In this document: one piece after another, positions 1 to 40,356 of the stretch
How positions within the stretch are numbered: the stretch's first letter is position 1
Layout: each line of letters begins with the position of its first letter
Assembly: GCA_016203305.1 (NCBI GenBank)
Contig: JACQMY010000012.1
Span: 1-40,356 of the forward strand
Direction: 5' to 3'
Source: Candidatus Woesearchaeota archaeon
GTDB taxonomy: Archaea > Nanobdellota > Nanobdellia > Woesearchaeales > ARS49
Length of the DNA stretch: 40,356 bases
Position numbers and translations under genes: made by a program
Notes under the pieces: model-generated
What the model saw: only the letters and a program-made list of their open reading frames with translations
Databases searched by the model: none
Told to the model about the DNA's origin: nothing

Positions 1-142
1 ATCGATATTAGTTAACATTTTGGCCCAAGCGGACCACATGGTCTCTTTTACGAATGAACCGTATACTAGTTTGGGCGCGACGTATATACTGGAGAAGGTT
101 AATCAATTACGGTACTATACACTGCGACATAAATATCACAAC

Positions 143-154
143 ATTTATATACTG
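143..154 (+). promoter_or_regulatory. Probable archaeal TATA box upstream of the Fis-type HTH gene
   Basis: acatttatatac about 20-30 nt before ATG 175; similar TTTATATA motifs precede other + genes (31950, 38097). Confidence 0.5.
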
Positions 155-174
155 GAGAGTACGACAAAAATGTC

Positions 175-825
175 ATGCAAGAGAATGAATTAGAAACTAT
201 CGTCGAGAATAAGGTAAAGCCATTGCTGGAACGGGCAATGCATGATAATCTTGGAATAACGATTGCGGAACTGGAAACTGATATTTCCGACCGTTTGAAG
301 AGAAGCGTTTTAATGGATTTTGATGTTGATACAAGTGTTAAGTTCAAGGAGGCAAAGAGGCGTCTCAAGCACGAGTATGTTGCTCGTTTGCTCAGGCTTA
401 ATTTTGGTAATGTTGCTGATGTTGCGCGTGTTGCCGAGGTTGACAGGAGGAGCATTCATCGTATTGTTGCTGACATGCGTGTGAATGTTGCGCAGTTGCG
501 TGAGAGAAAGGGTGAATATTTGAAGCAGCAGGTTAAAGGTATCATCGAAGAAACCTTGGAGCATTACAAACCTGCTCTTAACCCAAGAAAGTATGAGGCG
601 TTCTATAGAAAGGCACCAGAGTTGTCAGACAACATAATAAAGCAGTTGCCTGAGCGTCCGAAGTCATTGAAGGAAGCCGAGAGAGAGTTTGAAACCAACT
701 ATCTAACAAAAGCTTTGTTGGAGAATGACGGAAACATATCGAAAACTGCTAGAAGAATAGGTTTGCGTTTTGAAACTTTGCATAGGAAGTTGAAACAGCT
801 TAACATGAACGCAAAGTTGCAGTGA
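175..825 (+). CDS. DNA-binding protein with two Fis-type (HTH_8-like) helix-turn-helix segments
   Basis: 216 aa ORF; NVADVARVAEVDRRSIHRIV and NGNISKTARRIGLRFETLHRKLKQL resemble Fis/NtrC C-terminal HTH. Confidence 0.8.
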   Translation: MQENELETIVENKVKPLLERAMHDNLGITIAELETDISDRLKRSVLMDFDVDTSVKFKEAKRRLKHEYVARLLRLNFGNVADVARVAEVDRRSIHRIVADMRVNVAQLRERKGEYLKQQVKGIIEETLEHYKPALNPRKYEAFYRKAPELSDNIIKQLPERPKSLKEAEREFETNYLTKALLENDGNISKTARRIGLRFETLHRKLKQLNMNAKLQ

Positions 826-1153
826 TTCCTGCTCCTAATCCGCCAAGTACTAAATCTTTCACAGTATCAAAAACGCCGGGCTGCAATAAATCGGAAGTAA
901 ACGGGTCCATTATGTATTCAAATATTTCCCATCCTGTTGCTATTATGAGCGAGAACATGACAACAAAGAGGACTTTTTCCTTGCCTGTGAGTTTGTCGTC
1001 AAACAATTGTGTGAACATCATTCCAAGTGTTATTCCCCCGATGAAGTGCATGACGCTGTCAAACCAGGGTATGAATTCGTAAAATCCTGCTTGCAGGAGT
1101 ATTGCGTGAGCCGCTAAAAGAATTATTGGCGGAAGGAATGGTTTGATGCGCAT
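800..1153 (-). CDS. Small integral membrane protein (YjdF/DUF2238-like)
   Basis: 117 aa with several hydrophobic segments; WFDSVMHFIGGITLG and GWEIFEY motifs. Confidence 0.7.
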   Translation of the reverse strand: MRIKPFLPPIILLAAHAILLQAGFYEFIPWFDSVMHFIGGITLGMMFTQLFDDKLTGKEKVLFVVMFSLIIATGWEIFEYIMDPFTSDLLQPGVFDTVKDLVLGGLGAGITATLRSC

Positions 1154-1188
1154 AAGCGGGGGCGAAAGAGATTGATTTAGGAGGTTTG

Positions 1189-1536
1189 CTATTTCGGATC
1201 TCGAACTCGGCTTGCGAGTTCTTGTGCGAGTTCTTCTAGTTCGCGTTCGTTAAGCGGCCAGCGAACATGTGCGATGTCCCTTTTTACAGTTTCATCTGCA
1301 GGTTGTTCAACAACAAGCTCAGTTTGCCTCAGATTTCTGTACAAGGGTGCAATGCCTGGTTTTGCGAACTTCATGCCTTGCGCGAGTGTTTGTAAATCAG
1401 GCGCGTTAAATGATTTTGCTTCTTCACACGCTGTCTTGAATCCATACCTGACTTCTTCTTTGTTGCGTCCGACTACTTGAGTAAGTCTGTATACTGTTCC
1501 CAAATAATTATCCGCAAATGATTCTTCGAGTGCCAT
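1189..1536 (-). CDS. Hypothetical protein
   Basis: 115 aa ORF, clear start, no competing ORF. Confidence 0.6.
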   Translation of the reverse strand: MALEESFADNYLGTVYRLTQVVGRNKEEVRYGFKTACEEAKSFNAPDLQTLAQGMKFAKPGIAPLYRNLRQTELVVEQPADETVKRDIAHVRWPLNERELEELAQELASRVRDPK

Positions 1537-1542
1537 AAAAAA

Positions 1543-2742
1543 TTAGTTGAAGCTTCCGGCTCCGAATATTGGCGCTCTGTTGTTGTCCTTTACAGATACG
1601 ATGACGTCGAGTTTTGCTTCATTGCCAGATGAGTCTCGTGCTGTTATGGTGACTTTGTGGTTGCCCGCGTCTTCGTAGGTTGTCAGTCTTGTTTCGCTGC
1701 TCATCCAGCCAGTGTACGAGATTCGCACTTCGTCTCCTTCTGGATCGCTGACTGTTGGCGTTAGTGTGACCGTTTCGCCTTCTTCTATTTCGATCGGGCT
1801 TGCCAGGTCGATGGTTGGTGCTCTGTTTACAGCTTCAACAACCACGTGGACTGTTCCGGAGATTCCTTCTTGTCCATCTGTTGCTGTGAACGTCAGGTCG
1901 TATTCGCCAGCATCTCCCAATTCTGGTGTCCAGGTTCCGTTTGCATTTAGCGGCTCGTCAAATGTGTATTTGACCGTGTCGCCATCTGGATCTTTTGCTG
2001 CTGGTTTGACTATTACGCGTTGTCCTTCTTTGACTTTTATTTCATCTAGTTCGAAGACTTGTGGTGGTCTGTTGACGTTTTTGACTGCAACAATGACTTC
2101 TTTTGTTGTTATTGCTGTTCCGTCGCTTGCTGTTAGCACGACCTTGTGCAGTCCGCTGTCGTCATAGCTTGCTTCTTTTGTCGGGCCTGTCATCCAGCCG
2201 GTGTATGATAGGTTGACGTTATCTCCATCTGCGTCCGTGATGTTGGGCTCGATTGTGATGGTCTCTCCTTCATTGACTTCGATTGGTTCTGCTAGCTCTA
2301 TCGTTGGTGCTTTGTTTCTAGGATTGACAACAACTAGTACTTGTTGTGCGACTGTGTTCGTGCCGTCCGACGCTGTGATTGTTACGACATATTCTCCTGC
2401 GTCTCCTTCTGCTGTTTTCCAGAATCCTTTTTCGTTTAGCGGAGTTGTGAACGTGTACGAGATTGGGTCTCCATCAGGGTCTACTGCTTTTAGGTTTGGA
2501 AAGCTTACTGTTTCTCCTTCTGTTACTTCTTTTCTTGGAAGGTCTTTTGCGCTTGCTTTTGGCTCTTCCGCTGGCGCTTCTATTGTCTCATTTTCGGGGG
2601 TTTCAGTTGTTGTTTGATTTTCAGCTTCAATAATAGTGACTGTTTCAGTGATTGTAGTGGTATTATTCTGTGTTCTGGCAGGCAGTGCTGGTGCGCACGC
2701 GATTAGAATTGCCAGGATTGCGATGATTGCGAGTTTCTTCAT
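1543..2742 (-). CDS. Predicted lipoprotein with tandem Ig/cadherin-like repeats
   Basis: Signal peptide with lipobox-like LIAC; four repeats with VxEGExVxxxPxxxDPDGDxxxxxYxxxx...YxVTxTASDG pattern. Confidence 0.85.
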   Translation of the reverse strand: MKKLAIIAILAILIACAPALPARTQNNTTTITETVTIIEAENQTTTETPENETIEAPAEEPKASAKDLPRKEVTEGETVSFPNLKAVDPDGDPISYTFTTPLNEKGFWKTAEGDAGEYVVTITASDGTNTVAQQVLVVVNPRNKAPTIELAEPIEVNEGETITIEPNITDADGDNVNLSYTGWMTGPTKEASYDDSGLHKVVLTASDGTAITTKEVIVAVKNVNRPPQVFELDEIKVKEGQRVIVKPAAKDPDGDTVKYTFDEPLNANGTWTPELGDAGEYDLTFTATDGQEGISGTVHVVVEAVNRAPTIDLASPIEIEEGETVTLTPTVSDPEGDEVRISYTGWMSSETRLTTYEDAGNHKVTITARDSSGNEAKLDVIVSVKDNNRAPIFGAGSFN

Positions 2743-2842
2743 GGAATGTTCCCCCCTATTTTTCGGTAAATATTTCTGTTACTATTTCGCAATGCTAAAC
2801 CTTATTTAAACTTTTACATGGTGAAAGATATATACTCCCAAA

Positions 2843-3379
2843 CTACTTTTCGACTGTTCGAGAAAGTCCGAGAAGGAATAGTGCTGTGAGCATTGCATGT
2901 CCTGCTATTGCAATGGCATACGTGCGGAAGAAAGTGAAAGGGTAGTATTGGATTAACGTGCTGTTTGGCGGGAAAATCCAGTTTCCATTTGGAAAGAATA
3001 TGTGGTGGAAGTTTGTGAAGATGATGTCGAATGGAATGACTGCTGAGACGCCCAGTATCGGGCTGAGCAGTAAGGTGCCGTTTAGAGTTATCGTCATGAA
3101 GTGTTGTCTTTGTGAATATAGTATGGCAATTGTTGCCAAAAGTAATATGAGTGCTATCCATATGACTATTTTCACATCGCGCAAGTGTGCTTGTTCTTGG
3201 CTTGTGAAGACTTGCGGCATGCTGTTTGTTCCCCAAAAGTACTGCAATAGTTGTTGTGTTGCAGGGACTGCTTTTTCATCTAGCAAACTGAGTGTGAAGT
3301 TTTGATCTGCGAACAGTATTGCAAAGCTGAATAGCAGGCAGAATATTGGGAATGCTATTGTTGGTATTGTTGATTTCAT
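2843..3379 (-). CDS. DUF1461/TIGR01906-like integral membrane protein
   Basis: 178 aa; hydrophobic segments and FTNFHHIFFPNGNWIFPPNSTLIQYYPFTFF motif. Confidence 0.7.
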   Translation of the reverse strand: MKSTIPTIAFPIFCLLFSFAILFADQNFTLSLLDEKAVPATQQLLQYFWGTNSMPQVFTSQEQAHLRDVKIVIWIALILLLATIAILYSQRQHFMTITLNGTLLLSPILGVSAVIPFDIIFTNFHHIFFPNGNWIFPPNSTLIQYYPFTFFRTYAIAIAGHAMLTALFLLGLSRTVEK

Positions 3380-5415
3380 TTAATTTTCGCGCCGTCCGCA
3401 ATGTCCACGTAGATTGTGCCTGTTTTGGTTTGTAATGGTTTTCCATTGTACGCCGCTTTTTTGTCTTTTGTTGTTATGGTGACTTTTTGAAAGTCTTCAA
3501 TCGTTATTTGTTGTGCTGCAGGCGTTATTCCTTCAACAAATACTTGTTCTCCTGGTTTTGCATTTGGCGCTTCCAGCACGCGTACAACTCCCTCCTTTTC
3601 TGCTGCCAGCATCATTCCTTGGCTTTCTACTCCGCGCAGTTGTGCGGGCTTTAGGTTGCTTATGAACACTATTTGTTTGCTTAAGAGTTCTTCTGGTTTA
3701 TAAAATTGTTTGACGCCTGCGACGATTTGTTTTCTCTCTCCTGCATCCAGGGTTAGTACGTACAGTTTGTCTGCGTTGGGATGGTTTTCAACTTTTTCAA
3801 TCCGTGCTACTTTCAGGTTGAGCATTGCAAAGCTATTGACTGTTGGCTGTTGGCCAGTGGTCTTCGCAATAGCTAATAGCGAAGGGCTAACTGTCTTTTG
3901 CTCAATCTTTTTGAACAATATCTGTGCTTGCGCGAGTGTTCCTTTTGTTTTTTTGGCGAACTTTGCGTCTTTCAGCTTGCCGAGCGGTTGGCCGATTTGG
4001 CAGGCTATTTTTTCAGCGCTTGCTGGTGTGACTGGCCAGGTTAGAATTGAGATCATTCGCAAATGTTCCACTAGTGTGTACAAAATTGTTGCAAGTCTTT
4101 CTGGGTCATTTGTTTGTTTCCAAGGTTCTGTGTCATTGCAGTACTTGTTGCAAGCGTTTATGTAGTTCCAGACTTTCTCGACAACATGGTGCCATTGGTA
4201 TTTCTCCATCAACGTGTTGAGTTCCTGCAAGTCTGGTATTGACTTTTCAAGCGATTTCTCTTTCTCGGTGAGCGTTCCACATACTGGTATGTTTCCGTGG
4301 AAGTTTTTCTGAATTAGCACGGTTGTTCGTTGCAAAAGGTTGCCTAATGCATCTGCGAGTTCTGAGTTGTTGCGCGCAATTAACGTTTTTTCCGAGAAGT
4401 CTCCGTCTTGTCCTGCTGGTACGTCCCGCAGAAGAGTGTAGCGCAGAGGGTCGGTTCCGTATTTCTCAATTACTGCCATTGGGTCAACAACGTTTCCTAA
4501 GGTTTTTGACATTTTTTGTCCGTCTACTGTTAGGAATCCGTGGCAGTATACTGTTTTTGGAAGTGGAACTTCTGCTGCCAGCAGAATGGCTGGCCAGATT
4601 ACTGTGTGAAACCAGGCTATGTCCTTGCCAATCAAGTGGTGTGCGTTGTTCCAGTATTTTTGGAATTTTTTGGTTGGATACGCGATTCCACTGATATAAT
4701 TTAGCAGCGCATCAAACCAGACGTAGATTATGTGTTTTTTAGTGCTTGCTGTAGTCGTGATTTCTTTTGGAACTGGTATTCCCCATGTGAAGTTTGCGCG
4801 TGAAATGCTTAAGTCTTGTAGTGGTTCTTGTAGTCTTTGGAGGATCTCATTGCGTTTTGATTCTGGCCGTATGAACTCTGGGTGTTGTTCGATGTGTTGT
4901 TTTATTTGTTGGTGGAATTTTGATAGCTTAAAGAAGTAGCTTTCTTCTTTGACATGCTCTGGTGCTTTCAAATGGTCTGGGCAAAGACCGTTTTTGAGTT
5001 CTTTTTCTGTTTTGAATGATTCGCATCCTGTGCAGTATAGTCCTTCATATGTTCCAAAGTAGACGTTGTCTTTGCTGTTGACTTTTTTGAGTATTTCTAT
5101 TGCTGTCTTGACGTGCTTTTTGTCTGTTGTTCTTATGAATGCGTTATTTGATAGTGTTAGTGCGGTGCATAGTTTTTGGAAGTGTGCAGACATGTCGTCA
5201 ACAAAGTGTTTTGGAGTTTTTCCTGCTTCTTTTGCTGCTTTCTCAATTTTTTGCCCGTGCTCGTCTGTTCCTGTGAGGAAGAAGACATCTTCTCCTTGGA
5301 GCGTGTGCCATCGCGCGATCATGTCTGCCACTATTTTCTCATACGCGTGCCCGATATGGGGCTTGGCATTAGGATAATCTATCGCTGTAGTGATGTAAAA
5401 TGGCGTTTTCGGCAT
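3376..5415 (-). CDS. metG: Methionyl-tRNA synthetase with fused C-terminal tRNA-binding (EMAPII/Trbp111-like) domain
   Basis: ITTAIDYPNAKPHIGHAYEKI (HIGH), KMSKT, CTGC...CPDH zinc knuckle, C-terminal LKVARIEKVENHPNADKLYVL...QLRGVESQGMMLA. Start set at internal Met 52 of the 730 aa ORF because the extension runs through palindromic intergenic DNA. Confidence 0.95.
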   Translation of the reverse strand: MPKTPFYITTAIDYPNAKPHIGHAYEKIVADMIARWHTLQGEDVFFLTGTDEHGQKIEKAAKEAGKTPKHFVDDMSAHFQKLCTALTLSNNAFIRTTDKKHVKTAIEILKKVNSKDNVYFGTYEGLYCTGCESFKTEKELKNGLCPDHLKAPEHVKEESYFFKLSKFHQQIKQHIEQHPEFIRPESKRNEILQRLQEPLQDLSISRANFTWGIPVPKEITTTASTKKHIIYVWFDALLNYISGIAYPTKKFQKYWNNAHHLIGKDIAWFHTVIWPAILLAAEVPLPKTVYCHGFLTVDGQKMSKTLGNVVDPMAVIEKYGTDPLRYTLLRDVPAGQDGDFSEKTLIARNNSELADALGNLLQRTTVLIQKNFHGNIPVCGTLTEKEKSLEKSIPDLQELNTLMEKYQWHHVVEKVWNYINACNKYCNDTEPWKQTNDPERLATILYTLVEHLRMISILTWPVTPASAEKIACQIGQPLGKLKDAKFAKKTKGTLAQAQILFKKIEQKTVSPSLLAIAKTTGQQPTVNSFAMLNLKVARIEKVENHPNADKLYVLTLDAGERKQIVAGVKQFYKPEELLSKQIVFISNLKPAQLRGVESQGMMLAAEKEGVVRVLEAPNAKPGEQVFVEGITPAAQQITIEDFQKVTITTKDKKAAYNGKPLQTKTGTIYVDIADGAKIK

Positions 5416-5470
5416 GTTTCTGGAAGAAGGAAGATGGTTTATAAAGCTTGTCAACTGTTTTAGCAACTGT

Positions 5471-5660
5471 TTGAGTGTCGGAACTCCACTCGTGTGTTCA
5501 CGAGTGGTTAGCGAAGCGCGCAGCATCACTCGTTGACTCGTGGAGTTCCGAGCACGCTCAAAAACCACCGCTATTTGCTATTGCTCGCCTGTGGCGACCA
5601 TCATGCCACCGGTCTTGAGCGAGCGTAGCGAGCGATGACCGGTGGTTTTTGACGCTCAAC
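5471..5660. repeat. Complex two-hairpin palindromic element (E1)
   Basis: 12-bp arms TCGGAACTCCAC (5478-5489)/GTGGAGTTCCGA (5540-5551); linker GCACGC 5552-5557; 13-bp arms TCAAAAACCACCG (5558-5570)/CGGTGGTTTTTGA (5640-5652). Confidence 0.9.
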
Positions 5661-6348
5661 GGTTTATGTATATCCATCGTGCGATATCTGTACATGGTTG
5701 GTAAAGTCGTTTTTCCCACTCTTTGCATTCGTCGGGTGGCATTTCTGCAAGGGTTCTTTTTTCTCCGCGCGGCATGAATATTAGGTATATTTGAGACCAG
5801 TGATCATAGCGTAGCGAATCCCTGATTGCCTTTTCATCAATGTCTGCGAACTTGAGCTTTTTCAGTCCGGTATTCCTTCTTATTACATCCAACACGTGAG
5901 CCATCGGTGCTATTTTTCCATCAATGCTTGATTCTCTGTACTCTGGGTTGTAGCCTCCTTTGCAGCCGGGATGCTGTTGGTGGTACATGCCTCGGTCGGT
6001 ATACGCTACACCGACTCGGAACGTGCATGTGCGTTTTTGACCTTCAAGATAGCGTACGATTCTTTGCATTCCAAGAGTTCTTAGTGTTGAGGTTATGTGA
6101 ATTCCCGGAAATCCGCCGAGCGCATCGATTTCTAATGAGCTGTCCATGACCATGCATGCGCGTTCTACTGCTTGGTATGCATAGACTGCTTTTTCTTTCA
6201 CTACTCGTTCGAGTGCGCCTGTGCGCTGTAAGAGCGGGGCATTTGGCGGGATGAGTTCAATTGGCTGCTTGCCATCAACGGTGAAAAATCCTTGTGCAAG
6301 TTCGAACTTTATTGCATTTTTTGTTGCAAAGACAACTTGTCGCCCCAT
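5656..6348 (-). CDS. Divergent Ham1/ITPase-like (XTP/dITP) pyrophosphatase family protein
   Basis: VVFATKNAIKFELAQ N-terminus and VMDSSLEIDALGGFPGIHITSTLRTLG, matching the [AD]DSGLEVDALGGxPG motif. Confidence 0.75.
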   Translation of the reverse strand: MGRQVVFATKNAIKFELAQGFFTVDGKQPIELIPPNAPLLQRTGALERVVKEKAVYAYQAVERACMVMDSSLEIDALGGFPGIHITSTLRTLGMQRIVRYLEGQKRTCTFRVGVAYTDRGMYHQQHPGCKGGYNPEYRESSIDGKIAPMAHVLDVIRRNTGLKKLKFADIDEKAIRDSLRYDHWSQIYLIFMPRGEKRTLAEMPPDECKEWEKRLYQPCTDIARWIYINR

Positions 6349-6393
6349 GTGTTTGTCGGGTTGTGATTCTTTTTTAAGAATTTGTAGACTGTA

Positions 6394-7053
6394 CTATCTT
6401 CTTCTGAAGAATTTCGCTTGGCGTGCGAGTTCTTCTTCCAAGGCAGGTTCTTGGTTTACAACGATGTAGCCAAGTGGCAAGGGGTCTGTTGCCGTTGATC
6501 TGTGACCAAATGTTTCGTAGAGGAGTGATGTCGGGTGCAAATGCATATGGTGTACGATTGCAACAACTGGTATTCTTTCGGCGTAGGCGCTACGTATTGC
6601 TTGTCCGAGGAAGAGTTGGCGCAGCGGTTGTGCAATGGCTTCTTCTATGACTGTTGGATTCTCTGTTGTCATTGCGTTGCGTAGCTCTCCTGCTGCTTTG
6701 TATGCTGCTTTTTCGAGAGGTCCTGTTGGCAGTTTTCCTGTGCGGAGTTCTAGTGTTTGCTCGAGTCCGTGTTTTTGTCTGAATGCTCTGAAGTATGCTT
6801 CTCTCCAGCCTTTTAGCCGGGCGGTTGTCGTGCGTTCGAGGTCGCCTATTGGGGAATCAGTGTATAGTTCGTGTACCAAAATTCTTGGTTCTAGTGCATA
6901 GATGAGTTCTAATTGTGCCGCGGCATGCTCGGCGTTGTTCGGCATTTCTCCGATTACTGCAACTTCTATCGGACGTGCTTGTACTCGGTCTTCACAATGG
7001 CGGAATCCGTATTTGTTTCTGCGCGCCCATTGTTTGACTTGTTCAAGGTCCAT
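6394..7053 (-). CDS. Hypothetical protein
   Basis: 219 aa ORF with IEVAVIGEMPNN...ILVHELYTDSPIGDLERTT; family not confidently recognised. Confidence 0.65.
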   Translation of the reverse strand: MDLEQVKQWARRNKYGFRHCEDRVQARPIEVAVIGEMPNNAEHAAAQLELIYALEPRILVHELYTDSPIGDLERTTTARLKGWREAYFRAFRQKHGLEQTLELRTGKLPTGPLEKAAYKAAGELRNAMTTENPTVIEEAIAQPLRQLFLGQAIRSAYAERIPVVAIVHHMHLHPTSLLYETFGHRSTATDPLPLGYIVVNQEPALEEELARQAKFFRRR

Positions 7054-7098
7054 TAGCGGTTCGTCAAGTGGGCCATATATAAAGTTACTGGTCGGTGA

Positions 7099-7677
7099 CT
7101 ATTTTCTTGCCACGATGAGGAATTTCCATCTTCCGCCCGTTTTTAGCACGGTAAAGCCAGCACGTTCTAGTTCTTTTCTCATGTCTTTTGCTGAGAAGAC
7201 TCCTTCTGCAGGGCAGGGTGAAAGGTGGAACAGGCGTGGGAATGGTTTACATGCTAAATCGTCGATGTAGAGTTTGCCTCCCGGTTTTAGTACGCGGTAT
7301 AGTTCTTCTATTGCTTTTTTCCATTCTGCGATGTGGTGTATTGTCAGAAAGGAGAATGCTGCGGTAAACGTGTTTGTTTTGTATGCCAGTTTTGTGGCGT
7401 CTGCTTGTTTGTATGTTATTTGTTTTGAGCATAATGGGTGTTTTTTGATTAATTTTTTCGCAATTTTGATTTGTTTGGTGTCGTAATCAGTTGCGATTAT
7501 TTGTGCGCGTGGCAATTTTCTGGCTATTTCCTGGGTTGTTGTTCCTTTGCCGCAGCCGATTTCCAGTACTGGCCCTTTTGTTTGAGTGACGCATTTTAGC
7601 ACGCGCATGGTTTTAATGCGCCAGTAGTCGAAGAATGGGCTGTTGACAAAGATGCGCTCAAGCCAGGGCATTTCCAT
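7099..7677 (-). CDS. Class I SAM-dependent methyltransferase
   Basis: VLEIGCGKGTTTQEIARKLP motif I; EELYRVLKPGGKLYIDD. Confidence 0.9.
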   Translation of the reverse strand: MEMPWLERIFVNSPFFDYWRIKTMRVLKCVTQTKGPVLEIGCGKGTTTQEIARKLPRAQIIATDYDTKQIKIAKKLIKKHPLCSKQITYKQADATKLAYKTNTFTAAFSFLTIHHIAEWKKAIEELYRVLKPGGKLYIDDLACKPFPRLFHLSPCPAEGVFSAKDMRKELERAGFTVLKTGGRWKFLIVARK

Positions 7678-7698
7678 AAAAATTCAGAATAAAGTGGA

Positions 7699-8151
7699 CT
7701 ATTTATTCTTAGCGATGTGTAATGCGTGCAACGCCATCTGCCTTGTCGCATCAGGAACGTTTTGTAATTGTGTGATTTCCTCCTCTGTGTACCATTTGAT
7801 GTCCTTGCTTTCGTTGTTGCGTACAAAGTTTGGGTGTTCTACTGTGCCCAGATAGAAGAGCCCGTAGTGATCGTGGTCGCCAACGCTGTGCAAGTTGGCA
7901 TGCAATGGTATGGCGCAGCGTTTGATCTCATCGTTACATGGTGGGTAGTTTGCGTGTTGTTTGAATATGAATTTCAATCCTGTTTCTTCAAAGAATTCGC
8001 GCACAACTGCTTCATCTGGTGTTTCGTTGATTTCAATGTGTCCTCCTGGGAATAGCCATTTGTCTAATTTGGCGTGATGCAACAGGAGGACTTTATTCTC
8101 ATATACTGCGCATCCTGCTGCGGTGAGGTCAACTTTTTGTTGGTTTTTCAT
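7699..8151 (-). CDS. NUDIX hydrolase
   Basis: Nudix box GGHIEINETPDEAVVREFFEETGL. Confidence 0.92.
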   Translation of the reverse strand: MKNQQKVDLTAAGCAVYENKVLLLHHAKLDKWLFPGGHIEINETPDEAVVREFFEETGLKFIFKQHANYPPCNDEIKRCAIPLHANLHSVGDHDHYGLFYLGTVEHPNFVRNNESKDIKWYTEEEITQLQNVPDATRQMALHALHIAKNK

Positions 8152-8260
8152 ATCCGCAATCCAGACAAATCAAGACTTTTTTGTTGTCAACAAGGTCAAC
8201 GTGTCCGCTTCCGCATTTTGGGCACTTGTGTTTTGCGTCTGGTTGTGCTGTGTGTACCAT
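8129..8260 (-). CDS. 43-aa zinc-ribbon protein (absent from the ORF track)
   Basis: Translated by hand: MVHTAQPDAKHKCPKCGSGHVDLVDNKKVLICLDCGYEKPTKS; CPKC...CLDC; overlaps the NUDIX start by 23 bp. Confidence 0.75.
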   Translation of the reverse strand: MVHTAQPDAKHKCPKCGSGHVDLVDNKKVLICLDCGYEKPTKS

Positions 8261-8305
8261 GACGGTGGTGAAGGTATAAGGGCGAAGGTGTAAGATCTTC
8301 TTCCT

Positions 8306-8731
8306 TCATCCTTCTTCCTCCGGTAATTCATCTTTGCTGCCGACGTCTTTCATTTTTTTGGTTATTGGTATTTTTCCTTTGCACTTGTCGCATAGGAAGA
8401 CGAGTGCTTTTGCTCCTTCGAAGCTTTTGCGCTTGAATGGTATTTGGGTTTCTCCTTTGTGTGAGCAGTGCGGGCAGGTATAAGCAATGCTTGCTGTAAG
8501 CGTGTCCTCATATGCAACTTTTTCAACAGTGTGGTTGCATGCTGGACAAGTGTATTCTTTGGCGCGAATTTTCACAGCTCCTGTTTTTTTATCGCGTGGT
8601 TTGCCCATTGGTGCTTTTTTGCATTTTGGGCAGTTTTCGCGGAACACCCAGCATTCGACGTGTCCTTTGTCGACTGCTCTGTTGGTAAAGTAAACGCATT
8701 CGTCCATGCTTTCTGGTTGTCTTAGTGCCAT
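8306..8731 (-). CDS. Multi-CxxC zinc-ribbon protein
   Basis: Internal start MALRQPESMDECVYF; CPKC, CPAC, CPHC, CDKC knuckles. Confidence 0.8.
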   Translation of the reverse strand: MALRQPESMDECVYFTNRAVDKGHVECWVFRENCPKCKKAPMGKPRDKKTGAVKIRAKEYTCPACNHTVEKVAYEDTLTASIAYTCPHCSHKGETQIPFKRKSFEGAKALVFLCDKCKGKIPITKKMKDVGSKDELPEEEG

Positions 8732-8736
8732 TGTTT

Positions 8737-9210
8737 TCACCTGAGTGCTTTTTCGAGAGTTGGCATGCACCTGCCGCTCTTTATCAATTTTTCTGCTTGT
8801 GTGTGCGTCATCCATGTTCCTTCTTCAACATCTGCTGTGTTTGGCTTTGGTTGTGAGCGTGTTTGTGCTTTGTATGCCCACATCCAGCGTTTGACTGGTC
8901 CGAATGTGTAAAATCCACTGTGTGTTTCTTGTAATTCCGCGATTATTCCTAGTTCTCGTTTGAGTGTTCGTTGTGCTGCTTGCAATGGCGTTTCGTTATG
9001 TCTTACTATTCCTGCTGCTGAAACTCCCCATTTTCCTTTCCAGAGCTCGCCTGTGCTTAGTGTCAAATATACCTCTTCATGGTTGTTTTCCAGTATTATG
9101 TAAACTGCTTTTAGAATGTCTGTTGTTTTGTTGATGTCTTTGCGCAACTTGTGAGCGACGACCTTTCCGTTTTCATCAAATGTATCGATGAGCGCTTCTT
9201 TTTCTTGCAT
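8737..9210 (-). CDS. NUDIX hydrolase (IPP-isomerase-like subgroup)
   Basis: GKWGVSAAGIVRHNETPLQAAQRTLKRELGI. Confidence 0.88.
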   Translation of the reverse strand: MQEKEALIDTFDENGKVVAHKLRKDINKTTDILKAVYIILENNHEEVYLTLSTGELWKGKWGVSAAGIVRHNETPLQAAQRTLKRELGIIAELQETHSGFYTFGPVKRWMWAYKAQTRSQPKPNTADVEEGTWMTHTQAEKLIKSGRCMPTLEKALR

Positions 9211-9263
9211 TGGTTTGGCTTGAAACCGAAGAGTTTTTAAAAAGGAGTAGTCACTTGTGCGTC

Positions 9264-9641
9264 ATGAATTCGCAATTATTTGACGTGCTTTGTCTCAAGC
9301 TTGGCAAAGTTCTTGATGCATTTCAATCGCAGGCTTTTCTTTCTGCAGCCATCAAGGCTATTGCTGAGGCAAAGGAAATAATAAAGATGATAAACAAGGA
9401 CCCGTTTCCTCCTGCACCGCAAGAGCTGGAAGTTTTGATTGATCTTGAGCGTAGCTTGTCTGCATATGGGACAAAGCTGGCGGGATTTGGAACAGGCTCT
9501 GTTGCTCAAGTTGAATTCCGTAAAAAGGTGATGCGTCCTTTTTGGATTGCATTGAATGATATCGGTGCTAATAATTCTTCATATTCTTCGTGGTTGAGGG
9601 GATTGGAAGGGTATGCAACTCTTCAACAATCAGTGAGATGA
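9264..9641 (+). CDS. Hypothetical protein
   Basis: MNSQLFDVLCLKLGKVLDAFQ...; overlaps next gene by ATGA; start uncertain (in-frame TTG at 9255). Confidence 0.6.
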   Translation: MNSQLFDVLCLKLGKVLDAFQSQAFLSAAIKAIAEAKEIIKMINKDPFPPAPQELEVLIDLERSLSAYGTKLAGFGTGSVAQVEFRKKVMRPFWIALNDIGANNSSYSSWLRGLEGYATLQQSVR

Positions 9642-10246
9642 TGCTGGCCTCAGTTCAGAGAGCTTGGAATCGTTGTGTGGATGAAACGTACTCTCTTGAC
9701 GTTCTGCGTGCAGGCGAAGAGTTTGTTTTTCGTTTGAACCATGAAGCCGGTGCTGTTATCGAGCAGGTTGTGCCACAGGGCAGTGGTGTGTTTTCATATG
9801 GTGGAACGCGTTTGCAGACAGGCCCATTGAGAACTTTCACAGGTAATCTTGAAAGGATTCTTGATGAAAAAGAGCGTGACGAGCTGGTAATTTCAGATTG
9901 TGTTTTGGCAACGATTGCTATTGATCGCATGCTGCAACGCGCGGAAGTTCCAACTTATATGGCGCGGGCGTATGGCAGAATGGCTGGCAAGCTTTCGCTA
10001 CCAACAGGGCTCGCTTTATCTTTTGCTTCGCGCAAGAAATTGGCTGGCGCAGCCGAGCGCATTGGAAATTTTGAAGCAGGTTTGGAATCTGGCAGTCAGC
10101 TGCACATTGATGTTGCGGCATTACGCCCATTGACCTGTTCTTCGGGTGTTCTCTCATACGTGTTTCCCTGGTTGGGCGTTTATGAGACTGGTTGTTTGGG
10201 TGCGCATGATTTCCGGGAGTCATTACATGTCATCAATACTGGATGA
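9638..10246 (+). CDS. Hypothetical protein
   Basis: Translationally coupled (ATGATGA) to the preceding ORF. Confidence 0.6.
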   Translation: MMLASVQRAWNRCVDETYSLDVLRAGEEFVFRLNHEAGAVIEQVVPQGSGVFSYGGTRLQTGPLRTFTGNLERILDEKERDELVISDCVLATIAIDRMLQRAEVPTYMARAYGRMAGKLSLPTGLALSFASRKKLAGAAERIGNFEAGLESGSQLHIDVAALRPLTCSSGVLSYVFPWLGVYETGCLGAHDFRESLHVINTG

Positions 10247-10724
10247 AGTTTATTACGACGAGATCGCAGAAAGTTATGATGAACTGCATTTTGATGAGCA
10301 GAAGCGCAAGGCAGAGCTGATTTTGAAAGAGTTGCGTATATCGAAAGAAGATAAATTGTTGGATGTTGGCTGCGGCACTGGAAAAGTTACAGAGTTGTTT
10401 CCTTGCAAAGTAACAGGTGTTGATCCGTCAAGGGAGCTGCTCAAAAAGGCGAAGATTATGGTTGTTCAGGGGGTTGCTGAGGCATTGACTTTTTCTGACA
10501 AAAGTTTCGATGTTGTTATCTCCTTGACAGTCATTCATCATACTTTATTTGAGAAAGCGATTTCAGAGATGAGGCGTGTTGCAAAGCGGGATATTGTTAT
10601 ATCTGTTCTAAAGAAGGCAATGAGTTTCAAAAGCATTGATTCGGCTATAAGGAAGATGCTGATTGTTGGTAAAGTTGTTGAGGAAAGGCATGACGTAATT
10701 TACTTTTGCAAGCAAAACCTATAA
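10227..10724 (+). CDS. SAM-dependent methyltransferase
   Basis: LLDVGCGTGKVTELFPCKVTGVDPS; FDVVISLTVIHHT; start at internal Met 28. Confidence 0.88.
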   Translation: MSSILDEVYYDEIAESYDELHFDEQKRKAELILKELRISKEDKLLDVGCGTGKVTELFPCKVTGVDPSRELLKKAKIMVVQGVAEALTFSDKSFDVVISLTVIHHTLFEKAISEMRRVAKRDIVISVLKKAMSFKSIDSAIRKMLIVGKVVEERHDVIYFCKQNL

Positions 10725-10797
10725 ATAGAGTTAGTAGCTTGTAGCAGGTAGTTTGTAGAAACTACTGACTACAAACAACGAACTACAAACTAAAAAG

Positions 10798-11574
10798 ATG
10801 GTGCTTCCCGAGTTTGTCAAGGAGTTGATCTGGACGTTTTATCCTCCGAGGTACAAGGAGCTTTCTGAGCTGCATCTGCATAGAAGTCTTGGTTTTATGA
10901 GCAAGATTTTATTTCTGGTCTTTATCCTCACAGGAATTCTTTTCTTGCCGAAAGTTTTCATGCTTCGTGGCACTATTGAGTCTGAGTTGTCAAAGTTTGA
11001 CGTGTTTAGTGTGTCTGGCAATGTGTCGCAGTCTGACAGGGTGAATGTTCCGAGATCTAATCCATGGGTTGTTGTGGATTTGAACAAGGACTTGAACTTG
11101 TCGAAGGAACTGTTTGTCATCGATAAGGATGATATTCAATACCGTTTCTTTGGTATTAAGCGGATTCCGCGCGAGCAGGTGCGGGAGTTGTCAAATAATA
11201 GGGCTGCGGCGAGCCGTTTCCTTGCCATAATGTTGTTGTTAATGCTTCCTGGCGTTGCACTTTTGCTATACCTTCGTGCGTGGCTGAAATATTTCTTGAT
11301 GGTTCTTGTTTTTGGCACGTTTTTCTTTATCGTGCTTGACTTGACTAAGTATCGTTTGCGGTGGAAGCAAATGTTGAACGTTGCCGCGCATGCAGTTGCC
11401 CCTATTATCCTGATAGAAACCATCTCAGCGTTCGCAACAACTGCTTATTTGGTGCCGTTGAAATTGCGTTTTGTTGGCTTGAGCTTTTACGCAGTTACTC
11501 TTGTTTTGTTTGCGATTGTTATGGTGGTTGCTGTTGTTGGCTGTCAGGTTGTGGAGCACAAGAAGAAGAGATGA
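10798..11574 (+). CDS. Integral membrane protein (DUF1189-like)
   Basis: 258 aa, multiple TM segments, N-terminal WTFYPPRYKELSE... Confidence 0.6.
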   Translation: MVLPEFVKELIWTFYPPRYKELSELHLHRSLGFMSKILFLVFILTGILFLPKVFMLRGTIESELSKFDVFSVSGNVSQSDRVNVPRSNPWVVVDLNKDLNLSKELFVIDKDDIQYRFFGIKRIPREQVRELSNNRAAASRFLAIMLLLMLPGVALLLYLRAWLKYFLMVLVFGTFFFIVLDLTKYRLRWKQMLNVAAHAVAPIILIETISAFATTAYLVPLKLRFVGLSFYAVTLVLFAIVMVVAVVGCQVVEHKKKR

Positions 11575-12065
11575 CTTTAATCTATAATCCGCGTCAGGTT
11601 GTTCTGGTTTCGTGTCGTGGCAATGTGCAAATTATGAATCGGATGATGGAGCGTGATGAAGTTCTTCCATTGTCCTGGCACAGTCCTTCTGCCAGTCATC
11701 CTCCAATGTATTCTATTTTTGTTCAGAAGAATTTGGGTGGTGCTGAGATGATTAAGGAAAGTGGGGTTTTTGTTGTGAACTTTGTTCCATTCAGGGTTGT
11801 GGAGCACGCTCGTAAAGCTATGTCTGTTTCAGGAGAGTATGTTGACAAGTTGGAAGCTATTGGTTTGCACGAGTTGCCATGCGAGAAGCTGGTTGACTGT
11901 TTTCGCTTGAAGGAGGCGCTTGGTTGGTTGGAGTGCGAGGTTGTCGAGCACAAGGAAGTCGGTGATCACGTTCTGTTCTTAGGAAAAGTTGTTCACAGCT
12001 TTATGGGTGTTGACGACAAGCGGCCATTTCATGTTGACGGTGATGAGTTTGCAACGACGAAATAA
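11571..12065 (+). CDS. Flavin reductase-like FMN-binding protein
   Basis: Start Met 71 of the longer ORF, ATGA overlap with upstream stop; YNPRQVVLVSCRG...SGVFVVNFVP...LGWLECEVVEHKEVGDHVLFLGKVV. Confidence 0.85.
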   Translation: MTLIYNPRQVVLVSCRGNVQIMNRMMERDEVLPLSWHSPSASHPPMYSIFVQKNLGGAEMIKESGVFVVNFVPFRVVEHARKAMSVSGEYVDKLEAIGLHELPCEKLVDCFRLKEALGWLECEVVEHKEVGDHVLFLGKVVHSFMGVDDKRPFHVDGDEFATTK

Positions 12066-12290
12066 TTATTTGCATTTTTTGAGAAATTCTTCTCTTTCCA
12101 TTTTAATTTCTTGAAGTATTTCAAGCAGCAATCCTCTGCTGATGTCTTTGTTTGCATGAAGGGGTACTGTTGTTGTCCTTCCATCCTTGTGACGGTAGAA
12201 TCGGTGGCTTCCTTTTTGTCGTACGAATTCGAAGCCTTCTTTTTCCAAGAACTTGCAGACTTCCTTTGATGAGAGTAAAGGAAGTTTCAT
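12066..12290 (-). CDS. hicA: HicA-family toxin
   Basis: LSSKEVCKFLEKEGFEFVRQKGSHRFYRHKDGRTTTVPLHANKDISRGLLLEILQ. Confidence 0.9.
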   Translation of the reverse strand: MKLPLLSSKEVCKFLEKEGFEFVRQKGSHRFYRHKDGRTTTVPLHANKDISRGLLLEILQEIKMEREEFLKKCK

Positions 12291-12511
12291 ACTTCTACTT
12301 CTTGTACTCCAATGAATTTGATTTGATCTTCAGCTACTTTTTCAGGGTGCTCTGACTCAACTTCAAGGCATAATTCAATTGCTTCCTTGATGTTTTTCAT
12401 AAGTTCATCAAGAGTGTCGCCTTGGCTTAAGCAGCCTTTGAGCTCTGGAACTTTGCCAGTATAAACTCCGTCTTCGTCTTGAGAGATAATAACGTGAAAA
12501 GTTTTTACCAT
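12287..12511 (-). CDS. hicB: HicB-family antitoxin
   Basis: FHVIISQDEDGVYTGKVPELKGCLSQGDTLDELMKNIKEAIELCLE; start at internal Met 15; upstream of hicA. Confidence 0.9.
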   Translation of the reverse strand: MVKTFHVIISQDEDGVYTGKVPELKGCLSQGDTLDELMKNIKEAIELCLEVESEHPEKVAEDQIKFIGVQEVEV

Positions 12512-12555
12512 GAGTAATTTTATGTAAGGATAGTTTAAATAACTTTCTACCACGT

Positions 12556-12834
12556 TTATACTCTAACAGAATTGTCAAACTTATTTTTCATCTCTTCCAT
12601 CTTTTTTCTCATTCTTTCTGGCAGTTCTTGGTTGGTGTCGTACGTTATCTTGTCCATTGTTATCTTGACTTCCGCAACCCATGGGTTCGCTCCGATTCTG
12701 AATGAGAATGTGCCTGTTCGTTCTATTTCCTTCTTGACCTCTTCAAGTTTTGGCGTTTTCCAGTGTGAGGTGTGTATGATTCTGAGTTGTGCGAAAAGTT
12801 TGTCAAGCATTGTTTGGTCGATTTGCATCTTCAT
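12556..12834 (-). CDS. Hypothetical protein
   Basis: 92 aa ORF, clear start. Confidence 0.6.
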   Translation of the reverse strand: MKMQIDQTMLDKLFAQLRIIHTSHWKTPKLEEVKKEIERTGTFSFRIGANPWVAEVKITMDKITYDTNQELPERMRKKMEEMKNKFDNSVRV

Positions 12835-12931
12835 CTTTCCGCTTCTTCCTTCATCCTAATACCTTCCGCCTTCGTCCTACAGCGCGAGTTTGTAGCGTGT
12901 AGTAAGTAGTCGGCAGTCCACTCACCACATG

Positions 12932-12980
12932 TCGGAAATTTTCAATTTCCGATCACCTCGGAATTGCATTACAATTCCGA
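12932..12980. repeat. Compact two-hairpin element (E4)
   Basis: TCGGAAATT-ttc-AATTTCCGA (12932-12952), linker tcacc, TCGGAATTG-catta-CAATTCCGA (12958-12980). Confidence 0.9.
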
Positions 12981-13087
12981 TGAACTACTGACTACAAACT
13001 ATCTTCATCCTACATCCTACGTCCTAATAACCATAACCTTTATAAATATGTAACTATCAGACAATGGTAACAAACAACTGAGGGTGT

Positions 13088-13567
13088 ATGCGCCAACTTT
13101 ACGAGTTCATCTTCGAAAAACCGGATATAAGAAAGCTAAAGCACGAGCTAGTGCAGTCCTTGTTGTTCAAGGACCTTACTCCAAAGGAGATTGATGTCGT
13201 TGTGAACAAGTCCAATTTGCGGCAGTATAAGAAGGGCGATCATGTTTTCTTTCAGGGAGATCCTGGCAATGCGTTATACGTCATTCTAAGAGGAAGGGTT
13301 GAAATCGAGCGTCATGGTCAAAAAACAGCTTTGCTGGCAAGTCTTTCTAAAGGCATGTTTTTCGGCGAACTCTCATTGGTTGATGATTCCTCGCGTTCTG
13401 CCACTGCTTTTGTAGCAGAGGACGCCATTCTTTTTTGTATTTTCAAGCAGGACTTGCAGCAACTCGTGAAGCACCATCCCCGTTTGGCTACTAAGTTGTT
13501 ATGGAATCTCGCGTATATTCTCGGCCAGCGGTTGCGCGTGACTAACGAGCGGCTTGCGGAAAAATGA
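13088..13567 (+). CDS. Cyclic-nucleotide-binding (CAP-ED) domain protein
   Basis: YKKGDHVFFQGDPGNALYVILRGRVEIERHG...GMFFGELSLVDDSSRSATAFV. Confidence 0.9.
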   Translation: MRQLYEFIFEKPDIRKLKHELVQSLLFKDLTPKEIDVVVNKSNLRQYKKGDHVFFQGDPGNALYVILRGRVEIERHGQKTALLASLSKGMFFGELSLVDDSSRSATAFVAEDAILFCIFKQDLQQLVKHHPRLATKLLWNLAYILGQRLRVTNERLAEK

Positions 13568-14631
13568 AGCCGGCATTCTACATAAAATTTGTAATCGGAA
13601 TATTTTTAATGCTCATTACGGCGGGTTTGTTATATTATTTTTCAATGGTCACGCTAACAATTGCAGCTGGCTTTGTTCTGTACTTACTTGTCGAGCAAGC
13701 ATTGGGTGTTTGCAGGCGAAATGGCTTGAGCGACGGCGAGAGCTATGTTGTGTTGTCGTTGATAGGATTGGCATTGTTTGTTGCGTTTGTATTGTACGTT
13801 AGCATTCCTTTGGTTGAGCAAGTTCGCCAGATCTCTGATAGTTTGCCTACAACCTTTGAGCGTTTGAATGAACAGCTTGCGCACGTGCGGGAGATGTTCC
13901 CGTTTATCGACAAGATTATTGATGGTGCAAAAGCCCAATTATTCGACAGCGTAAAAACATTGCTTGATTATTCTGGTGCTTTGATTACGGGGTTGGTTAC
14001 TGCGCCGATTATTGCGGGAACGTTGGTTGCTACGAGAAAAGAACTTGGTCAATTGTTGAAGTCTTACATTCCCAACGACTATTTTGAAGTTATCATGACG
14101 ATAGTGTATAATAGCGTCGCACATTTGGAGGACTACGTGAGCGCGAAAGGAATTGAAACAGTGGGGATGATTATTATTTACGCTATTGGCTTCCAGCTGA
14201 TAAGTATGCCGAATGGTTTGTTGCTTGCCATTGTTGGTGGCCTGCTGAACATTATTCCTTACTTGGGTCCGTTGTTGACTGCTCCTTTGTTTGGCTTTGC
14301 CGCGATTGTTGCTGGTGACTGGAGCTTGGCTGGCTGGGCGATGGTCGTGCTTGGTGTTGGACAGTTTGTTGACAATATGATTTTGCAGACTTGGGTTCTG
14401 GCTAAATATGTTGATCTGCACCCATTGCTAGTCATTATAGTCACGTTATTGGGCGGAGAATTGTTTGGCGCGCTTGGCCTGATTATTGCCATTCCTATTT
14501 TTGTTATTTCAAAATTAATTCTAGTTGGTTTGTACGATATCTTGCGTGCATTGCAGCGTCACGAGGTTTTACTTGAGCAGGAGGAACGTGACAAGCAATA
14601 CCACGCCGGTAACAATCATCATCACATCTAG
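13564..14631 (+). CDS. AI-2E family transporter (PerM/UPF0118)
   Basis: 355 aa polytopic; NGLLLAIVGGLLNIIPYLGPLL...; LGGELFGALGLIIAIP. Confidence 0.9.
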   Translation: MKPAFYIKFVIGIFLMLITAGLLYYFSMVTLTIAAGFVLYLLVEQALGVCRRNGLSDGESYVVLSLIGLALFVAFVLYVSIPLVEQVRQISDSLPTTFERLNEQLAHVREMFPFIDKIIDGAKAQLFDSVKTLLDYSGALITGLVTAPIIAGTLVATRKELGQLLKSYIPNDYFEVIMTIVYNSVAHLEDYVSAKGIETVGMIIIYAIGFQLISMPNGLLLAIVGGLLNIIPYLGPLLTAPLFGFAAIVAGDWSLAGWAMVVLGVGQFVDNMILQTWVLAKYVDLHPLLVIIVTLLGGELFGALGLIIAIPIFVISKLILVGLYDILRALQRHEVLLEQEERDKQYHAGNNHHHI

Positions 14632-14805
14632 ACCGATGTACTTGCTGCCCAAAAGAACTAATCCTCCAACAAGCGCAATTAATGATAGGCACAGAACAAC
14701 TACTTTGATCGCAAAAACCAGTATGTTGCTTTTTACTGCACTGACTGCTGGCATGATTGACTTATGCAATTCGTTTGTGATTAGTTTGGTTACTTCTTCC
14801 AGCAT
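14569..14805 (-). CDS. Small membrane protein with two TM helices (holin-III/YqjE-like appearance)
   Basis: 78 aa; two hydrophobic segments; coupled to 14805-15002 gene. Confidence 0.6.
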   Translation of the reverse strand: MLEEVTKLITNELHKSIMPAVSAVKSNILVFAIKVVVLCLSLIALVGGLVLLGSKYIGLDVMMIVTGVVLLVTFLLLK

Positions 14806-15002
14806 TATCTCCTCTCCATCATTTTCATGAGCATCGCACCCAATACCACACCTACTGCGAACGCGGTTAACGTGCTCTTCACTGGATTTTCTGAGATGTA
14901 CTCTGTTGTTTGCCCGCCTAACTCGTGAACTTTCTCGTTCAATGCAGAAACCTGTTCCTTAACGTGTTGTAATGTGGTTTCATTCTTTTTTGCTTTTGCC
15001 AT
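14805..15002 (-). CDS. YqjD/ElaB/DUF883-like small membrane-anchored protein
   Basis: Coiled-coil then ENPVKSTLTAFAVGVVLGAMLMKMMERR. Confidence 0.65.
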   Translation of the reverse strand: MAKAKKNETTLQHVKEQVSALNEKVHELGGQTTEYISENPVKSTLTAFAVGVVLGAMLMKMMERR

Positions 15003-15107
15003 GATATCCCCTCCAACCAACTGCCAACAGCCAAATTATTTAAGCATTTATGTTTGTCAGTATTGAAGAGTGGGAAAATTTATTAAGTGATTGCTCTTCG
15101 TTAGCGT

Positions 15108-15668
15108 ATGCAGAAACGAATTAAATCTATGAGTTTTGACCTTACTGCGTGTGCATTGAGACAAAGTCCGATTCCTGACAAATGCCTTATTGCTGCACAT
15201 TTGTATTTTGAGAACGATAAGATGAGCTACTATTTCGGCTTTGTTCGAGATGATGCCGCTGTTGAGTTTGAGGCAAGCCCCCTGGGAATAGGATGTTTGC
15301 TGACAGACATACGTGAGGAAATTGAGGCAATGAGTGATGTTGATGCTCGCGTTGCAAGGAAGAAGTTGCGCGAGATGGGTGCAAGAATTGAAAATATTGA
15401 TGCGGAATTTGATGCATTTCTTAGACTTGATGCACGTGTTGCAAGAATATTCAAGCTTGAAAGTTCTTGTCCACAGTATAACGGAACGAAACTTTTCAAT
15501 AAATATACTTTGCGCGGGTGCATTAAACAGGAGGAACTCGCGCAATTCATCACTGGTCTTCGAGGTTTTGAGGTTGCGCACTTAGATTGCGGCTACAGGA
15601 ATGTTCCATTGAACGCGGTAAAGCGCATGGAAGACATTCTGGGGTATAAAGGAGATTATTCATCCTAA
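15108..15668 (+). CDS. Hypothetical protein
   Basis: 186 aa ORF. Confidence 0.6.
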   Translation: MQKRIKSMSFDLTACALRQSPIPDKCLIAAHLYFENDKMSYYFGFVRDDAAVEFEASPLGIGCLLTDIREEIEAMSDVDARVARKKLREMGARIENIDAEFDAFLRLDARVARIFKLESSCPQYNGTKLFNKYTLRGCIKQEELAQFITGLRGFEVAHLDCGYRNVPLNAVKRMEDILGYKGDYSS

Positions 15669-15738
15669 CGCCCAATGTCCAACGCCTAATACTTAATTGA
15701 GGTTGAAGGTATAAGGTTGAAGAACTTCTATCTTCTTC

Positions 15739-15794
15739 CTTCGTCCTAATACCTTCTTCCTTCGCCCTTCGTCCTAATACCTTCTTCCTTCGCC
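15739..15794. repeat. Exact 28-bp tandem duplication CTTCGTCCTAATACCTTCTTCCTTCGCC x2
   Basis: 15739-15766 and 15767-15794 are identical. Confidence 0.95.
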
Positions 15795-15825
15795 ATTCAT
15801 CTTTTCGAAACCGATATCTTTATAA

Positions 15826-15836
15826 ACCACCGCTTG
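15826..15836 (+). promoter_or_regulatory. Probable TATA box of EF-1alpha/rpsJ transcription unit
   Basis: tctttataaac about 45 nt upstream of ATG 15879, followed by SD aaggagg. Confidence 0.6.
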
Positions 15837-15878
15837 ACATTCGAATATTAGTACTACTCAATAAGGAGGGTATTTAAT

Positions 15879-17156
15879 ATGGCAAAAGCAAAACCACACT
15901 TGAACATTGTATTTGTAGGTCACGTTGACCACGGTAAATCGACGACTGTAGGTCGTTTGTTGTTTGACGCAGGTACTATTGATGAGCAGACCATGCGTAA
16001 GTTGAAGGAGAAGGCAGAGGAACTTGGCAAGGGCGGTTTTGAATTCGCTTTCGTTATGGACTCTTTGAAGGAAGAGCGTGAGCGTGGAGTTACTATCGAC
16101 CTTTCGCACAAGAAGTTTAGCACGCAAAAGTATGACTACACTATTATTGATGCGCCAGGTCACAAGGACTTTATCAAGAACATGATTACTGGTGCGTCTC
16201 AGGCTGACGCTGCGGTTCTGGTTGTTGGTTCTGAGGGTATTCAGGCTCAGACAAAGGAGCATGCTTTCTTGTGTAAGACGCTTGGTGTTGGTCAGATCAT
16301 TGTTGCTTGTAACAAGCAGGATTTGAACAAGTACGATCAGGCAAAGTTTGAAGCCACCAAAAAGGCAGCTCAGGACTTGATCAAGAGCGTTGGTTACAAG
16401 GTTGAGAACGTGCAGGTCGTTCCGATTGCTTCATATCCTGGAGAGAACGTTGTGAAGTCTTTGGGCAACATGAAGTGGTACACTGGTCCGACTTTGCTTC
16501 AAGCTTTGGACAACTTGTCTGTTCCTCAGAAGCCGACAAACTTGGCATTGCGCTTGCCGATCCAGGATGTTTACAACATTACGGGTATTGGTGTCGTTCC
16601 TGTTGGTAAGATTGAGACTGGTATTTTGAAGATTGGCCAGAAGGTCGTCTTCATGCCGGGTCCTGCTGGCAAGGGTGTTACAGGCGAAGTTAAGACTGTT
16701 GAGATGCACCACGAGCAGATGCAGGAAGCAGAGCCAGGGGACAACGTTGGATTCAACGTGCGTGGTGTTGAGAAGAAGGACATCAAGAGGGGAGACGTTG
16801 TTGGTCCAGCTGACAACCCTCCTACTGTGGCTGTTGAGTTCACCGCAAACATGATCGTGCTCAACCATCCGACTGTTGTGACTGTTGGTTACACTCCTGT
16901 GTTCCACATTCACACCGCTCAGGTTGCGTGTCAGATTACCGAGATTGTGAAGAAGATCAACCCTGCTACAGGCGAGACTTTGGCGGACCATCCTGACTTT
17001 ATCAAGAACGGTGACGCGGCTGTTGTTAAAATCAAGCCGATGCAGCCACTTGTTATTGAGAAGGTCAAGGAATTCCCGCCTTTGGGCAGGTTTGCTGTTC
17101 GCGACTCCGGAAACACAGTCGCGGCCGGTATGTGCATTGACTTGGTCAAGAAGTAA
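15879..17156 (+). CDS. tuf: Translation elongation factor 1-alpha
   Basis: [33 protein letters not shown] motifs; full length. Confidence 0.98.
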
Positions 17157-17178
17157 CAATTTTGTTTTTTGATTTAAT

Positions 17179-17490
17179 ATGCAAAAGGCAAGAATCAAGT
17201 TGGCAAGTGTAGACATCGACAAGTTGAACCAGACTTGTGCGTTTATTAAAGATATTTCTGACAAGACTGGTGTTGAGATGCGCGGTCCGATTCCTTTGCC
17301 TACCAAACGTTTGAAGCTTTCTACAAGGCGTGCTCCGGGCGGCCGTGGTTCTGCTACTTGGGAGCGTTATGAGATGCGTGTTCACAAGCGCATGATTGAT
17401 CTTGGCTTGGACGAGCGCGCTTTGCGTTTGGTCATGCGTATTCCTGTTCCTGAAGGTCTTAACATCGAGATTGAGATGATCGATGCGTAA
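17179..17490 (+). CDS. rpsJ: Small ribosomal subunit protein S10
   Basis: [16 protein letters not shown]...[40 protein letters not shown]; follows EF-1alpha as is usual in archaea. Confidence 0.97.
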
Positions 17491-17687
17491 ATTTTGATCT
17501 CAATCTCGACTGTGATCGACAATGCGTTCAACTATTGGTTATTGTGGCGCATCGATCGACACATCGAAATCGAAATGATCGATGCATAATTCTAGCATTC
17601 GATTTCGAGTGTGCTCGGAAATCCGAACAATTAGTTATGGTTCTTGCGGATTTCCGATACATCGAGATTGAGCTGATCGATGCGTGA
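17462..17687. repeat. Tandem repeats of the rpsJ 3' end with paired hairpins (E2)
   Basis: Copies at 17462-17490, 17561-17589, 17659-17687 ([27 protein letters not shown]); hairpins 17465-17477/17497-17509, 17564-17574/17598-17608, 17615-17625/17647-17657. Confidence 0.95.
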
Positions 17688-17738
17688 TTCTTCTTCAGCC
17701 CAATAATCGTTAAATAGCTATTCTTAATTGGCTCTTAT

Positions 17739-18452
17739 ATGCGTGTCGATGCGGTTGTTTACGATTTGGATAATACTCTGGTTGATTTTCATACAATGAA
17801 GCGTCAGTCTGTTGATGCCGCTTTGGACAAAATGATCGAGCGTGGTTTGCCAGTGAACAAGTCAGAGGCTTGGTGTATTGTTGATGAGGTGTATAGGAAT
17901 CATGGCTGGGAGGATCCTTTGTTGTTCTGGCATGTTGCAGAGTATGCAGGCATTAGGAAAGAAGTGCAACTTGAGCGTTTCGCACAGATGGGTAAGACTG
18001 CATATCGCAGACGGCAGCGTGATTTTCTTCATCCTTATGAGGGTGTTGTTGAAACGCTGGATGGCCTGAAGGAGTTGAATGTGCGGTTGGCAATTCTTTC
18101 TGATGCTCCTCGTTTGAAGATTTTTGATCGTTTGTGTGATACGGGGTTGGAGCCGTATTTTGAGGATAGTGTTGTTGGTGGAGATGATGGGGGGCATTTG
18201 CAAAAGCCTTCCGCAGAGGCTTTCCAGCGGGTGTTGTCTGTTTTGGAGCGTGATTCTCCGCAGGGTGTGTTGATGGTTGGCGATCATCCAGTGCGCGATA
18301 TTCTTGGCGCTAAAAATTATGGGTTTGGAACCGCGTGGGCCAAGTATGGTTTTGTTCCAAAATTACAGCAGGATGTCATTCCGTTAACGCGTGCGGATTA
18401 TACTTTAGAAACGCCCACTGACGTGTTGGAGATTGTGCGCGGGTCTTGTTGA
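17739..18452 (+). CDS. HAD-superfamily hydrolase
   Basis: VVYDLDNTLVDF, AILSDAP, KPSAEAF, MVGDHPVRDILGAKNYG. Confidence 0.93.
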   Translation: MRVDAVVYDLDNTLVDFHTMKRQSVDAALDKMIERGLPVNKSEAWCIVDEVYRNHGWEDPLLFWHVAEYAGIRKEVQLERFAQMGKTAYRRRQRDFLHPYEGVVETLDGLKELNVRLAILSDAPRLKIFDRLCDTGLEPYFEDSVVGGDDGGHLQKPSAEAFQRVLSVLERDSPQGVLMVGDHPVRDILGAKNYGFGTAWAKYGFVPKLQQDVIPLTRADYTLETPTDVLEIVRGSC

Positions 18453-18582
18453 TGCAACGTCTTGCCACGTACTACAAACTACGCACTACAGACTACAAAC
18501 TATCTTCTTCCTCCGCCCTTCATCCTAACTACTCTCAATGAATGAATAACCTTTTTATACCCTTTTCGTAATTTGTTGTTTG

Positions 18583-19335
18583 ATGCAGTGGTTATATCCT
18601 ATTCTGAGCGTTGTGATAGTTAGCGCTATTGCTTTTATTGGTTTGTGGACGTTCGCGATGAAGACTCCTCAGTTGCAGCGTATTGTGTTGTACTTGGTGA
18701 GTTTTAGCGCTGGTGCGTTATTGGGTGATGCGTTTATCCACTTGCTGCCGGAGGCTGCGGATGGGGGATTTGGACTTTCAATCTCGTTGTATATTCTTTT
18801 GGGCATAATTGTTTCGTTCGTTATTGAGAAAATAATTTGGCGGCATTGTCATTTGCATAAGTGTGCTGCTTCTCACCATCATGTTCAGCCTCAGCCTTTT
18901 GCTTATTTGAACTTGATCGGGGATGGAGTGCACAACTTTATTGATGGGTTGATTATTGGCGGGAGTTATTTGGTTAGCGTGCCGGTTGGTGTTTCCACTA
19001 CGCTTGCTGTTATCTTGCACGAGATTCCCCAGGAGATTGGGGATTTTGGCGTTCTGATTCATGGAGGGTTTAAACGTTCCCAGGCTTTGTTCTATAATTT
19101 CTTGTCAGGGTTGACCTCTGTGATAGGGGTTATTGTTGCCTTGCTGCTCAGTGAGACGACTAACGTTACTAACGTGCTTGTTCCGTTTGCCGCGGGCAGT
19201 TTTATCTATATCGCATGTACTGACTTGTTGCCTGAATTGCATAAGAGTGTGAAGATGAAGGAGTCTGTTGGCCAGCTTGTGGCGTTTATCGCGGGCATTG
19301 GTGTTATGGTATTGTTGCTTGTTTTTCTTGGGTGA
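18583..19335 (+). CDS. ZIP-family metal transporter
   Basis: FSAGALLGDAFIHLLPEA, GDGVHNFIDGLIIGGSY, VILHEIPQEIGDFGVLIHGG. Confidence 0.93.
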   Translation: MQWLYPILSVVIVSAIAFIGLWTFAMKTPQLQRIVLYLVSFSAGALLGDAFIHLLPEAADGGFGLSISLYILLGIIVSFVIEKIIWRHCHLHKCAASHHHVQPQPFAYLNLIGDGVHNFIDGLIIGGSYLVSVPVGVSTTLAVILHEIPQEIGDFGVLIHGGFKRSQALFYNFLSGLTSVIGVIVALLLSETTNVTNVLVPFAAGSFIYIACTDLLPELHKSVKMKESVGQLVAFIAGIGVMVLLLVFLG

Positions 19336-19339
19336 GAGA

Positions 19340-19879
19340 ATGGAGCTTGTTGACGTTGTGGACATGCATGACAACATTGTCAGTACTGTTTCCCGTGATG
19401 AAGTGCACAGGAAGGGGTTGTTGCACCGGGGCGTGACTATTTTGGTTTTCGACCCTGGTGGCAGGTTGTTCGTACAGCAGCGTTCAAGCACGAAAGATGT
19501 TTTTCCAAGCACTTGGCAGGGTGGTGTGATGGGGCATGTCATGCATGGCGAGACGTTGCATGAGGCTGCTGTTCGAGAGTTGCGTGAAGAGCTTGGCTTG
19601 GTTGTAGTCCCTGCGAAAGTCAAGGAGGTTGCGCGTTTTGGTTTGCATGAGGGTGTTGAGCGTATGCTTGGTGCGGTTTACGTTTTGCGTGATGTTAAGC
19701 AAGAGCCGGTTATTGATAAGGGCGAGGTTTCTTCTGGTGGTTTTTGGGCTGTTCAAAAGGTTGAATCAGAGGTTGCAAAAAATCTTCAGGTTTGGCATCC
19801 AATATTCGTGAAGACTTGGCAGATTTTCAAGGACGCTAAGCAGCCTGTTGTTGACTATGTTGGCATTCAGAAGAAATAA
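19340..19879 (+). CDS. NUDIX hydrolase
   Basis: WQGGVMGHVMHGETLHEAAVRELREELGL; start at internal Met 25. Confidence 0.92.
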   Translation: MELVDVVDMHDNIVSTVSRDEVHRKGLLHRGVTILVFDPGGRLFVQQRSSTKDVFPSTWQGGVMGHVMHGETLHEAAVRELREELGLVVVPAKVKEVARFGLHEGVERMLGAVYVLRDVKQEPVIDKGEVSSGGFWAVQKVESEVAKNLQVWHPIFVKTWQIFKDAKQPVVDYVGIQKK

Positions 19880-19904
19880 ATAGCAGCTGGCTTGTTATTT
19901 GTTC

Positions 19905-20474
19905 ATGGCGACTGCCGAAGAGATCAGGGTGTGGTTGGAGTGGGCGATTGGAAAGAAACTAGTGGTGTTGCCTCTGATTCGCAAGGGCGATTATGTGCAG
20001 AAGGGATCCGACTATTGGATTTTTGTTGATGACGTTGCTGGTGTTCTTGTTCCGTTTCGTCGTGCAGGCGGTCTTAACATTAAGGCAATACGGGCACATT
20101 TTACGAAGCGACTAACTAAAGGCAGGCAGAATGAGTATTATGATAGGAACGGTACACCATACAAATCAGGAGTTGCAGTGGCATTAAGCGCTCTTGTTCG
20201 TGATCGTGTTGGCGAGTGCACTGAAATGAGCGTGATTGCTCAGTTATTGGCGCAAGAGTTGGGGCGGGAGAGTTATTGGGTTTCAGGATTTCTTCGCACG
20301 CAAAACGAGGTTGTTGACACGTTTCATGCGTGGAATGTGGTGTTTAAAGGGGACAAGTTTTGGATTTTTGATTCCGCCCAGAACAGTATATTGGAGTTAA
20401 AAGGGGTACAGAATAATGAGGGTTTTGTTGAACTCGTTACTGATTCTGAGACATTAAAGTATGCTTTGAATTGA
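19905..20474 (+). CDS. Transglutaminase-like protein
   Basis: RVGECTEMSVIAQLLAQELG...DTFHAWNVVFKGDKFWIFDSAQ: plausible Cys-His-Asp triad. Confidence 0.65.
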   Translation: MATAEEIRVWLEWAIGKKLVVLPLIRKGDYVQKGSDYWIFVDDVAGVLVPFRRAGGLNIKAIRAHFTKRLTKGRQNEYYDRNGTPYKSGVAVALSALVRDRVGECTEMSVIAQLLAQELGRESYWVSGFLRTQNEVVDTFHAWNVVFKGDKFWIFDSAQNSILELKGVQNNEGFVELVTDSETLKYALN

Positions 20475-20609
20475 TCATCGTTTCATGAACAGAATGACTG
20501 CCACGATGAGTATGAGCAGACTTGCTATTTCCCTGCTCGCAGGTATGAAACCTAAGTATAATAGTGCTAGTGCGACAAGGTTCAGGAAGGCTAGTGTTTG
20601 TTTGTTCAT
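20475..20609 (-). CDS. 44-aa two-TM small protein (absent from the ORF track)
   Basis: MNKQTLAFLNLVALALLYLGFIPASREIASLLILIVAVILFMKR translated by hand; abuts the stop of 19905-20474. Confidence 0.55.
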   Translation of the reverse strand: MNKQTLAFLNLVALALLYLGFIPASREIASLLILIVAVILFMKR

Positions 20610-20646
20610 GTTTCCTCCGTACAAACTACTTACTACACACTACCAA

Positions 20647-21339
20647 CTATCCCAGTGCTAGCGTGTAATATATCATCCATGCTGCAAGTGATAATAGCAA
20701 TAGTCCGATGAATAGGCGCATGTATTTTTTGTTTTTTTGTCTCCATTCTTCGAACCATTTCCAATGTATTCCTTTGACTACGAATAATAGAATAATTACT
20801 AATGGCAATACAAAGATTAAGTTGTAGATGACTAGGAATGCCATGTTGTTGAACGTTACTCCGCTGAGAGACATTAGCGCTAGGACTGCAAGATAGACTG
20901 CTCCTGTGCAGGGTAGTTCTACTAGTGCTACAAACGTGCCTAGGAATGCTGCTGTTAATGGGCTGTCTCCTACTTTTTGGACGTACATTTTGATGCGTTC
21001 TGCTTCTCCTGGAATGATGCCCAGGCTGAACCCTTTGCCGTACCAGAAGTAGTCTTTGATTTCTAATAATCCTGCAACTGCTACAAGTCCTGCTATTACG
21101 TAGTAGCTTGCTACGCTGAATCCAGCGAGTTTGCGGATGACTGGCAGAAGTACTAATCCGGCAGCAAAGTAGGTTAGGAATACAAAGAATATGTAGACTA
21201 GCCCGTTGAAGAGCATGTGTCTTTTGTGTGCTGTTTTTGCTAGAAATGCTAGAAGGAAAATCAACACGCCAAATGCGCACGGGTTTATTCCGTCTATTAG
21301 CGCTGCTCCAATTATTATTGGGAGGTTGATTTCTGCCAT
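20647..21339 (-). CDS. CcdA/DsbD-like membrane thiol-redox protein
   Basis: IDGINPCAFGVLIFLLAFL and VALVELPCTGAVYLAVLALM paired Cys motifs; six or more TM. Confidence 0.8.
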   Translation of the reverse strand: MAEINLPIIIGAALIDGINPCAFGVLIFLLAFLAKTAHKRHMLFNGLVYIFFVFLTYFAAGLVLLPVIRKLAGFSVASYYVIAGLVAVAGLLEIKDYFWYGKGFSLGIIPGEAERIKMYVQKVGDSPLTAAFLGTFVALVELPCTGAVYLAVLALMSLSGVTFNNMAFLVIYNLIFVLPLVIILLFVVKGIHWKWFEEWRQKNKKYMRLFIGLLLLSLAAWMIYYTLALG

Positions 21340-21474
21340 TTAACAAAATTCGCAGGTTTTTTTGTCTTTTTTCTTGTACTTTTCGTGGCACTGGGTGTCG
21401 CAGAATAGCATGCCTTCTTTGGTGATCATGCCTGCTTTTCTCAGCTTACCGCATGTTGCGCAAACATTTGCCAT
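21340..21474 (-). CDS. 44-aa TRASH/treble-clef-like zinc (metal) finger protein (absent from the ORF track)
   Basis: MANVCATCGKLRKAGMITKEGMLFCDTQCHEKYKKKDKKTCEFC; C-x2-C...C-x3-C; abuts the CcdA-like gene. Confidence 0.7.
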   Translation of the reverse strand: MANVCATCGKLRKAGMITKEGMLFCDTQCHEKYKKKDKKTCEFC

Positions 21475-21536
21475 AATGCACCTCCGATATTTATGAGGAG
21501 GTTCCGACAGAAGCGAAGCTTTCGTCGATACCTCTT

Positions 21537-22061
21537 TTAACTGAATGTTATGATGATTTCATCGCCGTCTTTCCAGACGTATTTTTGGTATGCAAATGTC
21601 TGGTCTTGGTTGACCATCATTCTCACTACTCCTTCTTTTCCGTCTGGGCAGGCATTGCCGTTGCAATAGTTAGCAATGCACGTTTCGTTGAATGGTATTT
21701 TGAATTCTTTCATAAACGTTTCCAAGCGCAGAGGTCTGTCTTCTAGGAGCTTGCCTGTTGTCGGCTCGTAGGGGAGTCGTTCGTGGAAATGCATTAGATT
21801 GCGTTCTTTGTGCGTGTGCGGTCCTTCTAATGGTCCGTGTTCTAATGGCAATGACATTTTTTTGCCACAGAGATCTATTGTAATGTCTGCATGCGCGTGG
21901 AATGTTTTGATGCACTTGTCTACGTAACAAACCTCAAACTCTTCGACTTTTTCTGCTGTTGACAGGTAGTACCATACAGAATAAGCAATGTATGCTGCTG
22001 CTAGGATCGCAAGTGCGTAGCCTGCTATTTGCAACCAATTTCTGTGCACCTTCTTTTGCAT
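21537..22061 (-). CDS. Membrane-anchored His/Cys-containing extracytoplasmic protein
   Basis: One N-terminal TM; CYVDKCIKTFHAHADITIDLCGKK, HGPLEGPHTHKERNLMHFHE, CIANYCNGNAC. Confidence 0.75.
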   Translation of the reverse strand: MQKKVHRNWLQIAGYALAILAAAYIAYSVWYYLSTAEKVEEFEVCYVDKCIKTFHAHADITIDLCGKKMSLPLEHGPLEGPHTHKERNLMHFHERLPYEPTTGKLLEDRPLRLETFMKEFKIPFNETCIANYCNGNACPDGKEGVVRMMVNQDQTFAYQKYVWKDGDEIIITFS

Positions 22062-22100
22062 GGTTTATAAATAACAGTTGTTGCTCTTAAAGCTTACGTT

Positions 22101-23156
22101 TTAGAATATATCCGACGGCATGGTTTCTCGTGTCACGCTGTATAGTGCGTGGACTTGGTCTTTGTATCTGCGGCAGAATTCTTTGCCCAGCACGCGGAAG
22201 AGCGAGCATAGGTCTGCAGGGGTTTTCTTTCCAACAAGCCTGTCTCCTGCGTCTCCGAGTCCGGGCATGATGAAGAAATCGTCGTTCAGTGTTGGGTCTA
22301 TTCTGAAGCTGGCAAGTCGTGCTTCGCTGTTGTTTGCCACGTTGTAAACTCCTGGCAATGCGCTGATGAGGGCAAGCATTGTGATTTTTGCAGGCGTTAT
22401 TCCTTCTTCTCTTAGAAGTCCTTCTATTGCGAAAAGGCTTCCGCCTGTTGCGCACATGATTTCTGGTATTACAAAGTGTTTGCCTTCGATTGTTTCCTTT
22501 GTGTAGAAAGTGTGTTCTTCCTCGCTGACGTGGTGCAAGCCGCCTTCCTCTTTGCGTTTTGGTCTGAAGATTGCATATTCTGGAGTTCTTCCGGTTTGTC
22601 GTTGTACCCAGTCGCCGGTTACAACTGCGGGCAATATTCCTGCGCGCAAGAAGACGCCGATGCACGTGTTTTCAAGGTCTGGACTGTACGCTTCTCTTGT
22701 TACAACGCTTTGTTGGTATGGCCTGTCAACAGGTGTTTGGATAACCTTATCCCTGTACTTGTTTGAGAATGCTGCTGCAAGCAACTGTATGTATGCGTCT
22801 CTGACTGCTTCTCTGAACAGGCAAGTGTCTGTGTTTGTATCGCGGAGTGCTGTGAGTGTTTCATCAACTTGTCCGTGTTGTGCAACAAATCTCGGTCTGA
22901 GTGTAAAGAATCTTCCACCTCTTTCAATTCCATTAAGTCTGTTCATTGCGCTTTCGACACGATAATCCAGGCCTCTGTCGATCTCGGCAAGACGCCGGGT
23001 TTCGTCTTCGTTTAGCGGTCGTTCTAACGGTTTTCCATCTGGTGCCAGAAGTTGTTTTCTTTCTCCGTAAAATACGTGATTTATGCCGCCAACAACTTTT
23101 TGCTGTTCTGTATTGGGCCGTTTGATGTCTTTCTCCCAAAGAAGCACTCGTTCCAT
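22101..23156 (-). CDS. Uracil phosphoribosyltransferase-like PRTase with long N-terminal region
   Basis: IPEIMCATGGSLFAIEGLL and C-terminal MPGLGDAGDRLVG resemble UPRT signatures. Confidence 0.8.
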   Translation of the reverse strand: MERVLLWEKDIKRPNTEQQKVVGGINHVFYGERKQLLAPDGKPLERPLNEDETRRLAEIDRGLDYRVESAMNRLNGIERGGRFFTLRPRFVAQHGQVDETLTALRDTNTDTCLFREAVRDAYIQLLAAAFSNKYRDKVIQTPVDRPYQQSVVTREAYSPDLENTCIGVFLRAGILPAVVTGDWVQRQTGRTPEYAIFRPKRKEEGGLHHVSEEEHTFYTKETIEGKHFVIPEIMCATGGSLFAIEGLLREEGITPAKITMLALISALPGVYNVANNSEARLASFRIDPTLNDDFFIMPGLGDAGDRLVGKKTPADLCSLFRVLGKEFCRRYKDQVHALYSVTRETMPSDIF

Positions 23157-23251
23157 GATGCCTGTTCATAAGAAGTGGTATAATAATTGTTGTGACAGGA
23201 GAAAAGTGGTGAAAAGGTTGTTTGTATTCCTGTGCGCTGGCCTTTGAACAC

Positions 23252-23500
23252 CTAATTCTCATCGCTTTCGATTATTTTTATGATTTCATCCAATCGTTCG
23301 GGATTCAAACTTATTTGAAGACCGTACGATGTTGGTTTAGAAAGAATGAGCCTTTCTTTAATCAGTTCATCAGCCGTAGTTTTTGCATCACCTGAAAGAT
23401 GGCTCGGAATTCCAGAAGTCACGTTTTCGAAAGCGGTGTGTTTTCCGCCAATGACTCTGCGGCGGAATAATTTTCTGAGGATAACAACACGAAGATTCAT
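23252..23500 (-). CDS. Hypothetical protein (small winged-helix-like)
   Basis: 82 aa ORF. Confidence 0.55.
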   Translation of the reverse strand: MNLRVVILRKLFRRRVIGGKHTAFENVTSGIPSHLSGDAKTTADELIKERLILSKPTSYGLQISLNPERLDEIIKIIESDEN

Positions 23501-23597
23501 GAGTTTATAGAATTTCTTCGTCTATTTATAAGTTCGTTCGATATTGGAAGTTTAGAACAGCAAAAAACTTATATACAACCTTCTATTAGAGAACAGT

Positions 23598-23924
23598 ATG
23601 GAAAGCGAAAAAACCTCCTTTAGACTCGTATTCGGAGATTCTCCCACATCGAAAGTATTGGACTTTCTCATCGACAATCAAGAGTTTGATTACAGTTTAA
23701 CAGACATTTCAAAGGGCGCAGAAATCGCCTGGAGCACACTGCACGAATTCTGGCAAGGCCTTGTGAAATTAGGAATTGTAAAAAAGACAAGAAAAATCGG
23801 CAGAGCAGAATTGTACAAACTCCATCTCGACAATCCATTGGTGAAAAAACTCATTGAAATCGACATGCTTGTTTCAAAACAACTCATCCAACTTGAGATT
23901 GAAAAGCAAAGGATTGTTGTGTGA
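23598..23924 (+). CDS. Winged-HTH transcriptional regulator
   Basis: SKVLDFLIDNQEFDYSLTDISKGAEIAWSTLHEFWQGLVKLGIVKKTRKIGRAELYKLHLDNP; TATA-like aacttatatac at ~23567. Confidence 0.88.
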   Translation: MESEKTSFRLVFGDSPTSKVLDFLIDNQEFDYSLTDISKGAEIAWSTLHEFWQGLVKLGIVKKTRKIGRAELYKLHLDNPLVKKLIEIDMLVSKQLIQLEIEKQRIVV

Positions 23925-23970
23925 AACTGTCCCGCTGGGTTGATTATCCCTGCCCAGGGTTTGCTCTGAA

Positions 23971-24591
23971 TTAACTCTTTTTTGCCAAGATGAATAATTT
24001 TTTGAATGGGAATTCTCCTTTTTGGTGGCGTGATTTGGTGTGTGTTTTTAGGATTTCAAAGCCGGCATCAGATAGGAGCTGGCTAATTTCATCAATAGTA
24101 ACAATGTTCAGGAACATTTTTTCGTCAGGTTTGAGTGGTTCAACAAAAAATCCTTCTTGTGATTCGCCTTCTTGCACTGCTATGTATGCGATTCCGCCAA
24201 CTTTGAGTATTCTGCTAAAACTTTTGAGCACTGTAGGAATGTCTTTCTTGGATATGTGGATCAACGAGTATGCTGCGATTATGCCATCAAAGTGCCCATT
24301 TGGAAAGCTCAGCTTACGCATGTCTCCTATGCGAAAATCAATATCAGGGAAGTGTTGTTTTGCGAACGCGATCATGTCTTCTGAAAAGTCGATGCCAATC
24401 ACGCGGTAGCCGCGTTTATGGAGCAGGTTTGAATCGATGCCGGGACCGCATCCAACATCAAGGATGAGGCAGTTTGGTTTGGCAAGGGTCATGAATTCGT
24501 TGAGAAATTCCGAGGGCGAGTGAAATCGTTCGGTGTAGATTCTTGCAATCTTTGCATAAAGTTGGTGAACTAGAGAACTTTGGTCTTCCAT
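23971..24591 (-). CDS. SAM-dependent methyltransferase
   Basis: LILDVGCGPGIDSNLLHKRGYRVIGIDFSEDMI. Confidence 0.92.
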   Translation of the reverse strand: MEDQSSLVHQLYAKIARIYTERFHSPSEFLNEFMTLAKPNCLILDVGCGPGIDSNLLHKRGYRVIGIDFSEDMIAFAKQHFPDIDFRIGDMRKLSFPNGHFDGIIAAYSLIHISKKDIPTVLKSFSRILKVGGIAYIAVQEGESQEGFFVEPLKPDEKMFLNIVTIDEISQLLSDAGFEILKTHTKSRHQKGEFPFKKLFILAKKS

Positions 24592-24592
24592 A

Positions 24593-24676
24593 CGCGGCCG
24601 CCCGGATTTGAACCGGGATATCCTTGCGGAAACCGGTTTTCAAGACCGGCGCAGTACCGGGTTGTGCCACGGCCGC
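24593..24676 (-). tRNA. tRNA-Ser (anticodon TGA)
   Basis: Reverse strand: acceptor GCGGCCG/CGGCCGC, anticodon arm CCGGT-CTTGAAA-ACCGG, long variable arm, T arm CCCGG-TTCAAAT-CCGGG, discriminator G; no encoded CCA; 84 nt. Confidence 0.93.
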
Positions 24677-24746
24677 ATACGTGAGAAATTCCTTGTTGTA
24701 ACTTATAAGTATTGCGTATTTAAGGCTGGTGCAGCATCCCTTCCAC

Positions 24747-26051
24747 CTACGTCCTACAGCCTAATTCCTTAACATTCTGGTGCAATATCTCGCTCACTTT
24801 CTCTGCATGTTCTGAGAAGTGTTTTCTGTGTTTGTCTGCTACCATTACTCTGAATGCTGTGACTTCTGCTGCGAGTTCTTGCATGCTGTGCTTGTGTTTT
24901 GGGTATTTTTCGAATAGCGTCATGGTTTTGTTGCCTAGTGGGTCGAAGAGTTGGACGTCTTCTGGTACGAGTTTGCTTGGGTGTGCTACTCTGCAGAATG
25001 CGATGTCGTCTAAGGGTATTTCAAATTCTTTTGCGAGTGCTTGTTCTGCTTTGAGTACGTTGTCTGGGTTTGCGTAGTGTTCGAAGAATTTGTTGTCTGC
25101 TAGTGGCAGTGTCCTTATTGGTTTTCCGACTATTATTTCTTTTGTTTCTTCGCTTGGCGGTCTTAATACAACTGCTGCTTTCAGCAGGTTTCTGTGCCCG
25201 TAGAAAAGTTCTTGGACTGTTTTCGTCCATGATCCTTGTGCATGTATGAGTTTAGAAACTAGTTGGTCGTCGGTGAGTTGCCAGATTTCGTCTGGTTTTA
25301 GCGCGCCGTGTTGTAGTGCTAGTTGTACTGCTCGTTCGAAGACTCTTTGTACTGCGTTTGTTTGTTTTCGCATGTAGACTTCGCTGTACATTGTGAAGTA
25401 GAATCGTTGTAGTGCTATCAGGTTCTCTTTCATGCGTTCGTCAGTTCCTAGTGTGTTGTCTTTGTAGATCATGTGTCTTGGCAAGTCTGCTGTTACAAGG
25501 GGGCTTGCCGGATAGCCGACGTGGTGTTGGTCTACTGTGATGTATGCTACTTTGTCTGCGCCTATTGTTTTGTGTGAGATTAGTTGGCTGAGTGGGTGTT
25601 TTTTCTCGACTATTGATAGAACAAGGTTGACGTCTGTTCCGCTTGCGGTTATTGTTTCTGCCAGGTGGTTTTTGATGATGTGGCTGGTGTGGGTGTTGTG
25701 GCTTTTGAACGCGCTGTTTCTTAGTGCGTCTTCGATTAAATGCGAGTATGGTCCGTGTCCGACGTCGTGGAGTAGTGCCGCTATTTCTGCAGCTTGCGCT
25801 TCTTCTCGTGTCATCATTTCTTTGCGTAGCAGTTCAGCCGTGTAGCGTCTGCATTGTTCGTAAGCGCCTATTAGGTGCTCAAATCTTGTGTGGACTGCTC
25901 CTGGGAAGATGATGTCTGCAAGGCCTAGTTGTCTGATCCTGCGCATGCGTTGGAATGCTTGGTGGTCGATGATTTGCCAGACTGTTGTTGTGTCTACTGG
26001 TCCGTAGACTGGTATTGCTATTCGTTTGAAAGGAGTAAGGTAGCCTGGCAT
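24747..26051 (-). CDS. HD-domain phosphohydrolase (SAMHD1/dGTPase-like)
   Basis: FQRMRRIRQLGLADIIFPGAVHTRFEHLIGAY...ALLHDVGHGPYSHLIE. Confidence 0.92.
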   Translation of the reverse strand: MPGYLTPFKRIAIPVYGPVDTTTVWQIIDHQAFQRMRRIRQLGLADIIFPGAVHTRFEHLIGAYEQCRRYTAELLRKEMMTREEAQAAEIAALLHDVGHGPYSHLIEDALRNSAFKSHNTHTSHIIKNHLAETITASGTDVNLVLSIVEKKHPLSQLISHKTIGADKVAYITVDQHHVGYPASPLVTADLPRHMIYKDNTLGTDERMKENLIALQRFYFTMYSEVYMRKQTNAVQRVFERAVQLALQHGALKPDEIWQLTDDQLVSKLIHAQGSWTKTVQELFYGHRNLLKAAVVLRPPSEETKEIIVGKPIRTLPLADNKFFEHYANPDNVLKAEQALAKEFEIPLDDIAFCRVAHPSKLVPEDVQLFDPLGNKTMTLFEKYPKHKHSMQELAAEVTAFRVMVADKHRKHFSEHAEKVSEILHQNVKELGCRT

Positions 26052-26082
26052 GTGTTGTTGTATTGCAGTTGTTTACTTATAG

Positions 26083-26166
26083 TGATCGACTTTAACTTTC
26101 GTATATGGTTATCGATCATTATATTCGGCAAACTTTACTATTTTTATCCGATTATTAAAGTTTGTC
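26083..26166. repeat. Two adjacent hairpins (E5)
   Basis: TGATCGA (26083-26089)/TCGATCA (26112-26118); CAAACTTTA (26129-26137)/TAAAGTTTG (26156-26164). Confidence 0.8.
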
Positions 26167-26199
26167 GCTATAATGTTTCGTCTACCTGAACTAGTGGTA

Positions 26200-27378
26200 C
26201 TATAATAGTTTGAGGTAGTGTTTTAGTACGAATGGAGAGATTAGTGTTGAAATTACTGCCATGAAGATAAGGGAACTAAACACGTCATGAGTTATTGCTC
26301 CGACGCTGAGTGCGAGTTGTGCGACGATGAGTTCAGTGTCTCCTTTTGCATTCATTGCCCAGCCAACAATGCTTCCTTCTTTCCAGTTGCGATTTGTAAT
26401 GTAGTAGCCTATGCTGCTGCCGAATACTGTTCCGATTATTGCTAGGATTGTGATGACGGTACTGAATAGTAGATTATTCCAGATTGAGAGGAGGTCTGTT
26501 TGGATGCCTATTGCGAAGAAGAAGAATGGCACGAATAGGCCGAACGCGATAGTGTGGATTGAGTGTGTGATTTCTTGTCTTTCCCACGGCTTGTGTCCTG
26601 GTTCTTTCATTATTTGTCGGATGATTACTCCGCTGAATAGGGCGCCGATCATCGCGCTTATTCCTAGGTGGTCTGCCAGGACTGCCATGAGTAGTGTTAT
26701 GATTATTGCGCCTGTGAATAGTTGTGCGTGTTCTGGTTGGTGTTCGATTTGTTTTATGATTTTTGGGATGAGCCAGTAGCGGAATGTGAATACTAGTGCT
26801 GCGAAGAGGAAGACGTTTATTGTTAGTTCTACTATTGTTATGTGTTTTACAGCGCTTTCCAGGACTGTGAACACTCCTGCTAGTAGGAACATTTCAACTA
26901 TGTCGTCGAATGTTCCTGCGCTCACAATTAGCGCCGCAAGTTTGGTTCGTAGTTTGTTGAATTCTGCCAGCAGGTCTAGACTTAGTGCGCTTGCGCTGAC
27001 GCTCATGCAAATTCCTACAATGAGCGAGCCGTATTTTGGAAGTCCGAATAGGTAGTGGCTTGCGAGAAAGCCAAGTGTTAATGGTAGCAGGGTGTTTAGC
27101 ACGCTGATCCAGAGGGAGGTTGGGAGGTTTTTGCCGAACTGTTTGAAATCTATTTGCAAGCCTACAAAGAATAGCAGGAGAACTACTCCTATTTCAGCGA
27201 ATATGCTTATTAGCCAGAGACTTTGTTGGGTGAATAGTTGCTCGCGGATGAATGGGAGTGAGAAAATCATGCCTGCCAGTATTTGGCTTACGACGCGTGG
27301 AATGCCAGTGCGCCTGAGCAGCTCTGTTAGGATGTACATCGAGCTTAGACAGATAAGTATGATGAGCAGCGGGTTCAT
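26200..27378 (-). CDS. CPA2-family Na+(K+)/H+ antiporter
   Basis: Polytopic; RVVSQILAGMIF, VVLLLFFVGLQIDFKQ, AKGDTELIVAQLAL. Confidence 0.92.
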   Translation of the reverse strand: MNPLLIILICLSSMYILTELLRRTGIPRVVSQILAGMIFSLPFIREQLFTQQSLWLISIFAEIGVVLLLFFVGLQIDFKQFGKNLPTSLWISVLNTLLPLTLGFLASHYLFGLPKYGSLIVGICMSVSASALSLDLLAEFNKLRTKLAALIVSAGTFDDIVEMFLLAGVFTVLESAVKHITIVELTINVFLFAALVFTFRYWLIPKIIKQIEHQPEHAQLFTGAIIITLLMAVLADHLGISAMIGALFSGVIIRQIMKEPGHKPWERQEITHSIHTIAFGLFVPFFFFAIGIQTDLLSIWNNLLFSTVITILAIIGTVFGSSIGYYITNRNWKEGSIVGWAMNAKGDTELIVAQLALSVGAITHDVFSSLIFMAVISTLISPFVLKHYLKLL

Positions 27379-27628
27379 TGTCCTCTTTTTAATGGTGAAA
27401 TGGCGAGGAGCATATTTAAACCTTCGCCCTTCCGCTTCGTCCTACACACTACTAACTGCCAACTAACAGCCAATTGCCAATGGCCTCAGTACATTCTGAT
27501 GCCTACAACCTTCTGCCTTCTTCCTTCACCCTGGTAAAAAGCATAGCTTTATAAAGGGGGAATTGTTTTTCAGTTGTAGTATATCGAGACTTCTTCTCGT
27601 TATAACTAACAGACAACGGGTGAATGGA

Positions 27629-27775
27629 ATGGAATTCGGAGAGCGTCAGATGCACGATGCTACCTGCTCTAAATGCGGCGCAAAGACACAAGTGCCTTTT
27701 GTGCCTAAAGCAGACAGGCCAGTGTATTGCCGCGAGTGCTACAAGCAAGTCAAGCCGCCACGGCGTGAATTTTAA
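27629..27775 (+). CDS. 48-aa CxxC/CxxC zinc-ribbon protein
   Basis: MHDATCSKCGAKTQVPFVPKADRPVYCRECYKQ; TATA-like ctttataaagg at ~27548. Confidence 0.85.
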   Translation: MEFGERQMHDATCSKCGAKTQVPFVPKADRPVYCRECYKQVKPPRREF

Positions 27776-27826
27776 GCTGAGCACTTAGCAACAACTATCA
27801 TTTTTTTTCCATTTCTTTTCTTTTTG

Positions 27827-27962
27827 TCAAGAACCACTGAGATAATTCAATCCACTGGTCTTGAGTACGGCTATGGCCCGTGGTTCTTGAGCACACTCGA
27901 GAATCCGCCCAATTGTGGTTTACAAGAAGCAAACAATCAGTCATAGACAGGTGGATTCTCGA
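27827..27962. repeat. Two-hairpin element (E3)
   Basis: TCAAGAACCAC (27827-27837)/GTGGTTCTTGA (27880-27890); linker GCACAC 27891-27896; TCGAGAATCC (27897-27906)/GGATTCTCGA (27953-27962). Confidence 0.92.
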
Positions 27963-28082
27963 TGTTCGAGCATTTTTAATGCGAGAAAAAAGTGTTCGGT
28001 GACTGGAAGTCGGCGACATTTTTTCACAATTCTTTTATACAACTTCTCTACTCTCTAGGTAAAACAGTTCGGGGGGATTTGC

Positions 28083-28648
28083 ATGAGTCATTTTGTGGGT
28101 AAGCAAGCACCAGAGTTCACGGCAGAAGTATTTGCAAACAATAAGACGTCAAAGTTGAGCTTGAAGAGTCTCAGAGGCAAGTGGGTGGTTCTTGCTTTTT
28201 ACCCTGCTGACTTCACTTTTATTTGTCCGACTGAGTTGGGTGAGCTTGCTGATTTTTATGATGAGTTCAGGAAGTTGAATACTGAAGTTTTGAGCGTCAG
28301 CACGGATACTGCTTTTGTGCACAAGGCATGGCATGACAACAGCCAGACGATTAAGAAGATCAAGTACCCTATGCTCGCAGACCCTACACGGCAGTTTGCA
28401 CTGCTTATGGCACGTTAATCGAGCATGAGGGTTTGTCGCAGAGGTGCACGGTAATAATAGATTCAAAAGGCATTGTTCGCTCGTATGACATCCATGACAA
28501 CTCTATTGGCAGAAGCGTGCACGAGATCATGCGCCGTTTGAAAGCAGCCCAGTTCGTTGAAAAAAATCCAGGGCTTGTCTGTCCAGCATCCTGGAAGCCT
28601 GGCGAGAAGACATTGAAGCCCGGTCTTGACTTGGTTGGGAAGATTTAG
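28083..28648 (+). CDS. 2-Cys peroxiredoxin (AhpC/Prx-like), interrupted by a frameshift near 28404
   Basis: ORF 28083-28418 carries FTFICPTELGELADFYDEF; ORF 28433-28648 carries CTVIIDSKGIVRSYDIHDNSIGRS and GLVCPASWKPGEKTL; a -1 shift restores FALAYGTLIEHEGLSQRCTVIID. Confidence 0.9.
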
Positions 28649-28689
28649 GTTTCTAAACTTTTTTATATTCTTTTCACTTTCTGTAATAG

Positions 28690-29391
28690 ATGACCGAAAT
28701 CTCGGTGATAATAGCATTCCTGGCTGGAATAGTGTCTTTTCTTGCTCCGTGTATTTTGCCTTTGATTCCTGCGTTTCTTGGCTATTTGGCTGGTGCGAAG
28801 GTTGAGAAGACTTCTAGGTTGACATTGTTTGGCCATAGTTTCCTGTTCGTGCTCGGATTCGCGTCGGTATTCTCGTTGTTGGGCGTGTTGTTGAATGGTG
28901 TGTTGTCCATGGTTGCGTATGACTTGCAAGTTTGGTTGGGAAGAATTGCAGGCATTATCATAATATTCTTTGGCTTGTATTTGTTGAGTCTTGTGAAGCC
29001 GAGATTTTTGCAGGAGGAGCACAAGTTTAAGGTTGCCAAGTTCAAAAGCAAGTGGGTGACGAGTTTTGTGTTTGGTGCTGCTTTTGCTGTTGGTTGGACT
29101 CCTTGTGTTGGCGCTGTTTTAGGAACTATTCTGGCTTTGGCAATCTCTCAGCCTGGTCAGGCGTTTGTTTTATTGGCAGCTTATTCTCTTGGTTTGGGCG
29201 TTCCGTTTTTGCTTGCTGGTATTTTCGCGCGTGAATTCTTGGTTTTGTTGCAGAGGAACGGTCATGTCTTGAGATATTTTAACATCGTTGTTGGAATTAT
29301 TGTCGTGCTTTTGGGTGTTCTTGTGTTTACAGGCAAGCTTTCTTTGGTGGCTTCTGGTCTTGGTTTCCTGAATAGGGTGTTGTTGGGATGA
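28690..29391 (+). CDS. ccdA: CcdA-family cytochrome c biogenesis/thiol-redox membrane protein
   Basis: AGIVSFLAPCILPLIPAFLGYLAGA; AAFAVGWTPCVGAVLGTILALA. Confidence 0.94.
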   Translation: MTEISVIIAFLAGIVSFLAPCILPLIPAFLGYLAGAKVEKTSRLTLFGHSFLFVLGFASVFSLLGVLLNGVLSMVAYDLQVWLGRIAGIIIIFFGLYLLSLVKPRFLQEEHKFKVAKFKSKWVTSFVFGAAFAVGWTPCVGAVLGTILALAISQPGQAFVLLAAYSLGLGVPFLLAGIFAREFLVLLQRNGHVLRYFNIVVGIIVVLLGVLVFTGKLSLVASGLGFLNRVLLG

Positions 29392-30419
29392 AGAAGAACG
29401 TTGTTTTGGCTGTTGTTTTGATTTCAATAGTTGTATTTATTTTGTACTTGGAGGAGCCGAGGACTGCTGTTCAGCGGGTTTCTCCTGTGGTTAACAAGGC
29501 AGGCATTCCTGCTCCTGAGCTGCAAGGCATTGCTGGCTACATTAACACGGAGAACATTACGTTGAAGGATTTGGTCGGCAAGAAAGTTGTTTTGGTGGAC
29601 ATTTGGACTTATAGTTGTATTAATTGTCAGCGTACATTGCCTTATTTGACTGCTTGGTATGACCGTTATAAGGACAAGGGTTTTGAAATAATTGGCGTTC
29701 ATAGTCCTGAGTTTGCATTTGAGAGGAAGGTTGAGAATGTTCAGCGTGCTGTTGACAAGTTTGGAATAAAATATCCCGTTGTGCTTGATAATGATCATCA
29801 GACTTGGCGCGCGTTTAGGAATAATTATTGGCCGCGAAAGTATTTGATTGATATTGACGGTTACATTGTTCACGATCACATTGGTGAGGGCGGCTATGAG
29901 GAAACTGAACGTAGAATTCAGGAGGCTCTTGCTGAGCGTTCTGCCCGTCTTGGGCTTGCGGAAGTTATGCCTTCTGAGCTTTCAAGTGTTAATGCTACAA
30001 TGGTTGATGCTGGCAGGATTGGCACGCCTGAAATCTATTTGGGTTATGGTTTCACTCGCGGCAACTTTGGCAATCCTGAGGGTTTGCCTGCCGAGCAGGA
30101 AGTTGTGTATAGTTTGCCTAAAGAGTTTGATCATAACCGGGTTTATTTGGAAGGAAAGTGGTTTGTTGACGGCGATCATGTTCGCCTTGTCGGTGATAAG
30201 GGTAAGGTTGTGCTCAAATTCGCTGCAAGGAACGCGAACATCGTAGCGTCTGGTAAGAGTTTATTGTCAGTAAAGCTTGACGGTGTTCAAAAGAAGAACG
30301 TTTCAGTTTCAACTGATGATTTGTATTCTGTTGTTATGGAGGATGATTATGCTACGCGTACGGTTGAGCTTGCTGTTTCTGGCTCTGGGTTTGCGTTGTA
30401 CACGTTCACGTTTGGCTGA
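29388..30419 (+). CDS. Membrane-anchored thioredoxin-like protein (DipZ C-terminal-like)
   Basis: VDIWTYSCINCQRTLPYLTAWYDRYKDKGFEIIGVHSPEFAFE; C-terminal beta-rich domain; ATGA overlap with ccdA. Confidence 0.92.
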   Translation: MKKNVVLAVVLISIVVFILYLEEPRTAVQRVSPVVNKAGIPAPELQGIAGYINTENITLKDLVGKKVVLVDIWTYSCINCQRTLPYLTAWYDRYKDKGFEIIGVHSPEFAFERKVENVQRAVDKFGIKYPVVLDNDHQTWRAFRNNYWPRKYLIDIDGYIVHDHIGEGGYEETERRIQEALAERSARLGLAEVMPSELSSVNATMVDAGRIGTPEIYLGYGFTRGNFGNPEGLPAEQEVVYSLPKEFDHNRVYLEGKWFVDGDHVRLVGDKGKVVLKFAARNANIVASGKSLLSVKLDGVQKKNVSVSTDDLYSVVMEDDYATRTVELAVSGSGFALYTFTFG

Positions 30420-30817
30420 ATTGCTCGTCTGACCGGCCTGTCTACTGATAGTTCTTTGTACCATTGTATTTCGCTGATTGGTATTCGGAACTCCGGTCCT
30501 AGCGTGTCATCTTCTTTCCAGTATGGTGAGAGAACTACTTCTTTTTCGGTAACCGCATATGGCACTCCAACTATTGCTGTGTGTTCGCCAGATCGAGTGT
30601 ATTCGAAAAGAACTGTTGTTGCAGGATTGGTTGCGCGCATCAAGTGGTCAAACCTGCGTCTGAGGCTTTCAGCAGGGTGTTGGTTCAGCTTTTGCTCAAG
30701 TACCTCGTAGCGTGGGGTTGTGAGGACTCGTAATGCCCGATCATTCAAACGTATCCTTTCCTCGATCTCAAGAACTTCTGCCGACTTGGGTTGCTCCCAT
30801 GTCATAACTGGCCTCAT
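30347..30817 (-). CDS. Hypothetical protein
   Basis: 156 aa ORF; tail overlaps the DipZ-like gene by 73 bp. Confidence 0.55.
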   Translation of the reverse strand: MRPVMTWEQPKSAEVLEIEERIRLNDRALRVLTTPRYEVLEQKLNQHPAESLRRRFDHLMRATNPATTVLFEYTRSGEHTAIVGVPYAVTEKEVVLSPYWKEDDTLGPEFRIPISEIQWYKELSVDRPVRRAIQPNVNVYNANPEPETASSTVRVA

Positions 30818-30913
30818 AGCAGTTTGGTTTATAAACGAAATGACGTATTTGTGTCAAGAGCGACGTATTCGCCGCAAGGCATATTTTTAAACCGGTTTTG
30901 CTTTGTTAGCCAA

Positions 30914-31942
30914 ATGAGATGGTTGCTTTTGTTGTTGGTCGCGTGTTCTATTCCTGTTGAGAATGCTGTGCCTGTTGATGTTCCTGTGGAAAGCTCGCCG
31001 TTAGAGCCTGTTCAAGAGCTTGTTCTGCCGCAGGATCCTCCTCTTCCAGAAAAGTCTGGCTTGCAGAGCAAGCGGTTTGTTTGGAAGTTTAACAGGAAGG
31101 AGTATTCTGTTCAGGTTCCTTTATTCCAGAGTTTGGAGGACTATTATCGTGAGGTTCCTCGGGTTGTTTGGTATTATGGTGGAAAGCCTGCTGATATTGA
31201 AGAGCGGATATATCAAAAGGTTTTAGACATTAACAACACTGATGGTTTTGAGAAACTGTTCGAATTTTTCAATAAGACAAAGGCTGAAAAAGGTTTGTCT
31301 GATGACGATCTTGCAGAGTTGATAATCAGCTTCGTGCAAAACATTCCCTATGATTATGAGAGCGTGGAGGATCCTAATAGGCAGTTGAAGTATCCGTACC
31401 AAACTTTGTTTGAGCAGAAAGGGGTTTGTAGTGACAAGACTTTGGTTGCTGCTAAATTGTTGCACCATTTTGGCTTTGGTGTTGCGTTGTTTTTGTTTGA
31501 TAATGAGCTTCACATGTCTCTTGGTGTTCAGTGTCCGAAGGCTTCGAGCAGTTATTTGTCTGGGTATTGTTATGTTGAAACAACTGCTGCTGAGTCTGTT
31601 GGTGTTGCTCCTGAATTGTTGGCGGGTAATTTGTCTTTACAGAGTCAGCCACGCATCATTCCGGTAAGCACTGGCAAGTTATATTCTCGCGCCGAGAATA
31701 ACTTGAAAAAGGAGGTTAAGAGGAGGGAGTTTTGCAGGCAACTTGACAGTACTGTCTCAACACTGAAAGAGAAGGAAGCAAAAATGAAGGATTTGCAATC
31801 AGTGTACGAGCGTTCTCAGAGCCCGAAGGACTACGCTGACTATCGTGATGCTTACACAGATTATCGGCGTTTCTTTGAGGAGTACAAGCGTGTTTCTGCC
31901 GGCTGCAAAGGATACGAATACTCGCCTGGCGGGTTTTACTAG
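30914..31942 (+). CDS. Lipoprotein with transglutaminase-like domain
   Basis: MRWLLLLLVACS lipobox; YPYQTLFEQKGVCSDKTLVAAKLLHHFGFGVALFLFDNELHMSLGV. Confidence 0.8.
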   Translation: MRWLLLLLVACSIPVENAVPVDVPVESSPLEPVQELVLPQDPPLPEKSGLQSKRFVWKFNRKEYSVQVPLFQSLEDYYREVPRVVWYYGGKPADIEERIYQKVLDINNTDGFEKLFEFFNKTKAEKGLSDDDLAELIISFVQNIPYDYESVEDPNRQLKYPYQTLFEQKGVCSDKTLVAAKLLHHFGFGVALFLFDNELHMSLGVQCPKASSSYLSGYCYVETTAAESVGVAPELLAGNLSLQSQPRIIPVSTGKLYSRAENNLKKEVKRREFCRQLDSTVSTLKEKEAKMKDLQSVYERSQSPKDYADYRDAYTDYRRFFEEYKRVSAGCKGYEYSPGGFY

Positions 31943-31991
31943 TTGAAAACATTTATATACTATGTTGGCTGGTTAGTGCTTAAAAGAGGGT

Positions 31992-34463
31992 ATGATGAAG
32001 AAGCTGTTGGCACTATTTGTTGTTTTCTTGCTTGCTTGTACTCCTGGGTTGCCTCCGCCTCCTCCTGTTCCTGGGCAAACTGGTGGGGGTTATGGTCATG
32101 CGGTTGCAATGCCGGGTTATGCTGATCCGTCGAATCGATTGCTTGTTTCTCCTGCTGAAATCGCTATTCCGTCTGGCCAGTCTGGTAAGATTGAAGTTTC
32201 TGTTAAGCAGGACTTTGTTTACAAGTCTGGTTATGTTATGCGTAATGGTCAGTGGTCTTTGGTTGATTTTGAGGGTGAACGCGTGCCAAATACTGATTGG
32301 TTGCGTTCAGGCAAGGCAGTATTGACGCTTTCTTCTAGCGAGTTGCGTGAGGGTGATAACTTCGTCATTGCTTACGGTTGTTCTCAAATTGCTGGTGGTT
32401 GGGATTGTAATGGTAATAAGTGGATGATCCAAACTTTTAAGATGACAAAAGCTGTTGTGCCGCCGCTTCCGGGTGTTCCTGGTGCCGTGCAACCTGCGCA
32501 GGCTGTGCAGCCAGTTGTCGGGAAGGCTGTTGAGATTGTGTCTCAGGGTGTTGCTTCTGCGGGTATGGGTATGAAGGATTATTCGTTTCAGCCGCAGTCT
32601 GTGCAGTTGCGTGAGGGTGAAATTTTGAGCGTGCAGAATCTTGATGGTGTTACTCATTCCATGAAGCATGATTTGTTTGATACCGGGGGCATTGCTCCTT
32701 TTACTACTGTTCTTATTCGTTTTAATAGGCAGGGCGTGTATAGTGTGCATGATGCTGTTCGTCCTGATATGAAGGCGCAGATTATTGTTTTGCCGCCTGA
32801 GAAGAAGGCGGAGGTTGCTGTTGAACCCACGATAACTGAAGTGGTGAAGTGTACGTTTAAGAATAATTTGGGCAGTATTGTGCATGGTGTTCTTGAAGCG
32901 GGGGGTTCTGGAGTCCACTATTATTTTGGTGGCAAAGATTACAAGGTTGAATTGCTTGCAATTTCCAAGACAGCTAGTGGGGGCATTGTGAAATTCCGTG
33001 TTAATGGGGAGATTACCAAGGAGATTGTGATTGGAGAGGCTGCTGTTCTGGCTGATGGTACTAAGATTCAAGTCATAGGCATAGGAATCTCAATTGACGC
33101 TCTGAAGTCTAATGTTGTTTTCTCTTTGTGGGGTAACGCGCAGGAGTGTTCGTCTGCCAAGGGGAAGTGTTCTGGTACTGATGGTTGTTCGGTTGGGGTT
33201 TCTGGTGCGAGTGGGGAGAAGGTTGAGTGGGAGAGCACGTGTGGAGGTTATGCAACGCAGGTTGTTGATGGGAAGGATGATGTGGTTGAGTTTGATTGTG
33301 CTGCTGAGTGTGTTGATTCTGATGGAGGAAGAGCGTACGATTCTGTTGGCAAGGTAATGTATAAGTCTGGTGATTCTAATACTGATGTTTGTGTTGATGC
33401 TTCAGGCAAGGTTGTTGAGTCTGGTAAGCAGCTTGTTGAGTATTCTTGTGAAGGCTCTGGCAAGGAAGTGTACACGTGCCCGTATGGTTGTCAGGGTGGT
33501 GCATGTCTGGCCGTTCCTTCTGAGGCGTGTACTGATTCAGATGGTTATGACATTTACAAGCCAGGAACAGTAAGGGGGCTGGAAGCGCCAGGCGTATTTG
33601 ATACTTGGAATGATTATTGTGGTGTTTCCAGTGAAGAATCAGGCAAACTTGTTGAATACACTTGTGCGGAAAACAACTATGGAAAGAAAAATTTGGTAGC
33701 CTGCTCAAATGGTTGTCAGGGTGGTGCATGCTTGAAAACTCCTCAGTGCGTTTCCAATCAGGGGCAGGCTTGCAACAGGAACCAATGCGGTGGTTCTGGA
33801 ATTGTGCAGTGTGATGGTTCGTGCTCTGTTCCTGCGCCGAATGTTCCTTCGAATATTGGCCAGGCGTGCAATCGTAATCAGTGTGGTGGGAATGGCGTTG
33901 TGCAGTGTGATGGTTCTTGTTCTGCTCCTGCGCCGAGCGTTCCTTCGAATTACGGTCAGGCGTGCGGTTGTGGTGGTACGGTGCAATGCACTGGGCAGTG
34001 TAGTGGTCAGGAGTGTCCGTTCGGGTATGTGTGTAGGAACTCGGTTTGTCTTCCGGAAAAGATGTTGCTGTCAACGCAGTCAGTGTCGTATGCAAGTCCG
34101 ATCATTGGGACGTATTCGGGCTGCCAGTGGCCAGAAACAACTTGCATTGGAAGCATGATTGATCCATCGATAAATGGTGTTGTTGCGTATAAGGGTTATT
34201 CGAACTGTCAGAGCAATCGTGCAAAGTTCAAGGCGACGTTCACGTGTCCTGTGGGGAATGCGGAGAATGCACGGTTCGTCTGTGGGGTGATGAGTGTGTT
34301 CACGCCAAGTGGTGGTGCGCCGTATGGAACAGTGTATAGTACGGCATACGCGGGGAGCAGTGTCACGGTTGAGTGCACCAAGGCGCCAGCGGGTGGGCTG
34401 GACATTCCGTGTTTTGGACAGAACTGGATGTCAGGCAGGATTGATTGTTACAAGTATAACTAA
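31992..34463 (+). CDS. Large Cys-rich surface lipoprotein with cupredoxin-like domain and tandem Cys repeats
   Basis: FLLACTPGLPPPPPVPG lipobox; plastocyanin-like segment; repeats GQACNRNQCGGxGxVQCDGSCSxPAPxVPSN. Confidence 0.85.
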   Translation: MMKKLLALFVVFLLACTPGLPPPPPVPGQTGGGYGHAVAMPGYADPSNRLLVSPAEIAIPSGQSGKIEVSVKQDFVYKSGYVMRNGQWSLVDFEGERVPNTDWLRSGKAVLTLSSSELREGDNFVIAYGCSQIAGGWDCNGNKWMIQTFKMTKAVVPPLPGVPGAVQPAQAVQPVVGKAVEIVSQGVASAGMGMKDYSFQPQSVQLREGEILSVQNLDGVTHSMKHDLFDTGGIAPFTTVLIRFNRQGVYSVHDAVRPDMKAQIIVLPPEKKAEVAVEPTITEVVKCTFKNNLGSIVHGVLEAGGSGVHYYFGGKDYKVELLAISKTASGGIVKFRVNGEITKEIVIGEAAVLADGTKIQVIGIGISIDALKSNVVFSLWGNAQECSSAKGKCSGTDGCSVGVSGASGEKVEWESTCGGYATQVVDGKDDVVEFDCAAECVDSDGGRAYDSVGKVMYKSGDSNTDVCVDASGKVVESGKQLVEYSCEGSGKEVYTCPYGCQGGACLAVPSEACTDSDGYDIYKPGTVRGLEAPGVFDTWNDYCGVSSEESGKLVEYTCAENNYGKKNLVACSNGCQGGACLKTPQCVSNQGQACNRNQCGGSGIVQCDGSCSVPAPNVPSNIGQACNRNQCGGNGVVQCDGSCSAPAPSVPSNYGQACGCGGTVQCTGQCSGQECPFGYVCRNSVCLPEKMLLSTQSVSYASPIIGTYSGCQWPETTCIGSMIDPSINGVVAYKGYSNCQSNRAKFKATFTCPVGNAENARFVCGVMSVFTPSGGAPYGTVYSTAYAGSSVTVECTKAPAGGLDIPCFGQNWMSGRIDCYKYN

Positions 34464-34554
34464 TGTTCTTGGCAAGATTTAATATGGCGTGCTGGAGACT
34501 GCGCGTGTTTCAAAGTGTTGATGATTAGTATGGGCTGAAGCTTGTGAATAAGCT

Positions 34555-36474
34555 TTACATTATATCTATATCTTTCAGGCAGACGTTTAGTTTCTCATCA
34601 ACGTGTCTTAGTTTGTCTTGTAATTCTCTGTCTTGTGTTGCTATGCTGATTTGTTTTAGTCTGTCTAGTATTTGTCTGAAATAGCGTACCAGGTCTCCTT
34701 CCAGGAGGCTGCTGTAGTCGAGGATTTCAAATAGGTTTGCTCCGTTGTAGCATGGGTGGAATAGTGCTGTTAGTTCGTCTAAATACTCAAATCGTCTGTC
34801 GTCTTTCAAGTATAGTGTGCTTCTTAGTTGTTTTTTGAGCCTGTGTAGTGATTCTGAGGGGTATTTTTTTCGGAATTCTGTTCTTTTTCCTTCAAAGCAG
34901 ATTGCTCCAAGCAGCAACATGATCTGGTAAGGATCCAGATTTTTGCAGAATTGTGTTGCAAATATTTCTCCTGTTACTAGCTCGTCTGCGTAGATGTTTG
35001 CCAGGAATTCTCCTTTGTCAGTCAGGAGTCCTTCCTTCAAATATCCCATTTTTTCTAGTTTTTTCACGTAATTGTTGAATGATAAGTGGCTTTTGTGACT
35101 TTTCAGGGTGTCAAACTTTTTGCCGTATTTTTGCCAGCTGTGGAAACTTTTGCACAATATCTCGTCGATCTCTTCGTGAGAGTGTCGTTTGATTAAATTT
35201 AGCACTGTGTTTACGCTTATTCTGAACTGGCTTTGTATTGGTGTGACGTCTCTTGTTGTCATTTCTTTTATTATTCCGTGTTCGAATTCAAAGCGGTTTA
35301 TCATTGCATAAACATGTCCCTCAGGATCTATGCCTCGTCTCCCTGCTCTTCCTGCTATTTGGAAGAATTCTTTGCTGTTGAGCCATCTGAAATTTCTGCC
35401 ATCGAACTTTCGTAATGCTTCGAAGCAGACTGCTTTTGCTGGCATGTTGATTCCGACTGCGAATGTTTCTGTTGTATAGAGGACGTTTATTTTTCCCTGT
35501 GCGAATAGTTCTTCTACGAGTTCTTTTATTACTGGCAGTAGTCCTGCGTGATGGAATGCTATTCCTTGTGATAGCGTGTGGCGTAACATTTTGGTGCTTG
35601 CCAGCTTGTTTATTTCTGGTGGTGCGTCTTTGAACTTGTTTATCATGTAGCTGCTGATTTCGTTGTTTACAGGAAACAGTTTTAGCTTGGCGAGTTGTTC
35701 TGCTTTTTGTTGTGTTGCTGCTCTTGAGAACGCGAAATATAGTAGTGGTATTTGATGTTTTATTTCCTTGATAAGGTCTGCGTGGAATGGTGGCGGGATT
35801 CTTGGTCGTCTGTTGTGGCTTCTGCCACGGATGTAGCGTTCGTCTGGTATGTCTATGACGTTTTTTATGTCTTTCAAGGCGCATATGCCTAGCTCCGTAT
35901 CATAGAATTGTACGTGTAATGGAACTGGTCTTATGTCGTGCCTGATCACATCAACTGGGTGGCCCTTGATTGCTTGTATCCATGCTGCGAATTCTTCAGC
36001 ATTTGGAATGGTTGCTGACAAACACAATAGTCTTACATTTGGTGCTGAGAAAATTATGCTTTCCTCCCAGACATATCCTCTATCTATGTCGCTTATGTAG
36101 TGGATTTCGTCAAAGATTACGTAACTGATATCATTTAGTGCCGGGTCTTTTGTTATTGCCATGTTGCGGTAGATTTCCGTTGTCATGACTACTATTGGCG
36201 CGTGGCTGTTTTTTACTGTGTCTCCGGTCATTATGCCTACGTTGTGCTCGCCGTACTGTTTGCAGAAGTCTTTGTATTTTTGGTTTGACAGCGCTTTTAT
36301 CGGTGCTGTGTATATGACTTTGATGCCTTTTTTGACATCTCTATCTATGATATAGTCTGCAATAAGGGTTTTCCCTGATCCTGTTGGTGCTGAAACAACA
36401 ACCGAGTGGTTTTTCTCGATTGCGGCTATTGCGTCTTCTTGGAACTTGTCTAAAACGAGTCCTTTATAGTCCAT
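34555..36474 (-). CDS. Ski2-like DExH-box helicase
   Basis: VVSAPTGSGKT, DEIHYI, LSATIPN, QIAGRAGRRG. Confidence 0.95.
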   Translation of the reverse strand: MDYKGLVLDKFQEDAIAAIEKNHSVVVSAPTGSGKTLIADYIIDRDVKKGIKVIYTAPIKALSNQKYKDFCKQYGEHNVGIMTGDTVKNSHAPIVVMTTEIYRNMAITKDPALNDISYVIFDEIHYISDIDRGYVWEESIIFSAPNVRLLCLSATIPNAEEFAAWIQAIKGHPVDVIRHDIRPVPLHVQFYDTELGICALKDIKNVIDIPDERYIRGRSHNRRPRIPPPFHADLIKEIKHQIPLLYFAFSRAATQQKAEQLAKLKLFPVNNEISSYMINKFKDAPPEINKLASTKMLRHTLSQGIAFHHAGLLPVIKELVEELFAQGKINVLYTTETFAVGINMPAKAVCFEALRKFDGRNFRWLNSKEFFQIAGRAGRRGIDPEGHVYAMINRFEFEHGIIKEMTTRDVTPIQSQFRISVNTVLNLIKRHSHEEIDEILCKSFHSWQKYGKKFDTLKSHKSHLSFNNYVKKLEKMGYLKEGLLTDKGEFLANIYADELVTGEIFATQFCKNLDPYQIMLLLGAICFEGKRTEFRKKYPSESLHRLKKQLRSTLYLKDDRRFEYLDELTALFHPCYNGANLFEILDYSSLLEGDLVRYFRQILDRLKQISIATQDRELQDKLRHVDEKLNVCLKDIDIM

Positions 36475-36519
36475 ATGCTGCTGAGAACGTGATGGCTTTT
36501 TAATTATGCTGCTTGCGTG

Positions 36520-36747
36520 ATGGCTTCAATGGGTCTTGCTGCCAGGGAGGCGTATTCTGCCTGCACTTTTCCGTTGCAAATGGTGGATTTGCTCATTCGC
36601 CCAGTTTGCAACACCTGCAAATTTCAGCATGACTGTTCGCTTGTCAGTTCCCTTTATAAGGTCCTTGATTGGGTACAATCTTTGTCTGAGTTCGCTGGAA
36701 AAACTGTTCTGGTTACTTTTCGCAGTCAGGGTATCAATACTTTTTAG
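36520..36747 (+). CDS. Small hypothetical protein with CxxC/C motif
   Basis: MASMGLAAREAYS...RPVCNTCKFQHDCSLVSSLYKVL; divergent from the helicase. Confidence 0.4.
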   Translation: MASMGLAAREAYSACTFPLQMVDLLIRPVCNTCKFQHDCSLVSSLYKVLDWVQSLSEFAGKTVLVTFRSQGINTF

Positions 36748-36771
36748 AAGGATGTCGAAAGTTCCAAAAAC

Positions 36772-36888
36772 TTATTCCCTGCTTCTTGGGCTTTCAGGCT
36801 CCTGGATGAGTTTGAAAAGTTGGTTGAGCTTTTTTGCAAGCTCAAGATAGAGTTTTTCTGTTGCCGGTGAGACAGTCGTGGTTGCCAT
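36772..36888 (-). CDS. 38-aa small ORF coupled to the upstream 50-aa ORF (absent from the ORF track)
   Basis: MATTTVSPATEKLYLELAKKLNQLFKLIQEPESPRSRE; start overlaps the previous stop. Confidence 0.35.
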   Translation of the reverse strand: MATTTVSPATEKLYLELAKKLNQLFKLIQEPESPRSRE

Positions 36889-37040
36889 TAGAGCATGCTC
36901 GACCAGAGCTTTAGCTTCTGTCTAACTTCATGATAGACCTGGCTGAGCTCATGCTTGAGCTCATCTTCCGCACGGTTACAATCATTTGCAAACACGCTTA
37001 CAATATTGCCATTAACTTCCAATTGAGTTATTTTCTTCAT
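36888..37040 (-). CDS. 50-aa small ORF (absent from the ORF track)
   Basis: MKKITQLEVNGNIVSVFANDCNRAEDELKHELSQVYHEVRQKLKLWSSML translated by hand. Confidence 0.4.
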   Translation of the reverse strand: MKKITQLEVNGNIVSVFANDCNRAEDELKHELSQVYHEVRQKLKLWSSML

Positions 37041-37261
37041 TACATTACAATTCCTTAACGGGATTTAAAAGGGTTGCGGTTGAAAAATGCCGGGGCCGGG
37101 CACGTCACCCGCGGTTAAACGTCCTCTTTTGGCACATAACGTTCTGTTCAAAGCCTGCAGGCATTTTCTGCCAACACAAACTGTTAAAGACAACAAAACG
37201 ATGAAACTATAAGATTCTTGTCGAGTACTGTGTAGCGACAATGTGGCTACAGTCAGGTAAG

Positions 37262-37660
37262 CTACCTTCTGGCGCTTCGGTAGTCGTTGCTTGAGCCCCA
37301 ATATTGAATCTTGGCATTCATTCCATGGCCCAGAAATAATCTGAAGTTCTTAATCCAGGTATCTCTAAACTGGCCTGATTCTATTCGAATTACATGGTGC
37401 CGTTCGTCTTTTTGTCTAATCGACAATTGTGCCATGTGCTTGAATTTACCACGGGCGACATGAAACAACGCAACCACTTTTTCTGGATTGACAACGTGAT
37501 CGGATAGAGAAATTTCCAGTTCGTCAACAAGCGGGACGGTGGATATTGCTTTACGAGTAACTCTGATGACTTTTTCTTTTCTAAACTCATCATCTTCCTG
37601 TTCATATCCTTTAGGTGTGGGCACTACTATGCTTCCATCAGGATTGAATTGAATATTCAT
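37262..37660 (-). CDS. Hypothetical protein
   Basis: MNIQFNPDGSIVVPTPKGYEQ... 132 aa; start after HNH gene. Confidence 0.6.
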   Translation of the reverse strand: MNIQFNPDGSIVVPTPKGYEQEDDEFRKEKVIRVTRKAISTVPLVDELEISLSDHVVNPEKVVALFHVARGKFKHMAQLSIRQKDERHHVIRIESGQFRDTWIKNFRLFLGHGMNAKIQYWGSSNDYRSARR

Positions 37661-37661
37661 T

Positions 37662-37901
37662 TCAGTCACCAAATATTTTTCTGAACAAAGACACGTGCTT
37701 TTTCTTTAAATGTTCTCGATTATTCTTGAACACCCATAGATTATTTAGTCTATTATCGAGCTTCCCGCCAAAACCATGGTGCACTACTTCTTTTGAGCGT
37801 AGCGGTCTCCCTATCTTCTTTGCAGCCACCCAACGATGAACCAGTTTGCCAGAATTGGCAAATCTTCGATATCCGTTGGAATCTATGTATGTTTTTGCCA
37901 T
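37662..37901 (-). CDS. HNH_3-like (homing-type) endonuclease
   Basis: VHRWVAAKKIGRPLRSKEVVHHGFGGKLDNRLNNLWVFKNNREHLKKKH. Confidence 0.8.
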   Translation of the reverse strand: MAKTYIDSNGYRRFANSGKLVHRWVAAKKIGRPLRSKEVVHHGFGGKLDNRLNNLWVFKNNREHLKKKHVSLFRKIFGD

Positions 37902-38007
37902 ATTCTATAGGTGCGTTTCAGTGTTTTTAAAGCTTTCTGTTTTGTAGTCACTTGTCAGTGGTTATAATTGGGGTGTGGCCTTGAATGGTGCTCCCAAAAC
38001 CGCTGGC

Positions 38008-38030
38008 TTGTAGCACTTTTAGTGCTACAA
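38008..38030. promoter_or_regulatory. Palindrome/hairpin TTGTAGCACT-ttt-AGTGCTACAA
   Basis: 10-bp perfect arms; core shared with 39473-39493. Confidence 0.75.
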
Positions 38031-38126
38031 AAATAGGCATTGAACAGAAGGATAAATGCCGGGGTCTGACGAGCCTCACTTTTGCTCGCGCCAAATATTT
38101 ATATACTGTGAAATATAGATTGTCTT

Positions 38127-38711
38127 ATGGTAAAACGGTCGAAAAATCCTCTGATAAACTTCAAAAAGGAAATTCAACAACAACTATACAACTTGATACG
38201 CTACCAAATAGACTCTTACAGCGATTATATGAAAACAAGAATGAGAAAAAAATATGAAGACCCAGACTATAGAGCTAAGGTAAAAGCCCAGCAAGCAGAA
38301 TACCGTAAAACTCCCAAGTATAAAGCGATAAACTGGAATCCTAAGCGCGCTGAACGAAAAAGAACATGGAGAAGCGAACGTCCAGAAATAGAACACGCAC
38401 AGCAAAGAGCGTACAGGCAAAGCCCCAAGGGCAAACAGTCCAAAAGAATCCGCAGGCAGAGACGCAGAGAAAGACAGCACAATGTTATTCGCGCGTACAC
38501 TCAGGAAGAATGGAACAAGAAACTACTACAGACAAAAGGGGTGTGCCCTAATTGTCACAAGTTTGTAGGCGTTGACAAGCTCACGCTTGACCACATAATT
38601 CCAATTTCCAAAATTTGGTCTGGATTTCAGTATCACATTAGTCATGTACAACCACTCTGTCACGCGTGTAATAGTGGTAAAAAAGACAAAGTTGAAATTA
38701 GCACTGTTTGA
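38127..38711 (+). CDS. HNH endonuclease with basic N-terminus
   Basis: CPNCHKFVGVDKLTLDHIIPISKIWSGFQYHISHVQPLCHACNSGK; TATA atatttatatactg at ~38094. Confidence 0.9.
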   Translation: MVKRSKNPLINFKKEIQQQLYNLIRYQIDSYSDYMKTRMRKKYEDPDYRAKVKAQQAEYRKTPKYKAINWNPKRAERKRTWRSERPEIEHAQQRAYRQSPKGKQSKRIRRQRRRERQHNVIRAYTQEEWNKKLLQTKGVCPNCHKFVGVDKLTLDHIIPISKIWSGFQYHISHVQPLCHACNSGKKDKVEISTV

Positions 38712-38772
38712 TGAGCATGTGCGATTGTTACCAAATTAGGTCGTTATTGGCTGATCGGTTTGGTTCTGATGT

Positions 38773-39240
38773 TCATTTGCCATCTAACGCCTCATTTGCC
38801 AGGTTGTCACAGGCCGCGATTTGTTTATGCTCGCGGGGCAAATGCGTGTATGTGACCTTCTTGAAGGCACTTTCTCGTAGTTTTGCTTCACGATGCAGAG
38901 CTTTGAGATGCGGCTTCTTGATTCTCCACGCGCCGTCCATTTGCGCGACAACGAGTTGGCTGTCGCTACAGCAGACTACTTCCTCACGCGTGAACGTCGA
39001 AGCCTCCTCGAGGCCTGCGATAAGTGCGTGGTACTCGGCTTCGTTGTTCGTTTTTATGCCGATAGCTGCTTTGTGTTCTTTCAAAACGGCGCCATCTTCA
39101 GTCGCTATTCGATACCCAATTGCAGCGTTTCCGGGATTGTTTCTTGATGCACCGTCTGTATATAATATGACCTTTGAGCGCCGGGGATCCCAATCCTCAG
39201 GTTTTTCTCTAAGGCTCATCTGTTTTTGCTGCGTTTCCAT
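38773..39240 (-). CDS. RNase HI-family protein
   Basis: VILYTDGASRNNPGNAAIGY, NNEAEYHALIAGLEEA, DSQLVVAQMDG; ATG 39240 preceded by SD ggagg. Confidence 0.92.
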   Translation of the reverse strand: METQQKQMSLREKPEDWDPRRSKVILYTDGASRNNPGNAAIGYRIATEDGAVLKEHKAAIGIKTNNEAEYHALIAGLEEASTFTREEVVCCSDSQLVVAQMDGAWRIKKPHLKALHREAKLRESAFKKVTYTHLPREHKQIAACDNLANEALDGK

Positions 39241-39252
39241 TGCTGTGTCCTC

Positions 39253-39368
39253 CGCGCCCACGTTCACTGTATTTGTGGTTTATGTTGGCCAAATCGTAGA
39301 AGTCGCGTGGGCGCGTGCTTAGCAACTGCAGTCTTTTGAACCCAAGGGACCGACTGCGTTTCCCTTGG
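39253..39368 (-). other. Structured leader or ncRNA candidate upstream of the RNase HI gene
   Basis: CGCGCCCACG/CGTGGGCGCG (39253-39262/39306-39315) and CCAAGGGA/TCCCTTGG (39342-39349/39361-39368). Confidence 0.4.
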
Positions 39369-39472
39369 CACCTCTTTTTTCTGATTCGACTGATTTGGAT
39401 TGAACTTTGAAGGTATAAAAAACTTTTGCTAGATGTTGTATTGGAAAATATGTTTTCAAGAAGCATTTCATC

Positions 39473-39493
39473 TGTAGCACCAAAAGTGCTACA
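39473..39493. promoter_or_regulatory. Palindrome/hairpin TGTAGCAC-caaaa-GTGCTACA
   Basis: Same 8-bp arms and 5-nt spacing as the core at 38010-38029. Confidence 0.7.
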
Positions 39494-39553
39494 AACCTTA
39501 AGAACCATCTTCCTGGAAAATATTCATCAAGAAATGAGTGAGGGGGTGGCAAG

Positions 39554-39907
39554 TTATGCAATGGTCGGCAATCTGATATGTCCAATGAGTTCCGGGATTA
39601 CTGATTTATCATCTTTGTTGAGTTTTACCAGTCCGAATTCTTCAAACAATTTGAGATCACGGTATACTACTTCGAACTTTCTTTTGAGCAATCTTGCTAG
39701 TTCTGTGACATTGTGTTCTTCTTTCTTAGCCAAAGTCATAAGCAAGTCGATTCTTTTTGGGCTGAATAGCTTTGCAAATAATTCAGGCGTCACGATTATG
39801 GTGTGCGTGTTCCCAAATATCTCTCTATTTGCGATTCTGTCAGAAATTCGTTTAATCTCGATCTTCCGTTCGTGCTCATTTTGGACAATTTTTATTTCGA
39901 TTTCCAT
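39554..39907 (-). CDS. HTH regulator/antitoxin (HVO_A0114-like)
   Basis: TPELFAKLFSPKRIDLLMTLAKKEEHNVTELARLLKRKFEVVYRDLKLFEEFGLVKL. Confidence 0.82.
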   Translation of the reverse strand: MEIEIKIVQNEHERKIEIKRISDRIANREIFGNTHTIIVTPELFAKLFSPKRIDLLMTLAKKEEHNVTELARLLKRKFEVVYRDLKLFEEFGLVKLNKDDKSVIPELIGHIRLPTIA

Positions 39908-39957
39908 CTTCCCTTCTTTGCTTGTCGTGCCGGTGTTGCCCTTCAGGCGTGCGTGGC

Positions 39958-40281
39958 TTATAGCAGCATTGGGTAATTGGTTTTCAGGTACACTTCTACA
40001 ATGTCGTAAGCTTGCGTCCAGTTAACAATGTCTGGACTATATTGTACGACTTCTTCTCCATTTCTTGGTTCTTTGTCCAAATAATGAACGTGCGTTCCCG
40101 GCTTTCCCTGATGCGCCGAGTTGTCAACACGGATCACATCCTGAAAGTCATCTTGTTCTCTTACCCTTCCCGTTACGGCGAAATCAACACCAATGGGATA
40201 CTCTGTGGAAACTGGCACTTTTTTCACTCTCGTTATGATGTTCACGTCATCGCTTAGGGGGACGTCAAATCTTTCTTCCAT
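39958..40281 (-). CDS. TumE/DUF6516-like (or DUF7718-like) putative toxin
   Basis: IRVDNSAHQGKPGTHVHYLDKE signature; directly upstream of an HVO_A0114-like HTH gene. Confidence 0.6.
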   Translation of the reverse strand: MEERFDVPLSDDVNIITRVKKVPVSTEYPIGVDFAVTGRVREQDDFQDVIRVDNSAHQGKPGTHVHYLDKEPRNGEEVVQYSPDIVNWTQAYDIVEVYLKTNYPMLL

Positions 40282-40323
40282 ATTTCCTCTTGTTCCCTTT
40301 GCATTGCAGGATTACTGATTGCT

Positions 40324-40344
40324 ATATGACTTTGAAAGTCATAT
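40324..40344. promoter_or_regulatory. 21-bp perfect palindrome, probable operator of the TA operon
   Basis: ATATGACTTT-G-AAAGTCATAT; minus-strand TATA-like attatatac (40348-40356) directly upstream. Confidence 0.8.
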
Positions 40345-40356
40345 TTTGTATATAAT

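Follow-up and report, generated by a model that had tools for sequence, protein, structure and literature searches.

Tyrosine-integrase elements that enter the 3' ends of genes leave CIME remnants. Such elements have been described at tRNA 3' ends (PMC3293823). In archaea, many tRNA genes contain introns that are related to one another at positions of the anticodon loop, as described in the work of Fujishima 2010 on archaeal tRNA intron transposition (cited in PMC3293823). Two further systems are comparable: the gene cassettes of integrons, in which attC recombines with attI through IntI and for which archaeal examples have been reported (PMC9668308), and the ends of IS200/IS605 and REP/REPIN elements, which go together with Y1 (HUH) transposases (PMC6006769).

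We analyzed a stretch of 40,356 nucleotides, here called the window, from a contig of Woesearchaeota with the gene order tuf-rpsJ-HAD hydrolase (Table 1). As the earlier note had reported, the last 29 nt of rpsJ, the gene for ribosomal protein S10, occur three times at spacings of 99 and 98 bp, and all three copies encode IEIE[M/L]IDA-stop. Both downstream copies run in frame to their own stop, and the identity among the copies is 79% and 88% over 34 nt. The perfect 13-bp inverted repeat of unit 1 is present and the corresponding pair of unit 2 is complementary, as had been claimed. The three linked stem changes between the two units all fall at synonymous positions of IEIE. In unit 1, the TGT that precedes the second hairpin finds its ACA partner in its own terminus copy in the circular form and in the next copy in the array. 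Neither an arm nor a second hairpin follows copy 3, which supports the suggestion that this copy is the ancestral gene end.

Table 1. Features of the rpsJ locus in the window, with the unit-bearing genomes and the loci of hairpin-containing tRNA introns in Woesearchaeales.
Feature	Position	Strand	Basis or remark
Imperfect 30-nt in-gene repeat, copies 225 nt apart	6400..6900	-	25/30; generic terminal-repeat scan
EF-1A (tuf)	15879..17156	+	ORF translation; upstream neighbor, marker of conserved tuf-rpsJ order
rpsJ (ribosomal protein S10), current gene	17179..17490	+	ORF; Pfam PF00338, E=7e-26; 3' end is the unit 1 terminus
Unit 1, 99 bp	17462..17560	+	S10 terminus, stop, spacer, arm and second hairpin
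S10 terminus copy 1, in use	17462..17490	+	Sequence comparison
Arm 1	17497..17509	+	Reverse complement of 17465-17477, 13/13
TGT	17511..17513	+	Complement of the terminus-initial ACA; sequence, circular fold
Second hairpin, unit 1	17514..17557	+	GATCG-ACA-ATGCG / loop / CGCAT-CGATC; folding
Unit 2, 98 bp	17561..17658	+	Sequence comparison, circular fold
S10 terminus copy 2	17561..17589	+	Every difference from copy 1 synonymous
Arm 2	17598..17608	+	Reverse complement of 17564-17574
Second hairpin, unit 2	17615..17657	+	TCGGAAATCCG / loop / CGGATTTCCGA; folding
S10 terminus copy 3	17659..17687	+	No arm or hairpin behind; probable ancestral gene end
HAD-family hydrolase	17739..18452	+	Pfam PF00702; downstream neighbor, outside the units
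Unit-bearing genomes (1)			G000 (window), G004, G006, G016, G049, G050, G060, G119, G124, G129
Unit-bearing genomes (2)			G132, G135, G136, G145, G149, G152, G153, G185, G186, G195
Unit-bearing genomes (3)			G210, G240, G255, G275, G290, G291, G297, G343
tRNA-intron hairpin loci, Woesearchaeales			L310, L313, L317-L319, L322-L326, L336, L344, L349, L363, L372, L378

The folding of the repeated region was stronger than that of all 200 dinucleotide shuffles, both as RNA (z -4.8) and as single-stranded DNA of the other strand (z -4.9). Among 1125 open frames of the window and 41 related loci, an in-frame terminal duplication was confined to rpsJ, apart from one repeat within a gene. No integrase-like gene was seen by inspection among the window ORFs read, and a BLAST search of the window's own genome returned no convincing further copies of the units.

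The survey of rpsJ covered 353 draft genomes of the order Woesearchaeales, with the loci read in gene orientation. A second or third S10 end was found downstream of the gene in at least 28 of the 353 genomes, representing 13 families; a single S10 end is the state of most surveyed loci, and units are absent in many relatives. The number of units in the 3' regions of rpsJ thus varies from 0 through 1 and 2 to at least 3, each unit with its own S10 terminus, as had been predicted for stepwise insertion. The spacing from terminus to terminus is mostly 85-125 bp. Three copies were seen in G006 through the overlap of two contig ends, and at least three units of 96 bp are located at a contig end in G240. 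Some of the older ends are truncated or no longer possess a stop (G135, G149 and G186), as expected for displaced ends.

The units follow a common plan, consisting of an S10 terminus, its stop, a spacer, an arm complementary to that terminus and a second hairpin, followed by the older terminus. Most unit-bearing genomes contain what we call type A, in which CC-TGA and a 9-nt segment are followed by the S10 end, the stop, the spacer, the reverse complement of the 9 nt and then GAATGG-CCAG-stem-CGCTG, before the CCTGAAGG of the older end. The signature of the second hairpin in this type is GACCAG-stem-CGCTG|CCT. Type B comprises the window and G006; its helix on the crossover side is ACA/TGT instead of CC/GG, the hairpin flanks differ and the type A signature is absent. 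The plan shared by the two types does not in itself imply that their sequences are homologous.

Between copy 1 and the downstream copies in the survey genomes, 123 codon differences are synonymous and 8 are non-synonymous. Of random single changes, about 19% would be expected to be synonymous; the observed ratio is somewhat flattered by a copy search that relied partly on codon pattern and so favored synonymous change. In G290, all 16 changed codons over 29 codons are synonymous, most of them outside the codon pattern used in the search. Since the differences from copy 1 are almost only synonymous, the displaced copies must have diverged while they were still coding.

The arm of type A pairs with the start of the terminus of its own unit, with a summed score higher than in all 20,000 permutations (p<=5e-5), and among the 10 units with differing scores, pairing with the own terminus was better than with the next one in 8. 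Both hairpins covary. The helix formed by the arm, P1, contains 19 two-sided changes, and its covariation was reached in none of 500 shuffles; the same result (0/500) was obtained for the second hairpin. Those varying P1 pairs that changed on both sides occupy synonymous positions in codons for Glu, Gly and Leu. When units were closed as circles, the two hairpins abutted at the junction and formed one rod, with a mean z of about -3 for the circular folds. The pairing with the own arm and the circular folds reveal a folded site with halves that match inside the circular unit, which is the logic of attC, where a neighbor supplies one half in an array.

Empty and filled sites could be compared within one genus. 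The distance from the rpsJ stop to the start of the downstream tRNA-like sequence is 51 bp and 126 bp in the unit-free genomes G128 and G134, respectively. In G135, which carries a unit, the tRNA-like start lies 159 bp from the rpsJ stop and 70 bp from the stop of the displaced copy. Entry of the unit is thus upstream of the old gene end, in agreement with the earlier note. The downstream tRNA is common to the filled and the empty loci, and the displaced old end adjoins the ancestral flank. The end of the target gene is duplicated at both borders of the units.

Variable unit number, synonymous divergence, covariation with the own terminus and the empty and filled sites all support the suggestion that units of about 99 bp were inserted stepwise and rebuilt the S10 terminus each time. 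We interpret the units as miniature site-specific insertion cassettes that replace the coding end of rpsJ, a reading to which we assign a probability of roughly 0.6; the mobility and mechanism of the units, and the assumption that type B of the window works like type A, are what we infer from these patterns. According to this model, cassettes of about 90-140 bp, rarely with toxin-antitoxin genes, would enter the coding end of rpsJ. The terminus of the unit would replace that of the gene, and the old end would be pushed downstream and decay. The unit would move as a circle in which the two hairpins meet to form a single rod, and crossover would take place at the junction, where the CC or ACA of the terminus would be paired to the GG or TGT that precedes the second hairpin. 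Recognized by its structure, the circular unit would recombine as a folded single strand with the end of rpsJ, at CC or ACA, by means of an enzyme supplied in trans, with a logic like that of attC or of IS200/REP-type ends. Repeated insertion would produce arrays, and drift would produce eroded old ends.

Three genomes carry genes between two S10 ends. In G290 and G291 these are HicA and HicB-like genes, with a broken HicA in the latter genome, and in G275 they belong to DUF433 and DUF5615. No integrase gene is present in the cargo of these three genomes. The right junctions of the three cargo-bearing insertions have no clear arm or hairpin, and the insertions may therefore represent a different event, although we consider a link to the small units likely. 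The loci of these toxin-antitoxin genes are L257, L258 and L256.

Toxin-antitoxin cargo between S10 ends in three genomes would also be consistent with classical integrative elements. In this alternative, a tyrosine integrase acts on double-stranded DNA at the 3' end of rpsJ, and the repeated termini are attL/attR scars and att-flanked remnants comparable to the CIMEs of Streptococcus. Gene 3' ends are typical targets of such elements, the incoming att restores the gene, and tyrosine recombinases are present in many of the genomes. However, these recombinases (PF00589) are common without being associated with the units, and the 100% complete genome G004 contains a unit but has no PF00589 match. 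The units are uniform in size and tiny, and none of them contains an integrase. A double-stranded core requires inverted arms that directly adjoin the crossover. In the present case, by contrast, the partner of each side is a distant segment within the same unit, and covarying hairpins are not expected to persist in deletion scars. No viral contig with the S10 terminus as attachment site was found in a scan of IMG/VR, which speaks against this explanation, and we consider it unlikely. The six matches to the S10 terminus in IMG/VR were all in unrelated coding regions and were rejected. Of the analogy to att sites drawn in the earlier note, the rebuilding of the terminus holds, but the classical att site does not, given that there is no integrase and that no inverted arms flank the crossover directly; the logic is rather that of a folded single-strand site.

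The search for other enzymes was likewise negative. None of 44 genomes contained an integron integrase above the TIGR02249 cut-off, and the best matches skipped the IntI-specific segment at about positions 183-236; an integron-type enzyme could act from elsewhere. The Y1 transposase (PF01797, Y1_Tnp) showed no association, being present in 13 of 27 hairpin-rich genomes versus 17 of 37 other genomes. The single-contig genome G035 contains the dispersed hairpin described below and no Y1_Tnp.

Replication accidents are another alternative. The terminus of a hairpin-prone gene would be copied, and the matched arm created, through template switching and tandem duplication. This would explain why the arms are reverse complements of adjacent sequence, and quasi-palindrome correction would be able to keep the stems perfect. 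The near-identical units in some arrays (G210, G240 and G185) can be explained by plain tandem duplication and count against the cassette reading. We nevertheless regard this explanation as distinctly improbable, because the displaced copies diverged while coding, the second hairpin with its conserved flanks occurs in many genomes and also at unrelated loci, and the recurrence in 13 families concerns one gene only among the genes scanned.

The occurrence of the type A hairpin beyond rpsJ was analyzed with a covariance model, R1, of the type A arm and second hairpin, for which E-values are rough and into which AGG/CCT is partly built. The rpsJ units matched with E-values of 1e-17 to 3e-10, and weaker hairpin matches were obtained elsewhere. 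Rule-based classes divided 76 of these dispersed matches into 16 in tRNA introns, about 35 beside Shine-Dalgarno sites of likely ORFs, 9 at tRNA 3' ends (about 12 by eye, some of them in tandem) and 16 others. In a phylum sample of 318 genomes, 37 of the 38 hairpin-positive genomes belong to Woesearchaeales, suggesting that the dispersed matches are unlikely to be noise. A second adjoining hairpin with an arm of at least 8 bp was present at 33 of the 76 dispersed copies, as compared to 1.6% of random positions. R1 matches in G120 (contigs C56 and C60) and G152 (contig C29) were rejected as type A members; the A/T stem alone matched and Y1_Tnp genes adjoin, and these matches are probably IS200-type ends.

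Several of the tRNA cases were identified by Aragorn as introns of the anticodon loop. In tRNA genes for Glu, Val, Gly, His, Met and others, the hairpin makes up the body of the anticodon-loop intron, always in one orientation. This does not imply splicing of the rpsJ units, which have the antisense orientation. Tandem units of 60-70 bp with the plan of the rpsJ arrays were observed at tRNA 3' ends in L308 (1501-1607) and L382 (601-699). At Shine-Dalgarno sites, the hairpin has one AAAGGAGG on each side and the complementary UCCUUUU between them (L340, L346, L350, L361, L374, L375 at 601-631, and others), and it could in addition be an RNA switch that controls translation. Around position 1501 of L321, a 53-nt exact direct repeat of the start of a dehydrogenase-like gene flanks one hairpin unit, a recent-looking insertion as judged from the repeat.

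The orientation of the hairpin tracks AGG on one strand rather than transcription, being sense at Shine-Dalgarno sites and in tRNA introns and antisense at tRNA 3' ends and rpsJ. AGG/CCT borders and GGC/GCC outer pairs were seen, both of which the search model itself includes. In 52 of 67 parsed copies, which are related and do not represent 52 independent events, the strand in rpsJ sense has A opposite C at the second outer pair and the other strand has G opposite T, so that the antisense strand folds better. A conserved 3'-end structure of the rpsJ mRNA with a role in stability, termination or autoregulation, the alternative offered in the earlier note, would account for the strong folding and covariation but is very improbable and fits less well, since the distribution is patchy, the repeated termini are left unexplained, no Rfam match above the gathering score was obtained, the dispersed copies are oriented by AGG on one strand whatever the direction of transcription, and it is the antisense strand of rpsJ that carries the wobble pairs.

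An extension of the cassette reading, to which we give slightly less than even chances, is that Woesearchaeales contain two-hairpin "rod" elements of 60-110 nt, which would insert 3' of AGG via a folded single-stranded DNA circle and carry the stretch of the gene that they interrupt. They would regenerate rpsJ ends, tRNA 3' ends and Shine-Dalgarno sites and create or occupy tRNA introns, and their arrays would serve as capture sites, also for toxin-antitoxin genes. If the cassette reading is right, the coding end of an essential ribosomal gene is a capture site for miniature cassettes with replacement termini, which would be a novel way of entering genes that are essential. Through its dispersed relatives, a single DNA hairpin would be tied to the gain of tRNA introns, to insertions at tRNA ends and, at Shine-Dalgarno sites, to new 5' leaders. 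How tRNA introns have spread in archaea, a long-standing question, could then be tested directly, and a route would be provided to seek a recombinase in DPANN archaea.

The data suggest a type of miniature mobile DNA that has not been described before and that repairs the gene it enters, and a search of the open-access literature yielded no paper on rpsJ or Woesearchaeota elements of a comparable kind, in agreement with the initial remark that no such element was described. The units were not classed as integron cassettes, IS200/REP elements or integrase elements, because a defining feature of each was looked for and not found. Their standing as a new kind would be lower should the enzyme that moves them turn out to belong to a known family.

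By analogy, the units may act like a blend of an integron cassette and an IS200/REP element. Like integron cassettes, they are tandem head-to-tail units with arrays and empty loci at one site, their structure is kept while the sequence varies, and toxin-antitoxin cargo is occasional; as in attC, the folded hairpin is imperfect and its halves match perfectly only in the circular cassette. Unlike these cassettes, they have no GTTRRRY/RYYYAAC core but a junction of G|CCTGA (type A) or ACATCGA (type B), the crossover at CC or ACA lies within the rpsJ frame and the gene terminus is carried along, and IntI was absent above the cut-off. They share with IS200/IS605 and REP elements two short imperfect hairpins, a single-strand polarity and many small dispersed copies. 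A fixed short motif at each putative cut side (here AGG, which together with CCT is partly in the search model), guide-paired at the hairpin foot, may be a further resemblance. Type A differs from these in having AGG instead of GT[AG]G, in that one hairpin matches the host target, and in the lack of association with Y1_Tnp. As with tyrosine-integrase elements, arrival of the unit restores the end of the gene while the old one is displaced downstream, with stepwise tandem accretion, but the units are about 100 bp in size, have neither an integrase nor a classical att core, and pair through hairpins within the unit. Like the introns of Fujishima 2010, the type A hairpin occurs in anticodon-loop introns of many tRNA genes; in contrast to transposed tRNA introns, it is also found at Shine-Dalgarno sites, tRNA 3' ends and rpsJ, in an orientation set by a DNA motif.
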